Shown here: one piece after another, positions 1 to 64,000 of the stretch
Layout: each line of letters opens with the position of its first letter
Position numbering within the stretch: position 1 is the first letter of the stretch
From: Caulobacteraceae bacterium
GTDB lineage: Bacteria; Pseudomonadota; Alphaproteobacteria; Caulobacterales; Caulobacteraceae
NCBI GenBank assembly: GCA_030446805.1
Contig: JAUJMO010000001.1
Coordinates: 1,400,980 to 1,464,979 of the forward strand
Direction: 5' to 3'
Length of the DNA: 64,000 bases
Notes under the pieces: model-generated
What the model was told of the DNA's origin: nothing
Database searches by the model: none
The model's input: only the letters and a program-made list of their open reading frames with translations
Position numbers and translations under genes: made by a program

Positions 1-1
1 A

Positions 2-385
2 CCGTGCCGGCCCACGACGGCCGATGTGGCCACCCGAATGCCGAACGGAAATGTGAGACGGCCCGATGTAACGGTGGATTGCGCCTTTCGACCCGACGAC
101 GAACTTGAAAGCGGGGAGCCCGTCGTCGTTTTCGAGGTGCTTTCGCCCTCAACCCGGCGGACGGACCTGCTTCGCAAGACGGATGAATATCGCCGCCATC
201 CCACTTTGAAGCACTTCGTCACCCTGGAACCTGATCTGCCCTACGCCCTGGTGTGGGCACGTGGGGAGGGCGGAGACTGGACATACGCGGAGGTGTCGGG
301 CCTGGAGGAGCCGCTGGTCCTGAGCGCCCTCGGGCTGGAGCTGCCTATGGCCGAGGTCTATGATGGACTGTCGTTCGAGAGCTGA
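2..385 (+). CDS. Uma2 family (DUF820) endonuclease-like protein, 5'-truncated by the window edge
   Basis: The reading frame is open from base 2, so the true start lies outside the window; a GTG at 26 is internal. Visible residues include RPDVTVDC, a run of acidic residues, then VVFEVLSPSTRRTDLLRKTDEYR, which is the PD-(D/E)XK-like core of the Uma2/DUF820 family (the E in FEVLSPST is the expected catalytic acid and the following K/E helix is present). These proteins are numerous in cyanobacteria and some alphaproteobacteria and their substrate is unknown. The last 28 bases overlap convergently with the 3' end of the hydrolase on the minus strand. Family call is firm; cellular role unknown. Confidence 0.8.
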   Translation, partial: PCRPTTADVATRMPNGNVRRPDVTVDCAFRPDDELESGEPVVVFEVLSPSTRRTDLLRKTDEYRRHPTLKHFVTLEPDLPYALVWARGEGGDWTYAEVSGLEEPLVLSALGLELPMAEVYDGLSFES

Positions 386-1125
386 CCCGTCAGCTCCTCC
401 ACCGTCGCAACCAGGCGGGCGATGTCCTCGGGTCGCGACAGCCGGTGGTCGCCGGCCTTGATCAGGGTGAAAACCACGTCCGCGCTTTCGAGCGCCTCCG
501 CGAACGCCAGGGCGTGGCGCCAAGGGACCTCTGCGTCCGCCGCGCCCTGAAGGATGCGCACGGGCGCGGTGATCGGAACGGGGCCGGGCAGCAGGAGCCA
601 GCGCCGTCCATCCTCGATCAGGCCGCGGGTGATCGGGTAGGTTCCGCCGTACTCTGACGGCTGGTTCCACACGCCTTGCTCTTCCAGCGCTCGCCGCTGC
701 TCCCCGCTGAATGCGGGCCACATCAGGGTTTCGGTGAAGTCGGGCGCGGGCGCGATCAACACCAGCGCGGCCAGGCGCTGGGGATGCGCGAGCCCGATCA
801 GGCCCGCGATCCACCCGCCCATCGAGGACCCGACCAGGATCAGCGGCCCCTCCGCCAGCGTGCCGATCACGGCCAGCGCGTCGTCGCGCCAGCGCCCGAT
901 CGTCCCGTCGGCGAAATCGCCCGAGCTCTCGCCATGGCCCGAATAGTCGAAACGCAGAAAGGCCCGCCCGTTCGCCTCCGCCCAACCGGCCAGCGCCTCG
1001 GCCTTGGTCCCGCTCATGTCCGAACGGAAGCCGCCCAGCCAGACCATCGTGGGGGTCCGCCCCTCGACGGCGCGCCAGGCTAGCCGCTCTCCCCTGTGCT
1101 CCAGCTGTCCGCGTCGTTCGCTCAT
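358..1125 (-). CDS. alpha/beta hydrolase
   Basis: A 255-residue cytoplasmic alpha/beta hydrolase. The nucleophile elbow is VGSSMGG with the nucleophile at Ser101; the acid is probably Asp197 (GAADAEVPW) and the base His227 (AGDHRLS), so the triad looks complete. An HGE.SG oxyanion-type motif (YSGHGESSG, residues 61-69) precedes it. I use the ATG at 1125 (MSERRGQ) rather than the ORF-maximal start at 1188, because the longer version would overlap the start of the divergent glycosyltransferase. Only 27 bases separate the two divergent starts, so promoters must overlap. Substrate is not predictable from sequence; the family includes esterases, lipases and acyl-peptide processing enzymes. Confidence 0.85.
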   Translation of the reverse strand: MSERRGQLEHRGERLAWRAVEGRTPTMVWLGGFRSDMSGTKAEALAGWAEANGRAFLRFDYSGHGESSGDFADGTIGRWRDDALAVIGTLAEGPLILVGSSMGGWIAGLIGLAHPQRLAALVLIAPAPDFTETLMWPAFSGEQRRALEEQGVWNQPSEYGGTYPITRGLIEDGRRWLLLPGPVPITAPVRILQGAADAEVPWRHALAFAEALESADVVFTLIKAGDHRLSRPEDIARLVATVEELTGQLSNDSPS

Positions 1126-1152
1126 CCTGCTCCGCCCTGCTATGGCCGCCGC

Positions 1153-2406
1153 GTGAGCGAACTGCCTTCCAAGACCGTGGTTCTGCAAGTCATCCCCGAG
1201 CTGGAGACGGGCGGGGCGGAGCAGACCACCCTGGATATCGCCGCCGCCGTGACCGCCGCGGGCGGCCGCGCCCTGGTGGCCAGCCAGGGCGGACGCATGG
1301 AGGATCGCCTGGCCCTAGCCGGGGGAGAACTGATCCGCTTGCCCGTGGCCTCCAAGAACCCGCTTGTTCTGGGCGCCAACGCCGGGCGTCTGGCCCGCAT
1401 CATTCGTCGCGAAGGCGTGAGCCTGGTCCACGCCCGGTCACGCGCTCCGGCCGTCTCCGCGCTGAGGGCGGCCCGGGCCACCGGGGTTCCTTTCGTGGCC
1501 ACCTATCACGGCGTGTACAGCGCGCGGACGCCGCTCAAACGCCTCTGGAACGCGATCATGACCCGGGGCGACTTGGTGATCGCCAATTCCGCCTACACCC
1601 GCGACCATGTCCTGGCCGAGCATGGGGTCCATCCCGACCGGGTGGTCGCCATTCCGCGGGGCGTCGACCTCGCCCGCTTCGATCCTGCCGCCGTCAGCTC
1701 CGAACGCGTTCGCGCGCTCGCCGGCGCCTGGGGCCTCGACCCGGACGAGACCCGGCCCAGGCTGCTGCTGGCCGGCCGCTTGACCCGGTGGAAGGGGCAG
1801 GGATTGATGATCGACGCCGTTTCCCGGCTGCTGGAGCAGGGAGGTTGCCCCGATCTGCTGGTGCTCATGGCCGGGGACGACCAGGGCCGCCACGGCTACC
1901 GGGCCGAACTGGAGCGCCAGATCGCCGACGCCGGGCTGTCGGAGACCATACGCCTGGTGGGCCACGTCGAGGACATGCCGGCCGCCTACGCCCTGGCCGA
2001 CCTGGCCGCCGCGCCCTCGCTCGAGCCCGAAGCCTTTGGTCGCACAGCCGTGGAGCCCCAGGCCATGGCCCGTCCGGTTCTCGCGGCCGACCACGGCGCC
2101 GTGCGGGAGACGGTGGTGGACGGCGAGACCGGCTGGCGCGTGGCGCCGGGCGACGTCGAGGCCTGGGCCGCGGCCCTGTCGGCGGCCTTGGCCGCAGGCC
2201 CGGACCGCTGGGCCGCGATGGGCCGGGCGGGACAGGCCCGGGCACGGACGCTCTACTCCGTGGAGGCGATGCAGGCCGCCACCCTCCAGGCGTATCTGCG
2301 GGTGCTGGGCGGGCGGTCGTCTTCCATGCCGAACAGGACGGAAGATCAGGGAGGAGTGGAGGCGGCGGGGCTGGGCGGAAGCTCTCCGGCGAGCCCGGAT
2401 GGGTGA
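1153..2406 (+). CDS. GT4-family glycosyltransferase
   Basis: A 417-residue GT-B fold glycosyltransferase. The N-terminal half starts VVLQVIPELETGGAEQTTLD, the usual first strand plus glycine-rich loop of GT4 enzymes; the C-terminal half carries LAGRLTRWKGQG and the EPEAFGRTAVEPQAM sugar-nucleotide motif (E-x7-E). Start: a GTG at 1153 gives VSELPSK immediately before the first beta strand; the upstream ATG at 1096 would overlap the divergent hydrolase. Followed after 109 bases by a GT9 enzyme, so both may act on lipopolysaccharide core or another surface glycan. Donor and acceptor cannot be read from sequence. Confidence 0.85.
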   Translation: MSELPSKTVVLQVIPELETGGAEQTTLDIAAAVTAAGGRALVASQGGRMEDRLALAGGELIRLPVASKNPLVLGANAGRLARIIRREGVSLVHARSRAPAVSALRAARATGVPFVATYHGVYSARTPLKRLWNAIMTRGDLVIANSAYTRDHVLAEHGVHPDRVVAIPRGVDLARFDPAAVSSERVRALAGAWGLDPDETRPRLLLAGRLTRWKGQGLMIDAVSRLLEQGGCPDLLVLMAGDDQGRHGYRAELERQIADAGLSETIRLVGHVEDMPAAYALADLAAAPSLEPEAFGRTAVEPQAMARPVLAADHGAVRETVVDGETGWRVAPGDVEAWAAALSAALAAGPDRWAAMGRAGQARARTLYSVEAMQAATLQAYLRVLGGRSSSMPNRTEDQGGVEAAGLGGSSPASPDG

Positions 2407-2515
2407 GCCGCGTCGGCGTTTGGCCGCGCCCTCCTCCGTCGGCGGCGGCTCCTCTCCCCGTGGAGCCTGTCCCCGGGCCGGGCTCCGGCCGGTCCCCGTG
2501 GGCGGGTGAGGATCA

Positions 2516-3457
2516 ATGAGCCGCATCCTTGTGATCAAACTCGGCGCCTTGGGCGATGTGGTGCTGGCCTTGGCCGCCCTGCGTCGCATCCGCCAGGCGC
2601 ACCCGGAGGCGGAGATCACCGCGCTCACGACCCCAGCCTACGCTTCCCTGCTGGGCGCCTCCCCCTATGTCGACCGGGTCGAGACCGATGGTCGGCCCAC
2701 GGGCCCGCCGGCCACCCTGGCGATGCTCCGTCGCCTTCGCCGCGCCCGCTACGGGCGCGTCTATGATCTGCAGACATCTTCGCGCAGCGACGCCTATTTT
2801 CAGGCCCTCCGCCCCAACCCGCCGCCCTGGTCGGGCACGGCGCGCGGCTGCGCACTGCCGCACCGCAACCCCGACCGGGACCGGATGCACACCCTGGAGC
2901 GCCAGGCCGACCAGTTGAAGGACGCCGGCATCTGGCCGGACGCGCCCACCCTGCCCGGCGGGGCTCCCCTTCCCGATCTGTCCTGGCTCGTGGACCCGGA
3001 GGCGCCGGCGCGCTTCGGCCTGGCCCGCAGCTACGCGCTGCTGGTTCCGGGCGGCTCGGTCCACCGGCCCGAGAAGCGCTGGCGCGTCGATGGTTACGCC
3101 GCCCTGGCCGAAGCGCTCCAACTTCGGGCGGTCCAGCCCGTCGTTCTGGGCGGCCCCGCCGAGCGCGAACTCGCGGCCGCCATACCCGCGGCCCTCGACC
3201 TCACCGGCAGGAGCAGCTTCGCCGACATCGCGTCGCTAGGCGCGGGGGCGGCGCTGGCCGTGGGCAACGACACGGGGCCGTCGCACCTGCTGGCGGCCGC
3301 GGGAGCACCCTTGCTCGCCCTGTTCTCCGCCGCCTCCGACCCCGACCTGACCTCGCCTCGAGGTCCCGCGGTGACGGTCCTGCGCCGACCTGATCTGGCT
3401 GAACTCCACGTCTCCGAAGTTCTTCAAAGCCTGGAGATGCTCGGGCCGAATGCTTGA
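2516..3457 (+). CDS. GT9-family (heptosyltransferase-like) glycosyltransferase
   Basis: 313 residues with the ADP-heptose:LPS heptosyltransferase layout: N-terminal ILVIKLGALGDVVLALAALRRIR, then a C-terminal Rossmann half with LLVPGGSVHRPEKRW and the late motif VGNDTGPSHLLAAAGAPLLALFS (D-T-G-x-x-H-L-A type), which binds the nucleotide sugar. Enzymes of this family work at the inner face of the cytoplasmic membrane on LPS core. It lies directly downstream of a GT4 enzyme on the same strand. The ATG follows TGAGGATCA, an acceptable Shine-Dalgarno (GAGG) at 6-7 bases. Confidence 0.87.
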   Translation: MSRILVIKLGALGDVVLALAALRRIRQAHPEAEITALTTPAYASLLGASPYVDRVETDGRPTGPPATLAMLRRLRRARYGRVYDLQTSSRSDAYFQALRPNPPPWSGTARGCALPHRNPDRDRMHTLERQADQLKDAGIWPDAPTLPGGAPLPDLSWLVDPEAPARFGLARSYALLVPGGSVHRPEKRWRVDGYAALAEALQLRAVQPVVLGGPAERELAAAIPAALDLTGRSSFADIASLGAGAALAVGNDTGPSHLLAAAGAPLLALFSAASDPDLTSPRGPAVTVLRRPDLAELHVSEVLQSLEMLGPNA

Positions 3458-3559
3458 AGACCACAGGGATTCAAGTCATATAGATCGTTGGCGAGTTAAG
3501 ATGCGAACCTGCGTCCATCTCGCTGCGTTTCGTATCAACAGCCAGAGAGAGCCGCCCCC

Positions 3560-4093
3560 ATAAGACGTCCCATGCAAGCGCCCCCCGTGAAGGACGGGCC
3601 GCGCACCAACGAAGACATCCGGGTCCCCAAGGTCCTGCTCATCGATGAGCACGGCGAGAAGCAGGGGATCATGCCGACCTCCGCCGCCATCGAAGCCGCG
3701 CAGGAAGCGGGCCTGGACCTCGTTGAGGTCTCCCCCAACGCCGATCCCCCCGTCTGCAAGATCTTGGACTACGGCAAGTTCCGGTTCCAAGAGCAGAAGA
3801 AGAAGAACGAAGCGCGCAAGAAACAGAAAGTCGTCGAAATCAAGGAGATCAAGCTCCGCCCCAACATCGACGACCACGACTATGACGTGAAGGCCAAGGC
3901 CATGCATCGCTTCTTCGAGGAAGGCGACAAGGTCAAGGTCACTCTTCGCTTCCGCGGCCGCGAACTGGCCCACCCCGAACTCGGCATGAAGCTGCTGCAG
4001 AAGGTTCGCGCCGACTTCGAGGAAGAGACCAAGGTCGAGTATGAGCCCCGCATGGAGGGCAAGCAGATGATCATGATCCTCGCGCCCAAGTGA
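3560..4093 (+). CDS. infC: translation initiation factor IF-3, probably from a non-canonical ATA start
   Basis: Full-length IF-3: N-terminal domain with RTNEDIR and VPKVLLID, lysine-rich linker ([12 protein letters not shown]), and C-terminal domain with [10 protein letters not shown] and [15 protein letters not shown]-3 binds the 30S subunit and rejects non-canonical start codons. The conventional ATG is at 3572, but the frame extends upstream through ATA-AGA-CGT-CCC-ATG, giving (I)[17 protein letters not shown]; alphaproteobacterial IF-3 proteins commonly begin with an RRP motif at this place. A purine-rich AGAGAGAG lies about 9 bases before the ATA at 3560. I therefore annotate ATA as start (177 residues; 173 from the ATG). 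That infC uses rare starts for IF-3 autoregulation is known from other bacteria; its use here is inference. Confidence 0.9.
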
Positions 4094-4118
4094 GGACGGG
4101 GTTTCGCCTGGACCCAAG

Positions 4119-4499
4119 ATGGAAGCCGAAGTTCCGCCGCTCGTTCGAGCCTACCTGGACGCCTACAACGCCGGGGACGTGACCGGCATGGTCGCCTGTC
4201 TCGACGAAGAGGTGACTTTCGAGAACGTGTCCAACACATCGGGGGCTATGCAGCTCAGCGGCAAGCCAGCGTTCGCGGAGCAGGCGCTTAAGGCCGCGGC
4301 GCTCTTCTCAGAGCGCCGGCAGTCCGTCCTATCCTCCGTCACCGGGCCGGAGATGGCCGCCCTCGAAGTGGCCTATGTCGCGCGCCTTGCGGCCGACCTT
4401 CCGGGTCTTGGCAAGGCCGGGGACGAGGTGCGGCTGCGCGGAGCCTCGTTCTTCACCCTCCGCGACGGTCGGATTCTCAGGATTGTGGACATCAGCTGA
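4119..4499 (+). CDS. SnoaL-like / NTF2-like family protein
   Basis: 126 residues with the small cone-shaped NTF2/SnoaL fold pattern: an N-terminal amphipathic helix (VRAYLDAYNAGDVTGMVACLDEEV), a mid strand-rich region and a final strand pair FFTLRDGRILRIVDIS. Proteins of this type are isomerases, dehydratases, or plain ligand-binding proteins; no specific catalytic residue allows a choice here. It starts 25 bases after infC on the same strand and may be read through from it. Confidence 0.7.
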   Translation: MEAEVPPLVRAYLDAYNAGDVTGMVACLDEEVTFENVSNTSGAMQLSGKPAFAEQALKAAALFSERRQSVLSSVTGPEMAALEVAYVARLAADLPGLGKAGDEVRLRGASFFTLRDGRILRIVDIS

Positions 4500-4571
4500 C
4501 CGCGGCGCTCTTCCCACTTCCCCGTTTCAGGCCCAACCCAGGATCGGCGTCGGCGAGCGGACTTTGGCCTG

Positions 4572-4594
4572 AGCCAGGGCCGCGGGGCTTTTTG
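4572..4594 (+). terminator. candidate Rho-independent terminator
   Basis: A short GC-rich hairpin (AGCC ... GGCT) is followed directly by TTTTT, about 70 bases after the SnoaL-like gene and 80 bases before the M61 peptidase. The stem is short, so this is tentative. Confidence 0.35.
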
Positions 4595-4674
4595 CGTTCC
4601 ACCGCCGCAGCGGGTTCCTGCTGCACAAGGCCGTTCGGCGCCGCTAAGGTGGGCCGCAGCTATCGAGGTTCCCC

Positions 4675-6630
4675 GTGCTGAAGTCCGTCTGCACCGCCGC
4701 TCTCGCCCTGGTCTGCCTGACCGGCGCCGCCTCCTCTCAGGAGGCAGGCGTCCGCCCCGCGCCGCCTGCCGCGCCCATCACCGGGCCGCGCGACATCCCC
4801 TACCCGGGCTCCATCCGCCTCACCGTGGACGCCTCGGACACCGACCAGCGGATATTCCGCGTGCGCGAGACGGTGCCCGTCCAGCAGGCCGGGCCCATGA
4901 CCCTGCTTTATCCGCAGTGGCTGCCCGGCAATCACGCGCCGCGGGGGCCGATCGCCCAACTGGCCGGGCTGGTGATCCGCGCCAACGGCCAGGTCATTCC
5001 CTGGCGGCGCGATCCGGTCGAGGTCTACGCCTTCCACCTCGACGTGCCCACGGGCGTCTCAGCCCTGGACCTGCAGTTCGAATACCTGACGCCCACCGAC
5101 GGCGAGCAGGGCCGCGTCGTGGTCACGCCCGAGATGCTGAACCTGCAGTGGGAGAAGGCGCTGCTCTATCCGGCCGGTTACTTCACCAGCCGGATCACGG
5201 TGGAGCCGTCGGTGGTTCTGCCGGCGGGCTGGAGCTACGGCGTGGCGCTTGAACCCGGAAGGGAGCCCGGCCCGGCGACGGGCGGCGGCGTGCTTCACAG
5301 CTTCCAGCCGGTCTCGCTCGAGACGCTGGTGGACAGCCCCATGTTCGCCGGCCGCTACTACAAACAGGTGGACCTCGATCCCGAAGCCGCGGCGCGCGGC
5401 CGCCCGCCCGTGCGGCTGAACATCGTGGGGGACGCACCCGAGAACCTGGAGATCAAGCCCGCGCAATTGCAGCAGCACCGAGCGCTGGTGCGCCAAGCCG
5501 ACCTGCTGTTCGGCGCGCGCCATTTCGATCGCTACGACTTCCTGCTGGCCACCACGGAGCGGATGGGCGGCATCGGGCTGGAGCACCACCGCTCCAGCGA
5601 GAACGGCGTAGGCGCCGACTATTTCACGCAATGGGACGAGGACCTGAACGCCCACGATCTGTTGCCGCACGAATACGTCCACTCCTGGAACGGCAAGCAC
5701 CGCCGCGGGGCCGACCTATGGACGCCCAACTACAACGTCCCCATGCGCAACAGCCTGTTGTGGGTCTATGAGGGCCAGACCTCCTACTGGGGGCCCGTGC
5801 TGGCGGCCCGCTCCGGCCTGCTCACCAAGGCGCAGACGCTGGAGACGCTCGCCATGACGGCGGCCGCCTACCAGGCGCGGGCGGGGCGGGCTTGGCGCAG
5901 CGTGGCCGACACCACCTTCGGCCCGGTGGTGAGCGCGCGCCGTCCGCAGCCCTGGACCGATTACCAGCGCGCGGAGGACTACTACACCGAAGGCTCGCTG
6001 ATTTGGCTCGACGCCGACACCCTGATCCGCGAGCGCTCCGGCGGCCGCCGGTCGCTGGACGATTTCGCGCGCCGCTTCTTCGGCGGCCGGGGCGGCCGCG
6101 CCACGGTGGTCACCTACACCTTCGACGACGTGGTCTCAGCCCTGAACGCGGTGCAGCCCTATGACTGGGCGACCTTTCTGCGCACCCGCGTGGAAGGCGT
6201 GGGCCAGCCTGCGCCCCTGGCCGGCTTCGCCCGAGGCGGCTACCGCCTCGTCTACCGCGACACGCCCTCGTCCGTGTTCAAGGACGAGGAGACTACGCGC
6301 AAGGTGACTGACCTCACCTACTCCCTGGGCTTGGTGGCCAATCGGGAGGGGCGGCTCACCTCCGTGCGTTGGGAGGGCCCCGCCTACGCCGCCGGCCTGG
6401 CGATCGGCGCCCAGATCATGGCCGTGAACGGCGTGGCCTTCGACGGCGACCGGCTCCGCGCCGCCGTGCGCAACGCCAAGGGCGGGGCTCAGCCGATCGA
6501 GCTGCTGGTCAAGCGTGGCGACCAGTTCCGCACGGTGCGCATCGCCTACGCCGAGGGCCTGCGCTACCCCCACCTGGAACGCATCCCCGGCGCCCCGGCG
6601 CGGCTGGACCAGGTCCTGGCCGCCCGCTAG
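4675..6630 (+). CDS. M61 glycyl aminopeptidase-family metallopeptidase with C-terminal PDZ domain
   Basis: 651 residues. An N-terminal signal peptide (LKSVCTAALALVCLTGAASSQ) predicts export to periplasm. The M61 N-terminal beta domain spans roughly residues 45-260, followed by the catalytic domain with HEYVHSW (His332, Glu333, His336) and the probable third ligand Glu366 in WVYEGQTSYW; a G-x-EHHRSS segment near residue 300 is also typical. A PDZ domain occupies about residues 540-635 (SVRWEGPAYAAGLAIGAQIMAVNG). Start is GTG at 4675, giving the signal peptide. All zinc-binding residues are present, so it should be active, unlike the S9-family neighbour downstream. Confidence 0.9.
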   Translation: MLKSVCTAALALVCLTGAASSQEAGVRPAPPAAPITGPRDIPYPGSIRLTVDASDTDQRIFRVRETVPVQQAGPMTLLYPQWLPGNHAPRGPIAQLAGLVIRANGQVIPWRRDPVEVYAFHLDVPTGVSALDLQFEYLTPTDGEQGRVVVTPEMLNLQWEKALLYPAGYFTSRITVEPSVVLPAGWSYGVALEPGREPGPATGGGVLHSFQPVSLETLVDSPMFAGRYYKQVDLDPEAAARGRPPVRLNIVGDAPENLEIKPAQLQQHRALVRQADLLFGARHFDRYDFLLATTERMGGIGLEHHRSSENGVGADYFTQWDEDLNAHDLLPHEYVHSWNGKHRRGADLWTPNYNVPMRNSLLWVYEGQTSYWGPVLAARSGLLTKAQTLETLAMTAAAYQARAGRAWRSVADTTFGPVVSARRPQPWTDYQRAEDYYTEGSLIWLDADTLIRERSGGRRSLDDFARRFFGGRGGRATVVTYTFDDVVSALNAVQPYDWATFLRTRVEGVGQPAPLAGFARGGYRLVYRDTPSSVFKDEETTRKVTDLTYSLGLVANREGRLTSVRWEGPAYAAGLAIGAQIMAVNGVAFDGDRLRAAVRNAKGGAQPIELLVKRGDQFRTVRIAYAEGLRYPHLERIPGAPARLDQVLAAR

Positions 6631-6853
6631 CGCCTCGCCGGGGCGGCCGGCGAAAGCTATAGCCGCCCCATGCCCCCCTTCGCCGATCCGACCGACGTTC
6701 GGGTGCGCACCCGCGTGCCGCCGGCGCTGGGTGCGGGCCGGGCTTTCCGGCGCGCACGGTCCGAGGCCGAGCTGCAACCGAGCGTCGCAGCCGCCGCCGG
6801 CTGACAGGCCGCTCGCGCGGAGATAGCCTGCCCGCCTCCTGGGGGATTCATGG

Positions 6854-8818
6854 ATGCGAGTTCTAGTCGTCGTCACAGCCGTCGCCGCCGTCCTGGCTGC
6901 GGAGACGGCCCCTGTCACGGGAAGCTCCGCGCTCGCCCAGACCCCAAGCGCACCGCCCCTGGCGGCCTACGCCCGCCTGCCTGCCGCGAACGACGCCGTG
7001 GTCTCCCCCGACGGCGCCCGGGTCGCCTATGTCGAAACGCGAGGCGACAAGCGCACCGTCCGCATCCGGACCTTCTCCGGGCAGGTCCTGGCCGCCCTGA
7101 ACGCGGGGGACCGCGCCGTGCTGTTCCTCGAATGGGCTGGGCCCGACCATGTGCTCATCGTGACGCGCGGGCCCGTGGGCCCGTTCCAGACGCCGGTAGG
7201 GGAGATACCCCGCCAGGACATGAACGTGGCGGTCAGCTACGACCTCTCCACGCGGGCGAGCGCGGGAATGCTCAACAACATTCCCGGGCTGACGGGGGCC
7301 ATCAGCAGCTACCCCCGTCGGATCGCGTTTGAGAACCGCGCTGCGGTGATGGTCACGGCTCTCAACATCAGCAAGAACGGCGTCGGCGGATTCGAGTACG
7401 CCCCCTACCGCGTCGATCCTCGCACGGGCCGCGGCGTCCAGGTGGGCTCCGGGTCCCTGGACGTCACCCACTGGCTGGCGCGCCCGAACGGGGATCTGGC
7501 CGCCCGCTCCGTCCGCCGATCCAACGGAGACTGGCTGCTGCAGACGCGTCGCGGCGCCGGCTGGGCCGAGTTGGCGCGAGTCCCCGCCAGCGTCGCCACC
7601 CCCAAGCTGCTGGGCTTCGGCCGCGACGGCCGCAGCCTTCTCGTCTTCGGCGGCCCAGACGGCGGGAACGGCCTGCAAGAGATCGCCCCCGACACGGGAA
7701 ACTGGAGCGCACCCCTGCCGGAGGCCTCCTTCGCACCCCCCACCTACTTCGACCGGAGCGGCGACGGCCGGGTGCTGGCCGCCTTCGGCCCCGCCTTCGA
7801 CGCCGCCCCCATAATCTACGATCCCGCGCTTCGGACGAGCTGGGCGGTCGCAGGCCGAAGCTTCCCCGGCAAGCAGCTGCGCTTGATCGACATGGCGGAC
7901 GACCGCCGCACCCTGATCTTGGGCGTGTCCGAGGCCGGCGGCCCGGAGTCCACCTATGTTCTGGACCTGGACGCCAAGCGCGCCGATCTCGTGGGAGAGG
8001 AGTATCCCGACCTCCCGGCCGAGGCCGTGGCGCCCCTTCGCGAGATCAGTTTCAAGGCGGGGGACGGCACGGCGCTCGAGGCCGTGCTGACCACTCCTCG
8101 CGGGCGTGAACCCAAAGGCCTGCCGCTCGTCGTACTGGCCCAGGGGTTGTCGAGGAACGAAGAGCCCCGCTTCGACTGGGTCGCCCAAGCCTTGGCTTCG
8201 CGGGGTTACGCCGTGCTCCAAGTGGACTCGCGCGACTCCGGCCCTGGTCGCGAGCGGGCCGGCGACGGTCAGTTCGGCCGCAAGCTCCAGACCGACCTCA
8301 GCGACGCCGTCCGCCACCTGGCCTCCACCGGTCTGGCCGACCTCGGCCGGGTCTGCATCGTGGGCCTGGGCGACCACGGCGGCTACGCGGCCCTGGCCGG
8401 CGTCACGGTTGAAGCCGCGCCCTACCGCTGCGCCGTGGCCGTCGGCGCCCGCTCGGACCTTCGCGCCGAACTGCGGTCCCTGAAAGAGGCCGCCGGCGGT
8501 TCGGCGGAGGCGCGCTACGCCGCCGCTCTGCGCCGGCTCGGGGTATCGGGCCCAGGCGACGACCGGCTGGACCCGATCCTGCCCGCGCGTCAAGCCGCGC
8601 GCGGCCGGGCGCCTGTTATGTTGTTGCATGCCGCGAATGATCCCAGCGTCCCGGCTGCGGACGCCCGGTCCATGCAGGCGGCGCTCCGACGCGCCGGGCG
8701 GACGGCCGAACTGATCGTGGTTCCCGACGCCGACAGCGGCCTCACGCGAGAAGCCGCCCGCTTGCGCGTGCTCGCCGAAACCCTGCGCTTCATTCAGGCC
8801 CACAACCCGCCGGCCTGA
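6854..8818 (+). CDS. S9 (prolyl oligopeptidase)-family protein lacking the catalytic Ser and His
   Basis: 654 residues: a signal peptide (VLVVVTAVAAVLAAETAP...ALAQ), an N-terminal beta-propeller (residues 35-390) and a C-terminal alpha/beta-hydrolase domain (395-650) typical of exported S9 peptidases. In active relatives the elbow reads GxSxGG; here the codons read VGLGDHGGYAAL, placing Asp507 where Ser belongs. The acid Asp596 is retained (AANDPSVP), but the histidine position reads PDADSGLTR, with Ser628 where His is expected. It is therefore probably a pseudoenzyme. The frame is uninterrupted and codon use is normal, so this is a kept protein and not a broken gene. Role might be binding or scaffolding; unknown. 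Confidence 0.85.
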   Translation: MRVLVVVTAVAAVLAAETAPVTGSSALAQTPSAPPLAAYARLPAANDAVVSPDGARVAYVETRGDKRTVRIRTFSGQVLAALNAGDRAVLFLEWAGPDHVLIVTRGPVGPFQTPVGEIPRQDMNVAVSYDLSTRASAGMLNNIPGLTGAISSYPRRIAFENRAAVMVTALNISKNGVGGFEYAPYRVDPRTGRGVQVGSGSLDVTHWLARPNGDLAARSVRRSNGDWLLQTRRGAGWAELARVPASVATPKLLGFGRDGRSLLVFGGPDGGNGLQEIAPDTGNWSAPLPEASFAPPTYFDRSGDGRVLAAFGPAFDAAPIIYDPALRTSWAVAGRSFPGKQLRLIDMADDRRTLILGVSEAGGPESTYVLDLDAKRADLVGEEYPDLPAEAVAPLREISFKAGDGTALEAVLTTPRGREPKGLPLVVLAQGLSRNEEPRFDWVAQALASRGYAVLQVDSRDSGPGRERAGDGQFGRKLQTDLSDAVRHLASTGLADLGRVCIVGLGDHGGYAALAGVTVEAAPYRCAVAVGARSDLRAELRSLKEAAGGSAEARYAAALRRLGVSGPGDDRLDPILPARQAARGRAPVMLLHAANDPSVPAADARSMQAALRRAGRTAELIVVPDADSGLTREAARLRVLAETLRFIQAHNPPA

Positions 8819-8909
8819 CCTTTGGTGGAGAAGCACGATCCCGCGCCGCGCTCGCTGCGCCCTGATCTTGCGTCGGGGCGGGCGCTGGCGTAAGAGCGCC
8901 GCTCTCTCC

Positions 8910-8944
8910 GAACCGCCGGGCCCAAAGGCATGCCTGGGCGGTTC
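8910..8944 (+). promoter_or_regulatory. hairpin in the rpmI leader (terminator or attenuator)
   Basis: A perfect 8-bp stem, GAACCGCC (8910-8917) with GGCGGTTC (8937-8944), is followed by TTCC and lies 40 bases before rpmI. It could end transcription from the S9-family gene or act as leader control of the ribosomal operon; ribosomal protein L20 represses this operon in other bacteria through leader structures. Function is inference. Confidence 0.5.
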
Positions 8945-8983
8945 TTCCCCTCTCCAGAGGACGGGCCCCGCGCCCGCTGTGAA

Positions 8984-9184
8984 ATGCCCAAACTGAAGAC
9001 CAAGTCAGGCGCGAAGAAGCGCTTCAAAATGACCGCGCTCGGGCGCATCAAGGCCGGGGTGATCGGCAAGCGCCACCGCCTGATCAGCCACAACGCCAAG
9101 TACATCCGCCAGAAGCGCGGCACCCAGATCATCGCCCGGTCCGACCAGGACATGATCAAGTCCTACATGCCGTACGGGAGCTGA
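8984..9184 (+). CDS. rpmI: 50S ribosomal protein L35
   Basis: 66 residues beginning [15 protein letters not shown], the universal L35 start, with the conserved [11 protein letters not shown]...RQKRG segment. The ATG at 8984 is chosen over an upstream in-frame ATG at 8930 because L35 is always about 65 residues. L35 is a basic protein of the 50S subunit. It is followed by rplT after 4 bases, in the standard infC/rpmI/rplT/pheS/pheT order, though infC is about 5 kb upstream here, separated by unrelated genes. Confidence 0.97.
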
Positions 9185-9188
9185 TCGA

Positions 9189-9563
9189 ATGGCCCGCGTG
9201 AAACGGGGCGTCACCAGCCACGCCCGCCACAAGAAGGTGCTGGAGCAAGCCAAGGGCTTCTACGGCCGCCGCAAGAACACCATCCGCGTCGCCAAACAGG
9301 CGGTCGACAAGGCCGGCCAGTACGCCTACCGCGACCGCAAGGTGCGCAAGCGCAACTTCCGCTCGCTGTGGATCCAGCGGATCAACGCCGCGGCCCGCCA
9401 GGAGGGCTTCACCTACAGCCAGTTCATCCATGGGCTGGAGCTCGCCGGCGTCGACATCGACCGCAAGGTCCTGGCCGACCTGGCGGGTCAGGAGCCGGCG
9501 GCCTTTACGGCGATCGCGACCCAGGTGCGCACCGCCCTGCAGAACAACACCGTCGCGGCCTAG
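9189..9563 (+). CDS. rplT: 50S ribosomal protein L20
   Basis: 124 residues starting [24 protein letters not shown], with [24 protein letters not shown] and [25 protein letters not shown]20 binds 23S rRNA early in 50S assembly and in other bacteria represses its own operon. Slightly longer than the usual 117-118 because of a short C-terminal tail ([11 protein letters not shown]). Translationally close to rpmI. Confidence 0.97.
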
Positions 9564-9574
9564 GCTCTCCACGG

Positions 9575-9695
9575 CTCATCCCCGCGCAAGCGGGAATTCC
9601 CGCAAGCGGGGACCCGGCCTACGGTTGAGCGCTTCCGCCGGCGGCTTCGGCCGTGAAACGCCTGGGTTCCCGCGGCCGCGGGAACCAGCGGAAAT
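9575..9695. repeat. palindromic extragenic sequences between rplT and pheS
   Basis: The 136-base gap holds two dyads: one around 9579-9614 (CCCCGCGCAAGCGGG with its inverse CCCGCAAGCGGGG) and one at 9664-9685 (GGTTCCCGCGGCCGCGGGAACC-type palindrome). Neither is followed by a T-run. They may weaken read-through or stabilise the ribosomal-protein mRNA end; this is inference. Confidence 0.5.
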
Positions 9696-9699
9696 TCCC

Positions 9700-10770
9700 A
9701 TGGACCTACAGGCCCTCGAGACCGATCTCCTATCCCGGATCGCCCAGGCGCCCGACCCCGCCACGCTGGAGTCGGTGCGCCTGACGGCGCTGGGCAAGAC
9801 CGGCTCCATTTCGCAACTTTTGAAGTCGCTGGGCGCCATGTCGCCCGAGGAACGGCGGGTGCGCGGCCCGGAGATCAACGGCCTGCGCGACCGCATCCAG
9901 ACGGCGCTGGCCGCCCGCCGCGACGGGCTCGAAGCCGCCGCCCTCGATGCGCGGCTGGCCTCCGAGCGCGTGGACCTGACCCTTCCCGCCCCGCCCCGCC
10001 GTCGCGGCTCGGTCCACCCGACGATGCAGGTGATGGACGAGCTGATCGCCGTCTTCGCCGAGATGGGCTTCGCCGTGGCCGAAGGTCCGGACATCGAGGA
10101 CGACTGGCACAACTTCAGCGCACTGAACTTCCCGCCGGATCACCCGGCGCGCGACACCCACGACACCTTCTTCCTGAACCCCGACGCCGACGGCGTGGCC
10201 AGGCTGCTGCGCACCCACACCAGCCCGGTTCAGGTCCGCACCATGCAGAAGGAGGGCGCGCCCGTGCGCATCATCGCGCCCGGCCGCGTCTACCGTAAGG
10301 ATTACGATCAGACCCACGTGCCGGTGTTCCACCAGATCGAAGGCCTGGTGGTGGACCGCGGCATCCACATGGGCCACCTCAAGTGGACCCTGGAGACCTT
10401 CATCGCGCGCTTCTTCGAGACGGACGCGGTGACCACCCGCTTCCGCCCCCACCACTTCCCCTTCACCGAGCCCTCGGCCGAGCTGGACGTGCAGTACGAG
10501 CGCGTCGAGGGCGGCATCCAGATCGGGCGCGGAACTCGCTGGCTGGAGATCCTGGGCTGCGGCATGGTCCACCCCAAGGTGCTGGCCAACTGCGGCATCG
10601 ATCCCGACGCGTTCCAGGGCTTCGCCTGGGGGATGGGCGTCGATCGCCTCGCCATGCTGAAGTACGGCATCCCCGACGTCCGCGACATGTTCGCCGCCGA
10701 CCCCCGCTGGCTGGCGCACTACGGCTTCTCGCCGTTCGCGGCGCCCAATCCGGCGTCCGGACTGAGCTGA
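9700..10770 (+). CDS. pheS: phenylalanine-tRNA ligase alpha subunit
   Basis: 356 residues. The N-terminal coiled-coil tRNA-binding region precedes the class II catalytic core: motif 1 region ([19 protein letters not shown]), [15 protein letters not shown], motif 2 region [20 protein letters not shown], and motif 3 [22 protein letters not shown]. It charges tRNA-Phe as an alpha2-beta2 enzyme with pheT. The ATG at 9700 ([14 protein letters not shown]) is chosen; the longer frame from 9430 overlaps rplT and is spurious. One ORF separates it from pheT. Confidence 0.96.
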
Positions 10771-10781
10771 GAACGCCCGCC

Positions 10782-11171
10782 ATGATCAACCGTGAAATCC
10801 GGACCACGGCCACGGACCTGCGCGCGCCCCGCTTCCAGGACCAGGAGGTCTGGCTCCCGGCCCTGATGATGGCTGCGCTCCAGGCGGGAGAGCGCGTGAT
10901 CACGGGCCGCAGCTTCAGCAACTGCCTGCTGCACGGACCCGCGGTCCTCCTGGCGGCGGGAGGCAACACCATGAACGCCTGCAACCTGGGCTTCACGGGC
11001 GGGGACACGCGGAACCTGCTCCTGCGCCCCCTCTCCCCCACAGGCGTGATCGGGGCGATCCCCTTTGTCGACTGTCGCTTCGAATGGTGCGACTTCGACG
11101 CGGTGGGCTTCACGGGCAATGAGGCCTTCCTCGCCTCCATTCTGGGCGTACCGGAGGGCGAAGTCGGATGA
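10782..11171 (+). CDS. uncharacterised protein inserted between pheS and pheT
   Basis: 129 residues, family not recognised. It starts 11 bases after pheS and its TGA overlaps the pheT ATG (ATGA), so it is co-translated with pheT. The sequence has a central hydrophobic stretch and a C-terminal part with a CNLGF...CRFEWCDF pattern that resembles a few turns of pentapeptide-like (A-D/N-L-x-x) beta-helix, as [16 protein letters not shown] suggests. No signal peptide. Its conserved-looking frame and tight coupling argue that it is expressed; a link to tRNA charging is only positional. Confidence 0.75.
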
Positions 11172-13618
11172 AGTTCACCCCCTCCTGGCTGCGCGACCAC
11201 CTCCAAACCACCGCCTCCACGACGGAGATCGCCGAGGCCATGACCATGGCTGGGCTGGAGGTCGAGTCCGTCGAGGACCCGTCCGCCAAACTGGCCCCCT
11301 TCACCGCCGCGCGGATCGTCGAGGCCGTGCAGCATCCCAACGCCGACCGCCTGCGCGTCTGTCAGGTCGACACCGTCCAGGGCCGGCTGGAGATCGTCTG
11401 CGGCGCCCCGAACGCGCGCGCCGGCCTGGTCACCGTCTTCGCCCCGGTCGGGACCTACATCCCGGGTACGGGGATCACGCTGGAGCCCCGCCCCGTCCGC
11501 GGCGTGGTCTCCAACGGCATGCTCTGCTCCGCCGCCGAGCTGGAGGTATCCGCGGAGTCGGACGGCATCGTCGAGCTCGACCCGGCGCTGGATGTCGGCA
11601 CGCCGGCCGCCGCCATCTTCGGCGCCGAGCCGGTGATCGATTTCGAGGTCACCCCCAACCGCCCGGACTGGCTGGGCGTCCAGGGGATCGCGCGGGACCT
11701 GGCCGCGGCCGGCCTGGGCCGCTTCACGGACCGCCAGCCCGAGCGGGTCGCCGGCCGCTTTCCCTGCCCGATCAGCGTGCGCATCGAGGCGCCCGAGCTC
11801 TGCCCCGTTTTCGCCGGCCGCCTGATCCGGGGCGTCCGCAACGGCCCCTCCCCCGACTGGCTCCAGGCCCGCCTCAAGGCGGTCGGCCTCAAGCCCATCA
11901 GCGCTCTGGTGGACGTCACCCAGTATCTCACCTTCGACCGCGCCCGGCCGCTGCACGTCTATGACGCGGGCAAGCTGGTCGGGACCACGGTGATCGCGCG
12001 CGCCGGCAAGCCCGCGCCGACGCCCGCGGCGGACGACCACTTCGACGCGACGCGGTCGCCCGAGCACGCCGACGAACAGCTGATCGCGCTGGACGGCCGC
12101 ACCTATGACCTGACCGAGGCCATGTGCGTCATCGCCGACGCCCACGGCTCCCGGCCCATAGGCCTGGGCGGCGTGATGGGCGGGGCCAGCACCGGCTGCG
12201 ACGAGACCACGACGGACGTCTTCATCGAGAGCGCCTGGTTCGCCCCTATCGCCACCGCCCGCACCGGCCGCACCCTGGGCGTCAGCTCCGACGCCCAGTA
12301 CCGCTTCGCCCGAGGCGTGGACCCCGGCTCCGTTCTTCCCGGCCTGGAGCTCGCCACCGCGCTGATCCTGGAGCTCTGCGGCGGCGAGCCCTCCGAGATC
12401 ACCGTGGCCGGCGCCCCGCCCGAGGCCCCCGAAGCCTTCCCGTTCGACCCGGCCTATGTCGAGCGCCTGAGCGGGTTGTCCATCCCGCGCGCCCGCACCC
12501 TGGAGATCCTGACCGCGCTGGGCTTCGACCTGGAGGACGCGGGTGCGGCCGTCCGCGTTCAGCCGCCCAGCTGGCGCCGCGACGTCGAGGGCAAGGCCGA
12601 CCTGGTCGAGGAGGTCGCCCGCATTCAGGGCTACGGCGCCCTGCCCTCCACGCCCCTGCCGCCGGCCGAGCCCCGCCCCGGCGGCGTCCTCACCCCCCTG
12701 CAGGCCCGCGCGCGCACCGCTCGCCGGGCGCTGGCGGCCGCCGGCTACCAGGAGGCGGTCACCTGGTCGTTCACCGCGCGCGACACGGCGCGGCTGTTCG
12801 AGGGCGGGGAGGACGCGCTGGTCGTGGCCAATCCGATCGCCTCGGACCTGGACTGCATGCGCCCCAGCGCCCTGCCCAATCTGATCGAGGCGGCCGGCCG
12901 CAGCGCGGCGCGCGGCTTCCCCGACTTGGCGCTGTTCGAGATCGGCCCGCTCTATCTGGACGCCACGCCTGGGGGTCAGAAGCTCGCGGCCACCGCCGTC
13001 CTCGCCCCCCATCCCCCCCGGCGCTGGGACGGCGGAACGGAAGACGCGCTGTTCAGCCTCAAGGCCGACCTCCAGGCCCTGCTGCTCGAGCTGGGCGCAC
13101 CAACGGCCTCGCTGCAGGTCGTTCAGGGGGAGGCCTCTAGCTGGTGGCATCCGGGCCGCAGCGCCTCGATCAAGCTTGGCCCCAAGGTGACCCTGGCCGA
13201 GTTCGGCGAACTGCACCCGCGCGTGCTCAAGGCGCTGGACGTCTCCGGCCCGCTCTACGGCTTCGAGCTCTTGCTGGGCGCCATCCCCGAACCGCGCCGC
13301 AGCCGCGGCAAGACCCGCCCCCCGCCGGCCCTGTCCCCGCTTCAGCCGCTCACCCGCGACTTCGCCTTTGTGGTCTCCGCCGACCGCCCCGCCGGCGATC
13401 TGGTCCGCGCCGCCGCCTCGGCCGACAAGGCCCTGATCAGCGACGTGCGGGTGTTCGACGTCTACCGGGGCCCTGGCGTCCCGGAAGGGTCCAAGTCCGT
13501 CGCCCTGCAGGTCACCCTGCAACCCCGCGACAAGACCCTGACGGACGCGGAGATCGAAGCCTTGTCGGCCCGGATCGTCGCCGCGGCCGCGAAGCTCGGA
13601 GCCGAGCTCAGGCGCTGA
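11168..13618 (+). CDS. pheT: phenylalanine-tRNA ligase beta subunit
   Basis: 816 residues, normal length. Domain order: N-terminal [16 protein letters not shown]-like tRNA-binding domain (about 40-150, with VCGAPNAR), B3/B4 editing domain (about 210-395, GGVMGG), B5 domain (about 400-475), catalytic-like core, and C-terminal FDX-ACB anticodon-binding domain (residues ~720-816, [19 protein letters not shown]). Together with PheS it aminoacylates tRNA-Phe and edits Tyr-tRNA-Phe. Its start codon overlaps the stop of the preceding unknown ORF. Confidence 0.96.
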
Positions 13619-13663
13619 CGCGCCGGGGGGAGCGGCATCGGTCTTGCTGCGTTAAGGTTCGTC

Positions 13664-14068
13664 ATGCCCACGCCCCCTGCTCTTCGCGCCGCAGCCGCCA
13701 TCGCCCTGCTGTTGCTGGCCGCCGCCTGCCAGAGCAATCCCAAACAGGTGGTGCTGAACCTCGACACCACCGACCCCCGCTGGCAGAGCCGCCGCTGCAT
13801 GGCCCATCGCAGGGCCGCGGCCGACTACAATGACGGCGAGCGCACCCGTGCGGTGGTGGGCCTGGCCGACTACGCGGCGCCCTTTGTCGGCACCGCCGCC
13901 TCCAGCCTGCTGAGCTGGGGCAAGGATCCCCAGCGCGCCGCCCTTAACGAGCGCATCCAGCGCGACTGCGTGACCCCCGCGCGCGTCGTGCGCCGCAGCT
14001 ATGTCGCCAACGGCCGCGAGGTGAACTACCGGGCCAAACCCTACGGCCGCCGCCCCGTCCGGCGCTAG
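13664..14068 (+). CDS. small lipoprotein of unknown function
   Basis: 134 residues. A hydrophobic leader ends in LLLLAAAC, a clean lipobox, so the mature protein is probably lipid-anchored at Cys22. The rest is polar, with WQSRRCMAHRRAAADYNDGE and two further cysteines (CMAHR, DCVTPAR) and a basic C-terminus. It follows pheT by 45 bases but may have its own promoter. I do not recognise the family. Confidence 0.7.
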   Translation: MPTPPALRAAAAIALLLLAAACQSNPKQVVLNLDTTDPRWQSRRCMAHRRAAADYNDGERTRAVVGLADYAAPFVGTAASSLLSWGKDPQRAALNERIQRDCVTPARVVRRSYVANGREVNYRAKPYGRRPVRR

Positions 14069-14122
14069 CCGAGGCGGGCGCGCGCCCGCTCAGCCGGAGC
14101 TCGCGCTCCGCCCCCTGTCCCG

Positions 14123-14248
14123 CTCTCCCCGGCGAAAGCCGGGGACCACGGCGCCCATCGAGCCTCAGCCCGAGGGATTGGAACCCGCGGATCGGGACAC
14201 TTGAGCCCGTCGTGGCCGCCCCTGGACCCCGGCTTTCGCCGGGGAGAG
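14123..14248. repeat. extragenic inverted-pair element, copy 1
   Basis: Two copies in opposite orientation of a palindromic core (CCCCGGCGAAAGCCGGGG, each preceded or followed by CTCT/AGAG) bound a 126-base unit. Each core is itself a hairpin with a GAAA tetraloop, and the two cores can also pair with each other. Four similar units occur elsewhere in the window (14332, 32912, 48898, 58840). No gene within. Confidence 0.85.
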
Positions 14249-14331
14249 CGGAAGTAAGGTATGGCGCCTCGTGTCCCTGAGGTCGGCCTAACCGCAGCAA
14301 CTCGCCTGGCGCGCCCAGCCTCCCAATCCCG

Positions 14332-14457
14332 CTCTCCCCGGCGGAAGCCGGGGCCCACCGCGCCCCCGCACCTCAGCCGAAGGTGATCGAGCCCGTCCGC
14401 TGTCCAGACCCTCCGGTCCGCGCCCGCGGCCTGGACCCCGGCTTTCGCCGGGGAGAG
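14332..14457. repeat. extragenic inverted-pair element, copy 2
   Basis: Same organisation as copy 1 and exactly the same length (126 bases), with GCGGAAGC in the left core in place of GCGAAAGC. It lies just after the 3' end of the minus-strand eipA gene, so the pair of units fills the whole convergent gap between the lipoprotein gene and eipA (14069-14471), which has no other content I can see. Confidence 0.85.
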
Positions 14458-14471
14458 CGGAAGGCTCCCCC

Positions 14472-15101
14472 TCAGAAAGGCAGCAGGTTGCGCTGGCGGC
14501 TGTAGACCAGGTAGCCGACGTTGGCCCCCAGGCGCAGGCCCAGGCCGGCGCGGATGGGCGCCAGGGTCACGCCCTCGGCCTGCTGATAGTTCACGCCCAG
14601 GCCGCCCACGAGATAGGCCGAGCCCTCCACCCCGGGGTAGCGGCGGAACAGGTCCTCCGGCCGCTGCAGCCCATAAACCAGGGTGAACACCCGCGCGGCG
14701 TTGCCGCCGAAGTCCCAGCCCACGGTCGGCCCCTGCCAGAACACCTCCTGCTGGGTCGCGGGCTGCTTCATGTACAGAACGCCCCGGCCGTAGCGCAGGC
14801 CCACCGCAAAGGCGCCCGAGCCCTCCTGGCCGGCGATATAGGCCGTGGGCCGGCGGCCGTTCTGTTCATTGGCCACGCGCTCGATGGTGGCCCCGATGGC
14901 CTCGGCGGTGACGCCCAGGAAGTTGGATCCGGCCTGGGCCAGCTCGTCAGGGCTGTACTCCGGCGCTCGGCCCGGAGGCGGCGCCCCCGCTGCGGTGCCC
15001 TCCACCGGATAGTTGGGCTGGCTGGTCCCGGGCCCCGTGCTGGCGCAGGCCGACAGCCCTCCGGCGGCCAGGCCGCCCACGATCAGTTTACGACGGTCCA
15101 T
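14472..15101 (-). CDS. DUF1134 (EipA-like) envelope lipoprotein
   Basis: 209 residues. The leader [21 protein letters not shown] ends in a lipobox (LSAC). The body has the DUF1134 signatures [47 protein letters not shown], and [24 protein letters not shown], then [19 protein letters not shown]1134 proteins, including EipA of Brucella, sit in the envelope and support cell-envelope integrity; family members adopt a small beta-barrel. The ATG at 15101 gives the signal; longer frames run antisense through lepA and are spurious. Divergent from lepA with a 117-base gap. Confidence 0.85.
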
Positions 15102-15218
15102 CCGCGCTCTCCCCGAATCGTCCCCCGATTCGAAACCTGCGCCCAAGCTCCGCCCGATTTGCGGCCCGCTCAAGGCAGGGCGGTCGCCGAGCCCGGTCCG
15201 CCCTGCTACATGCCGCCC

Positions 15219-17033
15219 ATGGCTGAACTCACCACCCCGCTCGAGCGTATCCGGAACTTCTCCATCGTCGCCCACATCGACCACGGCAAGTCGACCCTGT
15301 CCGACCGCCTGATCCAGACCACCGGCGGGCTGACCCAGCGGGAGATGAAGGAGCAGGTGCTCGACTCCATGGAGATCGAGCGCGAGCGCGGCATCACCAT
15401 CAAGGCCCAGACCGTGCGGCTGCACTACCGCGCGCGCGACGGGCAGGACTACGTCCTCAACCTGATGGACACGCCCGGGCACGTGGACTTCGCCTATGAG
15501 GTCAGCCGCTCGCTGGCCGCCTGCGAGGGGTCCATCCTGGTGGTGGACGCGAGCCAAGGGGTTGAGGCCCAGACCCTGGCCAATGTCTATCAGGCCATCG
15601 AAGCCAACAACGAGATCGTTCCGGTCCTGAACAAGATCGACCTGCCGGCCGCCGAGCCCGAGCGGGTGCGCACCCAGATCGAGGACGTGATCGGCATTGA
15701 CGCCTCCGACGCCGTGCTGTGCAGCGCCAAGTCGGGCCTCGGCATCGAGGACGTGCTGGAGGCGGTGGTCACGCGGCTGCCCCCGCCCAAGGGCGACGAA
15801 GCCGCCCCGCTCAAGGCGCTGCTGGTCGACGCCTGGTATGACCCCTACCTCGGCGTGGTGGTGCTGGTGCGGGTGTTCGACGGGCGCCTCCGCGCCGGCC
15901 AGCGCGTGCGCATGATCAATGCCGGCGCCGCCTATCAGATCGACCGCATCGGCTATTTCACCCCGGCGCGGACCGAGGTCGAAAGCCTGGGGCCGGGCGA
16001 GATCGGCTTCATCACCGCCCAGATCAAGGAAGTGGCCCACGCCGCGGTGGGCGACACCATCACCGACGAACGGCGCCCCGCGCTGCAGGCCCTGCCCGGC
16101 TTCAAGGAGGTGCAGCCGGTGGTCTTCTGCGGCCTCTTCCCCGTGGACGCCGCCGATTTCGAGGACCTGCGCGCGGCCATCGGCCGGCTCAAGCTGAACG
16201 ACGCCTCCTTCAGCTATGAGATGGAGACCTCCGCGGCGCTGGGTTTCGGCTTCCGTTGCGGTTTTCTGGGATTGCTCCACCTGGAGATCATCCAGGAGCG
16301 GCTCTCCCGCGAGTTCGACCTGGACCTGATCGCGACCGCGCCCTCCGTCGTCTACCACATCAACAAGATCGACGGCTCGACGATGGAGCTGCACAACCCC
16401 GCCGACATGCCGGACCCGACCTATATCGAGTCCATCGAGGAGCCCTGGATCAAGGCCACCATCCTCACGCCCGACGACTATCTCGGCGCGGTGATCAAGC
16501 TCTGCCAGGACCGGCGCGGCCAGCAGCGCGAGCTGTCCTATGTCGGCGCCCGCGCCATGATCGTCTACGACCTGCCGCTGAACGAGGTGGTGTTCGACTT
16601 CTACGACCGGCTGAAGTCGATCAGCAAAGGCTACGCCTCCTTCGACTACCAGATCGAGGGCTACCGCGCCGAGCATCTGGTCAAGATGCAGATCCTGGTC
16701 AACGCCGAGCCGGTCGACGCCCTGTCCATGCTGGTCCACCGCGACCGCGCCGAACAGCGCGGCCGCGTCATGGTCGAAAAGATGAAGGAACTCATCCCGC
16801 CCCACCTCTTCCAGATCCCCATCCAGGCGGCCATCGGCGGCCGCATCATCGCCCGCGAGACCGTGCGCGCGCTGAGGAAGGACGTGACCGCCAAGTGCTA
16901 CGGCGGCGACATCAGCCGCAAGCGCAAGCTGCTGGACAAGCAGAAGGAGGGCAAGAAGCGGATGCGCCAGTTCGGGAAGGTGGAGATCCCGCAGGAGGCG
17001 TTCATCGCGGCGTTGAAGATGGATGCGGATTAG
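15219..17033 (+). CDS. lepA: elongation factor 4 (LepA)
   Basis: 604 residues, standard length. GTPase motifs: AHIDHGKST (P-loop, residues 18-26), ERGITIKAQ (G2), DTPGH (G3), NKIDLP (G4), SAKSGLG (G5). The C-terminal LepA-specific domain ends with [35 protein letters not shown]4 is a ribosome-associated GTPase that promotes back-translocation or helps 30S biogenesis. An alternative in-frame ATG at 15210 adds three residues (MPP); the 15219 ATG matches the usual MxxLTTP-like start. The accessory segment begins directly after this gene. Confidence 0.96.
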
Positions 17034-17366
17034 GGGAGTTTACCCTTTTGGGGAAACTTGGCTTCCACCCCGCCCCGGCGAGCGCAGATGGGCCGCATAC
17101 CGCACACGGACCCTCTGCTAACACCGGTAGGCTGGCGTCATCCCGCACTCGCTGGGCGGGTGCCCTGTCAGTTGACGTATAGACGCCCCTCTCGAAATGC
17201 GCTTTCCTCAACGTGAGGTAGGAACGAGCCGGTCATGCTACGTAGGACGAAGTCATCTGGCCCGAGTTCCGACGAGCCACGCACACCGGTACGCGCTGTC
17301 TCGCACGCGGGTTGGTGTCCTAGTAGCAAATATCCGCTTTCCCTCCAGACCTGAGGCCGATTCGCC
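17034..17366. other. junction between core DNA and the low-GC block, no gene
   Basis: 333 bases without a supportable gene. Base composition falls visibly from the very GC-rich lepA to more balanced DNA from about 17150 onward. No tRNA, integrase or clear direct repeat marking an insertion site was found. The promoter for the following ATPase presumably lies here. Confidence 0.5.
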
Positions 17367-18986
17367 ATGTTCATTGGTCTTACGGCGCACAACTATCGAG
17401 CATTCCCTAAGGTAACTTTCGAGCCGAAGCATCTGACGTTCCTGCTCGGCCCCAACAATTCCGGGAAGAGCTCTCTGATTCAATTGCTCAAGATCCTCGC
17501 ACAGACCGCCGCGGCTTCGAGTAGAGGCGACAAGACCCAGTCGGCCCTTGCTCTTGGTGGGCCGTTCGCAACGGTGCTAGACGCCTCTGACCTTTTTCGG
17601 AGCGATTCTGAAGAAGTGATGCGACTCCAGATTCGCTCAACTGTAAGGCAGCCTCGCGACGACGAGACTAGGTACTACACCCTACTTGAGATCTTGGATT
17701 TCGCTGCCCGCATCGGCATCACATCGGATAAGCGAAATGTTCAGCAACATTCGCGGTCTATCCGACGACACTTGCAGTCCGGTGGAGGGAGGATTTCGGA
17801 AAGGTCGCTGATCAAGCTGATCCGAGATACATTTTCCGACATTTCTCCAGAAGAGGGGAAGCGACTCTTAGAGGTTGTTCAGGACTTCTACTTTCGGCAC
17901 CTGCGACCTCGCCGGAACCCGCATCAAATGAAGGATGAGGACGTTGCCAGAGAACTTAATGTGGTACGGGAACACTTGATTCAGGAAGTTCGCGTTGAGG
18001 AGTATTTCAGGCGTCAGTTGAACCTCAACGCCGTTTGCACGTTAGATGTCGCCTTATCTCTACAGGGAAAGAACATTAAACTTGATAGTGCGTCTCTCTA
18101 TATTGCATCAGAGGAGGTGTTCCGCGCTGAGCGCACAGGCTCCGGAGTCGAGGTCAGCGAGATCGGAGTATCTGATGAGGGCGAGGCAAGTCTCTCTCGG
18201 ATAGGCAGCGAGGGGCGCGTCAATCTGGACGGCAGCATATTTACGTTTCTGATCGAGGAAGCTCGACGACCACCGAGTACGAGAGTTGGCACAATCGTAG
18301 GGGAGATTAGGAGTTCAATTTCAGCTCTCAATCCCGTGTACGTGGGCCCATATCGTAGCAAGCCATCTTCAGTGTATGTCATTCCAGAGCATGGGGGTGC
18401 ATTAGACTATGTTTTCGATGTGGTTCGGCGGATATCTGAGGACGAGGATCGGACGCAGAGATTGAACGAAATCGCGCGCCAGTTTGGCTTTCACCTCAAT
18501 CTCCCTAAGCTGGTGGAGTCTGTTTACGCCCTATCAATCGGGAAGACTGCTGAATTGAGACACTTTCCTGCATCATCAGTTGGATTCGGACTTGTCCACC
18601 TCCTTCCCATTCTGGATGCACTTGCGTTTGCCTCTGACGGTCGCCTCATCGTGGTAGAACAACCCGAGGCACATCTACATCCGGAGCTTCATGCGAAGAT
18701 CGCTGACATGTTCATCAGCGTGGCAAAGACGTTCCCAAAATCTATTTTCGTTATCGAAACTCACAGCGATCACCTTCTGAGTAGGATTGGTCGCCGAATG
18801 AGGGACGCCAAGTTTGTCGTTCCCGAAGAGGTCGCAATTCTTTACGTTGATCAGAGCGAAGCCGGCCTTTCTAAGTTGAGTCAGCTTCGTATTGATGAAC
18901 GGGGCGACTTCCAGTGGCCACTTGGGTTCATCAGCTCGAAGCTCATGGATCAGGTAGGGCAACTGCCACCACCGCCTGGATTATAG
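17367..18986 (+). CDS. AAA-family ATPase, DUF3696-type (OLD/ABC-ATPase superfamily)
   Basis: 539 residues. Walker A is LGPNNSGKSS (Gly28-Ser36); the signature and Walker B lie far downstream (SSVGFGLVHLLPIL, then LIVVEQPEAHLHP with Glu431), and an H-loop follows in FVIETHSDHLLSRI. The insert of about 380 residues between Walker A and B is helical and lacks an SMC-length coiled coil. The C-terminus (ERGDFQWPLGFISSK) resembles the DUF3696 domain attached to such ATPases. No TOPRIM motif, so it is not a complete OLD nuclease. Such ATPases frequently occur in phage-defence operons with a separate effector. GC content is clearly lower than in lepA, which indicates horizontal transfer. Confidence 0.82.
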   Translation: MFIGLTAHNYRAFPKVTFEPKHLTFLLGPNNSGKSSLIQLLKILAQTAAASSRGDKTQSALALGGPFATVLDASDLFRSDSEEVMRLQIRSTVRQPRDDETRYYTLLEILDFAARIGITSDKRNVQQHSRSIRRHLQSGGGRISERSLIKLIRDTFSDISPEEGKRLLEVVQDFYFRHLRPRRNPHQMKDEDVARELNVVREHLIQEVRVEEYFRRQLNLNAVCTLDVALSLQGKNIKLDSASLYIASEEVFRAERTGSGVEVSEIGVSDEGEASLSRIGSEGRVNLDGSIFTFLIEEARRPPSTRVGTIVGEIRSSISALNPVYVGPYRSKPSSVYVIPEHGGALDYVFDVVRRISEDEDRTQRLNEIARQFGFHLNLPKLVESVYALSIGKTAELRHFPASSVGFGLVHLLPILDALAFASDGRLIVVEQPEAHLHPELHAKIADMFISVAKTFPKSIFVIETHSDHLLSRIGRRMRDAKFVVPEEVAILYVDQSEAGLSKLSQLRIDERGDFQWPLGFISSKLMDQVGQLPPPPGL

Positions 18987-19029
18987 TCGAGCGAGAAGAG
19001 CCCTGGACAATATTCTTATATCCCGCAGT

Positions 19030-19422
19030 ATGGTGGGTGAGGCATGCAAGAGCCTGCGAAATGCAGCTCTCATTCAGTACGCCTTAGCTATCGCAGTTGG
19101 ACCAAGGAGGAATCGCGCGATAATCTTTGACTCTCACCTCGGCCTCCTGGAGGAATACCTTGAAGAAGCTCTGTCCGCAGTATCATCCTGTGAGGAGGGA
19201 GCAACAAAGGTCACTGAGAACCTTCTTCTGCTGAAGGCCGCATTAGGAACTTGTGATCTAACAATGGCTGGTGCGGAGGTCGTTGATCACTGCAATTCGG
19301 ACTCTAGCCTGGAGAGATGGTGTCTCCTACTATCTACGTCGTCAGTAACCCACATAGCGACCTCGAGGTCTCTTGCAAGGGGCACGTCAATCTGTCGTAG
19401 TGGTTGGGACTTACTCACCTAG
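19030..19422 (+). CDS. unknown helical protein downstream of the ATPase
   Basis: 130 residues from the ATG at 19030, but that ATG has no visible Shine-Dalgarno and the frame is open upstream back past the ATPase stop, reading ...YSRARRALDNILISRS before it, so a non-ATG start near 18976-19018 is possible. Predicted to be mainly helical with cysteines; RNRAIIFDSHLGLLEEYLEEAL contains an Arg-x6-His spacing of the kind seen in HEPN nucleases, which is suggestive only. The C-terminal 50 residues have low-complexity Ser content and could follow a frameshift. Family not recognised. Same low-GC composition and strand as the ATPase, so likely one operon. Confidence 0.5.
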   Translation: MVGEACKSLRNAALIQYALAIAVGPRRNRAIIFDSHLGLLEEYLEEALSAVSSCEEGATKVTENLLLLKAALGTCDLTMAGAEVVDHCNSDSSLERWCLLLSTSSVTHIATSRSLARGTSICRSGWDLLT

Positions 19423-19431
19423 GAGAAGATA

Positions 19432-19743
19432 TTGACCGAGAACACAGGAATTGGATCGATCACGACGGTGAGCGGCGGTACCGTGATTGGAATCCTGCAA
19501 GGAACGTTGATTGTCGAAGGAGGTCAGACTTTGCCACCTCTCGAGGTTCTACGGAGGCACGTGTCGAACGCGCCTGCTGCAGAACGGGCTCAATTCGAGG
19601 AGCTTGAGCGCGAACTGACTAAAAGCAAGCCGGAGAAGCCTAAGGTAGACGGCATCTTGGCGTCACTCGGCAATGTCCTAGGGGGGGCAGGTGCCTGCGC
19701 GGCCGCCATAGCCAAGATCTCCGAGGTCGTTGCCGGAGTGTAA
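19432..19743 (+). CDS. unknown small protein, third gene of the ATPase block
   Basis: 103 residues starting at TTG 19432. AGGAG at 19421-19425 lies 6 bases upstream and overlaps the stop codon of the preceding ORF, so translation is probably coupled. The N-terminus is strand-like (TVSGGTVIGILQGTLIVEGGQ), the middle is charged (ERAQFEELERELTKSK), and the C-terminus is an Ala/Gly-rich hydrophobic helix (GNVLGGAGACAAAIAKI) that could insert in or lie on a membrane. I do not recognise it. The layout beta-hairpin, charged helix, hydrophobic tail is compatible with a small membrane effector, but this is inference. Confidence 0.55.
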   Translation: MTENTGIGSITTVSGGTVIGILQGTLIVEGGQTLPPLEVLRRHVSNAPAAERAQFEELERELTKSKPEKPKVDGILASLGNVLGGAGACAAAIAKISEVVAGV

Positions 19744-19787
19744 GCTGACCTGCCCGCTCCGTCCTCCAGCGGCGAGCACCGACTAGC

Positions 19788-19938
19788 GCCGTGCTCGGCC
19801 GGGTCAAGGCAACCCCTGCGGGGCGGTGGGCGCTGGCCTGACCCGTTCTGCGCGCAACGGCTGACCGGAAGCGTCGGTACAAAGGGCGTCCCGCCCGTGA
19901 GGATCGACGGCCCTGCAGGACGTCGAACAAAGGGCTGG
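19788..19938 (+). repeat. structured intergenic repeat, copy 1 (long form)
   Basis: About 150 bases. The 3' module contains GGGCGTCCCGCCC (hairpin), then CGACG...CGTCG (hairpin), then AACAAAGGGCTGG. The 5' module has CGGGTCAAGGC with its inverse GCCTGACCCG. Related copies lie at 20638-20730, 24211-24246 and 25351-25502, all in the same orientation and each at a gene-cassette boundary. Confidence 0.8.
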
Positions 19939-19949
19939 TCCAGCCAGCC

Positions 19950-20602
19950 TCAGAGCGGATAGGTCTGATCGTAGAGCTCGTTGATGGTGCGCCCGTCGTG
20001 GGTCCAGAAGCGTCCGGGTTGAACGTCGTGGTTGGCCCCGCTCACGAGGCGCTGGGCGCGCGTGAGGGAGACTACCTCGCCGCGGAAGGCCACCTTCTTG
20101 GGCTCCACCACCTGGGCCCGCTCCCCCGACGTGACATGCACGAGCTCCGCCCCAACCGGGATGCCCATCTCTACGAAGTTTAACGGCCGACGGCGCTTGC
20201 GTTCGAAGCTTCGGGCCGCCGCCAGGGAGCCCGGCTCGGAACGCTCAATCGCACGGGCGGCGGCCCGCTCCGTCTCGGGGGTGAGATCCTGGCCGGGGAA
20301 GGCGTTGATGAGCTCGATCAGCCGATAGGCTTCGACCGCGAAGAACTCACGCGCCGGGTTCACCCTATCGGACCGAAGGCGACGTGCAGCGCGCGCTCCA
20401 CCTTGATCGGGTCGGACACCCTGCGAGCGATGGCCACCCGGAATGGCAGAGGCACGCCCGTTGCACGGCTCAGCTCGGCGATCCGCCGCTCGACGCTCTC
20501 GCCCGAGGTGCGACCGATCTTGACCCTGCTCGGCATCGCATCGTTGGTCAGGACGTAGACAATGGCTTCGGTCGGCAGGGCCTGGCCGGTGGCGGGGATC
20601 AT
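19950..20602 (-). pseudogene. GIY-YIG nuclease with C-terminal RAMA/DUF4357-like domain, frameshifted
   Basis: Two adjacent minus-strand frames make one gene. The first (ATG at 20602) encodes a T5orf172-type GIY-YIG core: YVLTNDAMPSRVKIGRTSG, RRIAELSRATGVPLPF, ERALHVAFGP. The second begins NPAREFFAVEAYRLIELINAF and ends with a RAMA-like domain (GIPVGAELVHVTSGERAQV, GEVVSLTRAQRLVSG, FWTHDGRTINELYDQTYPL). The join is near 20360: one missing G after GGTCCG would restore FGPDRVNPAREFF. The break is either a real mutation or a sequencing error. GIY-YIG proteins of this kind are DNA nucleases often found in mobile DNA; a second, truncated copy of the RAMA end lies at 24252-24400. Confidence 0.75.
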
Positions 20603-20637
20603 GGCGTCCGGTCGGTTGCTCGCTGGTAAGTAGTGCC

Positions 20638-20730
20638 GCCGTGCTCGGGCGGCTGATCGGAGGGGTCGGGACGAAGGGCGTCCCGCCCGTGAGGTTCGAC
20701 AGCCCTGCGGGGCGTCGAACAAAGGGCTGG
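20638..20730 (+). repeat. structured intergenic repeat, copy 2
   Basis: The 3' module is almost identical to copy 1 (GGGCGTCCCGCCC hairpin, then a CGAC...GTCG hairpin and CGAACAAAGGGCTGG); the 5' module is shortened to GTGCTCGGGCGGCTGATCGG. Confidence 0.8.
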
Positions 20731-20786
20731 GTTGGGTAGTCTACGGACGGATGCGCAAGTCACCCGCGATGGAGCAGGAGATCGGG

Positions 20787-21044
20787 ATGCCTCAGTTCCT
20801 CGCGGTCTACGATTACGGCATGGGCGGGATCTGGCTGTACGTCGAGGCGCCGAACGCCGCCCAGGTGGTGGAGCGCTATCCCGCTCTCACTGTAATCCAC
20901 GAGCCGCCCCCCTGGTGGACTCCCAAACTCGAGCGGGAGACGCGGGCCAAGGTGGGCGATCCATTCTGGACCGAATGGCTCGACGCCTTGCCTCGCTGCG
21001 ATGGCGAAGGCTCAGCCGCTGAAAAGCCCGAGCCCTCCCAGTGA
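20787..21044 (+). CDS. small conserved-looking protein of unknown function
   Basis: 85 residues from ATG 20787 (MPQFLAVYDYGMGGIWLYVEA); an in-frame ATG at 20751 would add 12 residues, but the MPQFLAVYDYG start looks like the natural domain beginning. Pattern: two strands, a helix (NAAQVVERYPAL), then VIHEPPPWWTPKLE and a Trp-rich helix. Family not named. Its stop overlaps the GTG start of the next gene (GTGA), so the two are translationally coupled. Confidence 0.6.
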   Translation: MPQFLAVYDYGMGGIWLYVEAPNAAQVVERYPALTVIHEPPPWWTPKLERETRAKVGDPFWTEWLDALPRCDGEGSAAEKPEPSQ

Positions 21045-21292
21045 GGGCTCGTGACGTGGCGCTTTGGTCACTGGCCTACTGGGCCCTGACGTTCTTCGGC
21101 ATAGGGCTAGTCGCGTTCTGGCTGCACTGCGGAGCACCTGCTGAACCGGAAAGTAGGGCTGCTTGCTGGGCTCTTGATGATCGGATCAAGCGCCTCGGCT
21201 GGTCTATAGCGGCTGCCGTTTACCTGGCGGGCCTCGCCGTGATCCTCTTGCGTCGACGCGCTCGGACCCGGAGGGGATTGCGAGAAACATAA
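21041..21292 (+). CDS. small two-TM membrane protein
   Basis: 83 residues starting at GTG 21041, which overlaps the preceding stop. Two predicted membrane helices: residues 8-30 (LWSLAYWALTFFGIGLVAFWLHC) and 53-70 (GWSIAAAVYLAGLAVILL), with a short loop between containing two cysteines and a basic tail (RRRARTRRG), which fits a cytoplasmic C-terminus. Function unknown; coupling suggests it works with the preceding small protein. Confidence 0.55.
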   Translation: MRARDVALWSLAYWALTFFGIGLVAFWLHCGAPAEPESRAACWALDDRIKRLGWSIAAAVYLAGLAVILLRRRARTRRGLRET

Positions 21293-21573
21293 CGGCGTGA
21301 AGTACCGCTCTCTTCATCTCGATCACATCGAACGCGTAACCCACCAGGCTCTCATAAGCCGCCCGGCGCTCGCCACCTCTGTATGCAGCCCAGTGGAATT
21401 CCGACTGTATGCCGCCACCGCGCGCGGCCCTGCGATATATCCCTCGATCTCGCTCATCCGATTGCCGCTGACCGTAAAGCCACCAGCCACCATATGGCAC
21501 CGATCACGGCTGCTAGAGCCACCGAAGATTGAGAGTGGTGACAGCTCAGGTCCAGACAAGGTGAGCTTCGTCC

Positions 21574-21711
21574 ATGGACGATGAACCGCAGATTGACCGG
21601 TTCCAAGAGCTAGCCCGCGAGCTGGAGTGCCAGGACGAAGCCGCGTTTGAGGAACAGGTGCGGCGGGTGGCTAAGGTGGCGCCGCCTCCGTCGGAACCGG
21701 AGGCCTGCTGA
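21574..21711 (+). CDS. small acidic/helical protein (paralogue of the ORF at 24377)
   Basis: 45 residues beginning MDDEPQIDRFQELARELECQ. The central segment FQELARELECQDEAAFEEQVRRVA matches the ORF at 24377-24559 (FRELARELECAEDEAAFKERVRRVA), which supports both as real genes. A single amphipathic helix pair with no other features. The TGA overlaps the next ATG (TGATG), so it is translationally coupled to the following membrane protein. The 280 bases before it (21293-21573) hold no gene I can support. Confidence 0.6.
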   Translation: MDDEPQIDRFQELARELECQDEAAFEEQVRRVAKVAPPPSEPEAC

Positions 21712-22007
21712 TGCATGGGTTACCCGAGTTCCTGTTCGGGATGTTCGGCCTCACGATACTGGCCGCCTTTGTCGCTCAGCTGTGCGTCAGACGCCGAAGG
21801 CTCGTCACCCTTTTAGCTGTGGCCGCCGTGCCAGCGGGTCTGTTCACTCTCGCGAACGTCCCGGCCCTCACCGACACGATGTTCTTGCAGGTCTGCGCCT
21901 TCGGCTTCGGCTTTGCCCTAGTTGGCTCAGCCGTAGGAACCGGGCTTGCACTGGCAGTTCTCGCGCTCGTCCGCGCGCTCTCCCGGTCGGGTTCGCAAAA
22001 GACATAA
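21711..22007 (+). CDS. small membrane protein with three predicted TM helices
   Basis: 98 residues, starting at the ATG that overlaps the previous stop. Hydrophobic segments lie at about residues 6-26, 33-50 and 62-90 (VCAFGFGFALVGSAVGTGLALAVLALV), with the RRRR loop between the first two on the cytoplasmic side. No family recognised. DNA just after its stop is duplicated near 24895. Confidence 0.5.
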   Translation: MHGLPEFLFGMFGLTILAAFVAQLCVRRRRLVTLLAVAAVPAGLFTLANVPALTDTMFLQVCAFGFGFALVGSAVGTGLALAVLALVRALSRSGSQKT

Positions 22008-22112
22008 TCGCCCGGCCTTGACGGGAACGCATCAGGAACGCACCCAGCGGCCACGGGCGGTCAGAACCCCGACTATCTGGGTAGCGCGATCTCGGCGGGG
22101 CGGGCGTGGACG

Positions 22113-22442
22113 GTGGCGCAGCTGTGGACCATGCAGGCCATGGTGGAGGCGCGGTGCGACACCTGCCGCGTGCGGCTGCGGGTGGACCTGGACGGGCTGA
22201 TCCGGGCGCGGGGGCCGGACTATTCGCTGTGGAACAAGACCCCGCGCTGCCGCGTGGTGGGCTGCGCGGCACGAGTCGGGTTCTGGGCGCGGGACCGCGC
22301 CCCGGCCGTCCGGAAACGCCGCTCAGAGGCCCGCGCAGGATCGCGCCGGCCCCGCTGCCGCGGTGCTTGGGGCAGCAGGGTTGACCGCGTGTTTGGCCGG
22401 AACGAACACCAAGCAATGCACGATGGGGCGTGGTCTGGTTGA
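22113..22442 (+). CDS. zinc-ribbon-like small protein, copy A (degraded start)
   Basis: 109 residues from GTG 22113. The core, QLWTMQAMVEARCDTCRVRLRVDLDGLIRARGPDYSLWNKTPRCRVVGC, is the same as in copy B at 24952 and has C-x2-C ... C-x4-C spacing suggestive of a zinc ribbon. In copy B the gene begins MGGQNPDDLG; here that ATG is ACG (TGGQNPDYLG), so the original start is lost and the GTG may or may not work. The C-terminus diverges (RAPAVRKRRSEARAGSRR) by frameshift relative to copy B. Probably a decaying duplicate. Function unknown. Confidence 0.55.
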   Translation: MAQLWTMQAMVEARCDTCRVRLRVDLDGLIRARGPDYSLWNKTPRCRVVGCAARVGFWARDRAPAVRKRRSEARAGSRRPRCRGAWGSRVDRVFGRNEHQAMHDGAWSG

Positions 22443-22445
22443 CCC

Positions 22446-22709
22446 ATGAAGCCGATCGTCATTCGCCAGCACGCCCGTGACCGCATGGCCGAGCACGGCA
22501 TCTCCGAAGCCGCTGTCCTTGCGGCGGTCCGCACCCCGGAGTGGGTCGGCCCGGACCCCCGGGCCGGCATACATCGGCGCTACAGCCGGCCAGCCGAGCT
22601 GGGCGGACGGGTGCTGCGGGTGGCGTGCGTCGAGGAGGAGGGCCATATTCGCGGTCTTGTCGGCCCACCCCGACCGGAACGTGAGACCGCCCGATGGCGC
22701 TGCAAATGA
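22446..22709 (+). CDS. DUF4258-like protein, possible toxin of a DUF4258-DUF2283 pair, probably frameshifted
   Basis: 87 residues: IRQHARDRMAEHGISEAAVLAAVRTPEW, then HRRYSRPAELGGRVLRVACVEEEGHI, the usual DUF4258 fold (HA.eRM.eRgI followed by LRV). After EEGHIR the frame leaves the family pattern; shifting by one base gives VLSAHPDRNVRPPDG, as in intact relatives, so an extra G near 22655 (CGCGGTC) is likely. The gene overlaps the DUF2283 ATG at 22694. Such pairs are suspected toxin-antitoxin-like modules; this is known of the family only by genome context. Confidence 0.65.
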   Translation: MKPIVIRQHARDRMAEHGISEAAVLAAVRTPEWVGPDPRAGIHRRYSRPAELGGRVLRVACVEEEGHIRGLVGPPRPERETARWRCK

Positions 22710-22921
22710 CCTACGATCCCGAGGCTGACGCGCTCTACATCAAGCTCTCGGACATCCGATCCTACGAGGGCGGCGACGTCGGCCCGCTTACCCTTTTCTA
22801 CAGCGAGAACGATCAGGTCGTCGGGGTTGAAATCCTTGCCGCGAGCAAGGTGCTGGCGCCGGGCGAATGGCGGAACGCCCCGTTGCCAGGCGAGAAGGCC
22901 GTAATCCAAGCCGCGGAGTGA
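22694..22921 (+). CDS. DUF2283 family protein (possible antitoxin partner)
   Basis: 75 residues: MTYDPEADALYIKLSDI, then GPLTLFYSENDQVVGVEILAASKVL, the standard DUF2283 pattern (Y.pe.DaLYI.l... D..g.vvGiEIl.as). The start at 22694 overlaps the DUF4258 gene by 16 bases, indicating one operon. DUF2283 is a small beta-rich fold commonly next to DUF4258. The 221 bases after it, to 23142, contain no gene I can support. Confidence 0.85.
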   Translation: MALQMTYDPEADALYIKLSDIRSYEGGDVGPLTLFYSENDQVVGVEILAASKVLAPGEWRNAPLPGEKAVIQAAE

Positions 22922-23215
22922 CCGCGCCACTGCGCCGAGCCCGCGGTCGCGTTCCGTCTGATCCGCCCGACCTGTACCGATCTATGGATGCGGCCAGCTG
23001 CGACCGCCGCCCCAACTGTCCCCCTCGCACAGGCGTCGGCCGTAGCGGGTGAGGGCTGAGGGGTCGCTTCTTCTGTCCTGCCAGGCGCGTTGCGGAATTC
23101 CCGCGTAAGCGCAATGCTCAGCAGAAGGACCAAGCGGGGCGCATGCCGACTTACTGGTGGGTGAACCACAATCAAACCGCTCGCCAGGAGATCGAGGGTC
23201 AGTACCTTTGGTCGC

Positions 23216-24002
23216 CTAGGTTCTGTTGACGAAGTGTCTGACCCAGAGGCGGGCGGAGGCGACGAGGATGAAGCCGAGGTAGCTTTCGGCGGTCTTGTCG
23301 TAGCGGGTGGCCAGTCTGCGGCTGTGCTTGAGCTTTGAGAAACATCGTTCGACCAGGTTTCGCAAGGCGTAGAGGTAGCCGTCGATGACGGGCTGAACCT
23401 TGCGGTTGCGCTTGGGCGGGATGACGGCGGCGACGCCTCGATCTTCCAGGTCGGCGAGGATGGCGTCGGCGTCGTAGCCCTTGTCGCCCAAGAGCACCTT
23501 CGGCTCAGGGCCGGGCTCGGCGATCAGCGGCGCGTAGCCCCGGACGTCGGAGACCTCGCCTCCGGTCAGGATCACCGCTACCGGCAGGCCCAGGCCGTTG
23601 GCCCTCAGATGGATCTTGGTCGAGAAGCCACCGCGCGAGCGGCCAAGACCCTGGTCCTGAGCGCCCGCTTTTTTGGGCGCCGGCGGCATGCTGATGGGCG
23701 CGCACGATGGTCGAGTCGATCATCTGCACGCTGTCCTGACCCTCGTCGCTCTCGTTGAGGGCCGCCAGAAGCACGTCCCAGACCCCCGCCAGCGTCCAGC
23801 GCCGAAACTGCTGGTAGACCGAGCTCCACTTGCCGAAGTGGTCATGCAGATCGCGCCAGGGCGAACCGGTCCGCGCAATCCAGAACACCCCGTCCAAAAC
23901 CAGACGATGATCTCGAGGCCGCCGCCCCCGTCGGCGCCCCGTCTCGATCACAAACGGCGCGAAGAACGCCCACTCCTCGTCCGACATCAAGCCACGAACC
24001 AA
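23216..24002 (-). CDS. IS5-family transposase, two frames joined by -1 frameshifting
   Basis: The N-terminal frame (24002 down to ~23670) has DEEWAFFAPFV, RDHRLVLDGVFWIARTGSPWRDL and the first catalytic Asp in MIDSTIVRAHQH. The C-terminal frame (from ~23689 down to 23216) has GRSRGGFSTKIHL, the second Asp in LLGDKGYDAD, and the Glu in LRNLVERCFSKLKHSRR. The frames overlap at AAAAAAG (T-run at 23669-23674 on the plus strand), a classical slippery run, giving AGAQKKAGAQDQG... in the fusion. All DDE residues are intact, so the element is probably active or recently so. Confidence 0.9.
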
Positions 24003-24075
24003 GGCCGCTCTCCCAAAGAGCAGCCTTGAATCAGCGATCAGGCGATTTGGGAATCCACTTCGTCAACAGAACCTA
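23217..24075 (-). mobile_element. IS5-family insertion sequence (IS427-like group), complete, with TA target duplication
   Basis: An 855-base element (23219-24073) with 18-base perfect inverted ends: GGTTCTGTTGACGAAGTG at the left and CACTTCGTCAACAGAACC at the right. TA at 23217-23218 and 24074-24075 is the target duplication within CCTAGG. Two overlapping transposase frames joined by a frameshift are typical of this group. The TAG stop of the transposase is completed by the flanking TA. Excision restores the interrupted reading frame exactly, which confirms the ends. Confidence 0.92.
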
Positions 24076-24210
24076 GGACGGAGAGTAACGGCGCGCGGAG
24101 CCAGTTCTACGACAACATTCGCCAGGCCTCGCCCGGTGACATCGGGCTCTCGTTCTACGGGCAGGCCGTCAGGCACGTCGGACGCGTGGCGGAGTTCGTG
24201 TTCACCGCCC

Positions 24211-24246
24211 TTCGACGGCCCTGCGAGACGTTGAACAAAGGGCTGG
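24211..24246 (+). repeat. structured intergenic repeat, copy 3 (3' module only)
   Basis: TTCGACGGCCCTGCGAGACG followed by TTGAACAAAGGGCTGG. Only the last 36 bases of the repeat remain, fused to the interrupted EVE/HNH gene on one side and to the RAMA remnant on the other. Confidence 0.75.
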
Positions 24247-24251
24247 CCTAG

Positions 24252-24400
24252 CCCGCCTCAGTCGTCCGCTTCACCGACCACCGGATAGGTCTGATCGTAG
24301 AGCTCGTTGAGGGTGCGCCCGTCGTGGGTCCAGAAGCGGCCGGGTTGAACGTCGTGGTTGGCCCACTCACAAGACGTTGGGCGCGCGTGAGGGAGATTGC
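24252..24400 (-). pseudogene. truncated duplicate of the RAMA-domain end of the GIY-YIG nuclease
   Basis: Bases from about 24283 to 24397 repeat 19957-20070 almost exactly on the same (minus) strand: they encode the FWTHDGRTLNELYDQTYPV-type C-terminus and part of the RAMA domain, then break off at about 24400 where the next small gene begins. A three-base loss in GTTGGCCCACTC relative to the first copy also marks decay. It has no start and no nuclease core. Confidence 0.7.
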
Positions 24401-24559
24401 GAAAGGACGGCCCGAGTCACCGACGATCCCAAGCCCCAGGCTGACAAGTTCCGCGAGTTAGCTCGCGAGCTGGAGTGCGCCGAGGACGAAGCCGCTTTCA
24501 AGGAGAGGGTCAGGCGGGTGGCGACGGCTCCGGCGAAGATCGATCCTGAATCCGAGTAG
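24377..24559 (+). CDS. small helical protein, paralogue of the ORF at 21574
   Basis: 60 residues as read from TTG 24377, of which PQADKFRELARELECAEDEAAFKERVRRVA is the shared family segment. The first 14 residues come from sequence fused to the RAMA remnant, so the original ATG has probably been replaced (the codon at the likely start reads GTC before TDDPKPQ). It may be a displaced copy without its own start. It overlaps convergently the last 50 bases of the DUF6894 gene. Confidence 0.5.
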   Translation: MGAREGDCERTARVTDDPKPQADKFRELARELECAEDEAAFKERVRRVATAPAKIDPESE

Positions 24560-24788
24560 GGGCGGCGTCGGTTGCCGCGAGTGAGAGACCGAAGAGAACC
24601 CGCCCGCTCTCGTCACGGACGCTGATGCGCCAATCTCCGACGTCCCAGAACTTCGCGCCTAGGTCGGTGAGAAGTTTGCCGGAGAAGCGGACGGCCTGCT
24701 CTCGGGCGGTTTCTATGTTGGGCAGTTCCGTGCCGGTGTCGTCGGGGAACACGCTTCCGTCGCGCACGTCGAAATAATAGCGAGACAT
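24510..24788 (-). CDS. DUF6894 family protein
   Basis: 92 residues from ATG 24788: MSRYYFDVRDGSVFPDDTGTELPNIETAREQAVRF and WRISVRDESGRVLFGLSL, the typical DUF6894 layout (YYFDv.dG....D..G.ElpdleaAr.eA). Members are common, short, and uncharacterised in alphaproteobacteria. The upstream in-frame ATG at 24818 adds ten residues not expected in the family. Confidence 0.8.
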   Translation of the reverse strand: MSRYYFDVRDGSVFPDDTGTELPNIETAREQAVRFSGKLLTDLGAKFWDVGDWRISVRDESGRVLFGLSLAATDAAPTRIQDRSSPEPSPPA

Positions 24789-24951
24789 AGGCTGCTCCCA
24801 GTAGACTGGCGGGAGCAAATTGCAGTCTCAGCCGCTGGCGCCCGGATAGTCGGCCAGCGATGATCTCAATATGGGGAGCAGGGGTCGGGTTTGCGAACTA
24901 TATATTCGCCCGGCCTTGACGGGAACACATCAGGAACGCACGCAGCGGGGG

Positions 24952-25278
24952 ATGGGCGGACAGAACCCCGACGATCTGGGCGCCGCGATCTCGGCGGAGC
25001 GGGCGTGGACGGTGGCGCAGCTGTGGACCATGCAGGCCATGGTGGAGGCGCGGTGCGACACCTGCCGCGTGCGGCTGCGGGTGGACCTGGACGGGCTGAT
25101 CCGGGCGCGGGGGCCGGACTATTCGCTGTGGAACAAGACCCCGCGCTGCCGCGTGGTGGGCTGCGCGGGACGGGTGGGGTTCTGGGCGCGGGACCGCCCG
25201 GGCGGTCCGGAGACGCCGCTGCGCGGCGTCCGGAGGATGGCGCCGGCGCCGCTGCCGCGGTGGTTGGGGCAGGGTTGA
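24952..25278 (+). CDS. zinc-ribbon-like small protein, copy B
   Basis: 108 residues from ATG 24952 (MGGQNPDDLGAAISAERAW). It contains RCDTCRVRLRVDLDGLI and PRCRVVGCAGRVGFW, with four cysteines in zinc-ribbon spacing. About 380 bases, including roughly 55 bases upstream of the gene, are duplicated from the 22000-22390 region; copy B keeps the ATG and an uninterrupted C-terminus, so it is probably the functional one. Role unknown. Confidence 0.65.
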   Translation: MGGQNPDDLGAAISAERAWTVAQLWTMQAMVEARCDTCRVRLRVDLDGLIRARGPDYSLWNKTPRCRVVGCAGRVGFWARDRPGGPETPLRGVRRMAPAPLPRWLGQG

Positions 25279-25645
25279 CGGCGTGTTCGGCCCGGGGGGC
25301 TAGGCGGCCTGGAGCTGCGGCTTCGGCCGCTCGGCTAATGGGTCGGAGTGCCGCCGTGCTCGGCCCGGTCGAGGCGACCGCTGCGCGGCGGCTGGCGCCG
25401 GCCTTGACCCGCCCTGCGCGCGACGGCTTACCAGAAGGGTCGGGACGAAGGGCGTCCCGCTGATGAAGTTCGACGGCCTGCGGCGCGTCGAACAAAGGGC
25501 TGTTTGGTGGCGGTCAGCGCAGCCACCAAACTCGCTGTGAGCTCATCCCGCGACCGAGGTGTAGCACCCGAGCTGATCCAAGCTCAGGACACCGGCGAGC
25601 CCACAGGCGATTGCCGCCGGGAGGCCCCGTGCGTTAGCTGTCTAC
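25279..25645 (+). repeat. structured intergenic repeat, copy 4 (long form, 25351-25502) within a 367-base gap
   Basis: Repeat copy 4 has both modules: GGTCGAGGC ... GCCTTGACCCGCC in the 5' part and ACGAAGGGCGTCCCGC ... CGTCGAACAAAGGGCTG in the 3' part. The gap before it has no feature; the following 140 bases lead to the next gene and hold no ORF I can support. Confidence 0.75.
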
Positions 25646-26101
25646 ATGCCGATCGACGATCGCACCTTCTTCATCGTCTGGCTGGTCGGTATTCTCCTGA
25701 TCTGGCCGCCTTGGTTCTGGTTCGTGGTTCGGAGCCGGCGGAAGCGGGGGGAGCCCATCGTGCCGCGTTGCCCGGCGGGGGCGATGTTTTGCGAACGGCG
25801 AGGGTCAGGGCGCGCCCGGGGCTGGATCGTGGGCGGCGCCAGCAATTGCCTCCTGGTCGCCGTGACGGACCGGGAGTTGTGGATCGCGCCGACCTTCCCC
25901 TTCAACATGGTCTCACCCTACGGAATGTACGGCCTTGACCACCGCGTCCCGAAGGCGCGGGTCGTCCGCGCCGAACCGATGCGGGCCATCTTCGGGGAGA
26001 ACGTGTTCCTGGAGTTGCCGGGTCGGGAGGGGCGGCGCAACGCCGAGGTCAGATTGAAGCTGCGTGACCCGGAGGCGTTCCTGGCCGCCCTGAGACGCTA
26101 G
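25646..26101 (+). CDS. membrane-anchored protein of unknown function
   Basis: 151 residues. One strong N-terminal membrane helix (FFIVWLVGILLIWPPWFWFVV, residues 8-28), then a basic turn (RSRRKR) and a soluble domain with strand pattern (GASNCLLVAVTDRELWIAPTFPFN ... KARVVRAEPMR ... NVFLELPGREG) that resembles a PH-like fold in outline. Family not recognised. Last gene before the chromosome returns to ordinary content. Confidence 0.55.
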   Translation: MPIDDRTFFIVWLVGILLIWPPWFWFVVRSRRKRGEPIVPRCPAGAMFCERRGSGRARGWIVGGASNCLLVAVTDRELWIAPTFPFNMVSPYGMYGLDHRVPKARVVRAEPMRAIFGENVFLELPGREGRRNAEVRLKLRDPEAFLAALRR

Positions 26102-26140
26102 GGATCCGGCGGCGCTGCCAGGCGGCTGGCGCACCGCGCT

Positions 26141-28711
26141 TCAGCCGCCCGCCGACCCCGCCTCGATCATCTGGCGGATGCGGCTGGCCAGGGCCTCCAT
26201 GGCGAAGGGCTTGGTGACCATGGCCATGCCGGGCTCCAGGAAGCCGCCGGCGACGGCGGCGTTTTCGGCGTAGCCGGTCATGAACAGGACCTGGAGCGTG
26301 GGGCGGAGGCGGCGCGCGGCGTCGGCGACCTGGCGGCCGTTCAGCCCGGGGAGGCCGACGTCGGTGATGAGCAGGTCGATGCGGGCCGAGCTTTTCAGGA
26401 TCTCCAGGCCGAAGGGCCCGTCCGCCGCCTCCAGGGCTTGGTAGCCCAGGTCGCCCAGGACAGCGACCACCAGGTCGCGGACCGACTGTTCGTCCTCCAC
26501 CACCAGGACGGTTTCGCCCGCCTCGGAGCGATGGGCGTCGATGGAAGGGCGGGGCTCGGCCCGCTCCGGCTCGGCCAGGCCATGGTGGCGCGGGAGGTAG
26601 AGTTTGACGGTCGTGCCCTGGCCCACCTCGCTATAGATCCGGGCGTAGCCCTCCGACTGGCGCGCAAAACCGTAGATCATGGACAGGCCCAGGCCCGTGC
26701 CCTGGCCGATGGGCTTGGTGGTGAAGAAGGGGTCGAAGGCCCGGGCGATCACGTCGGGCGACATCCCCGTGCCCGTGTCGCTGACGCAGATGCAGACGTA
26801 CTGGCCGGGACGCACCTCGCGGAGCTGGGCCACATAGGCGTCGTCCAGGTGGGCGTTGCAGGTCTCGACCGTCAGCTTGCCGCCCTCGGGCATGGCGTCG
26901 CGCGCGTTGATGGCGAGGTTGAGGACCGCGTTCTCCAGTTGGTGAGGGTCGCATTTGGTGGTCCACAAGCCGCCCCCGGTGACCATCTCCAGGCTGATGG
27001 ACTCGCCGATGCTGCGCCGGAGCAGATCCTCCATGGAGGTGATCAGGCGGTTGGCCTCCACCGGCTTGGGATCCAGCGGCTGGCGACGCGAAAAGGCCAG
27101 CAGACGCTGGGTGAGCGCCGCGGCGCGGTGGGCGGAGGTGGTGGCGGCGGCCGCGAACCGCTCGATCTCGCCGGTGCGGCCCTGGCGCAGGCGCCGCTGC
27201 ATCAGCTCCAGCGAGCCCAGTATGCCCGTGAGCAGATTGTTGAAGTCGTGGGCGATGCCGCCGGTGAGCTGACCGATCGCCTCCATCTTCTGCGCCTGCC
27301 GCAGCTGCTCCTCGCGCTCGCGCTCCTGGGTGACGTCGCGGCCCACGGCGTAGAAGACCTCGCCCTCCGGCACGGCGGTCCAGGCCACCGTGACGGCGGA
27401 TCCGTCCGCGCGGATGAGGCGATCCTCGAAGTTCTGCACCCGCTGGCCGGCGGCCAGAGCCGCAAAGACCTCCCCCGCGCCCGCGTGGTCGTCGGGGTGC
27501 AGGAGCTCGACGAAGGGCCGCGCCAGAAGATGCTCGCGCGTGTAGCCCAGCAGCCGCTCCCACGCGGGGTTGATCACCTTGAGGTAGCCGTCGAAGCCGA
27601 CCTCGGCGAAGAGGTCGCTGGACAGCTGGAACAGCCGGTCGCGCTCGCGCGTGCGTTCCTGGACCCGCAGCTCCAGACCTTCGTTCAGGCGGCGGAGCTC
27701 GTCCTCGGCGCGGCTGCGGCGCTCGATTTCGAACTGGGCGGCCTGGTAAAGACGAGCGTTGTCGATGGCCACCGCCGCCTGGCCCGCCAGACCCACCACC
27801 CGGCCCTCGGCGGCCTGGGTGAACACCGCGGTCCGCGCGTGCCCGAAGAAGAGGCCGCCGATGACCTCTCCGGAGCGCGAGGTGACCGGCACGGCCAGAT
27901 AGCTCCGCACGGGCAGGTGACCCGCCGGCATGCCTTGGTAGGGGTGGTTGCGGCCGTACCGAGGGTCCCGAGTGATGTCGTCGGAACGCACCACGCCGTC
28001 GCCCCGGAAGGTGGGCGCGAAGACCTCGGTGGCGCGCGGGTGCGGATAGTCTTCGAACGCCTCGCGCGGAGCGCCGGACAGGGTGTAGAGCAGCATGCGC
28101 TCACCGGCCTGGTCCACCACGTTGTAGAAGAAGGCTCCGAACTGGGCGCCGGTGATCTCCACGCCGGCGTCCGTCACGATCTGGACGATGCGGTCGAGGT
28201 CGAGCTCGGCGGCCAGGGCCGCGCCCGTCCTGTTCATCACCTCCAGGGTATGGGCCTGTTCTGCGGCGGCGAGCTGGGTGGCCCGCTCGGCCGCGATCCC
28301 GCGAACCTCGATGATGGTGCCCGTGGTGCGCCCCCGGCCGTCGCGCAGGGGGCTGGCCGTAAAGGCCACGGGATAGAAGCTCCCGTCCTTGTGGACGAAG
28401 ACCTCTTCGCCCTGCTCCTGGTTGTTCTCCGGAAAGGCGCGGTCGATAGCGCATTCCTCGAGCGGGAAGTGCGACCCGTCCGGACGGGTGTGGTGGATCA
28501 CGTCGTGCAGCGGCCGGCCCTGCACCTCGTGGAGGGTGTAGCCGGTGAGCCGCTCGGCGGCGGCGTTCAGATAGGTGCAGTGCTGCCGCTCGTTCATGAC
28601 GAACACGGCCACCGTGGCGTTGTTCAGCACGGCTTCCAAGCGCCGCTGCGTGGCGGCCGAGCGGCGGCGGAGCGTCTCGATCCGGGTTCGGTCGGGAAGG
28701 GTGCTGGTCAA
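26141..28711 (-). CDS. hybrid sensor histidine kinase/response regulator with PAS, GAF and PAS domains
   Basis: 856 residues, no membrane helix seen, so cytoplasmic. Domains: PAS 1 (about 22-140, [24 protein letters not shown]), GAF (about 165-320), short coiled coil (325-355), PAS 2 (about 360-465), HisKA with [13 protein letters not shown] (phospho-His488), HATPase ([33 protein letters not shown]) to about 715, and a C-terminal receiver with phospho-acceptor Asp784 ([10 protein letters not shown]) and the conserved Lys in MVTKPF. The HDFNNLL box identifies the HWE-free, His-kinase family with C-terminal REC. Signal unknown; output partner not adjacent. Confidence 0.92.
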
Positions 28712-28845
28712 GAAGCTCGTTGGGGTCGGAAGGGGAGACCCCTAAGCTACGCTGCCGCCTCTTGAAAGCGTGGCCTTACGGGCGGAGGGTCTGCTGGACG
28801 GACGGCGTCGCCAGAGCCCGACTGTCCCTCGCGCGTTACCTCGCG

Positions 28846-29379
28846 ATGGAGGCGGTGTTGTTGATCGGCTTCCCCGGCGCGGGGAAGTCCACCTGGCGGG
28901 CAGGATGGGTCGAAGAAGGGCGCCGCGCGGGGCGGCCGACTGTAGCGGTCTCCACCGACGACCTTCTCCTGGCGGAGGCTGCGGCCGCGGGCCTCAGCTA
29001 CCCGGAAGCTTGGCGCCGGGCGCCCAAGCTGGAGGGCCGGGCGCGGGCGGCCGTGCGGGCTGCGGTGGAGGCCGGGGCGGAGGTGGTGGTGGACCGCACC
29101 AATCTGAGGGCCGCCACGCGGGCCCGCTTTCTGCGGTTGGTTCCGCCGGGCTACGTGCGGCGCGCCGTGGTGTTGGTCACCCCGCCGGAGGTGCTGCGCG
29201 AACGGCTGCGGCTCCGGGCCGAGGCGGGCGGGCACGCGGTGCCATGGGGGTTCGTGGTGGGAATGATGAAGACCTACCAGGCTCCGGAGCCGGGGGAGTT
29301 CGATCAGGTGGACTACCTGAACGCGGACGGGCGGGCCTTGGGCCCGCCCTGGCCCTGGGCGCGGACGGGCGGGCCCTGA
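28846..29379 (+). CDS. P-loop kinase-like protein (AAA_33 / zeta-toxin-like fold)
   Basis: 177 residues from ATG 28846. Walker A is GFPGAGKST at the very N-terminus, followed by VSTDDLL, a helical segment, VVVDRTNLRAATRARFL (the usual DRTN motif of polynucleotide-kinase-like proteins) and VLVTPPEVLRERLRLRAE (lid). Proteins with this layout phosphorylate small molecules or nucleic-acid ends; the substrate cannot be assigned. The longer frame from 28720 has no domain support. Confidence 0.75.
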   Translation: MEAVLLIGFPGAGKSTWRAGWVEEGRRAGRPTVAVSTDDLLLAEAAAAGLSYPEAWRRAPKLEGRARAAVRAAVEAGAEVVVDRTNLRAATRARFLRLVPPGYVRRAVVLVTPPEVLRERLRLRAEAGGHAVPWGFVVGMMKTYQAPEPGEFDQVDYLNADGRALGPPWPWARTGGP

Positions 29380-29398
29380 GCCCGCCCTGGGGCCGACC

Positions 29399-30340
29399 CT
29401 AGGTCATGGCCAGGAGGATCTTGCGGGGGCCGCTGAAGGGGTTGCGGCCGTGGGCGGCCAGGAGGTTGTCCAGCACCACCACGTCGCCGGGCCGCCAGCG
29501 GTGAGGCACGGTTTCAGCCCGAAGGGCCGCGCGGATGTGGTCCAGGGCGGCGGGTTCGATCGGCGCGCCGTCGCCGTAGGCGGCGTTCAGGCGGAAGCGG
29601 TCCTCCGAGCCGTGATGGGCCAGGAGTGCGCTGTAGGTCTCCGGATCCAGCGCGCTGGGGTGGAAGCCGTCGGCCTGGTTGAACCAGACCTCCTCGCCCG
29701 TGTCAGGGTGGACGGCGGTGGCCGGGCGGATCTGATGCAGGCGTAGGGTCCCGTCGGGGAGCCAGGCGTGCCGGGCGCCGATGCGGCGGCAGCCGGCCTC
29801 CGCCTGCACCGGGTCGTCGGTCTCGAAGGCTTCCCGCCAGGAATAGCCGCCGCCGCGCTCCGGCGAGAGGTTGCGGATGTAGCGGACCCCGCGCCGGCGG
29901 AAAGCATCAACGAGGGCGGGGTCGATGGCCCGCAGGATGCGGCGGCTGTCGGCCAGGGTGGTCTCGCCGCCGGCCTGCGCGGCCGTCCGGCAGAAGAAGA
30001 ACAGGCGGCGGGGCTGTACGTCGGCGTAGGACAGCTCGTTGTGCAGCGAAAGCGCCACGTGCGGCGGGTATTCGGTGGAGGTGTAGAGGCCGGTCGTCTC
30101 CAGCGCGCTCCGGGGCGAGGCCCCGCCGGCGTAGTTGAACAGCGGCTGATCGCCCGAAAAGGCGCGCACAAAGCGGGCGAGGTGCTCCGGGTCGGACAAG
30201 GCCCAGCCGCGGAACAGCAGGGCGCCGGTCTCCAGCAGGCGCGCCTGGAGCGTCTCGCGGTCGGCAGCCACGCGTTCGAGCAGGGCCTCGAGCTGGGTCG
30301 AACCGTCCGGCGTGACGACGGGGGGCGGGGCCGGGGTCAA
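29399..30340 (-). CDS. TauD/TfdA-family Fe(II)/2-oxoglutarate dioxygenase
   Basis: 313 residues. The facial triad is visible as H-x-E in LSLHNELSYAD and a distal His in NLLAAHGRNPFSGPRKI, with the 2-oxoglutarate-binding Arg in GRNPFSGPR. ALLFRGWALSD is the N-terminal family block. The start is taken as TTG at 30340, which overlaps the SDR stop (TTGA), because the frame has no nearby ATG or GTG; the much longer frame upstream is antisense-like shadow. Substrate unknown; gene coupling suggests shared function with the SDR protein. Confidence 0.82.
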   Translation of the reverse strand: MTPAPPPVVTPDGSTQLEALLERVAADRETLQARLLETGALLFRGWALSDPEHLARFVRAFSGDQPLFNYAGGASPRSALETTGLYTSTEYPPHVALSLHNELSYADVQPRRLFFFCRTAAQAGGETTLADSRRILRAIDPALVDAFRRRGVRYIRNLSPERGGGYSWREAFETDDPVQAEAGCRRIGARHAWLPDGTLRLHQIRPATAVHPDTGEEVWFNQADGFHPSALDPETYSALLAHHGSEDRFRLNAAYGDGAPIEPAALDHIRAALRAETVPHRWRPGDVVVLDNLLAAHGRNPFSGPRKILLAMT

Positions 30341-31326
30341 GGGCGGGTGACGCTGCCGCCAGGGGTGTCGTCCCGAACGCCGGGCGCGGCGGGGCTGGGG
30401 GCGTAGAGGCTGCCGGAGGTGGGCGCCTTGGGATCGCGCGGCGCCGTGGACTGGGCCCGGTGGAAGACGGCCCCGGCCGCGCGGTTGGTCAGGCCGGGCG
30501 AGATGCGGTGGGAGAGGAGCGCGCCCTTGGCCTTGATCCCGGGCGCCACGCGGTCGCGGGGGCGCAGGGCGGCGTGGACGATGGCGTTCACCACCAGGGC
30601 GGGCTGGTCGGGCAGGACCTTGGCCGGCAGGCGGCCACTGTAGTTGGCGGCGTTGTCGAACCAGGGCGTGTTCACCGCCCAGGGCATGACCGTGACCACA
30701 CGAATGGCGCGGCCTTCTCCTGCGGCGCGGAGCTCGGCGTTCAGCGCCTCGTCCAGGCCCAGGATGGCGTGTTTGGTGGCCACATAGCTGGCGTAATATG
30801 GCTGGGGCACGCGACTGACGACGCTGCCCAGGTTGATCAGCGTGCCGCCGCCCTGCCGGCGGAAGCGGCGCAGCGCCTCGTGGCTGCCGTAGATCACGCC
30901 CTTGAGGTTCACGTCGACGATGCGCGCGTGGTCGGCCCCGGGGGTCTCGTCGAAGCGGCCCAGGGCGCCCACGCCGGCGTCGTTGATCCAGACGTCGATC
31001 CGACCGAATTCGCGCTCGGCCGCCTCGGCCAGACGGGCCATCTGGGCCGGGTCGGCGACGTCGGTCGGGACCACCAGGGCGCGGCCGCCGGCGGCGCGGG
31101 CTTCGGCGGCGACCTCCTCCAGCACGGAAGCGCGGCGGGCGGCCAGCACCACATTGGCGCCGCGGGCCGCCATGGCCACGGCCGTGCCGCGGCCGAAGCC
31201 GCTGGAGGCGCCGGTGATCACCACGGTGCGGCCGGCCATCACCGGCTGGCCGCCCCGCGTCAGCGGCGGGGCGCCGGCGCAGGCCGTGAGGGAGAGGACG
31301 GCCAGGATGGCGAGCAGGAGGCGCAT
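30337..31326 (-). CDS. short-chain dehydrogenase/reductase with a lipoprotein signal
   Basis: 329 residues. The leader MRLLLAILAVLSLTACAGAPP ends in a lipobox (LTAC), unusual for an SDR. The Rossmann core follows: VVITGASSGFGRGTA (cofactor-binding TGxxxGxG), NDAGVG (NNAG-type), and catalytic Tyr/Lys in YYASYVATKHAILG (YxxxK) with a preceding Ser in LGSVVSR. NAD(P) preference is not certain; the Arg-Arg in ARRASVLEE favours NADP(H). If the signal is real the enzyme is anchored in the envelope, where dinucleotide supply is limited. Last bases overlap the TauD start. Confidence 0.85.
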   Translation of the reverse strand: MRLLLAILAVLSLTACAGAPPLTRGGQPVMAGRTVVITGASSGFGRGTAVAMAARGANVVLAARRASVLEEVAAEARAAGGRALVVPTDVADPAQMARLAEAAEREFGRIDVWINDAGVGALGRFDETPGADHARIVDVNLKGVIYGSHEALRRFRRQGGGTLINLGSVVSRVPQPYYASYVATKHAILGLDEALNAELRAAGEGRAIRVVTVMPWAVNTPWFDNAANYSGRLPAKVLPDQPALVVNAIVHAALRPRDRVAPGIKAKGALLSHRISPGLTNRAAGAVFHRAQSTAPRDPKAPTSGSLYAPSPAAPGVRDDTPGGSVTRP

Positions 31327-31331
31327 GCCGC

Positions 31332-31904
31332 CTAGTCGAACCCGAAAAGGACGGACGCCGCCGTTCCCTGGGCGACATAGACGAGCGCAGCCAAGGCCAG
31401 GACGGCCCGGGTCCAGCGGTTGGGCCAGCGGCGCCACAGCAGGACGGTGAGCGCCAGGCCCGCGGCGATCTCCAGGGGCTGGAGCCAAGCCCCGCCATGG
31501 TCGGGGTCCCAATAGGAGAGCGGGCTTTCGAAGCGCCAGTCGCTGAGCGGCCAGAAGTGGCGGTGCGGATCGTCGTGGTGCAGCGGGAAATCGCCCGCCT
31601 GGTGCAGCAGGCCCGAAGCGGCAAAGGCGGTCGCCGCCCGGGCGCGGAAAGCCAGAGCCAGGGCCAGCGCCAAGCCCCACAGCGGAACCGCATGGAAGGG
31701 CGCCATCACCGCCTGCCAGGGCTCGGAGAAATAGGCGGTGCGGAAGATGGCTTCGGCGCTCATGCCGGAGGCGGCGGCCCCCAGTATGAGCAGAAAGGAC
31801 GCCATGTCGGGCAAGAGGCCGCCGACGACGGCGACCCAGGCCGGCGCCGGGCGGCCCCGACCGAAGACCGCGGCGCCCAGCAGCATGTGGGTCTGGGTGT
31901 GCAC
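31332..31904 (-). CDS. predicted membrane protein with His-rich hydrolase-like motifs
   Basis: 190 residues from GTG 31904 (HTQTHMLLGAAVFGR). Several membrane helices (about 20-40, 60-85, 90-110, 145-180) and a His/Asp-rich segment LLHQAGDFPLHHDDPHRHFWPLSDW, plus an N-terminal H-x3-H and LLPD. This resembles YdjM/DUF457-type membrane-bound metal-dependent hydrolases, though the match is from memory of pattern only. It sits 5 bases upstream of the SDR start in the same direction, so it probably leads this operon. Confidence 0.6.
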   Translation of the reverse strand: MHTQTHMLLGAAVFGRGRPAPAWVAVVGGLLPDMASFLLILGAAASGMSAEAIFRTAYFSEPWQAVMAPFHAVPLWGLALALALAFRARAATAFAASGLLHQAGDFPLHHDDPHRHFWPLSDWRFESPLSYWDPDHGGAWLQPLEIAAGLALTVLLWRRWPNRWTRAVLALAALVYVAQGTAASVLFGFD

Positions 31905-31929
31905 CGGAGGGGGAGCTCCGGCGCGGGCG

Positions 31930-32214
31930 TCAGGCGGCCGCGGTCTTGTCGGCCCCGGTCTGATCGCCTCCGGTCTTGGCGGCGACCTTGGGCTTGCGCA
32001 CGGGTGTCTTGCGGGGCGCCTTGGGCGGGGGCGGCGGCGCATTGGCGGCCCGCTCGGCCAGTTCGGCGTCGATCAGGGGCAGGAGTTCGGCGGCGGCGGC
32101 CTGCTGCTTGGCCGCGGGACCCGCGCTGGGTCCGTCCTGCAGCCGCTGCGCATTGGCGCGCAGGTTGGCCAGATCCTTGGCCTCCATGGTGGGCAGCATA
32201 TCGGCGATGGCCAT
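31930..32214 (-). CDS. small Ala/Pro/Lys-rich protein of unknown function
   Basis: 94 residues: an N-terminal helix (MAIADMLPTMEAKDLANLRANAQRL), a helix with AAKQQAAAAELLPLIDAELAERA, then a low-complexity tail of PPPPPKAPRKTPVRKPKVAAK. The basic proline/lysine tail is typical of nucleic-acid-associated accessory regions, but no family is recognised. It is followed by the small membrane protein gene in the same direction. Confidence 0.6.
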   Translation of the reverse strand: MAIADMLPTMEAKDLANLRANAQRLQDGPSAGPAAKQQAAAAELLPLIDAELAERAANAPPPPPKAPRKTPVRKPKVAAKTGGDQTGADKTAAA

Positions 32215-32287
32215 GGATGAGAGCTCCTGTAAGGCCCCTTCATATAGGTACGGCGCCGAAGCGGCGCCGTTTCTTTTCGGGGGGCGG

Positions 32288-32563
32288 CTACCTGCGCCGG
32301 AACTGAGGCCGGGCGCCGGGCGGACGCGGGCCGGGGGCCCCTTCCGTCTTGTGGCGGTAGGTGATGCGGCCCTTGTCGAGGTCGTAGGGCGTCATCTCAA
32401 CCGTGACCCGGTCGCCCACGAGCGACCGGATCCGATTCCGTTTCATGCGGCCGGCCGTGTAGGCCAGAACCACGTGATCGTTTTCGAGGCGCACCCGGAA
32501 CCGCCCCTCAGGGAGCAGTTCCTCGATCACGCCTTCAAATTCGATGAACTCTTCTTTGGCCAA
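32288..32563 (-). CDS. infA: translation initiation factor IF-1
   Basis: 91 residues: the OB-fold IF-1 core ([64 protein letters not shown]) is complete; IF-1 is normally about 72 residues and here has a 19-residue basic Pro/Arg-rich tail ([19 protein letters not shown]). Start is TTG at 32563, placed immediately after the stop of the cold-shock gene (TGA-TTG), so translation is likely coupled. IF-1 blocks the ribosomal A site with IF-3 and IF-2. Whether it is the only infA or a second copy cannot be judged from this window. Confidence 0.9.
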
Positions 32564-32776
32564 TCAGTCCTCGGCGGGGCGGAGGTTGATCGCGCTCTCG
32601 CGGCCGTCACGGCCCTTTTCCAGGTCGTAGGAAAGACGATCGCCTTCCTGCGGATCGCCGTGGCCTGCACGCTCAACGGCCGACACGTGCACAAACACGT
32701 CCTTGCCGCCGCCTTCAGGCTGAATGAAGCCGAACCCCTTGGTGGGGTTGTACCATTTGACCAAACCGGTCGCCAT
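32564..32776 (-). CDS. cold-shock-domain protein
   Basis: 70 residues: GLVKWYNPTKGFGFIQPEGGGKDVFVHVSAVERAG, with RNP-1-like KGFGFI and RNP-2-like VFVHV, and the usual second half (LSYDLEKGRDGRESAINL). CspA-type proteins are RNA chaperones. The ATG at 32776 is used; the frame to 32938 includes the intergenic repeat and is spurious. It leads a csp-infA operon. Confidence 0.92.
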   Translation of the reverse strand: MATGLVKWYNPTKGFGFIQPEGGGKDVFVHVSAVERAGHGDPQEGDRLSYDLEKGRDGRESAINLRPAED

Positions 32777-32911
32777 GTTCGTTAGTCTTTCGTCAGAGAG
32801 GGTCGCGTAGCTCGGAGCCAAGCGGGTCCCATATGAGGCAAAGGGACGGCGGCGTCCAGCGCGGACTTGCCTGGCGCCATGGGCGGGGGTGAGCCCGGCC
32901 CTCCACACCCG

Positions 32912-33021
32912 CTCTCCCCGGCGAAAGCCGGGGCCCACCTCCCGTCACACGCCCAACCAGCCGGCCTCGGCGCCTGCGGTGTGCTGGCCCGCGCCTGGAC
33001 CCCGGCTTTCGCCGGGGAGAA
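32912..33021. repeat. extragenic inverted-pair element, copy 3
   Basis: Same two palindromic cores in opposite orientation (CCCCGGCGAAAGCCGGGG at the left, its inverse at the right), 110 bases. It occupies the gap between csp (leftward) and msrB, with no gene in 32777-33083. Confidence 0.85.
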
Positions 33022-33083
33022 CGGGACGGAGGGGGCGGTGGCGCTCGGAGCGGACCGCCGCTCGCCCCCTCACCCCTTGCCTA

Positions 33084-33593
33084 TCACCCCTCACCCAGCG
33101 GCCCGCCTTCCGGCGCGCCCCGGCCCAGGCGGTCGGGCAAGGGCTGGCCCGTCTCCGTGAACGCCAGGCTGACGCTGTTCAGGCAGTGGCGCTGGCCGGA
33201 GGGCGGGGGGCCGTCGGGAAAGACGTGGCCCTGGTGGCTGTCGCAGCGGGCGCAGCGCAGTTCGGTGCGCACCATGCCGTAGCTGCGGTCGGTGACGGAC
33301 TTCAGGTGATCGGGATCATAAGGAGCGAAGAAGGACGGCCAGCCGGTGCCGGAATCGAACTTGGCCGAGGAGCGGTACAGCGGCAGGCCGCACAGGCGGC
33401 AGCTGTAGGCGCCCTGCTTCTTGTTATCCAGAAAGACGCCGCAGAACGCCCGCTCCGTGCCGTGCTCCAGCAGCACGCGCCGCTCTTCGGGGGAGAGGTC
33501 GCGCTCAAGACGGGCGCGGTCGTCGGCGGAGGGCGGGGCGAGGTCGAAACCGGCGGCGGAGGTGCGAGCGGGGGTGAGCGGCTGGGCGTGCAT
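33084..33593 (-). CDS. msrB: peptide-methionine (R)-S-oxide reductase
   Basis: 169 residues. MsrB fold: zinc cysteines in CRLCG and [14 protein letters not shown], and catalytic RHCLNSVSL. It reduces methionine-R-sulfoxide in oxidised proteins with thioredoxin as electron donor. No signal peptide seen, so cytoplasmic. The ATG at 33593 gives the natural N-terminus; a longer frame runs antisense through the divergent DUF599 gene. Divergent with a 45-base gap to that gene. Confidence 0.93.
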
Positions 33594-33638
33594 GTTCGGG
33601 CCTTCTTGGGAGCGGCGGCGCGGTATATGGGCCTGGCC

Positions 33639-34424
33639 ATGGCCGCTTTCGACCTGCCTGACCCGCTCGCGGCGCCCCTGAGTTTCCTGGACGTCCTGCC
33701 TTGGCGCGATGCGGCGGCGCTGGGCGCCTTTTTCGTGCTGTGGCTGCTGTACGAGCCCCTGCTGCGGCGGGTGGGGCGCGGGCGGGGCGTGATCAATCGC
33801 GACATGGAGGTGGTCCGCGCCGGCTGGATGCGTTCCATGCTGCGGCGAACCGACTCCCGGCTGCTGGACGCCAATCTGATGGGGCACGCGCTCAACTCCG
33901 CCTCCTTTTTCGCTTCGGCCAATCTGATCCTGATCGCGGGCCTGGCGGGCGCTCTGTTCGGCGGGGACGCGACCTGGCGCGGCGTGCGCAGTCTGGACGT
34001 GGTGGCCCAAACCGACGCCTCCTTGTTCCAGCTCAAGCTGTCGCTGCTGCTCGTCACCCTGGCGCGGGGGCTGCTGGATTTCATCTGGAGCATCCGCCAG
34101 ATGAACTTCTGGCTGGCCGCCGTGGGCGCGGCCCCCGAAGTCGGGGACGCCGCCCTGCGCGGCCGATGGGCGGACGCGCTGTCCGAGATCATCAACCCGG
34201 CCTTGGCCCATTTCGCGGCCGGAGTGCGGGCCTACTACTTCGCCCTGGCCTCTGCGCTCTGGCTGCTGGGGCCTGTGTCCTTCGTGGTGGCGGCGGTGGC
34301 GGCCACCGCCGTGCTCATCTGGCGGCAGTCGCGGTCCCGGGCTTCGCGCGGGGTCCGCCGCGTGCGCGAGCTCCTGGACGAGGAGGCCCCGGAGTCCCTT
34401 GAGTCCGGCGCGCGGCCGTCATAA
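33639..34424 (+). CDS. DUF599 family membrane protein
   Basis: 261 residues from ATG 33639 (or 33627, four residues longer). The opening [10 protein letters not shown], helix [90 protein letters not shown] and a final helix pair match the DUF599 layout, with four to five membrane helices. Function unknown. Followed directly by tRNA-Ser. Confidence 0.8.
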
Positions 34425-34437
34425 AAGCCCGCCCGAC

Positions 34438-34527
34438 GGTGAGGTGGCGGAGTGGTCGATCGCGCACGCTTGGAAAGCGTGTTTAGGTGAAAGCCTAACG
34501 AGGGTTCGAATCCCTCTCTCACCGCCA
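34438..34527 (+). tRNA. tRNA-Ser (anticodon GGA)
   Basis: A 90-base tRNA with long variable arm. Acceptor GGTGAGG pairs TCTCACC; D arm GGCGGAGTGGTCGATCGC; anticodon stem CACGC/GCGTG around TTGGAAA (anticodon GGA); variable stem TTTAGG/CCTAA; T arm GAGGGTTCGAATCCCTC; encoded 3' CCA. It sits just before an IS6-family element, which starts about 17-30 bases downstream. Confidence 0.97.
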
Positions 34528-34543
34528 CGCCCCCGTCCAACGG

Positions 34544-35366
34544 GCATCGTCAACTTAACGGCGGTGGCCCAGAGTTGGCCCGTCCCCTGCCCGCTGATCA
34601 GGCAGCCGCGACGGCAGCCTCCCAAGCTTCGTGAGCCTCAGCTCGGAACTGACGGAGGGTGGGTCTGCGGATCAGGTGAGGCTGGGTGTTGAAGGTGTTG
34701 TAGACGGCGGCGTGGGTGGAGAGGAATCTCTGGGCTGAGCCCTGGGACTTGAACCTCTGCATCTTCCGTTCTCGTCGTCGGATCGGCAGGTGCGAGTTCT
34801 CCGCTCGATTGTTGGCCCGCATCCCGCCTGGCCGGTGTCGGGCAGTGAGACCCAGGTCACGAACACCCGCCCTGTAGGATGCGAGTTTGTCGGTGACGAT
34901 GGTCTCGGGCCGGACACCCTGGTTCCGCAGCAGTTTACGCAGGAGCTTCAGCGCTGCGTCCTTGTTGCGGCGCTGCTGGACCAGCATGTCCAGCACCTCG
35001 CCTTCGTCATCGACGGCCCGCCACAGCCACATGCGCCGGCCGCCGATCTTCACCACCATCTCGTCGAGGCGCCAGCGAGCGGTCGGGCCTGGACGACGCC
35101 GCCGCAGGTTACGGGCGATCAGCGGGCCGAACTTGATGGTCCAGCAGCGGACCGTCTCGTAGCTGACCTCCATCCCACGCTGAGCGAACAGCTCTTCCAC
35201 ATCGCGGAAGCTCAGGGTGAAGCGGAAGTAGAGCCACACGGCATGCCGGTCACCTCCGGCGGGAAACGATGACGCTTGTAGGAGATCGGCTGCACGCGTC
35301 TTCACCCCCGTCGAGCCGACCCGGCGCGGTTAGCGGAGACAAGTTAGCGTCAGCCTGACAGCACCC
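34544..35366 (-). mobile_element. IS6-family insertion sequence, apparently complete
   Basis: The transposase plus right terminal sequence. The right end (35335-35364) ends CCTGACAGCAC; the same end recurs at 37902, 47093 and 48855, which proves the boundary. The left end is placed near 34544 by a partial inverted match (GTCA...ACG) and is less certain. No clear 8-base target duplication could be read. Confidence 0.75.
34598..35305 (-). CDS. IS6-family transposase
   Basis: 235 residues, normal length. DDE core: Asp in WRLDEMVVKI, Asp in ETIVTDKLASYR, Glu in NNRAENSHLPIRRRERKMQRF. GRRMWLWRAVDDEGEVLDMLVQQRRNKDAA is the hallmark IS6 segment. The catalytic residues are intact. Truncated relatives of this element are present 2-14 kb downstream, suggesting repeated transposition or deletion between copies. 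Confidence 0.92.
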   Translation of the reverse strand: MKTRAADLLQASSFPAGGDRHAVWLYFRFTLSFRDVEELFAQRGMEVSYETVRCWTIKFGPLIARNLRRRRPGPTARWRLDEMVVKIGGRRMWLWRAVDDEGEVLDMLVQQRRNKDAALKLLRKLLRNQGVRPETIVTDKLASYRAGVRDLGLTARHRPGGMRANNRAENSHLPIRRRERKMQRFKSQGSAQRFLSTHAAVYNTFNTQPHLIRRPTLRQFRAEAHEAWEAAVAAA

Positions 35367-35532
35367 ATGTTGCTCCTCGCTGGGGCCGGTGACCGCTCGG
35401 CAAGCCGCTGCCATGGCGTTGCGAAGTGCACCTGAGTGGGCCGGGGTCGGCCGAGTTCGACAGAGCTCGTGCCCACGCCGGACGGTGTTCGGGGCGGAAG
35501 TGGGCGGGGACCGAGACCCCCGCCCGGAAGCC
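35306..35532. other. gap with IS6 right end and unassigned sequence
   Basis: After the IS right end the remaining about 165 bases contain no gene, tRNA or clear repeat that I can support. Confidence 0.5.
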
Positions 35533-36051
35533 TTACAAGCCCCTGGTGCGGCCCGAGCTGTGCCCGCCGTTGCGGTAAAGGATGTCGGTGGCGATTTCGC
35601 TGGAAACGCCCGCGGAGCTGCTGTCGACCGAGACGAACACGCCTCCTTGATTGACGCGGTCCTCGTAATAGCGGGCATCGTCATCGCTGACGCCGTGCTT
35701 GGAAAGCAAGCCGGACAGACCGCCAGCGGCGGCCCCTAAGGCCGTGCCGGTCAGGGCCGCACCGCCAACGGCGGCTTCGGCGATGGCGCCTGCGGCCACG
35801 AGCGGGCCCACGCCAGGAATAGCCAAGGCGGCGACGCCCAGAGCTGCACCGGCGCCGGCTCCCAGAGCTCCTTTAGACAGCACGCTGCCGACCTTCTCGC
35901 CGGCCCCGTCGGTCTCGGAAGCCTTTCCGCCCCCGTCTTCATTGCGGGCGATCAGCGAGATGGCGCGATCCTGGACTCCGGCGGATCGGAGTTCGGCGAC
36001 GGCTTGATTAGCTTCCGATTGGCTGTCGAACGCGGCGGATGCGATGTTCAT
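35533..36051 (-). CDS. general-stress-type protein with a glycine zipper
   Basis: 172 residues. The first part (AAFDSQSEANQAVAELRSAGV, ISLIARNEDG) looks like the YflT/general stress protein 17M domain; the middle is an Ala/Gly-rich segment (GAGAGAALGVAALAIPGVGPLVAAGAIAEAAVGGAALTGTALGAAAGGLSGLL) of glycine-zipper type that can associate with membranes; the C-terminus carries ISDD/YYEDRVNQGGVFVSV. Such proteins are typically induced by stress, but regulation was not seen here. The start ATG at 36051 precedes MNIASAAFD. Confidence 0.75.
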   Translation of the reverse strand: MNIASAAFDSQSEANQAVAELRSAGVQDRAISLIARNEDGGGKASETDGAGEKVGSVLSKGALGAGAGAALGVAALAIPGVGPLVAAGAIAEAAVGGAALTGTALGAAAGGLSGLLSKHGVSDDDARYYEDRVNQGGVFVSVDSSSAGVSSEIATDILYRNGGHSSGRTRGL

Positions 36052-36691
36052 AGGAAGTCTCCTGAAGCACGGCTAATTAGCCGTAGCCCACCAACCCGCC
36101 CGACTCTCCCTTGTTCCCAGCACGTTCGTAGGTCGTCCGACTGTCCGCTTCTGGCGGATTCTGTTGAAAAAGTCGGAGCAGGAACTCTCGGCGACTATTA
36201 GCTGAGGTCTCCGTAGGCGCGAACGCAATTGCTGGTATGCTGGCGCTAGTTCAAAGGCTCGGAACGGACTTTTTCAACAGTATCCAGTCAGAAGCGGACG
36301 CCTCAGTGAAGCTCACCCTGGTCAGAGCTGATCGCACAGCTCACGCCATTCCCGCATCAGTTTGGCGACCTGCCGCCTGGCCGTTTTCGCCTCCTTCGTG
36401 TGCAGGCCCGTCCGGTAGCGACCGTGCGCTGGTCCCTTCAGGGGCACGACAACGACGTGCCTCGCTCCGGGGGATGGCTGAGTCGGTTCGAGCGACAGCG
36501 CGGCGGTGGGCAGGTTCGCTTATCGTCAGGAACGATCCCTACCGCGTCCGCAGCGGACATGACGGTCTCGAGATGCAGACCTTCGGTCGAAGCTCCAGCC
36601 AGCCCGCGCGGAAACGTCGCGCCTCGTCCAAGCATCTGTCAGGTGCTCGACGCATTGAGTCCTCCGCTGGGCGCATTGACAGGAATGGACG
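36052..36691. other. 640-base gap with a MITE-like inverted repeat and a possible coding remnant
   Basis: Contains the inverted-repeat element at 36143-36299 and a minus-strand stretch (about 36470 to 36323) that reads VVVVPLKGPAHGRYRTGLHTK and then EAKTARRQVAKLMREWREL before a stop, protein-like but without a start or known family. Nothing else supportable. Confidence 0.4.
36143..36299. mobile_element. MITE-like element with long terminal inverted repeats
   Basis: The left arm (36143-36174) begins GTCCGCTTCTG and ends CTGTTGAAAAAGTC; the right arm (36267-36299) begins GACTTTTTCAACAG and ends CAGAAGCGGAC. The arms match over about 32 bases with few differences and enclose about 92 bases with no ORF. 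This is the structure of a non-autonomous IS derivative. Confidence 0.75.
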
Positions 36692-37351
36692 ATGAATTCG
36701 ACGCTGCGAAATCTGACGAGCGGGGCGGTCCTGGCTCTGGCGGTGAGCGGGCTGGCGGCCTGCGGCGGCGCTGAGGAAGAAGCGGCCGGGACGACTGACA
36801 CGGCGGCGACGGCCGAGGCTCCGGCCATGACCTCACCCGGTGCGGGCGCTACGGCGGCGGCCGAGGCGCCGACCGTGGGTGGCGCGCCCATGCTGCCGAC
36901 GCGCAACATTGTGCAGAACGCCTCGGAGGCGTCGAACCTGACCACCTTGGTGTCAGCCGTAACGGCCGCGGACCTCGGCGGCACGCTCTCTGGCGCGGGA
37001 CCCTTCACCGTGTTCGCCCCCACCAACGATGCTTTCGGCAAGCTGCCGGACGGCACGGTCGAGACCCTCACCCAGCCCGCTCAGAAGCAGAAGCTGACGG
37101 GCATCCTCACCTACCATGTGGTGCCCGGGAACCTGACCGCCGCTGAGCTGACCCGGCAGATCGAGGCCGGCGGCGGGACGGCTACGCTCACCACTGTGAA
37201 CGGCGCCAAGCTGACGGCCAAGGCCGCTAACGGCGGCGTCCAGTTAACCGACGCGGCTGGCGGCATGGCCATGGTGACGCAAGCCGACGTGACCCAGTCG
37301 AACGGTGTGGTCCATGTAATCGACACCGTTCTCATGCCCAGCCGTAGCTGA
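36692..37351 (+). CDS. fasciclin-domain lipoprotein
   Basis: 219 residues. Lipoprotein signal (LALAVSGLAACGG), a low-complexity Thr/Ala-rich linker (residues 28-70), then one fasciclin domain (about 75-217) with the FAS1 landmarks GPFTVFAPTNDAFGKLP, LTYHVVPG, LTTVNGAKL and NGVVHVIDTVLMP. FAS1 domains mediate adhesion or act as periplasmic/surface proteins; function here is unknown. Lipid anchoring is inferred from the lipobox. Confidence 0.9.
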   Translation: MNSTLRNLTSGAVLALAVSGLAACGGAEEEAAGTTDTAATAEAPAMTSPGAGATAAAEAPTVGGAPMLPTRNIVQNASEASNLTTLVSAVTAADLGGTLSGAGPFTVFAPTNDAFGKLPDGTVETLTQPAQKQKLTGILTYHVVPGNLTAAELTRQIEAGGGTATLTTVNGAKLTAKAANGGVQLTDAAGGMAMVTQADVTQSNGVVHVIDTVLMPSRS

Positions 37352-37424
37352 CGTCCCAGGAGGTCTGCGGTTTGCGTGGGCCGGCGGGGACACCGTCGGC
37401 CCTTTCTATCCGTATAGGGTGCAA

Positions 37425-37931
37425 GGGCTGTAGGATGGTCGGTGACGATCGTCTCGGGCCGGGCGCCCTGGTCGCGCAGCAGCTTGCGCAGGAGCTTTAG
37501 GGCCAAAGCCTTGTTGCGCCGCTGCTGGACCAGCATGTCCAACACCTCGCCTTCGTCATCGACAGCCCGCCACAGCCACATGCGCCGGCCGTCGATCTCC
37601 ACCACCATCTCGTCCAGGCGCCAGCGACCGGTCGGGGTACGACGACGCCCAGATTGCGCGCGATCAGCGGGCCGAACTTGATGGTCCAGCAGCGGATCGT
37701 CTCGTAGCTGACCTCGATCCCACGCTGGCCAGCAGCTCCTCCACGTCCCGGAAGCTCAGGGTGACGCGGAACCAGAGCCAGACGGCATGCCGGATGATCT
37801 CAGGCGGGAAGCGGTGTCGCTTGTACGAGATCGGCCACACGCCCCAGCTCCCCAGCCGAGGCCGCCCGGAGAGGAACCAGGGCGCGGATCACCCGTTGAT
37901 TCGAGACAAGTTGCCGTCTGACTGACAGCAC
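37425..37931 (-). pseudogene. truncated IS6-family transposase copy
   Basis: Minus-strand DNA from 37931 to about 37425 matches the intact element at 34598-35366: right end (CTGACAGCAC) intact, N-terminal part and the DGRRMWLWRAVDDEGEVLDMLVQQRRNK segment readable, with frame damage near 37640-37730. The copy ends abruptly around IVTD, so the last half with the catalytic Glu is gone. The remaining gap 37932-38099 has a repeat described separately. Confidence 0.85.
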
Positions 37932-38010
37932 CGCCACGCCCCCCCGCAGCTCGGCTCCACGCTCCGACATGAGCTAACCGCCGGGTAAGTCGGCCGAATT
38001 CGCCCTCTGG

Positions 38011-38083
38011 GATCGCTTATTCATGCCCTCCTGATCGCCCGGAGGGAGCAAAAACCCGGACACCGTGGATCGCTCTCACAAGC
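38011..38083. repeat. 73-base direct repeat, copy 1
   Basis: GATCGCTTATTC...GATCGCCCGGAGGGAGCA...CACCGTGGATCGCTCT, nearly repeated at 42358-42430. Copy 1 ends 17 bases before the symporter ATG; copy 2 contains the 3' end of the LysR gene. Origin unknown. Confidence 0.75.
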
Positions 38084-38099
38084 CCCCTGAAGATAGCCC

Positions 38100-39380
38100 A
38101 TGATGTCGCAAGCCGCTCGTATATTGATTGGGCTGGCGGCAGGGCTGCTGCTGGGCGCGGTGGGCGCCTGGGCTGGTTGGCCGCTTGACGCATCTCTCGC
38201 CGTCACCGGTGTGGTCGGCGGGCTGTGGCTAGACGCGCTCCGGATGACGGTGATCCCGCTCGTCTTCTCGCTGCTCGTCACCGGAATCGCTTCGGCGGCG
38301 GCGAACGCCAAAGCAGGGGGCGTGACCCGGCGCGCCTTGAGCCTCTTCGCGCTGCTGCTGCTGTTTTCGGCGCTACTGGGCGCACTCCTGGGGCCCGTGC
38401 TGCTCGGCGCTTGGTCGCCGCCGGCAGGCGCTCTCGCCGCGCTTCGAGCAGGGCTCGAGTTGGGTGAAACCCCGGAGATCCCGTCCGTGACGGACTGGTT
38501 CCGCGGCCTTGTCCCGACCAACGTGGTCTCCGCAGCGGCCGAGGGCTCCATCGTTCCCCTGACCATCTTCGCGCTGAGCTTCGGGTTCGCCGCGACGCGG
38601 CTGGCGCCCGAGAAAGCAGCGCCTCTGCTCGCGTTCTTCGACTCAGTCGCTGACACGATGCTGGTGATCGTTCGCTTCGTACTCCTTTTGGCTCCCATCG
38701 GGGTGTTTGCGCTGGCTTTCACCGTCGGCGCGAGGCTGGGCATCGGAGCTGGAGCGGTCCTGGCTCACTACGTCGTGGTGCAGATCGCGGTCACCCTCAT
38801 CCTGGCCCTTTCGATGTACCCCCTCGTGGTGCTGGCCGGGCGTTTGAGGCTGGCGGCCTTCGCCCGGGCCGTTGCTCCGGCTCAGGCCGTTGCAGCCAGC
38901 ACGCAGTCCTCACTGGCGTCCTTGCCGCCTATGTTGGCGGGCGCAGAACGACTGAATCTGGAGAGGGACGTACCTCCCGTCGTGTTGCCGCTCGCGGTCG
39001 GGCTTTTCCGGATCGCAGCGCCAGCTTCGATCGTGATCGTCATGCTCGCCATGGCGACGATGAGCGGGGTGGAAGTGGGCCCGACGCAGATCGCGATCGC
39101 CGCCCTGCTGGCGACGATCAACACCCTGGTGATCGTGGGCTTGCCCAATCAGGTGACGTTCTTCGCGGCCTATGCGCCGCCCGCGCTTGCGGTGGGGGTT
39201 CCGATCGAACTGTTACCCCTGCTCTTGGCCGTCGATACCATCCCCGACATCTTCTACACGGTCAGCAACGTTACGGCCGATCTTGCCGTGACGTCCGTCG
39301 TGGGGCGGAACGCGACCAAGAACGAGCCCCCTGGGGCTCTGTCAGACCAAATCAGCAGGGGCGTAACGGCGCGGCTCTAG
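38100..39380 (+). CDS. dicarboxylate/amino-acid:cation symporter (DAACS family)
   Basis: 426 residues with about eight membrane helices and the two-hairpin layout of the DctA/GltP family. Seen: LWLDALRMTVIPLVFSLLVTGI, NVVSAAAEGSIVPLTIFALSFGFA, AASTQSSLASLPPML (serine-rich re-entrant loop), and the C-terminal GLPNQVTFFAAYAPPALAVGVP..LLPLLLAVDTIPDIFYTVSNVTADLAV. The last segment is the substrate/cation-binding part (usually D..xD..rT..NV.gD). It imports dicarboxylates or acidic amino acids with Na+ or H+. An ATG pair (38100/38103) gives two possible starts. Confidence 0.87.
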   Translation: MMSQAARILIGLAAGLLLGAVGAWAGWPLDASLAVTGVVGGLWLDALRMTVIPLVFSLLVTGIASAAANAKAGGVTRRALSLFALLLLFSALLGALLGPVLLGAWSPPAGALAALRAGLELGETPEIPSVTDWFRGLVPTNVVSAAAEGSIVPLTIFALSFGFAATRLAPEKAAPLLAFFDSVADTMLVIVRFVLLLAPIGVFALAFTVGARLGIGAGAVLAHYVVVQIAVTLILALSMYPLVVLAGRLRLAAFARAVAPAQAVAASTQSSLASLPPMLAGAERLNLERDVPPVVLPLAVGLFRIAAPASIVIVMLAMATMSGVEVGPTQIAIAALLATINTLVIVGLPNQVTFFAAYAPPALAVGVPIELLPLLLAVDTIPDIFYTVSNVTADLAVTSVVGRNATKNEPPGALSDQISRGVTARL

Positions 39381-39482
39381 GCGCCAGCGCAGGACCGCCT
39401 CACCGAAAACGAGCTCTGACAGGGCCGGCCGGTGGGGCCCGCGCGCATAGCGCACCGGCCTCGGAGCCGCTAGGCAGCGGTC

Positions 39483-40731
39483 ATGCTCAAGGTCTTTGAT
39501 CCGCGTCAGCTGGTCCACGCCCCGGCTCGGGAGCTCCACAACGGGGGCTGGATGGACCATGTGGACACGCCGGCTCGCGCCCAGGCCGTCCTGGCCGCCA
39601 TCAGCAGAGTGAGGCCGGCGCGGGACTTCGGGCTCGGACCGATCGGGCGTGTGCACGCCCCCGGCTATCTGACCTTCTTGGAGACGGCGCACGCACGTTG
39701 GATCGAGGCGGAGCGATCCGGGGACGCGATCGGCTACACTTGGCCTGTGGTTGCGCGCCGGGCGCTCAGGCTCGAGCGGATCGACGCCCTTCTCGGCCGC
39801 TACAGCTACGACGCCGCGACTCCCATTGCTGCTGGCACGTGGGAGTCGGCCTACTGGGGAGCCCAAGCGGCGCTAACTGCGCTGCAGCCGCTGCTCGTGG
39901 GCGCTGAGCGCGCCGCCTTCGCGCTATGCCGGCCCCCGGGACACCACGCGGGAACGGACTACCTGGGCGGCTACTCCTACCTCAACAATGCGGCGATCGC
40001 GGCGCGAGCGGCGGTCGACGCCGGGCATGGGCCGGTGGCGATCCTGGATGTGGACTACCATCACGGCAACGGCACCCAGGACATCTTCTGGGAGGGAGGC
40101 TCTTCACCTCCATCCACGCCGATCCGGACGGACTACCCCTCTTCTGGGGCCACTCCATGAGCACGGGGCCCACGCGACGTCAATCTGCCCCTGCGACGTG
40201 GGACAACGGCGGGGCTGTACCTCGCCGCGGTTGACCAGGCCCCGGCCACGGACTACCCCTTCTTCTGGGGCCACCCTGATGAGCACGGGGCCGGCGAAGG
40301 GGAAGGCGCGACCCTCAATCTGCCCCTGCGACGTGGGACAACGGCGGGGCTGTACCTCGCCGTTCTTGACCAGGCCCTGGAGACGATGGCCCACCGCAGG
40401 CCCTAGCGGAGACGATGCGCCGCCTTCGGTTGCCGAAGCTGCTTGTGGTCTCGTTTGGCGCGGACACTTGGGAGGGGGACCCGATTTCCTTCTTCAAGAT
40501 CGCCACGACGGACTACCCCATCGTCGGGGAGCGGATCGCTCGCTGAACCTTCCAACGCTGATCGTCATGGTCGTACGCCGTCCAGGCCTTGGGGAGACGC
40601 TTCGTCCGGTCCAGGTGATCTTCCTGAACGCCGTCCAGGCCTTGGGTGAGAACGTTTCGGGGTTCTCTGGCGGGATTCCCAGAAACCTGAACTTGGAATC
40701 GCCGTTTTCGGCTTTGTTCGCGGAATCTTGA
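39483..40731 (+). pseudogene. histone-deacetylase-family (acetylpolyamine amidohydrolase-like) gene, decayed by tandem duplication and frameshifts
   Basis: The first 200 residues are sound: HNGGWMDHVDTPARAQAVL, FGLGPIGRVHAPGYLTFLE, CRPPGHHAG (catalytic His pair), YLNNAAIAA and LDVDYHHGNGTQDIFW. Then the frame breaks near 40100. A segment of about 120 bases is present twice in tandem (40131-40250 and 40251-40385), both encoding FWGH.....G and LPL-type residues. Beyond it, fragments SFGADTWEGDPISFFKIATTDYP, LPTLIVM and ALGENVSGF appear in shifting frames, and an 18-base stretch (CGCCGTCCAGGCCTTGGG) is duplicated at 40577 and 40629. The gene is therefore non-functional as read. Confidence 0.8.
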
Positions 40732-40747
40732 TGGTCTGACAACGCCG

Positions 40748-41443
40748 TTAAACGGGTGTCGCCGACGCCCGCAGGTCCTCTAGCCAGAAGCCGGCCCGCT
40801 CCGCTTCGCCTTCATGCTCGGGCTCACGCCAGGTCTCCAGCAACGCCGCGGCATACCAGTCGCGCATGGCAGGGAGACTGCGGACGCGTTCGGCGTAGGC
40901 TGCGGCGGGCTCGCTCAAGGCGAGGCTGTAGATTTGGGCTCGGAACGTGACGGGTGCGAAAAATGCGTCCACGGCGGTGAACCCCTCTCCTGCGAGGAAC
41001 GGCCCGCCGAAGCTGCTCAGCCCCTCGCACCAGAGCTCATCAATTCGGTCGATGTCGCGCGTGAGCGCGGGCGCGACGTGGTCGAGCCGGACGCGAATAC
41101 CCAAGCTCATGGGGCAACGCTCGCGCAGGCTTCCGAAGCCTGAGTGCATCTCGGCGGCTGCACAACGCGCCCAGGCCCGGGCCTTTGCGTCTATCGGCCA
41201 AACGCCAGGATGATGCTCGGCGATGTATTCCGCGATGGCGAGGGTGTCCCAGACGACGAAGCCGTCGTCGATGAGGCAGGGCAGTTTGCCCGAGGGCGAG
41301 AAGCGGCGAAACCCGCCCGCCTCCGAGCGGCTCCCAAGGGGCACAAGTTGCTCCTGGAACTCGATGCCGAGCGTGCGCATGAGCAACCAGGGTCTCAGTG
41401 ACCAGGACGAGTAGTTCTTGTTCGCGATGTAGAGGGTGTACAA
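40748..41443 (-). CDS. glutathione S-transferase family protein
   Basis: 231 residues. Thioredoxin-like N-terminal domain (YTLYIANKNYSSWSLRPWLLMRTLGI, SGKLPCLIDDGFVVWDTLAIAEYIAE) with the cis-Pro and the E/D-T/S glutathione-binding turn (WDTLAIAEY), followed by an all-helical C-terminal domain (WARCAAAEMHSGFGSLRERCPMSLGIR). This layout is close to the YfcF/zeta-like GSTs with an N-terminal Ser (YSSWS). Possible roles are glutathione-dependent detoxification or dehalogenation; the substrate is unknown. Confidence 0.87.
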   Translation of the reverse strand: MYTLYIANKNYSSWSLRPWLLMRTLGIEFQEQLVPLGSRSEAGGFRRFSPSGKLPCLIDDGFVVWDTLAIAEYIAEHHPGVWPIDAKARAWARCAAAEMHSGFGSLRERCPMSLGIRVRLDHVAPALTRDIDRIDELWCEGLSSFGGPFLAGEGFTAVDAFFAPVTFRAQIYSLALSEPAAAYAERVRSLPAMRDWYAAALLETWREPEHEGEAERAGFWLEDLRASATPV

Positions 41444-41772
41444 GCTCGTCTCCTGTTTGATCCTGGCGTGGGCATTCTCAGAGCTGCTTTTCGTTCAGGC
41501 CTGCCTGCGAAGAGGCGAGAGCGGCGGCCGGGTGCTAAACCTTGATTGCGCTTCAGCGCGCGCCTTCTGCCGCCTCCCGGGTGCGAGGCCGCCATTGCGG
41601 AGCCCGCGCCCTTTCTCATCGCTCTGACAACGCCGCAGCGAGCACTACGCCGGTTGGGAACGATACGCGGCTTGACCCGCGAACGACAGGCGCAGGGGCG
41701 AGGCCCTGCAGAAACGAGACGACGGAACGCTTCTCGCCCCAGCCTGTTTCCGGCGGGAAGAAGGACCAAGCC
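41444..41772. other. 329-base gap without a gene
   Basis: Both strands were scanned; no ORF with domain features, no tRNA, and no clear repeat. It holds the promoters of GST (leftward) and of the copper-binding protein (rightward). Confidence 0.5.
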
Positions 41773-42177
41773 ATGCACGCTCAGGAGATCATCAGCCGCC
41801 ACCCCGACGTCCGCGGAAACACCAACGCGGCCCTGATCCGCTGTATCGAAGAATGCTTCGATTGCGGCCAGATTTGCACCTCCTGCGCCGACGCCTGCCT
41901 GGGCGAAGACATGGTCCAGCAGATGAAGCAGTGCATCCGGGCCTGCCTGGATTGCGCCGATGTCTGCCTGGCCACCGGTACGACCGCGAGCCGCCGGACC
42001 GGGAGCAACGAAGACGTTATCCGGCGCATGCTCGAGGCCTGCGCCGCCGCCTGCGCCGCCTGCGCTCAGGAATGCGAACAGCACGCCGCCCATCACGACC
42101 ATTGCCGAATCTGCGGCGAGGCCTGCCGCCGTTGCCAGCATGCCTGCCGCGACGCCCTGCAAAGCATGCAGGCCTAA
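41773..42177 (+). CDS. four-helix bundle copper-binding protein (cysteine-rich, Csp-like)
   Basis: 134 residues from ATG 41773. Cysteine pairs at regular spacing line the helices: CIEECFDCGQICTSCADAC, CIRACLDCADVC, CAAACAACAQECEQH, CRICGEACRRCQHACRDAL. This is the copper-storage (Csp/DUF326) pattern, in which cysteines face the inside of a four-helix bundle and bind Cu(I). No signal peptide is visible, so a cytosolic Csp3-type protein is favoured. It could buffer copper; the cupredoxin gene 2.4 kb downstream is another copper-type neighbour. Confidence 0.9.
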   Translation: MHAQEIISRHPDVRGNTNAALIRCIEECFDCGQICTSCADACLGEDMVQQMKQCIRACLDCADVCLATGTTASRRTGSNEDVIRRMLEACAAACAACAQECEQHAAHHDHCRICGEACRRCQHACRDALQSMQA

Positions 42178-42197
42178 CCCGACCCGAGAAGATCGTT

Positions 42198-42298
42198 TTG
42201 AAGACGCTAGTTTCCGTCGCGCTCGCCCGACCGGGGCCACCGCCGGAGCAGCCGCCGCCCAGGGGTATCAGGCCGCCCAGCCCGCCCCCATGATCTAG
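42198..42298 (+). pseudogene. remnant of a small exported protein gene
   Basis: TTG 42198 opens a short leader (KTLVSVALA) that then needs one frameshift to continue as TGATAGAAAQGYQAAQPAPMI and stop at 42296. It looks like a signal peptide fused to a truncated body. Low certainty. Confidence 0.35.
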
Positions 42299-42357
42299 CT
42301 GGTTCGCGCCCAGGTTCACGGGCCGTAGATGCCCCTCCAGCCCGCTTCTCCCTGTGC

Positions 42358-42430
42358 GATCGCTTAGCCCTGCCCTCTTGGATCGCCCGGAGGGAGCACA
42401 AACGCGGCCACCGTGGATCGCTCTAACAAG
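42358..42430. repeat. 73-base direct repeat, copy 2
   Basis: Second copy of the sequence at 38011-38083; it lies across the 3' end of the LysR gene and supplies the last about 20 codons of that gene as annotated (ERSTVAAFVLPPGDPRGQG). Confidence 0.75.
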
Positions 42431-43314
42431 GCCCTCAGCAGCCATCGCCCAGCAGGGCCAAGAGCCCGATCACTCCGGTGAGCTAGGGCCGCTGGCAGCT
42501 TGGGCATCCTGTCGGCTCCGTCCCAGCTCCGCGGCTTCAGCCGGACTAGGCGCCCTTCATCCAAGTCAGCCTGGACCATGTGGACAGGCATGCTGCCCCA
42601 GCCGAGCCCGGCGAGCAGCATGGCGTGCTTCGCGCCGAGATCAGCGATCCGCCAGGTGCGGACGGCCGTCACTCCGTAGTCCTTGCCCTTCGTCAAGGAC
42701 GACCGGTCGGTGAGCACCAGTTGAACATGCTCGCGCAGGACCTCGGGGACGAGCTCCCCCTTCACGTAAGCCAGCGGGTGGTCCGGGGCGGCCACCGGCA
42801 CCAGCTCGATCTCGCTCACCCGGGTGCGCTCCAGTCCCGGGAAGTCGCTTGCAAACACGGTCACGATCCCGAGGTCCGCCGCCCCGTCCAGCAGCATCTG
42901 GACGGCGGCCCCTAGCGTCTCAACGCCCACCCGCGTCTGCACCGAAGGAAACTGCGCCTGAAAACCCGTGAGCGCCTCCACTAGGGTCGCCATCGGGAAC
43001 ATGGAGTCCACGACCAGCGACAGCTCCGGCTCCAGCCCGCCGGCGATCCCGCGCGCTTGGACAGCGAAGCCGTCCGCCTCCTCCAGGATTCGGCGCGCAC
43101 GCGGCAGAAGGGCCCGACCGGCCTCGCTCAGTGCAGGGCGATAGGCGCTGCGGTCGAACAACCCGGTCCCGACCTGCTCCTCCAGCTTCTGGATCGCATA
43201 CGTCACGGCTGACTGGGCGCGGTTCATGCAGCGCGCGGCGGCCGAGAAGCTCCCCGCCTCGACCACGGAGACGAAAACACGGAGCTGATCGAGCGAGAGA
43301 CCTTCCACCTTCAT
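42364..43314 (-). CDS. LysR-family transcriptional regulator
   Basis: 316 residues. The N-terminal winged helix-turn-helix (residues 5-65: LSLDQLRVFVSVVEAGSFSAAARCMNRAQSAVTYAIQKLEEQVG) is followed by a periplasmic-binding-like effector domain (about 90-295; VPVAAPDHPLAYV, ADLGAKHAMLLAGLGWGSMPVHMVQADLDEG). The C-terminal 20 residues come from the 73-base repeat, so the original end may be shorter. Divergent from the DODA-type dioxygenase, which it probably regulates, as LysR genes usually control the neighbour transcribed the other way. Confidence 0.92.
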   Translation of the reverse strand: MKVEGLSLDQLRVFVSVVEAGSFSAAARCMNRAQSAVTYAIQKLEEQVGTGLFDRSAYRPALSEAGRALLPRARRILEEADGFAVQARGIAGGLEPELSLVVDSMFPMATLVEALTGFQAQFPSVQTRVGVETLGAAVQMLLDGAADLGIVTVFASDFPGLERTRVSEIELVPVAAPDHPLAYVKGELVPEVLREHVQLVLTDRSSLTKGKDYGVTAVRTWRIADLGAKHAMLLAGLGWGSMPVHMVQADLDEGRLVRLKPRSWDGADRMPKLPAALAHRSDRALGPAGRWLLRALLERSTVAAFVLPPGDPRGQG

Positions 43315-43424
43315 CGAAATATCCGATAAAGATGTTGAGAACTATCCCAGTTTCATAGACGGCCTGAGCCCGCCATCTTTCGCCTCGAACGGGGTTGAAG
43401 CCCGGCTGCAAAGAGATGCACCTC
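43315..43424. promoter_or_regulatory. divergent LysR/dioxygenase control region
   Basis: A 110-base intergenic region with AT-rich patches (ATCGAAATATCCGATAAAGA and GAACTATCCCAGTTTCAT) that could hold LysR binding sites of T-N11-A type. No experimentally known site can be named. Confidence 0.4.
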
Positions 43425-44234
43425 ATGGCGGATCGTCTGCCGACCCTCTTCATCCCGCATGGCGGCGGCCCCTGCTTCTTCATGGACCCCAAGTGGGGCC
43501 TGCCCGCCGACGCCTGGGACCGTATGGCCGAGCACCTACGCGGCGTTGACGCCGCCTTGGGCGTCCGCCCGAAGACCGTGCTCGTCGTCTCCGGGCACTG
43601 GGAGACCGAGCTGCCCACGCTCAACACCGCCGAACGACCGGCCCTCCTGTTCGACTACTACGGATTCCCGGAGCACACCTACCGGCTGACCTACCCCGTC
43701 GCCGGCGCTCCGGCGCTGGCCCAGGAGGTTCGCCGGCTGCTGGCCGACGCCGGGTTCGAAAGCGACACGGACTGCGAGCGCGGCCTTGACCACGGGGTCT
43801 TCATCCCCTTCAAGCTGATCTACCCGGAGGCCGACGTGCCGGTCCTGCAGCTGTCGCTCCAGCGCGATCTGGATCCGGCCGTGCACCTCGCCATCGGCCG
43901 GGCACTGGCCCCGCTCCGCGAGCAGGACGTGCTCATCGTGGGCTCCGGCATGAGCTACCACAACCTGCGCGATTTCTTCTCGCCGCGAGGCGTTGAGCCC
44001 GCCGAGGCCTTCGACGCCTGGCTTGCCGAAACCCTGACCGACCGGGAGCCCGAGGCCCGGGATCGGAGGCTGCGGGCTTGGCGGGACGCCCCCGGCGCCC
44101 GCCAAGCCCATCCCGAGCCCGAGCACCTGCTGCCGCTCATGGTCGCGGTGGGCGCGGCCGGCGCCGATCAGGGGCGACGCACCTACCACGACCACATCGC
44201 CGGCAAGGCGCTCTCCGGCTTCCAGTTCGGCTGA
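43425..44234 (+). CDS. DODA-type extradiol ring-opening dioxygenase (LigB superfamily)
   Basis: 269 residues from ATG 43425 (an ATG at 43416 and a TTG at 43395 are alternatives). LigB/DODA landmarks: FIPHGGGPCFF (His ligand), VVSGHWET (His), the Glu/Asp-rich centre and LDHGVFIPFKLIYPE, VGSGMSYHNLR, YHDHIAGKALSGFQFG. Iron-binding histidines are in place. Family members open catechol-type rings or convert DOPA; the substrate here is unknown. Divergent with the LysR regulator. Confidence 0.85.
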   Translation: MADRLPTLFIPHGGGPCFFMDPKWGLPADAWDRMAEHLRGVDAALGVRPKTVLVVSGHWETELPTLNTAERPALLFDYYGFPEHTYRLTYPVAGAPALAQEVRRLLADAGFESDTDCERGLDHGVFIPFKLIYPEADVPVLQLSLQRDLDPAVHLAIGRALAPLREQDVLIVGSGMSYHNLRDFFSPRGVEPAEAFDAWLAETLTDREPEARDRRLRAWRDAPGARQAHPEPEHLLPLMVAVGAAGADQGRRTYHDHIAGKALSGFQFG

Positions 44235-44565
44235 GCCGCCCCTTTTCAGCAGCCGCTATAGCGTCGTTCCTTTGGGCCAAGCGCTCGCCCGCAACGCCAG
44301 AGCCGACCACTGCGGCTAACAGCAGCGCAGTCCCGATCGCTTCGGCTGTCAGGCGCCGAGCGAAGCCCTAAGCTGCAGCGGAGGCTCGAGGCTGGCGTCC
44401 GCCACTTAGGCCCTGCGAGCCAAGCGGACGTTCTCCAGCACCGAAGCGCAGATGGCGGGCTGCTCTTTGGTGGGCGAAGTTTCGCCGGGCCGAACGCGCT
44501 TCAGGTGGAGCCGGGTCAACGATGGGGAGCTTCCCGCTGCGGGCGCTACGGTGCTCCTGTTAGGG
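44235..44565. other. 331-base gap without a gene
   Basis: Only weak short ORFs are present, without SD sites or domain features. The region contains the convergent ends of the dioxygenase gene (rightward) and the cupredoxin gene (leftward). Confidence 0.5.
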
Positions 44566-45156
44566 TCAGCGCGGCAACACCAGCACGGAGCCCTGCATGG
44601 TCGGCTCTCGCCCGACGGAGGTGAAGCGGACCACCCCCGGCTGGTCCGCCACGAAGCGAACAGTCTTCACCTCCCCTCGTTTCAGAGAGAGCTGCTCCTG
44701 CTGACCATCGATCGCGATCGTGTGAGCTGGGCCTTGCACACCCATGAAATTCAGAGCCACGCTGTCGCCTTGTCGCACGACCACCTGAGCCGGGTGGAAG
44801 GCGAAGGCGCGCACGGACCACTCACCCTTCTGGTTCGGCGGCGTCACGATAAAGCCCCCGCTGTTCTTCGGCGCAGTTGCAGGAAACGGCTCCGGGCTAT
44901 GGTCGCCAGCTCCATTGACGTTCGTCTTCCCGTCGTGGTGGAGCGTGGCGATGTGGAAGACCTGCTCAGCAGCCCCGCCGTTTTGCGCTTGGCTCCCGGC
45001 TCGGGTGCTGCCCGCTCTGTCGCCTGAGCTTGCGGCTTGGCCCGCAGTTTCCGCGCTGCAGGCGCCCAGATGGGCGGACAGCCCGGCGAGCAAGGCCGCG
45101 AGCACCGGTCCTTTGGTCTCCTTGGTGAATTTCACGGCCACAGGATCTCTTTCCAT
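44566..45156 (-). CDS. cupredoxin-like lipoprotein, copper ligands incomplete
   Basis: 196 residues. The signal ends in LGAC, so it is probably lipid-anchored. A low-complexity linker (about 30-80) precedes a cupredoxin-type beta-barrel domain (about 105-196): FHPAQVVVRQGDSVALNFMGVQGPAHTIAI, FVADQPGVVRFTSVGREPTMQGSVLVLP. Intact relatives carry Cys-x-x-x-His before the Met (F.C..H.psM.G); here the corresponding positions read FTSVGREPTM, with Ser and Arg/Glu. The Met and the early His remain. So type-1 copper binding is doubtful. Start is ATG 45156; 45198 is an alternative. Confidence 0.75.
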   Translation of the reverse strand: MERDPVAVKFTKETKGPVLAALLAGLSAHLGACSAETAGQAASSGDRAGSTRAGSQAQNGGAAEQVFHIATLHHDGKTNVNGAGDHSPEPFPATAPKNSGGFIVTPPNQKGEWSVRAFAFHPAQVVVRQGDSVALNFMGVQGPAHTIAIDGQQEQLSLKRGEVKTVRFVADQPGVVRFTSVGREPTMQGSVLVLPR

Positions 45157-45290
45157 TTGCTGTTCAAGCCGGGTTTGCCGGACCGACACTCTGTCCAACG
45201 CGAAAATCAGACGTTCCCCCAGGAGAAAGGTTCCGCAGGGCGTTGGGGCGTGAACGCGCAGCGAGTGGGCATTTCGTCACCGTCACAGGG

Positions 45291-45330
45291 CTGGGCTGGG
45301 CTGGGCTGGGCTGGGCTGGGCTGGGCTGGG
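45291..45330. repeat. (CTGGG)8 tandem repeat
   Basis: Eight perfect copies of a 5-base unit, 40 bases. A 5-base repeat shifts frame on each copy change, the property of phase-variable tracts, but no convincing gene spans it. Confidence 0.95.
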
Positions 45331-45395
45331 ACAACTAGAAGGCGAGCCTAGCGCCCTGAAGCTGCCAGCTCGAGCCGCTCCAAAGGGGGTTGAGG

Positions 45396-45490
45396 ATGAC
45401 CACGGCGGACGCCCACGAAAGCCGCCGACCCGAGGCCGGTACTCCACGGTCTGCATCGCGCTGCACTGGCTGACCGCCGCCCAGTCGTCC
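45396..45490 (+). pseudogene. short remnant resembling a cytochrome b561 N-terminus
   Basis: From ATG 45396, MTTADAHESRRPEAG then, with a frameshift, YSTVCIALHWLTAA. RYS.VaIaLHWLtA is the typical first-helix start of cytochrome b561-type proteins. It breaks off within about 95 bases. Low certainty. Confidence 0.35.
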
Positions 45491-45673
45491 CGATCCATCA
45501 ACCAACCCGGGCGGCGATGAACAGCCAGGCACAAACCTCCGATCAAGCCGGCTTCATGTCGATGATAGGCGCCCAGAGGATCATCATGATCGATGTAGTC
45601 CGGCAGCCGTGCATCACTCCGCCTCGCCGTGGTCCTGCTTCAGGGCCAGGCCTCAGCCCCGCTGCACCGGCGT

Positions 45674-46843
45674 TCAGGCCGTCGCCGCCCGGTTCAGGTT
45701 CAGCACCTCGCCGGTGAGGCTGCTCAGGTTGCGCTGGCGAATGGCGGCGCCGGCCTCGTCGAACAGGAACGGCAAGCAAGCGTAACGACGCCCCCGCGTC
45801 ACAGGCATGGCTTCGTGCAGGAGGGAGCATGAGAACACGACGGCGCCCCCGGTCGGTGCGCGGTAGGTGCGGTCTCCGAACTCCGGGAAGCGAAGCTCGC
45901 CGCCGTCGTAGTCCTCCGCGTTGAGATTGATCGTCACCGCGAACCGCCGGTGCGCCGTGGCGGGACTGGTGTCGTCGCGATGCGCCCGGAAGAACCCGCC
46001 TGAGTCCGCGTCGTAGCAGGCCACGAGGAAGCGCTCCACGCGTGTCACATTGAACTGGAAAGCCTTCTTGATCTCGGGGAGAAGCCGGGCGCCGAGCCGG
46101 TCCCGGATGGCGTCGCGGTAGGGCCGGAACGTCTCGCCGTGGTCCATGTTGAGGTCCCGCCGCCGCTTGAAGCTGTGGTCCATCACCCCGATCGTGGCGC
46201 CGTCACGCTCGCGCATGAAGCCCGAGTCCGATCCACCGTGCTCGTCGTAGAGCCGTACCAGCTCCCGGCAGAAATCCCCTTCGAAGAGGCGAGGGAGCAC
46301 CAGAACGGGGGCGTGGCCGGGCAGCCCGCCATGCAGATCCGGCTCGGGCAAGGCCTCGATCGCCTCCGCAAAGGCGCGCTCATGCCGCTCGGGAGCCTCG
46401 AACGGCAGGTTGGCGATGACGCGCATCATGGGATCGAGGATGAGTGTGAAGCCATTGTGCACATCCACCGGTTTCCCGCTCCCCCCCGGGGCCGGTTGGC
46501 TTACTGCGCCGTAGGGCCTGCTGACCGCACGGTCGAAGTCCCAGAAATGGCGGATCCCGGGCAGGCTTTGCCGGACCCGCTGCTGCGCCTCGTCCTGGGG
46601 ATCGATGCTGACGCCGAAGAAGGAGGCGAAGCGATCGTTGAATCGGTGGCGATGCCGCGAGGTCAGGAGCTCGAGAAGCTTCCGATTCTTCTCCAGGCCC
46701 GCCGAGCCGAAAAAGCAGAGCACGAGGTAACGTCCGGCCGCGGTGGAGAACGCGTATCGTGGGTTGTTGGTGGACCGGCACTCGAAATCAGGAACAGGGT
46801 CCCCAGGCTGGAGTGGAAGTCGAGCGGCCCGTCCATCGTTCAC
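45674..46843 (-). CDS. redoxin-like domain fused to a 2OG-Fe(II) prolyl-hydroxylase-type domain
   Basis: 389 residues. The N-terminal part (about 10-160) has the redoxin fold outline (PGDPVPDFECRSTNN, FFGVSIDPQDEAQQRVRQSLPGIRHFWDFD) but the peroxidatic Cys motif is replaced by LCFFGSAGLEKN, so a peroxidase activity is unlikely. The C-terminal half (about 240-375) is a Fe(II)/2-oxoglutarate dioxygenase: HRDDTSPAT (HxD), DYDGGELRFPEFG, VVFSCSLLHEAMPVTRGRRYACLPFLFDE (distal His and 2OG Arg). This two-domain order is found in some uncharacterised proteins. Substrate unknown. Confidence 0.83.
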   Translation of the reverse strand: MNDGRAARLPLQPGDPVPDFECRSTNNPRYAFSTAAGRYLVLCFFGSAGLEKNRKLLELLTSRHRHRFNDRFASFFGVSIDPQDEAQQRVRQSLPGIRHFWDFDRAVSRPYGAVSQPAPGGSGKPVDVHNGFTLILDPMMRVIANLPFEAPERHERAFAEAIEALPEPDLHGGLPGHAPVLVLPRLFEGDFCRELVRLYDEHGGSDSGFMRERDGATIGVMDHSFKRRRDLNMDHGETFRPYRDAIRDRLGARLLPEIKKAFQFNVTRVERFLVACYDADSGGFFRAHRDDTSPATAHRRFAVTINLNAEDYDGGELRFPEFGDRTYRAPTGGAVVFSCSLLHEAMPVTRGRRYACLPFLFDEAGAAIRQRNLSSLTGEVLNLNRAATA

Positions 46844-47185
46844 TGCTCGTGCTCCTGTCCAAGGCGGAGATCCAGCCCACCCTTAGGTCAAAACAAGCCT
46901 GGGCGCCGACGAGGGGCGGAGTGCATCCGACAGAACACCCACATCAGCACAGAAGCCGCAGGACGCGAAGGCTCACCCCAACAATGACCGGTGCATGGCG
47001 GCCTTTGCAATTATGGGCGCCTTATGCGGGCAGCCTCGTCACACCGACGCGCCCGCCTGTTCGCTCCCGTCGGGCCGACCTGGCCCGGCTGTCGAGACAA
47101 GTTGGCGTTAGCCTGACAGCACCGGCGCAGGGCAAGCGCAGCGGCGGTGGCCACACCGCCGCTGCGCTTGGGATATTCCAAGCGT
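46844..47185. other. 342-base gap with an isolated IS6 right end
   Basis: A 30-base IS6 right terminal sequence lies at 47093-47122, preceded by 40 bases of similar subterminal sequence, as at 48855. No other element and no gene. Confidence 0.55.
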
Positions 47186-47530
47186 TCAGGAGGCCAGGAG
47201 CTGAGTGATTTGATCCTGGACCGCCTTCGTGATCACGAAGATCGTCTGTCCTGTCGCAGGATCGGTAGCGACATCGCAGGCGATGTTAAGGACCGGGTTG
47301 AGCTGGTTCAGCGTTCCGCCCGTTCCTGTAGCCTTACGGCCAGCGTTTCGGAGCTGCTTAAGCGTGCTTTCGCAGGCGCCTCGATTGTTGAAGATCAGAT
47401 CGCCCTTGTCGTTTCGTTTGGCCTGGCCCTGTTCACCGCCTTTCCCCTGGCTGTTGCCTTGGGCGAGCACGTACGAAGGAGCCAGCAACAATGCCGAAGC
47501 GAGGAAAGCAGAAACTATATTGCGGTTCAT
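47186..47530 (-). CDS. small secreted protein of unknown function
   Basis: 114 residues from ATG 47530, with a signal peptide (MNRNIVSAFLASALLLAPSYVLAQ, cleavage after AQ), a Gly/Gln/Lys-rich linker (GNSQGKGGEQGQAKRND) and a compact domain with two cysteines (GACESTLKQLRN ... LNIACDV), possibly a disulfide. The family is not recognised. An upstream ATG at 47539 adds three residues. Confidence 0.65.
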   Translation of the reverse strand: MNRNIVSAFLASALLLAPSYVLAQGNSQGKGGEQGQAKRNDKGDLIFNNRGACESTLKQLRNAGRKATGTGGTLNQLNPVLNIACDVATDPATGQTIFVITKAVQDQITQLLAS

Positions 47531-47539
47531 TTGGATCAC

Positions 47540-47916
47540 CTTGTCGAATGTCCCTCGACAGCGCGGTCGCGCAGATCTCTAACCCCGCGAGCCTTCCAAT
47601 GTTCCACCACCAAACGGCTTGAGGGACCGCGAGCCGGCATCTGCCTCCGGCGGCGATGGACCGCTTGGAGGCGCGGCGCTAGCTTACCGCCCACCAACGA
47701 CAGGGGCGCGCGGGAGAGGTGATGCAGCACTTAGCCCTGCACGGTTAGCGCTGGCTGATCGCTTCTGGAGCCGCCGCCTGCAGCACAGCGGGGATGAGAC
47801 CACGCTCGCTCCTTCAGTCGCTGGAACCCGAGGTCTAATTATCATTCAGTCCCCGGCTCTGAACACGGCTGCTTAAGAGGAGGCTTCGTTCACCATGTTC
47901 GCTCGTCTTCGAGCTG
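47540..47916. other. 377-base gap without a gene
   Basis: A strong Shine-Dalgarno-like AAGAGGAGG at 47874-47882 lies upstream of a short out-of-frame ATG (47894), which may be a leader; otherwise no features. Confidence 0.4.
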
Positions 47917-48570
47917 ATGAACATGTTCCGCAAGTTTTTGACCCTGGTGGCCGCCGCGACGGCTCTCTCAGCAGCCACGGCCGCCACCGCTCAGTCGGAG
48001 CCTCGCTGGTTCGTCCATATCGGCGGGGGGGTGGTCACAGTCGATGAACGCGCGGACCTTGAGGCTGGAGGCGCGCTCGTGCCAGGGGCGGACGTCTCCA
48101 TCGACTCGGAGAAGACTGTCGTAGTTGAGATCGGCCGACACCTTACGGACAATCTAGCCGTGGCCTTTGCTGGCGGTTTGCCCCCTAAGTTCGAGGTCCA
48201 GTCCGCAGGCGCCTTGAGCGCTCTGGGGCGCGACGGAGACATCCTGGGTGGGCCGGCGGCCGTGACGGTCCAGTATCACCTGACGCATTTGGAGCGTGTT
48301 CAACCCTATGCAGGTGCCGGGGTGGCCATGCTGTACGTGTTCGACACAACGGACGGCGCCGTCACCCAGGTCGAAGTCGACAACGCGATCGGCCCCCTCG
48401 TGCAGGTCGGGGCCGTCTACAAGGTGGGGCGGCGATGGGGAGCCTTCGCGGACTACAAAAAGAGTTGGATCACGACCGAGGCTCGAGGATTCTTAGGACC
48501 GGCTCCAATCCGGGCCGATGTACGGCTCGATCCCGCAGTCTTCAGCATCGGCTTGAACCGACGCTTCTGA
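47917..48570 (+). CDS. OmpW-family outer-membrane protein
   Basis: 217 residues. Signal peptide (LTLVAAATALSAATAATAQ), then the OmpW eight-strand beta-barrel pattern: GGGVVTVDE, ADVSIDSEKTVVVEIGRHLTDNLAVAFAGGLPP, GPAAVTVQYHL.....QPYAGAGVAMLYVF, VGAVYKVGRRWGAFADYKKSW, and a C-terminal FSIGLNRRF with terminal Phe for outer-membrane insertion. OmpW barrels are associated with small hydrophobic solutes and stress. Stop codons precede the ATG directly. Confidence 0.88.
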   Translation: MNMFRKFLTLVAAATALSAATAATAQSEPRWFVHIGGGVVTVDERADLEAGGALVPGADVSIDSEKTVVVEIGRHLTDNLAVAFAGGLPPKFEVQSAGALSALGRDGDILGGPAAVTVQYHLTHLERVQPYAGAGVAMLYVFDTTDGAVTQVEVDNAIGPLVQVGAVYKVGRRWGAFADYKKSWITTEARGFLGPAPIRADVRLDPAVFSIGLNRRF

Positions 48571-48615
48571 CCGGCCTTCATCAGAGTAGCGGTACCCTTG
48601 AGTTCGAGGTGCTGA

Positions 48616-48873
48616 GTGGGGCTGCGTTGGACGGAAGCTAAAGACAGGTACCTTCGTGAGCATGCGGACGAGGGCTTGGAGCGGCTAGCCACAGCCTTGA
48701 GGCGCACCACGGCCGCCGTCCGGGAAAGAGGCCGGCGGTCTCGGACGGCCGGTTGGTCGTACACCGGCGCCCGCAGACCAGGTAAGGCAAACCCGAAAAC
48801 GCTTCTGAGATCGGCTGCACGCTTGTTCGCTCCCGTCGGGCCGACCCGGCTAGCGGAGACAAGTCAGCCCTAG
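48616..48873 (+). CDS. small helix-turn-helix-like protein, 3' end replaced by an IS6 scar
   Basis: 85 residues from GTG 48616: RWTEAKDRYLREHADEGLERLATALRRTTAAVRERGRR is a Myb/SANT-like or Trp-led HTH pattern. The body then runs into IS6 right-end-type sequence near 48810 (AARLFAPVGPTRLAETSQP), so the natural C-terminus is lost. Function uncertain. Confidence 0.5.
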   Translation: MGLRWTEAKDRYLREHADEGLERLATALRRTTAAVRERGRRSRTAGWSYTGARRPGKANPKTLLRSAARLFAPVGPTRLAETSQP

Positions 48874-48884
48874 CCTGATAGCAC
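48855..48884. repeat. isolated IS6 right end (scar)
   Basis: Matches the IS6 terminal sequence at 35335-35364 with a few differences (AAGTCAGCCCTAGCCTGATAGCAC). Subterminal similarity extends back to about 48815. Other scars: 37902-37931 (with truncated transposase) and 47093-47122. Confidence 0.8.
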
Positions 48885-48897
48885 GCCATCCACCCCG

Positions 48898-49040
48898 CTC
48901 TCCCCGGCGAGAGCCGGGGTCCACGTCGCGGCCTACGGGCGGAGTGTCTCGGCCAGTCCGGCGGGCCCCCGGCCCGCAATCAGATCACCTCACGGCGCGC
49001 GCGCGGGCGCGCCGTGGACCCCGGCTTCCGCCGGGGAGAG
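48898..49040. repeat. extragenic inverted-pair element, copy 4
   Basis: Left core CCCCGGCGAGAGCCGGGG (48902-48919) and right core CCCCGGCTTCCGCCGGGG (49019-49036), enclosing 99 bases; 143 bases overall. It lies immediately after the IS6 scar. No gene in 48874-49173. Confidence 0.8.
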
Positions 49041-49173
49041 TGGGAGGTGGAGGAGCCGGACGCCAAGGTGGTTCCAGGCGGGGAGCTCCCACCAGGAGGC
49101 CGGCCTCGAGGATTCCTCGTTTCCACTCTACCCACCTTCCAAACCGTCGCTGCACCCGACCCATCCCTAGTCC

Positions 49174-49719
49174 TCACAGCCACCTCGGAAGCGGGCGCTT
49201 CGCCGGAGCCGCAGCCACCTCACGCGGTGCAACCGCCGGCTCGGCCGCCTGAACGGGCGCGGGATTGGGGACGGCCGACACCGGCGTCAGCACCTTGCCG
49301 CCGACGGAGGTGGCCACGCCGCGCAGCTTCTCCACCGTGCGCGAGGCCGACAGGCCCAGCATGCCCATCAGCACGGGATAGATCGCCTCGGGCGGCAACG
49401 ACGGCGGCTCCACCACCACGCCGCAGAGCGCCGCGATCCAGTTGACCAGCGGGGCGATGATCCAGGTCCAGGCCAAAGCGACGGCGCAGCACCAGCCCAC
49501 CGCCGGGCGCCAGCCGGCCACGAACAGATTGGCGTGCCGGGCCTCCTCCGTGTTCACGCCCACCTGGGCGGCTGTCAGCGCGTCCTCGCGCGCGTCGGCG
49601 CGGTCGGCGAGTTCGGCCAGCTTGAGCTCGAACTCGGCGCGCTTCTCAGGGTTCGGAATGACTTGGCGCAGCGTGGCGCCGACTTCGCGGATGACATCGC
49701 CCAGGATGGGAAGGCCCAC
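49174..49719 (-). CDS. holin-like protein (GTA/3-TM holin family)
   Basis: 181 residues. An N-terminal amphipathic region (LGDVIREVGATLRQVIPNPEKRAEFELKLAELA), then membrane segments (about 68-85 WRPAVGWCCAVALAWTWII; 90-105; 112-125 YPVLMGMLGLSASR) and a Pro/Ala-rich tail. The FVAGWRPAVGW motif is the hallmark of the 3-TM holins of phages and GTAs. It follows the lysozyme by 3 bases on the same strand, forming a lysis cassette. Confidence 0.85.
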   Translation of the reverse strand: MGLPILGDVIREVGATLRQVIPNPEKRAEFELKLAELADRADAREDALTAAQVGVNTEEARHANLFVAGWRPAVGWCCAVALAWTWIIAPLVNWIAALCGVVVEPPSLPPEAIYPVLMGMLGLSASRTVEKLRGVATSVGGKVLTPVSAVPNPAPVQAAEPAVAPREVAAAPAKRPLPRWL

Positions 49720-49722
49720 GGC

Positions 49723-50148
49723 TCAGCCCTCGCGCATCATGGCGATCAGCCGGGTGGCCCGGGCGCCGACCTGGCGGGCCCATTTGCTGCCGGCCATGCC
49801 GCGGGCGGCCCCGTCGTAGTCGCCGGCCTGGATCCGGGTCAGTGTGTTCTTGAAACTGCGCAGGCCGCGGGTGTCGTTGCCGATGCCCATGTTGAAGCAC
49901 AGGTTCACCATCACGCGCTGACGCACCGGCGACAGCTTGCGCCACCAGGGCAGATGCTTGTCGAGATCGGCGACCGAGCGGGTGATGTCGTTGGCCAGCA
50001 GGTAGTCGATCTCATCGTCCGACAGGCCCACGTCGTCGAGGTTGCGCCCCGCGCCGATGGACAGCTTTCCGGCCGTGCAGCGATAGGGCTTGCGGCGCAC
50101 GCCCTCGTCGCGGCGCAGCTCGGCGATCAGCAGTTCGTTGGGATCCAT
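49723..50148 (-). CDS. phage-type lysozyme (glycoside hydrolase family 24-like)
   Basis: 141 residues: LIAELRRDEGVRRKPYRCTAGKLSIGAGRNLDD (catalytic Glu in RRDEG; T4-like Asp/Thr region in TAGKLSIGAGRN), LSPVRQRVMVNLCFNMG, and a helical C-terminus. It cleaves peptidoglycan. No signal peptide, so release would depend on the adjacent holin. Overlaps by one base with the gene upstream (ATG within TGATG). Confidence 0.88.
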   Translation of the reverse strand: MDPNELLIAELRRDEGVRRKPYRCTAGKLSIGAGRNLDDVGLSDDEIDYLLANDITRSVADLDKHLPWWRKLSPVRQRVMVNLCFNMGIGNDTRGLRSFKNTLTRIQAGDYDGAARGMAGSKWARQVGARATRLIAMMREG

Positions 50149-50552
50149 CAGGCGACCTCGTGTTTCCAGCCGCCAAAGGCGTGGCTGTTCTCATGGCAGG
50201 CGAGCTGTCCGAAGCGGTCCGCTGCAAAGCCCGCGCACGGGTCCGGCATGACCACCACCGGCACGGGCACGCCGTCCACCCGGGTGGCGCAGGCCTGGGC
50301 CTCGGGGTTGCCGCACAGCCGGGCGACCTGGTCGGGCGCCGTGAAGATGACCAGCGCGCTCCCCTGCCCGCGCATGAAGCGCACCGGAGGCTTCTGCACC
50401 CACCAGCCGCCGTTCGCGGGGTCGTCGATCCACAGCAGGGGCGCGGCGGGCGCCGGCGGCAGGGGCGGCGGTCCGGCGGTGGCGATGCAGCCGATCAGGG
50501 CCAGGGAGGCCGAGATCCAAAGCGTGACGACGATGGCGACCAGGCGGTTCAT
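50148..50552 (-). CDS. lipoprotein with a C-terminal HExxH motif, in the lysis cassette
   Basis: 134 residues: a signal (VAIVVTLWISASLALIGC) with lipobox LIGC, a Pro-rich stretch (PPPLPPAPAAP) and a C-terminal domain ending LACHENSHAFGGWKHE. The HENSH part is His120-Glu121-x-x-His124, with His131 as possible third ligand, a metallopeptidase-type motif. There are also four cysteines (CGNPEAQAC, DPC, AC). It overlaps the coiled-coil gene (ATGA) and the lysozyme gene. Possible roles: outer-membrane spanin-like lipoprotein or peptidase. Not recognised as a known family. Confidence 0.65.
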   Translation of the reverse strand: MNRLVAIVVTLWISASLALIGCIATAGPPPLPPAPAAPLLWIDDPANGGWWVQKPPVRFMRGQGSALVIFTAPDQVARLCGNPEAQACATRVDGVPVPVVVMPDPCAGFAADRFGQLACHENSHAFGGWKHEVA

Positions 50553-50917
50553 GGGGCCTCCCGACGAACGATGTTGCGGCCCAGCGCCACCTGGTTCTGC
50601 TTCACATTGCGAACCTCGTGCTTGAGGTCGCGCAGCTGCTCGGTGGTGTGGCTGGTGGACAGATCCACGCGGCCGGAAAGCGCGCGGACGTCGGCGCTCA
50701 CCGTGGCGATCGAAGCGGCGACCTGGCTGAAGGCGTCGACCCGGCGGTCCAGCCGTTCGACGTCGCGGACGCGCTCCAGCTTCTCCGTCGCGACATCTTC
50801 ACAGGCGGCCTCGGCCCGGGTCTGGACGCGATAGGTCCAGCGCACGAGCAGGCCCAGGCCGGCCGCCAGCAGCGGCACGGCGATCCCCATGGCAGCGATC
50901 CAATCACCCGTGTCCAT
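50549..50917 (-). CDS. membrane-anchored coiled-coil protein of the lysis cassette
   Basis: 122 residues: one membrane helix (about 8-26, IAAMGIAVPLLAAGLGLLVRW) then a long helix (about 35-115) with heptads (EKLERVRDVERLDRRVDAFSQVAASIATVSADVRALSGRVDL). This matches DUF2730-like/Rz-like proteins in position and outline: an N-terminal anchor and periplasmic coiled coil, as in inner-membrane spanin subunits. First gene of the four-gene lysis cassette. Confidence 0.65.
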   Translation of the reverse strand: MDTGDWIAAMGIAVPLLAAGLGLLVRWTYRVQTRAEAACEDVATEKLERVRDVERLDRRVDAFSQVAASIATVSADVRALSGRVDLSTSHTTEQLRDLKHEVRNVKQNQVALGRNIVRREAP

Positions 50918-50953
50918 GGCGCAAGACGGCGGGGCGTTTCGGTTACCGGGGTG

Positions 50954-51712
50954 TTACCCCGAGGGCTGATCCGCCCGCCGAGCGGCGCGCAGGTATTTAT
51001 GCAGCACATTGTCGTTCCGGATCCGGTACCGGACGGTGGCCGCCTCGACGGCGGCATGCTCCAGATGAGCCAGGGACAGGTAGAAGCGCTTGTCGGCGCT
51101 ATAACTTAGGTTTCCCTTGAGGGTCTGCGCCCACTGCCCGAAGTGGTGGGCCGCCTTGGCCTTGTCGACGATCAGGCAGTTCGGATCCACAAACCCGGGC
51201 TCGGGCGGAAGCGCCTCGAAGTCGACCGCAGCCTCGGTGGAGATGCGTCCGCGGCCGGGTCCGACCGAGTCCCAGATGTCGACACCGAGGTCGGCGTCGG
51301 ACTCGTCATCGACGAGCATCCGGCGTGACCAGGCCCAGATCTTACCCTCCACTGCAGCCGTCAAGAGCCGGAGGTGGTCTTCGAGCCAGGTGTTGTCGTC
51401 GTCGAGGTAGGCCACCAGGCGCGCGTTCGCGATCAGGCTCAGAACGGCCCGGAGCGAGCCCCCGTCCGCCGGTGCGTGCACGCCCCCATGCAGCTGGGAG
51501 GTCGAGTAAGGCAGGCGAAGAAACAGGGCGGAGACGTTGGCGGGACGTTGCTCCAGCTTGGCGCCAAGAGGCTCCAAGTCGTGCAGCTTCCTGTCGACGC
51601 CGATGAGCACCTGGATCCGTCCCGGGAAGCTCTGGGCGTAGATCGACTCCAGCGCGCGAACGATGCTGGGACGGCCCACCGTCGGCATAACCACGGCCAC
51701 ATCCGCCGGCAT
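50954..51712 (-). CDS. GT2-like glycosyltransferase
   Basis: 252 residues from ATG 51712 (MPADVAVVMPTVGRPSIVRALESIYAQ); an upstream TTG at 51751 is possible. GT-A features: VVMPTVGRPSIVRAL, LIGVDRKL, DDDNTW (DxD) in RLVAYLDDDNTWLEDH. GT2 enzymes use nucleotide-sugar donors to make cell-surface glycans. Unusual for position beside a lysis cassette on the same strand, but 36 bases of spacing do not prove linkage. Confidence 0.75.
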   Translation of the reverse strand: MPADVAVVMPTVGRPSIVRALESIYAQSFPGRIQVLIGVDRKLHDLEPLGAKLEQRPANVSALFLRLPYSTSQLHGGVHAPADGGSLRAVLSLIANARLVAYLDDDNTWLEDHLRLLTAAVEGKIWAWSRRMLVDDESDADLGVDIWDSVGPGRGRISTEAAVDFEALPPEPGFVDPNCLIVDKAKAAHHFGQWAQTLKGNLSYSADKRFYLSLAHLEHAAVEAATVRYRIRNDNVLHKYLRAARRADQPSG

Positions 51713-51764
51713 CTGCGGATGCGCGTTGTCGGGCAGATACAGGGCGACCAAGGGGTTCGGCCTC

Positions 51765-52040
51765 TTAGCTGAAAGCCGTGGAGTTCCGCACAGCCGCCTG
51801 CCGCGAGATCTCCTCGGCCAGATCGTGCAGCCCCGCCCCAAGCCGGGCGGCGTTGAAGCCCTCGTCCAGCAACCGTTCCAGGATCAGCCGCACCATCTGC
51901 TCCGCGACGTCGCCGCGCACCTCCTCGCTTTGGGCTCGCAGCAGCGGCTCCAAGTCGTCCATCAAGCGCTCCACCCGGATCACCGCGGCCGTCATGGCCG
52001 GGGTCTCGAGATCAACGCGCAGGGGCGAAGCGTGCGACAT
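51765..52040 (-). CDS. small helical protein of unknown function
   Basis: 91 residues, almost entirely helix-forming (VIRVERLMDDLEPLLRAQSEEVRGDVAEQMVRLILERLLDEGFNAARLGAGLHDLAEEI). No motif recognised. It lies upstream of the GT2-like gene and points the same way; the frames do not overlap. Confidence 0.55.
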   Translation of the reverse strand: MSHASPLRVDLETPAMTAAVIRVERLMDDLEPLLRAQSEEVRGDVAEQMVRLILERLLDEGFNAARLGAGLHDLAEEISRQAAVRNSTAFS

Positions 52041-52323
52041 GCTTGTTCCTCGGCGAGCAACGGCCCGCGGCGCCGATATAGGCGCGGCGCCCGGGAAAGG
52101 GCGCCCGCGTGGCTCTCTTCAACGCGGCCCGACCCTGGCGCCAGCCTCCGGCGTCAACGGGCGCGCCCTTCCAACTCTCGAGTCTGGCTGTAGGCTGGCT
52201 CTCGGGAGAGGGTTCTGTCATGCGACGCTTGATGCTGAATTTCCTTGCGCCGGCGCGTCTCGCCGCCGCCACGGGCCCGACGCCGCCGCGCCGATCGGGC
52301 GGCCCGGCTGAGGTCGCCGGGCG
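52041..52323. other. 283-base gap before the oxoprolinase gene
   Basis: Two short ORFs here (e.g. from 52220) lack features and look spurious; the promoter of the oxoprolinase operon presumably lies in this gap. Confidence 0.4.
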
Positions 52324-55300
52324 GTGAAAGCGGAGGGCTGGGAGTTCTGGATCGACCGCGGAGGCACTTTCACCGACGTGGTGGCGCTGCGCCCCGACGG
52401 ACGACTGGTCACCCACAAGCTGCTGTCCGAGAACCCGGGCCGCTATACCGACGCCGCCGTTGCGGCCATCCGTGATCTGCTGGGCGTGGGCGACGGGCCG
52501 CTCCCGTCCGGCGCGGTGGGCGCCGTCAGGATGGGCACCACCGTGGCCACCAACGCGCTCTTGGAGCGCAAGGGCGAACCCACGGTGCTGGCCACCACCC
52601 GCGGCTTCGCCGACGCGCTCCGCATAGGCTGGCAGAGCCGCCCCGACCTGTTCGCCCGCCGCATCGTGCTGCCGGAGCTCCTCTACGACCGAGTGCTGGA
52701 GGTCGGGGAGCGCGTCACCGCCGAGGGTGAGGTGCTGGCCGCGCTGGACGAGGCCGGGGCGCGCTCCGGCCTGCAGGCCGCCTTTGACGCGGGCTTCCGC
52801 TCGCTGGCGGTGGTGCTGATGCACGGCTGGCTCCGCCCCGACCACGAACGGCGCCTGGGCCTCCTCGCCCGGGAGATCGGCTTCTCCCAGGTGTCGCTGA
52901 GCTCCGAGGTGGCCCCGCTGATGAAGCTGGTCAGTCGCGGCGACACCACCGTGGTCGACGCCTACCTGTCCCCCATCCTCCGCCGCTACGTCGAGCAGGT
53001 GGCCTCCGAGCTCGGCCCCGAGGCGGCCGAGGGGTCGCGCCTGCTCTTCATGCAATCCAACGGGGGGCTCACGGGCGCCGGGGCGTTCCGGGGCAAGGAC
53101 GCGATCCTGTCAGGCCCGGCTGGCGGCATCGTGGGCATGGCGGCCACGGCTGAGGCCGCCGGCTTCGACCGGGTCATCGGCTTCGACATGGGCGGCACCT
53201 CGACGGACGTCTCCCACTACGCGGGCGAGTTCGAGCGCGCCTATGAAACCGTGGTCGCGGGCGTTCGCATGCGCGCGCCCATGATGGCCATCCACACGGT
53301 GGCGGCCGGCGGGGGCTCGATCTGCACCTTCGACGGCGCCCGGTTCCGCGTAGGGCCCGAGTCCGCCGGCGCGGTACCCGGCCCCGCCTGCTACCGCCGC
53401 GGGGGCCCGCTCACCGTAACCGACTGCAACCTCATGCTGGGCAAGCTTCAGCCCGAGCATTTCCCCGCCGTCTTCGGGCCGAACGGCGACGCCCCGCTGG
53501 ACCGCGTCGTCGTCGAGCGGCTGTTCGCCGATCTCGCGGACAGGGTGGCGGAGGCCACCGGACGCCGCCGCGCGCCGGCCGAAATCGCGGAGGGCTTTCT
53601 GACCATCGCTGTGGAGAACATGGCCACCGCTATCAAACATATCTCCATCCAGCGCGGCTACGACGTCACCGGCTACACCCTGGCCTGTTTCGGAGGCGCG
53701 GGCGGCCAGCATGCCTGCCTGGTGGCCGACGCGCTGGGCATGAGCCGGGTGATGATCCACCCGCTGGCGGGCGTGCTGTCCGCCTACGGCATGGGGCTGG
53801 CCGATGTTCGCGTGGTTCGCGAGACCACGGTGGAAGCGCCGCTGGAGGCGGCCGGCTCCCTCGATTCCCGGATGCAGGGCCTGGCGGACCAAGCCCGCGA
53901 CGCCCTCCTCGCCCAGGACGCGCCCGTTCAGTCGGTGGAGATCCTCCTTCGCGCCAATCTGAAATACGCCGGCACGGACACGCCCCTGCCCGTTCCCTAC
54001 GGCCCGCCCGCCGCCATGGCCGCCGCCTTCTCGGACGCCCATCGCCAGCGCTTCGGCTTTGTCGCGGAAGCCACGCCGTTGATCGTGGACAGCCTGTCGG
54101 CCGAAGCGGTGGGCGGCGGCCGCGAGGTCGCCCCCGCGCCCGCCCAGCCGCCCCGCTCCCAGGAGAGCCCCGTCCCGCTCGCGACCGCCCCGGCCCGCAT
54201 GGCCGGCGCGCAGCACGCCACGCCGCTCTACGCCCGCGACGGCCTCCCGGTCGCAGCCTCCGTGGACGGCCCGGCCGTGATCACCGAAGCCACCTCGACC
54301 ACCGTGGTCGAGCCCGGCTGGCGGGCGACGGTGGACGCCGGGCGCAACCTGATCCTGGAGCGCGTGACCGCCCTGCCGGCCCGGACCGCGATCGGGACGG
54401 AGGCGGACCCCGTGATGCTGGAGGTGTTCAACAACCTCTTCATGGCGGTGGCGGAGCAGATGGGCTTCGCGCTCCAGAACACGGCCTATTCGGTCAACAT
54501 CAAGGAAAGGCTGGATTTCTCCTGCGCCCTCTTCGACCGGGCGGGCGGGCTGATCGCCAATGCGCCCCACATCCCCGTGCACCTGGGCTCCATGGGCGAC
54601 AGCATCCGCGCGGTGATCCGATCCCGCGGCGAGTGCGCAGACGGCCGCGGCATGCGCCCAGGCGACGCCTATGTGCTGAACGCCCCCTACAACGGCGGCA
54701 CCCACCTGCCCGACATCACGGTGATCGTGCCCGTCTTCGTGGACGAAGACACCGACCCGGCCTTTTACGTCGCCGCCCGGGGCCACCATGCGGACGTCGG
54801 CGGCCTTACGCCCGGCTCCATGCCGCCCGCCAGCCGGACCGTGGCGGACGAAGGCGTGCTGATCGACGACTTCCTGCTGGTCGACGCCGGCCGTTTCCGC
54901 GAGGCGGAGACCCGCGCCCTGCTGGCCTCCGGGCCGCACCCCGCGCGCAACCCCGACCAGAACATCGGCGACCTAAAGGCCCAGATCGCCGCCTGCCAGC
55001 GCGGCGCCGACGAGCTCCGGCGCGTGATGGTTCAGTTCGGCCGCCCCGTGGTGGAGGCCTATATGCGCCACGTGCAGGACAACGCCGAGGAGTCCGTGCG
55101 CCGCGTGCTGGGCGCTCTCTCCGACGGCCGGTTCGACTATGAGCTGGACGGGGGCGCCGTGGTCCGGGTGCAGGTGACGGTGGACCAGAAGGCCCGTCGC
55201 GCCACCGTGGACTTCACCGGTTCCAGCCCCCAGCTCCCGACCAATTTCAACGCGCCCCTGTCCATCACCCGCGCCGCCGTTCTTTACGTCTTCCGCACCC

Positions 55301-55974
55301 TGGTGGACGACGACATCCCCCTGAACGAGGGCTGTCTGCAGCCCATCGAGCTGATCGTGCCCGAAGGCTGCATGCTGAACCCGCGCTGGCCCGCCGCGGT
55401 GGTCGCTGGAAATGTCGAGACCAGCCAGGTCGTGGTGGACGCCCTTTACGGCGCCCTGGGCGTGCTGGCCGCGAGCCAGGGCACGATGAACAACTTCACC
55501 TTCGGCGACGAGCGCCGCCAATACTATGAGACCATCGCCGGCGGCTCGGGCGCGGGGCCGGGCTTCGCCGGCGCCTCGGCGGTCCAGACCCACATGACCA
55601 ACAGCCGCCTCACCGACCCCGAGGTTCTGGAGACGCGCTTCCCCGTTCTCCTGCAGGAGTTCCGCATCCGCCGGGGCTCCGGCGGCGCGGGAACCTGGCC
55701 TGGCGGTGACGGCGTCGTCCGGCGCGTGAGTTTCCGCGAGCCCATGACGGCGGCCATCCTCTCCAACCACCGCCGCGTCCGGCCCTTCGGCGCGGGGGGC
55801 GGCGCCCCCGCCCAGCCCGGTCGCAACGCCGTCCAGCGCGCCGACGGCCGGGTGGAGGAACTCGGCGCCACCGCCACCGTCGTAATGAGCCCCGGCGACG
55901 TCTTCGTGATCGAGACCCCGGGCGGCGGGGGCTACGGCCCAGGCCTCCTTCCGCCCGAAGAGGAAGCGACCTGA
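52324..55974 (+). CDS. 5-oxoprolinase (ATP-hydrolysing), fused HyuA-HyuB type
   Basis: 1216 residues from GTG 52324. The HyuA-like part (about 1-690) has [63 protein letters not shown] and [18 protein letters not shown]; the HyuB-like part (about 695-1216) has [56 protein letters not shown] and a late [15 protein letters not shown]. 5-oxoprolinase hydrolyses 5-oxo-L-proline to glutamate with ATP. Context (DUF969-DUF979 transport genes, DUF2891) supports this substrate over hydantoins. Confidence 0.9.
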
Positions 55975-56096
55975 CGCAGGCCTCCGGAGCGCTTGCCGTG
56001 GGGAGCCGGCGCTGGCCGCGGGGCGCCGTCGAACGCCCCACCTTCCCCGATCCGGCCGGAAGGCCCTAAGGTCAGGGTGTTGATCGGAGAGCGCCC

Positions 56097-56834
56097 ATGG
56101 GCGAAGGCAGCATACTGACCCTGCTCGGGATCGCGGTGGTGGTTGTGGGCTTCATGGCCCGGATCAACCCGCTGGCGGTGATCCTGGCGGCCGCCCTGGT
56201 CACCGGGATCACGGGAGGGCTCACCCTGCCCGAAACACTGGCCGCCCTGGGCAAGGCGTTCAACGACAACCGCTATGTCAGCGCCGTCTGGCTGGTGCTT
56301 CCCGTCATCGGCCTGCTGGAACGCTCCGGCCTGCAGGAGCGCGCCCGCGCCCTGATCGGGCGCATCCGCGCGGCCACCGCCGGCCGCCTGCTGCTGATCT
56401 ACCTCGTTTTCCGTCAAATCGGGGCCGCGGTCGGGCTGAAGGACATCGCCGGCCACCCCCAGATGGTTCGTCCGCTGGTGGCGCCCATGGCCGAGGCCGC
56501 CGCTGAAAACCGGCTGGGACCGATCTCCGAGCGCACCCGTTTCCGCATCCGCTCGCATTCCGCCGCGGTGGACAACATCGGCCTGTTCTTCGGCGAAGAC
56601 ATCTTTATCGCCATCGCCTCGATCCTGCTCATCAAGGGCTTTCTCGAACAGAACGGGATCATCGTCGAACCTCTCCAGCTTTCCGTCTGGGCCATCCCGA
56701 CCGCCCTGGCCGCCTTCGCCATCCACGGGACGCGCCTTTTGCTGCTGGACCGGCGGCTCAAGCGCGAGACCGCCGCCGAGGCCGCGCTCCCCGACGCGGC
56801 GCCGGAGCCGGCCGCACCGGAGCTCGCCCGATGA
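56097..56834 (+). CDS. DUF969 membrane protein, 5-oxoproline transporter subunit
   Basis: 245 residues. The DUF969 family is a membrane component found beside DUF979 and 5-oxoprolinase genes. Seen: ILTLLGIAVVVVGFMARINPLAVILAAALVTG, NDNRYVSAVWLVLPVIGLLERSGLQERA, DNIGLFFGEDIFIAIASILLIKGFLE. Multiple helices. Overlaps DUF979 by four bases (ATGA), so co-expressed. Start ATG 56097 (MGEGSILTLLG). Confidence 0.87.
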   Translation: MGEGSILTLLGIAVVVVGFMARINPLAVILAAALVTGITGGLTLPETLAALGKAFNDNRYVSAVWLVLPVIGLLERSGLQERARALIGRIRAATAGRLLLIYLVFRQIGAAVGLKDIAGHPQMVRPLVAPMAEAAAENRLGPISERTRFRIRSHSAAVDNIGLFFGEDIFIAIASILLIKGFLEQNGIIVEPLQLSVWAIPTALAAFAIHGTRLLLLDRRLKRETAAEAALPDAAPEPAAPELAR

Positions 56835-57796
56835 TCACCATCCAGTGGCTCTATGTCCTCGCCGGGCTCGTCTTCGGGGCCTTTGCGGTTCTCTCCGCGC
56901 GCGACCCCGCCAATCCGAAGCGCCTCCGCAACACCGGCTTCTGGGGCCTGCTCTCCTTGAGCTTCCTGTTCGGCGACCTGCTCGGCGACCTCGGCAACGG
57001 CCTCCTGGTGGTGGCGCTGGTGGTGGTGGGCGGGATCGGCGGCCTGGGTCTGGGCCGCCCGGCCACCACGACCCCCGAACAGCGCCGCGAAGGCTCAAGC
57101 CGCTGGGGGAACAAGCTGTTCCTGTGCGCCCTGACCATCCCCGCCGTGACCCTGTTCGGCGCGCTGGTCCTCAAGGAGATCGAGTTCGGCGGGGTGCCGC
57201 TGCTGGAGCCCAAGCAGGCGACGCTGATCTCGCTCGGCATGGGCGTGCTGGTCGCTCTGGCCGTCACCTCGGCCCTGACCCGCCCGCCCCCGCTGGCCCC
57301 TCTTCAGGAAGGCCGCCGCCTGATCGACACCGTGGGCTGGGCCGCCATCCTGCCCCAGATGCTGGCCTCTCTGGGCGCGGTGTTCGCGCTGGCGGGCGTG
57401 GGCGAGGTGATCGGCGGGCTGGCGGGCGACTACCTGCCGCTCGGCACCCGGCTGGCGGCTGTGGTCGCCTACTGTCTGGGCATGGCCATGTTCACCTTCA
57501 TCATGGGCAACGCCTTCGCCGCCTTTCCGGTGATGACCGCGGCCATCGGCCTGCCCATCCTGATCGGCCGCTTCGGCGGCGACCCCGCGGTGGTCTGCGC
57601 CATCGGCATGCTCGCCGGCTTCTGCGGCACGCTGACCACCCCCATGGCCGCCAATTTCAACGTGGTGCCCGCCAATCTGCTGGAGCTGCCCGACCGCCAC
57701 GCGCCGTTCAACGGGGTGATCCGCGCCCAGGTCCCGACCGCCGCGTTGGTGCTGCTGGCGAACATGGTCCTGATGTTCCTGCTGGCCTTTCGATGA
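56831..57796 (+). CDS. DUF979 membrane protein, 5-oxoproline transporter subunit
   Basis: 321 residues with eight to nine membrane helices. DUF979 landmarks: TIQWLYVLAGLVFGAFAVLSARDPANPKRLRNTGFWGLLSLSFLFGDL, MLASLGAVFALAGVGEVIGGL, MAMFTFIMGNAFAAFPVMTAAIGLPILI. It pairs with DUF969 to import 5-oxoproline (prediction from family context). Overlaps both neighbours (ATGA). Confidence 0.87.
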   Translation: MITIQWLYVLAGLVFGAFAVLSARDPANPKRLRNTGFWGLLSLSFLFGDLLGDLGNGLLVVALVVVGGIGGLGLGRPATTTPEQRREGSSRWGNKLFLCALTIPAVTLFGALVLKEIEFGGVPLLEPKQATLISLGMGVLVALAVTSALTRPPPLAPLQEGRRLIDTVGWAAILPQMLASLGAVFALAGVGEVIGGLAGDYLPLGTRLAAVVAYCLGMAMFTFIMGNAFAAFPVMTAAIGLPILIGRFGGDPAVVCAIGMLAGFCGTLTTPMAANFNVVPANLLELPDRHAPFNGVIRAQVPTAALVLLANMVLMFLLAFR

Positions 57797-58782
57797 CCGC
57801 GGCGCTCACGCCCGAACTGACCTCCCGCTTCGCCCGGATCGCCTTGGGCCACCTCGGGCGCGAGTACCCTCACAAGCTCGACCACGTCATGGCCGGCCCG
57901 GAGGACGTGCGCAGTCCTCGCGAGCTCCATCCGATCTTCTTCGGGAGCTTCGACTGGCACAGCTGCGTGCACGGCTATTGGCTGCTTGCGCGCCTGATCC
58001 GGCTGGCGCCCGACATCGCGGAAGCCGAGGCGATCGGTGACCTTTTCGAGGCGCAGCTCACGCCGGACAAGGTCGCCGCCGAACTGGCCTATCTGCACCG
58101 CCCGGCCAGCCGGGGCTTCGAACGCCCCTACGGCTGGGCCTGGCTGCTCATGCTCCAGGCGGAACTCTCCGAGCGCGCCGATCCCCGCTGGGCCGCGAGG
58201 CTGAGCCCCCTGGCCCGCGCCTTTGCGGACCGTTTCCGTGACTTCCTGCCCAAGGCCACCTACCCGATCCGGACGGGGACCCACTTCAACACGGCGTTCG
58301 CGCTCCGGCTCGCCCACGAGTATGCCGCCGCCTTCGACGACGCCGAGCTCGCGGGCCTGCTGACCCGTACGGCGCGAGCCTGGTACCAGGCCGATGTCGA
58401 CTGCCAGGCCTGGGAGCCTTCGGGTGACGACTTTCTCTCGCCGGCCCTGATGGAGGCGGAGTGCCTGCGCCGGCTCCTTCCGCCGGACGAGTTCCGGACC
58501 TGGCTGGCCCGCTTCCTTCCCCGCCTCGCGGACCGCCAGCCGGCCGCCTTGTTCGAACCGGCCGTCGTGAGCGATCGCACGGACGGCAAGATCGCCCACC
58601 TGGACGGCCTCAACCTGTCCCGCGCCTGGTGCTGGCGCGCCCTGGCGCCCGCCTTGCCGCCCAGCGTCGGCGCGCAGGATGCGGCCGACCGGCACCTGCA
58701 GGCCAGCCTGCCTCACGTGTCCGGCGACTACATGGGCGAACACTGGCTGGCCAGCTTCGCCCTCCTGGCCCTGACGGCCTGA
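57793..58782 (+). CDS. DUF2891 family protein
   Basis: 329 residues from ATG 57793, overlapping the DUF979 stop. DUF2891 landmarks: FARIALGHLGREYPHKLDHV, HPIFFGSFDWHSCVHGYWLLARL, YGWAWLLMLQAEL, HFNTAFALRLAHEYA, CQAWEPSGDDFLSPALMEAECL, DGLNLSRAWCWR. It is a cytoplasmic alpha/alpha-toroid-like protein often in 5-oxoproline or peptide catabolic operons. Biochemical activity unknown. Confidence 0.85.
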   Translation: MTAALTPELTSRFARIALGHLGREYPHKLDHVMAGPEDVRSPRELHPIFFGSFDWHSCVHGYWLLARLIRLAPDIAEAEAIGDLFEAQLTPDKVAAELAYLHRPASRGFERPYGWAWLLMLQAELSERADPRWAARLSPLARAFADRFRDFLPKATYPIRTGTHFNTAFALRLAHEYAAAFDDAELAGLLTRTARAWYQADVDCQAWEPSGDDFLSPALMEAECLRRLLPPDEFRTWLARFLPRLADRQPAALFEPAVVSDRTDGKIAHLDGLNLSRAWCWRALAPALPPSVGAQDAADRHLQASLPHVSGDYMGEHWLASFALLALTA

Positions 58783-58839
58783 CCCGCCGGCCGGCGGCCC
58801 ACATGTGGACTGAGCGCGCGTTCCGTTCCTGCCTTTCCG

Positions 58840-58974
58840 CTCTCCCCGGCGGAAGCCGGGGTCCAGGCGGCCGCCGACAGCGACCCGAGGGTCTCGATTT
58901 CGAGGCGGCCCCGGCCGTCCGACCACCCAGGTTGAGCGCGCGGCGGCTTGGACCCCGGCTTCCGCCGGGGAGAG
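58840..58974. repeat. extragenic inverted-pair element, copy 5
   Basis: Left core CCCCGGCGGAAGCCGGGG (58844-58861), right core CCCCGGCTTCCGCCGGGG (58953-58970) with AGAG after it; 135 bases between the DUF2891 gene and the next gene. As in the other four units the two cores are inverted. Confidence 0.85.
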
Positions 58975-59074
58975 CGGGGGGAGGGACGGTCGGGTTTGCT
59001 GCAAGCCCGGACAAAAGGAACCCGGGACCGGCCCTGGTGTTGGCCAAGCAGGCTCATGACGCGGGAGACGGCCG

Positions 59075-59656
59075 ATGACTCCAAACAGGCGCAATCACCC
59101 AGCCTCGGCCTGGAGGGGTCTCGTGGAAGGGGCGAGCTCGGCCCCGCCTCTCCGGAACCCCACGAGCCTTGTGATCCTCGCAGGCTTGTTGGCCGGGGCC
59201 GCCGGCGTGGCGGCCATGACGCTGGCCGAAAAGGCGGAGCAGGCGGCGACGAAGCGGCCGAACTCCTATGTCCCCGGACGCACGCTGCTGACCCTCTTGG
59301 GACGCAGGCCCTCACCAGAGGCCCAGCCGCTGGGGGCCAATTGGGCCATGCACTGGGGGCAGGGCGTCCTGCTCGGGATCGTGCGCGCGTTGATGGCGCG
59401 CGAGGGCGTTCGGGGGCCGGTGGCCTCCTTCCTGTTCATGAACCTGCGCCTGGCCACCGACCAGACGCTGGAGAACGCCACTGGCGTGGGCGCCCCGCCC
59501 TGGACCTGGCCCAAGGAGGAGCAGGTGGTCGACCTGCTGCACAAGGGCGTCTACGCCTTTACCGCGGGCACCCTGGCGGACCTCCTGGCGCCCGCGCGCG
59601 CCGGCAGGCCGGCTGCGCGGGCGGGGGCGACCCCTCCTGGAGCCCGATCGGGATGA
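59075..59656 (+). CDS. membrane-associated protein of unknown function
   Basis: 193 residues from ATG 59075. A first hydrophobic segment (about 31-50, LVILAGLLAGAAGVAAMTLAE) and a motif AMTLAEKAEQAATKRPNSYVPGRTLLTLLG that I have seen in uncharacterised actinobacterial and alphaproteobacterial membrane proteins; then GANWAMHWGQGVLLGIVRALM and LHKGVYAFTAGTLADLL. Probably 3-4 helices. Function unknown. Confidence 0.7.
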   Translation: MTPNRRNHPASAWRGLVEGASSAPPLRNPTSLVILAGLLAGAAGVAAMTLAEKAEQAATKRPNSYVPGRTLLTLLGRRPSPEAQPLGANWAMHWGQGVLLGIVRALMAREGVRGPVASFLFMNLRLATDQTLENATGVGAPPWTWPKEEQVVDLLHKGVYAFTAGTLADLLAPARAGRPAARAGATPPGARSG

Positions 59657-60276
59657 GGGGCGAGGCCCGGCGCTCCCGAACCGTCACCAACTGCGGCGGC
59701 CCGGACACACGCCGAGAGGCCGGCGCAAGGCCGTCCGGCAAGCTGGCCTCACGTCACCTACCACACGCCTGAGCGCCAAGCCTCCGTTCCCGAACATGTG
59801 GATGCTGTCCAACTGTGCTTAGCCGAATGATGCTGTGGGACGGTCTTCGCACCATCCGTGGCCAGCCCGGGTGGCCACCCGTGGCCGCGTCGTGCCGCCC
59901 GGTTGTGCCTCATACCGGATCTTCCGAAGGTCCGCTCCATGGGTGACCGCTTTCCGCTGGTGCGAAAGCACGGACGGAGATCGTTGGGCCCGCATCTGCT
60001 CGGAATAAGCTGCACTCGGCGAGGTTGCGGACGCCTACTGCGCCTTGCCCTTGGTAGGGCAACCGTTTCGCCAAGCGGACTGGGCAGTGCAGTTTGAGTC
60101 GGCAAGGAAGCGGGACCCGACACCCCGGTGAGCGATGCGTCTCCCGGACCGTTCTCGCCCCGGCGAGGTGCTCGCATCCCATCGGTCTGAACGAAGGGGC
60201 GGCAGCTCCAACCGTGATGCCGACAGCCGCGCTCCGGTGTAACTTTCGTTCCTGAGGACTAAGCGGGGGAGGAGCC
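59657..60276. other. 620-base gap without a gene
   Basis: No ORF with motif support on either strand, no tRNA and no member of the repeat families listed. Unexplained. Confidence 0.4.
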
Positions 60277-61359
60277 ATGTTGCGTGCGCTGGCCATAGGC
60301 CTGCTGATAGCGTCTTCCGCTTGCGGCGCGGCCGCCGCCCAGACCTACCGTCCCGAATTCGACCCGAGCGAGCTCAAGGGTCCGCGGGTCGGGTCGCCCA
60401 ACGCGGTCATGGTTCTGGGCACGCCCCATCTTTCAGGCCTGCCGCAAGGCTTCGATCCGGCCAAGCTGGAAGGGCTGCTCAAGCGGCTACAAGCCTGGAG
60501 GCCCCAGGCGATTGCGATCGAGGCTCTGTCAGGACCGCAATGTGACTTCATGCGGCGCCATCCGGCCCGGTACGAGAGCACATCGGTGAATCGCTTTTGC
60601 TGGGATCCCGCTCCAGCGCGGGCGGCGACGGGGCTCGATGTCCCCGCGGCGGCCGCCGAAGCCGAGCGTCTGCTGGCGAGCTGGCCCGCCCAGCCGACGC
60701 CGAACCAGCGCCGGCGGCTCTCGGCTGTATTTCTAGCCGCTGGGGATGGCGCCTCCGGCCTGGTGCAGTGGTTGCGCCTGCCTTCGTCGGAGCGGCGCCC
60801 CGGCGATGGGCTCGATGAGGTCTTGGTGGCGCGGCTCGAGGCGCTTCGCGGGCGGCGCAACGAGAACATGCTCATCGCAGCGCCCCTGGCGGCGCGGATG
60901 GGGCTCGAGCGCGTCTATCCGATGGACGACCACACCGCCGGTCGGCCGGTTTCCGACATAAAGGCCTACGGCGAGGCCATGACGCGCGCCTGGGACAATC
61001 CGGCGAACGCCCAGCGCAAGGCTGCCGACGAGAGGCTGGCAGGTCAGCTCGGCACGGGCGAGGACGTTCTCGCCATGTATCGCGCCCATAACGCGCCCGG
61101 CCTGGCGAGGCTGGTGTTCGACAGCGATTTAGGGGCCGCACTGGCGGAGCCCTCGCCGCAACAATTTGGGCGCGGCTATCTCGGCTATTGGGAAACCCGC
61201 AACCTGCGCATGGCGGCGAACATCCGCGACATGCTGGCGGCGCGGCCTGGCGTCCGCGCGCTAGTGATCGTGGGCGCGGCCCATAAGGGGTATCTGGAAG
61301 CCTATCTTGACCAGATGCACGATGTGCATCTTGTCAATACCGACGAGGTGCTGCGCTGA
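60277..61359 (+). CDS. DUF5694-type exported protein (TraB/TIKI-like)
   Basis: 360 residues. Signal peptide (LRALAIGLLIASSACGAAAAQ), then NAVMVLGTPHLSGLPQGFDPAKLEGLLKRLQAWRPQAIAIEAL (the GTPHLS...AIE pattern), RVYPMDDHTAG and ALVIVGAAHKGYLEAYLDQ (GAAH), reminiscent of TraB/TIKI superfamily metalloprotease-like folds (GX2H). Probably periplasmic. The ATG at 60277 follows a GGGGGAGGAGCC ribosome site. Confidence 0.75.
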   Translation: MLRALAIGLLIASSACGAAAAQTYRPEFDPSELKGPRVGSPNAVMVLGTPHLSGLPQGFDPAKLEGLLKRLQAWRPQAIAIEALSGPQCDFMRRHPARYESTSVNRFCWDPAPARAATGLDVPAAAAEAERLLASWPAQPTPNQRRRLSAVFLAAGDGASGLVQWLRLPSSERRPGDGLDEVLVARLEALRGRRNENMLIAAPLAARMGLERVYPMDDHTAGRPVSDIKAYGEAMTRAWDNPANAQRKAADERLAGQLGTGEDVLAMYRAHNAPGLARLVFDSDLGAALAEPSPQQFGRGYLGYWETRNLRMAANIRDMLAARPGVRALVIVGAAHKGYLEAYLDQMHDVHLVNTDEVLR

Positions 61360-61418
61360 TCAGGACCTCTAGGCGTCCCTTTCAGCCGCAAGAGCTTTCT
61401 CTAACCCGTGAGGCCCCC

Positions 61419-62024
61419 ATGCCAGCAACCTCCACCACGCGCCGTCACCTGCTCGCTGCCGCAGCGGCCCTGAGCGCCGGTCCGGCCTTGGCGCAGCCGG
61501 CTCGGCCACGCGTACGGCTCCAGACCGACAAGGGCGTGATCGTGGTGGAGCTGGCCGACGACAAGGCGCCGGTCACAGTCGCTAACTACCTGCGCTATGT
61601 GGACGCCCGCCGGTTTGACGGGGCCACGTTCTTCCGGGCCTCCAACGCGCCCGGCGTGCCGACCCTGGGGTTCATCCAGGCAGGGGTAAGGAATCCGGCC
61701 AAGCTGTTTCCGCCCATTGCGCATGAGAGCACGCTCGCCACGGGGCTGAAGCACGTCGATGGCGCCATCTCGATGGCGCGCCTCGCGCCCGGCACGGCGC
61801 AGAGCGACTTCACGATATGCTGCGGCGACGCCCCGCATATGGACGCCAAGCCAGGGGCGCCCGGCGACAACCTGGGCTATGCCGCCTTCGGCCAGGTGGT
61901 CGAGGGAATGGACGTCGCCCGCGCCATCCTCGCTTCGCCGAGGAACGGCCCAGCGCCGAGCCCGGTCATGCAGGGCCAGATGCTAGACCCGCCGGTGAAG
62001 ATCCTCAGCGCCCGGCGGGCCTGA
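61419..62024 (+). CDS. cyclophilin-type peptidyl-prolyl isomerase with a Tat-like signal
   Basis: 201 residues. Signal TTRRHLLAAAAALSAGPALAQ has the twin-arginine RRHLL motif, suggesting Tat export. Cyclophilin core: VRLQTDKGVIVVELADDKAPVTVANYLRYVD, FDGATFFRASN, SDFTICCGDAP and GYAAFGQVVEGMDVARAIL. Some loops differ from the consensus (the active-site F-x-R of FFRA remains). Accelerates folding of exported proteins. Confidence 0.87.
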   Translation: MPATSTTRRHLLAAAAALSAGPALAQPARPRVRLQTDKGVIVVELADDKAPVTVANYLRYVDARRFDGATFFRASNAPGVPTLGFIQAGVRNPAKLFPPIAHESTLATGLKHVDGAISMARLAPGTAQSDFTICCGDAPHMDAKPGAPGDNLGYAAFGQVVEGMDVARAILASPRNGPAPSPVMQGQMLDPPVKILSARRA

Positions 62025-62040
62025 ATGGTCGACCCCCAGG

Positions 62041-62331
62041 CGCCTGCAGTACTTCGGGCTGGAGAAGGCTTGGGCTTGGGGCGGTGCCGACCTGTTTTTG
62101 GTCAGGGGCGACACGGTGGCTACGATCTGCCCCATCCTGTACGTCATCGTCGAAGTAAGGAGCTCGGAGGAGGTCAAGGTGAGCGAGCCCTTCGGCGCCT
62201 GCGGCGACGTCCTGTCAGCCCAGCTCACACCGCACGGCCTCGAGGTCACGACGGCTCCGCACCCTGCCGAACCGCCCTCCAGCCCGAACAAGACCTTCAC
62301 CTACGCCAAGGGCCGGGTCACCCCCGGATGA
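62041..62331 (+). pseudogene. truncated duplicate of the lipoprotein at 62854
   Basis: The sequence from about 62041 reads LQYFGLEKAWAWGGADLFLV, then RGDTVATICPILYVIVEVRS..., matching the C-terminal half of the protein at 62854-63477 and ending KTFTYAKGRVTPG. It lacks signal, lipobox and first half, and follows the cyclophilin stop directly. Differences from the full copy include GACGDVLSAQLTPHGLEV versus GTCGDVLSAQLTPQGVEV. Confidence 0.75.
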
Positions 62332-62853
62332 GTGGCACTAGCGCTGGGCCCCCGGCGTCGGTCAGCACGCCCCCGGACCCCGCCCTGTTGAACGCATGCC
62401 GGCGTGCAAGCGCCTAAGCCGAGATCGCAGGCCCGTCGAAGAGGGGTTGGTTCTCTGTGGAACGGAAGAAGGACCGATGTCCGGCAAGCGCGGTTGAAGC
62501 CTGGCGGCGCTTCGAACCGCACGATCAGCGCCTGGCTCCCCGGTGTCTCTGCCGCCGTGGGCGTGGTCGTCCCGATCTGAGGCCGCCGGACTGCTCCGGC
62601 CGTCCTACCTCAATCCGAACTGTTGGTCAGTTTGGCCCGTCGGTGTTGCCGGAATGTTCTGGTCATGCTTCACTCCGGATGGGCGGAGGGTCGCATGGAA
62701 GACTTTGATGGGGAGCATCGCCGGGGTTTGAGGTTTGCGCGCGGCCTCGGCTCGCCTTGCGGGCTGATCCGAGGGGAGCGATCCGGGCGGCTGGGTCCTC
62801 GATACGCGACCAAGCGCTGGAAAGGCTGGCCTCGCACCGTGGTCAGGAAGGCT
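62332..62853. other. 522-base gap without a gene
   Basis: Only weak ORFs, without features. No repeat of the other families seen. Confidence 0.4.
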
Positions 62854-63477
62854 ATGGAGGCGACACCGCATACGGCGGCGCTGGCGGGCGCCGTATGTGT
62901 CTGCATGGCGGCCGCTTGCACCCCGGCCACGCCCACCTCGGCCGAGCCCGAAGCACCGCGGGACGCCTCAGCCTCCGGGTCCGACGTGCGGAAACACGTC
63001 TCAGAGCGCCGGACCTCGCCGCGCTTGGTCGCTCCTCCCGCGCTGGGGCCGGGCCACCACGAAGCCAGGAGCCGATTCGGACTTCTGAGCATCGTTTCGA
63101 ACCCCGAATGGCTCTTCCAAGAGCGGTACAGTCTTCTCGCCTTCGACGGCCGCATCCTGGAAATCCCGGACACAGACTTCCTGCAGTACTTCGGGCTGCG
63201 GAAGGCTTGGGCTTGGGGCGGCGCCGACCTGTTCTTGGTCAGCGGCGAAACAGGGGCCAAGATCTGCCCCGTCCTGTACGTCATCGTCGAAGTAAGGAGC
63301 TCGGAGGAGGTCACGGTGAGCAAGGCCTTCGGCACCTGCGGCGACGTCCTGTCAGCCCAGCTCACACCGCAGGGCGTCGAGGTCACGACGGGGCCGCACC
63401 CTGCCGCCCTGCCCTACGGCCCGAACAAGACCTTCACCTACGCCAAGGGCCGGGTCACCCCGGATGATTGGTACTAG
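62854..63477 (+). CDS. lipoprotein, full copy of a duplicated pair
   Basis: 207 residues from ATG 62854 (MEATPHTAALAGAVCVCMAAAC). Lipobox MAAAC predicts lipid anchoring. After a linker (about 25-60), a soluble domain begins FGLLSIVSNPEWLFQERYSLLAFDGRILEIPDTDFLQYFG and ends KTFTYAKGRVTPDDWY. One stretch (LYVIVEVRSSEEV) and two cysteines (ICP, TCGD) suggest a disulfide-bonded beta domain. No known family. A truncated copy of its C-terminal half lies 500 bases upstream. Confidence 0.65.
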   Translation: MEATPHTAALAGAVCVCMAAACTPATPTSAEPEAPRDASASGSDVRKHVSERRTSPRLVAPPALGPGHHEARSRFGLLSIVSNPEWLFQERYSLLAFDGRILEIPDTDFLQYFGLRKAWAWGGADLFLVSGETGAKICPVLYVIVEVRSSEEVTVSKAFGTCGDVLSAQLTPQGVEVTTGPHPAALPYGPNKTFTYAKGRVTPDDWY

Positions 63478-64000
63478 GGTTGATCGCGACGTTGAAGGAG
63501 ATCACGAAGCGACGGAACCTGCACGCCTCGAGCATCATGCATGAACTGCCGCGGATCGAACTTTTGGTCGGTGTAGTCGATCAGCCAGTCCCGGTAAGCT
63601 TCCTGCATGTTTCCACCATTCCGCCGTAGATAGGACTCACGTTGGCTGCGGGGAACACCTTCCCAGTGTCCAACCGTGACATAGCTCATGTCCCCTCTCA
63701 AAAACATCTTGGCCTTGCCTATTCCTTCGTGGTGGGCAAGATAGGCATACTTGGCTAGAGCTCCCGGATCCACCTTCTCAGGGAGCAGTTTGGATCTTCG
63801 CAAGCTGCCGATGTGGTCGCGTGCAAGGTCCGCGGCGGCATGCACCGAAAGATCCGGCTCATAGCGCATGGCCAAGAGATCATCGCCTCTACCCGACACA
63901 ATCTTGTTGTTGGCATCGACGTAGCCGCGTTTCCGAGCCTCCTGGTTTAGACGTCCACCAGGCAGCTTAGCCAAGCTCTCCCAAGTATCAGCCTTGAATT
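63474..64000 (-). CDS. unknown protein, C-terminal part only (5' end outside window)
   Basis: The frame is open to the window end (…FKADTWESLAKLPGGRLNQEARKRG…), so the gene begins beyond base 64000. Visible C-terminus: VSGRGDDLLAMRYEPDLSVHAAADLARDHIGSLRR, then LAKYAYLAHHEGIGKAKMFLRG and DMSYVTVGHWEGVPRSQRESYLRRNGGNMQEAY. The YLAHHEG segment occurs at the end of some lysozyme-like or secreted effectors. Family uncertain. It overlaps the lipoprotein gene convergently by 4 bases. Confidence 0.6.
   Translation of the reverse strand, partial: FKADTWESLAKLPGGRLNQEARKRGYVDANNKIVSGRGDDLLAMRYEPDLSVHAAADLARDHIGSLRRSKLLPEKVDPGALAKYAYLAHHEGIGKAKMFLRGDMSYVTVGHWEGVPRSQRESYLRRNGGNMQEAYRDWLIDYTDQKFDPRQFMHDARGVQVPSLRDLLQRRDQP

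Follow-up and report, generated by a model that had tools for sequence, protein, structure and literature searches.

A compact lysis cassette in this Caulobacteraceae genome is best read, at a probability of roughly two in three (0.68), as belonging to a dispersed provirus of SU10 type, whose lysis module it would form and which is likelier a remnant than a domesticated element. The genome (3.04 Mb in 6 contigs, 99% complete) contains three phage pieces: the lysis module, as a separate 3.25-kb piece; head-tail genes 86 kb off; and an early/terminase block 19 kb farther. From their gene content and relatives, we infer that all three would derive from one SU10-type (short-tailed) phage. Positions refer to the window, the 64,000-nucleotide stretch analysed (C1:1400980-1464979), unless marked otherwise (Table 1). 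The principal comparisons were with G001, the only same-genus genome among those searched (93% complete, about 150 contigs), and with two viral contigs of one sample, L093 (IMGVR_UViG_3300041964_000201) and L094 (IMGVR_UViG_3300041964_000210), which encode relatives of the cassette's HExxH protein at 59-60% identity.

Table 1. Coordinates of the inserted segment, its genes, and the phage pieces elsewhere in the genome (entries with C1 or in kb are chromosomal).
Feature	Position	Strand	Basis or remarks
Inserted segment with whole cassette	48814..52064	-	Comparison with G001 contig C137 (L152); right boundary +/- about 15 bases
91-aa ORF, first gene of inserted segment	51765..52040	-	ORF call; no assigned function
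Glycosyltransferase-like ORF	50954..51841	-	54-56% identity to L094 gene; weak GT2 and phage glycosyltransferase matches
Small membrane protein, spanin-like in its position alone; coiled coil probable, judged by eye	50549..50917	-	
Probably exported HExxH protein (HENSH-AFGGWKHE), unnamed family with four conserved Cys	50148..50552	-	Alignments
Phage lysozyme (endolysin)	49723..50148	-	PF00959 E 2e-10; phrog_7 endolysin E 4e-21
3-TM holin	49174..49719	-	PF11351 E 5.4e-20; phrog_3427 holin E 1.4e-29
SU10-type head-tail block	C1:1538.9-1553.4 kb	same as cassette	SU10 portal and MCP; 86 kb from cassette
SU10 portal PF23899	C1:1551560-1553362		E 1.7e-164; 82% identity to L093
Terminase (PF03237, PF17289)	1573.0-1574.7 kb	same as cassette	In block with DUF1376, GcrA-like and HTH genes

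The original prediction of four tightly packed minus-strand genes was confirmed for all four ORFs: the membrane-protein gene overlaps the HExxH gene by 4 bases, the HExxH gene overlaps the lysozyme gene by 1 base, and 3 bases separate the lysozyme and holin genes. The holin scored 72.6 bits against PF11351 (GTA_holin_3TM; Pfam cut-off 24.8), in agreement with the proposed 3-TM type, and the lysozyme scored 41.5 bits against PF00959 (cut-off 22.3); judged by profile similarity, both family matches are far beyond chance. A signal sequence was absent from the lysozyme by eye. The small membrane protein had been described as a coiled-coil anchor, of which the membrane protein was borne out and the coil is probable, as judged by eye alone. 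Its best PHROG match was phrog_736 (no assigned function, E 0.0044), the Rz-like spanin family phrog_1403 reached just E 0.073, and no match was found among phage records; the gene at the same position in L093, whose product is 32% identical to the window protein, matched the Rz-like spanin family phrog_89 at E 9e-4. The inserted segment is larger than first described, as it also holds the glycosyltransferase-like ORF and the 91-aa ORF. The former gave weak matches to GT2 (E 0.05) and phage glycosyltransferase (E 6.5e-4), and its relative on L094 is split over two frames there; its true start is probably near 51712, because the listed TTG start overlaps the 91-aa ORF (by eye). The 91-aa ORF had a single Pfam match, far under the cut-off, and no PHROG match. 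As predicted, no capsid, tail, terminase or other structural phage gene was found in the window: portal and terminase families matched outside it or not at all, and when called ORFs of L093, L094 and four prophage regions (G040, G239, G333 and G364) were compared with the window (E 1e-4), the cassette and the glycosyltransferase alone were matched.

Viral contig L093 connects this kind of lysis module to SU10-type structural genes. Its gene order is SU10 portal (PF23899, E 8e-167), SU10 MCP (PF17236, E 4e-87), tail genes, a PhyH gene, a small membrane protein, an HExxH protein (59% identical to the window protein) and a lysozyme (82% identical); frame changes occur in its scaffold, p167 and tail genes. 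In L094, the HExxH gene precedes a GH108 gene, and the contig also carries a Phage_capsid_3 protein, an integrase (PF22022, E 1e-19) and the glycosyltransferase relative. The same portal and MCP families are present in the genome that carries the cassette, 86 kb away, the MCP matching at E 2.3e-88 with 85% identity to L093. Portal, p106, scaffold, MCP, p102, p208, virion protein and p74 are 62-85% identical to their L093 counterparts, and identity is lower, with matches broken up, in the tail genes. With the SU10 portal profile, 4 of 198 genomes gave a match at E 0.001, this genome being among the four, and 3 of the matches exceeded the cut-off; a search with the portal protein itself (E 1e-10) across 390 genomes of the family matched 5. 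Lysozyme relatives were found in 21 of 198 genomes (E 0.001), this one included. Portal, scaffold, MCP and virion relatives are consecutive in one stretch in G239, G333 (here among the matches listed) and G364, and in G040 a portal relative and a lysozyme relative lie 18 kb apart on one contig.

Two ORFs encode the terminase; a small ORF lies between them, and stop and start codons overlap. About 19 kb of other genes separate the terminase block from the portal. The block is extra DNA relative to G001 (6,587 bases here, 103 in G001). Searches of the genome yielded a single SU10 portal and a single PF03237 terminase, the latter in two pieces, and the early/terminase, head-tail and lysis pieces lie on one strand, in phage order, complementary and without overlap. 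The terminase halves had no tblastn match in three SU10-type prophage regions (E 0.01) or in L093 and L094 (1e-3), so the terminase block may stem from another phage; the lysis and head-tail pieces appear more firmly tied together, through L093, than either is to the terminase piece. No contiguous provirus was found, the pieces occupying separate chromosomal sites. In the 199-kb region around them, we detected no integrase match to the called ORFs of three prophage regions, including two PF00589-like genes; this integrase comparison is weak because integrases diverge fast.

The G001 genome provides an empty site for the cassette. A single contig aligns to both cassette flanks at 94%, with 18 unmatched bases compared to 3,251 here, and the cassette is a lone, clean insert relative to G001. 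The description of the cassette as stand-alone thus holds, with phage structural genes present elsewhere in the genome. A full prophage just outside the cassette, which would have contradicted that description, was looked for and none was found; a complete adjoining prophage is ruled out by the synteny of the DNA on both sides with G001. G001 contained no lysozyme relative (E 0.001) and no portal match. Because both flank pairs are joined in G001, we also rejected a single prophage split by inserted host DNA for the lysis and terminase pieces. The right flank of the head-tail block lacks a close match in G001, so an empty site could not be shown there. Deletion from G001, which might have left a phage scar, was considered for the terminase site, and the scores were not convincing: the left end of the insert gave a best score of 24, compared to 23 for 95% of 200 shuffles and 26 for their maximum, and the whole insert gave 24 against 27. 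Repeats common to the ends of the pieces were matches of 10-13 bases at most. By eye, the 8-base sequence GCTTGTTC occurs close to each of the two inner ends of the lysis piece. Loci with hydantoinase relatives in four other genera (L154-L157, 69-73% identity) gave no cassette match at E 1e-6; these loci showed no gene from the cassette's left side, making just one flank comparable, and two of them (L155 and L157) showed no window gene other than the hydantoinase relative.

The least familiar component of the cassette is the HExxH protein, for which no Pfam, PHROG or NCBIfam model matched and no match was found among phage records. It had been called a lipoprotein with an HENSH...KHE motif. 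The motif and a lipobox-like LIGC are both present in the window protein, and one of two close relatives inspected by eye has AAGC alone (L063) and the other no such element (L064); on these sequences, lipid attachment is not a conserved trait of the protein. Close relatives share NGGWWVQ-PP-RFM-GQG, VMPDPC and CHE-SHAF-GWKHE. Weak matches to the protein occurred in 18 of 119 genomes (E 0.01, this genome counted), and 4 of 12 inspected host-relative loci (L004, L005, L008 and L015) carry the family motif; in these four, about 3 kb each, tblastn found no other window lysis gene. These four host-relative loci point to a wider secreted-protein family with a PC ... CHExxH-GW core.

We ran the DNA pattern MP[DN]PC-x(10-16)-CHExxH on viral contigs, and all 20 matches were in frame and members of the unnamed family; three of the contigs (L168, L173 and L176) encode one identical protein, and three others (L170, L171 and L172) were known before the pattern search. 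In a 19-member alignment, H120, E121 and H124 are invariant and H131 is conserved in at least 90%; CHExxH belonged to the search pattern for most of the 19 members and H131 did not. Invariant positions outside the pattern are P56, C80, C88 and W129. The family thus has the HExxH plus further His expected of a zincin. Export and disulfide bonding are both probable for the protein, and its motif resembles a zinc site. PF18818 (MPTase-PolyVal) matched 5 of the 19 members below its cut-off (best E 0.0017), no NCBIfam model matched in the six members scanned, and a PHROG match was obtained for 1 of the 19. In zincins, the HExxH motif lies on a helix after three strands, and an AF2 model built from 19 sequences (pLDDT 74, pTM 0.45) places HExxH on helix 113-127 after three strands; an earlier 3-sequence model was poor, at pLDDT 55. 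A fold search with the later model against PDB and BFVD gave nothing at E 0.001 or better, a second look with VIA returned two rows (Z 2.5 and 2.4), and no solved structure was matched by sequence.

The combination of such a protein with lysis genes had been proposed to be new, and relatives in several phage contigs in fact adjoin lysis genes. A peptidoglycan-hydrolase gene lies within 0.7 kb in 7 of the 20 stretches, and in L170 a GH108 gene overlaps the HExxH gene. A lysozyme match on the same strand, always within 662 bases, was found in six stretches, of which four supplied the lysozymes that built the profile, a fifth (L172) has a lysozyme closely similar to the window lysozyme in that profile, and L177 alone is independent; the profile detected no lysozyme farther off in any of the 20. 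Spanin-like genes lie 1.6-2.1 kb away in L174, L183 and L184, with phrog_1275 at E 1e-12 in L184 and matches of E 6e-4 to 9e-3 in L174 and L183, where the best matches have no assigned function. Neither the lysozyme profile nor inspection by eye identified a lysis gene in the ten stretches L167, L168, L169, L173, L175, L176, L180, L182, L185 and L186, most of whose neighbours lie outside the scan; L175 is a fragment of 4 kb and of the same kind as L177. These associations make the HExxH family a candidate for an undescribed lysis function, and the protein may have a role outside lysis, because half of the stretches show no recognised lysis gene.

In the likely mechanism, as the families suggest, the holin would open the inner membrane and the lysozyme would cut the cell wall, the two forming a standard pair. 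The lysozyme should need the holin, because no signal sequence was seen by eye. The HExxH protein has an apparent export signal of its own and would reach the periplasm without the holin, where, perhaps with the small membrane protein, it would help to remove the last barrier, either the outer membrane or its attachment to the wall.

The original prediction pointed to a gene transfer agent (GTA), here taken as the canonical RcGTA kind, citing a holin type considered typical of such elements. PF11351 is indeed named for GTA release, and the RcGTA holin and endolysin are likewise encoded away from the main cluster (PMC6209664). The same family occurs widely among phages, however: 48 of 50,697 phage records match the holin, those of Vibrio, Alteromonas and Roseobacter phages among them, and PF11351 is also found in TeaA, the holin of ICP1 (PMC7182436). 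The family is no GTA marker. Neither the HK97-type portal PF04860 nor GTA_TIM (PF13547, for which one first-look candidate failed) had a match in this 99%-complete genome, and both searches were positive in the Caulobacter vibrioides control. On these absences, an RcGTA cluster in the same genome was rejected; by its family content the cassette is not an RcGTA-type lysis locus, and we regard that assignment as highly improbable. The search for a GTA structural cluster, proposed as a check, found neither RcGTA marker; with the SU10-type head-tail block in the genome, a GTA-like particle might instead be built on another phage chassis. Independent acquisition of a lone lysis cassette, for example as a lysis-only island or autolysis module unconnected to the head-tail block, would account for the clean lone insert and for the 86 kb that separate it from the head-tail genes. 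The first ORF starts about 25 bases from the insert boundary, which would also suit such a module, and a promoter would therefore have to sit in host DNA. We nevertheless consider separate acquisition unlikely, as the lysis and head-tail genes are both closest to one viral contig (lysozyme 82%, portal 82%, MCP 85%).

The alternative to a remnant is a dispersed, domesticated SU10-type phage that would act as a GTA-like particle, with separate head-tail, terminase and lysis loci expressed together. Domestication is suggested by the complementary, non-redundant pieces, which lie on the same strand in phage order, and, in a weak test, by the 199-kb region, where the integrase-like genes from two prophages of SU10 type matched nothing. 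Most ORFs of the phage pieces are open, and a remnant would be expected to carry more damage than observed, which counts against the remnant reading. NG86 dN/dS values between this genome and L093 were 0.255 for portal, 0.381 for p106, 0.151 for MCP, 0.176 for p102, 0.332 for the virion protein, 0.211 for lysozyme and 0.38 for the HExxH protein; this range of 0.15-0.38 for seven gene pairs fits domestication, but the ratio mixes phage and host history and, spanning phage branches, says nothing on selection in the host. The membrane protein gave 0.786 against its L093 counterpart, an unreliable value at 32% identity. Against domestication, the start of the large tail gene lies in another frame, one frame change that a 100-base gap inside the gene does not explain; moreover, G001 has no portal or lysozyme match and shows empty sites, and in the other genera no cassette was matched next to the hydantoinase relative.

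The edge of the head-tail block bears on the same choice. Similarity between this genome and L093 starts just 58 bases ahead of the portal gene's start; the DNA beyond differs, with no recognised terminase upstream in either. L093 ends about 360 bases beyond the similarity edge, and within these bases a beta-lactamase-like gene ends (PF00144 at E 0.001, under its cut-off), whereas other genes occupy the position here. A CtrA-like TTAA-N7-TTAG site, predicted from the sequence, lies exactly at the edge in both; counting both strands, the 199-kb region has 2 such sites in all and no TTAA-N7-TTAA. This shared edge with its CtrA-like site favours domestication. The site has one mismatch, however, to the CtrA consensus TTAA-N7-TTAA (PMC9437464). 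In G040, G239 and G364, the gene immediately ahead of the portal was taken by eye for a terminase; Pfam did not confirm this arrangement for intact SU10-type prophages, as none of the four terminase candidates (G040, G239, G333 and G364) matched a Pfam family at E 0.01. A shared loss of the terminase before the portal in this genome and L093 is thus a weak proposal, and because the candidates are unconfirmed, the apparent shared detachment may be normal for SU10-type prophages. On balance, we find a remnant of a provirus more likely than a domesticated or working gene transfer agent, and the domesticated reading unlikely too. Its fuller version, a young GTA-like system on an SU10-type chassis, with three loci, CtrA control and the HExxH protein as a tether-cutting lysis factor, is more doubtful still.

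For the dispersed remnant, what is noteworthy is the dispersed state with clean empty sites, together with the unnamed HExxH family. To our knowledge, it is not understood how the genes of domesticated phages come to lie at several sites in host chromosomes; two of the three phage pieces here have clean empty sites in a same-genus genome, which makes the gene-dispersal step open to direct study. The HExxH family, short and with four conserved Cys, turns up next to endolysin genes on several phage contigs of different kinds. Literature searches on lysis metallopeptidases, SU10-type GTAs, dispersed prophages and the holin family returned no description of such a system among the matches listed.

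Comparison with known systems places these features in context. As in RcGTA, the lysis genes lie apart from the structural genes (PMC6209664) and include a PF11351 holin; the genome described here differs in having no PF04860 portal and no GTA_TIM, and its chassis is of SU10 type. The LypABC system of Caulobacter crescentus likewise concerns release of phage-like particles in an alphaproteobacterium, and according to PMC13236601, no canonical holin-endolysin genes were found for that GTA and LypABC is needed for lysis, whereas here there is a classical holin and lysozyme. Like the Rz/Rz1 spanins, the cassette has a small membrane-protein gene that overlaps an exported-protein gene beside an endolysin; the HExxH protein differs in its zincin-like motif, four conserved Cys and non-conserved lipobox, and, judged by eye, the membrane protein's charges give no clear sign that its coil is periplasmic. 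The MPTase-PolyVal family (PF18818) is linked to the HExxH family by the below-cut-off matches in 5 of 19 members, and the HExxH members are distinguished as small and apparently exported. A further likeness is to SU10-type phages and prophages (G040, G239, G333, G364 and L093), whose portal and MCP relatives stand in the same gene order as here; in L093 the lysis genes directly follow the tail genes, whereas here lysis, head-tail and terminase genes lie at separate chromosomal sites.

Most of the 58 matches in the only same-genus genome compared were to a GC-rich repeat of ~30 bases, which is dispersed in this genus and also occurs close to the left boundary of the lysis insert. The head–tail block is flanked on both sides by copies of an LLM-type flavin gene, which are in opposite orientation, equal in length and identical across the residues compared; these copies are possible ends of an inversion. 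Within the 86 kb separating the lysis and head–tail pieces, a run of 2,500 N adjoins a tRNA-Ala gene and is perhaps a masked rRNA operon. The terminase large subunit is encoded in two pieces, an ATPase ORF and a nuclease ORF. A small ORF of ~77 codons separates them, and the junctions are formed by overlapping stop and start codons.

Locations of the features described (C1, contig JAUJMO010000001.1 of the Caulobacteraceae genome; L107, C1 stretch with the terminase block; L093, viral contig IMGVR_UViG_3300041964_000201)
Feature	Location	Strand
AhpC/TSA + 2OG-Fe(II) oxygenase gene 1	window 45674-46843	
Gene 2	C1:1511050-1512213	
Gene 3	C1:1549984-1551096	
SelO gene	L093:13338-14969	
TTAA-N7-TTAG	C1:1553470	minus
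2,500 N	C1:1491480-1493979	
LLM-type flavin gene, copy 1	C1:1501695-1502750	
Copy 2	C1:1564585-1565640	
Terminase large subunit	C1:1573025-1574720 (L107:13025-14720)	
GC-rich repeat (examples)	C1 ~1558104-1558273; window ~48.9-49.05 kb; elsewhere	

Three similar-looking genes combine AhpC/TSA and 2OG-Fe(II) oxygenase content, as checked against Pfam for genes 1 and 3, and two of the three are near phage pieces. Several frame changes, which may be sequencing errors of sample 3300041964, occur in phage genes of both L093 and a second viral contig from that sample, IMGVR_UViG_3300041964_000210. The CtrA-like site TTAA-N7-TTAG precedes the portal gene of the Caulobacteraceae genome by 57 bases and marks the exact edge of the stretch that this genome has in common with L093. 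Between its portal gene and the next small gene, L093 carries a SelO gene (PF02696, E 8e-120); in the Caulobacteraceae genome, peroxiredoxin–2OG oxygenase gene 3 occupies this same slot.
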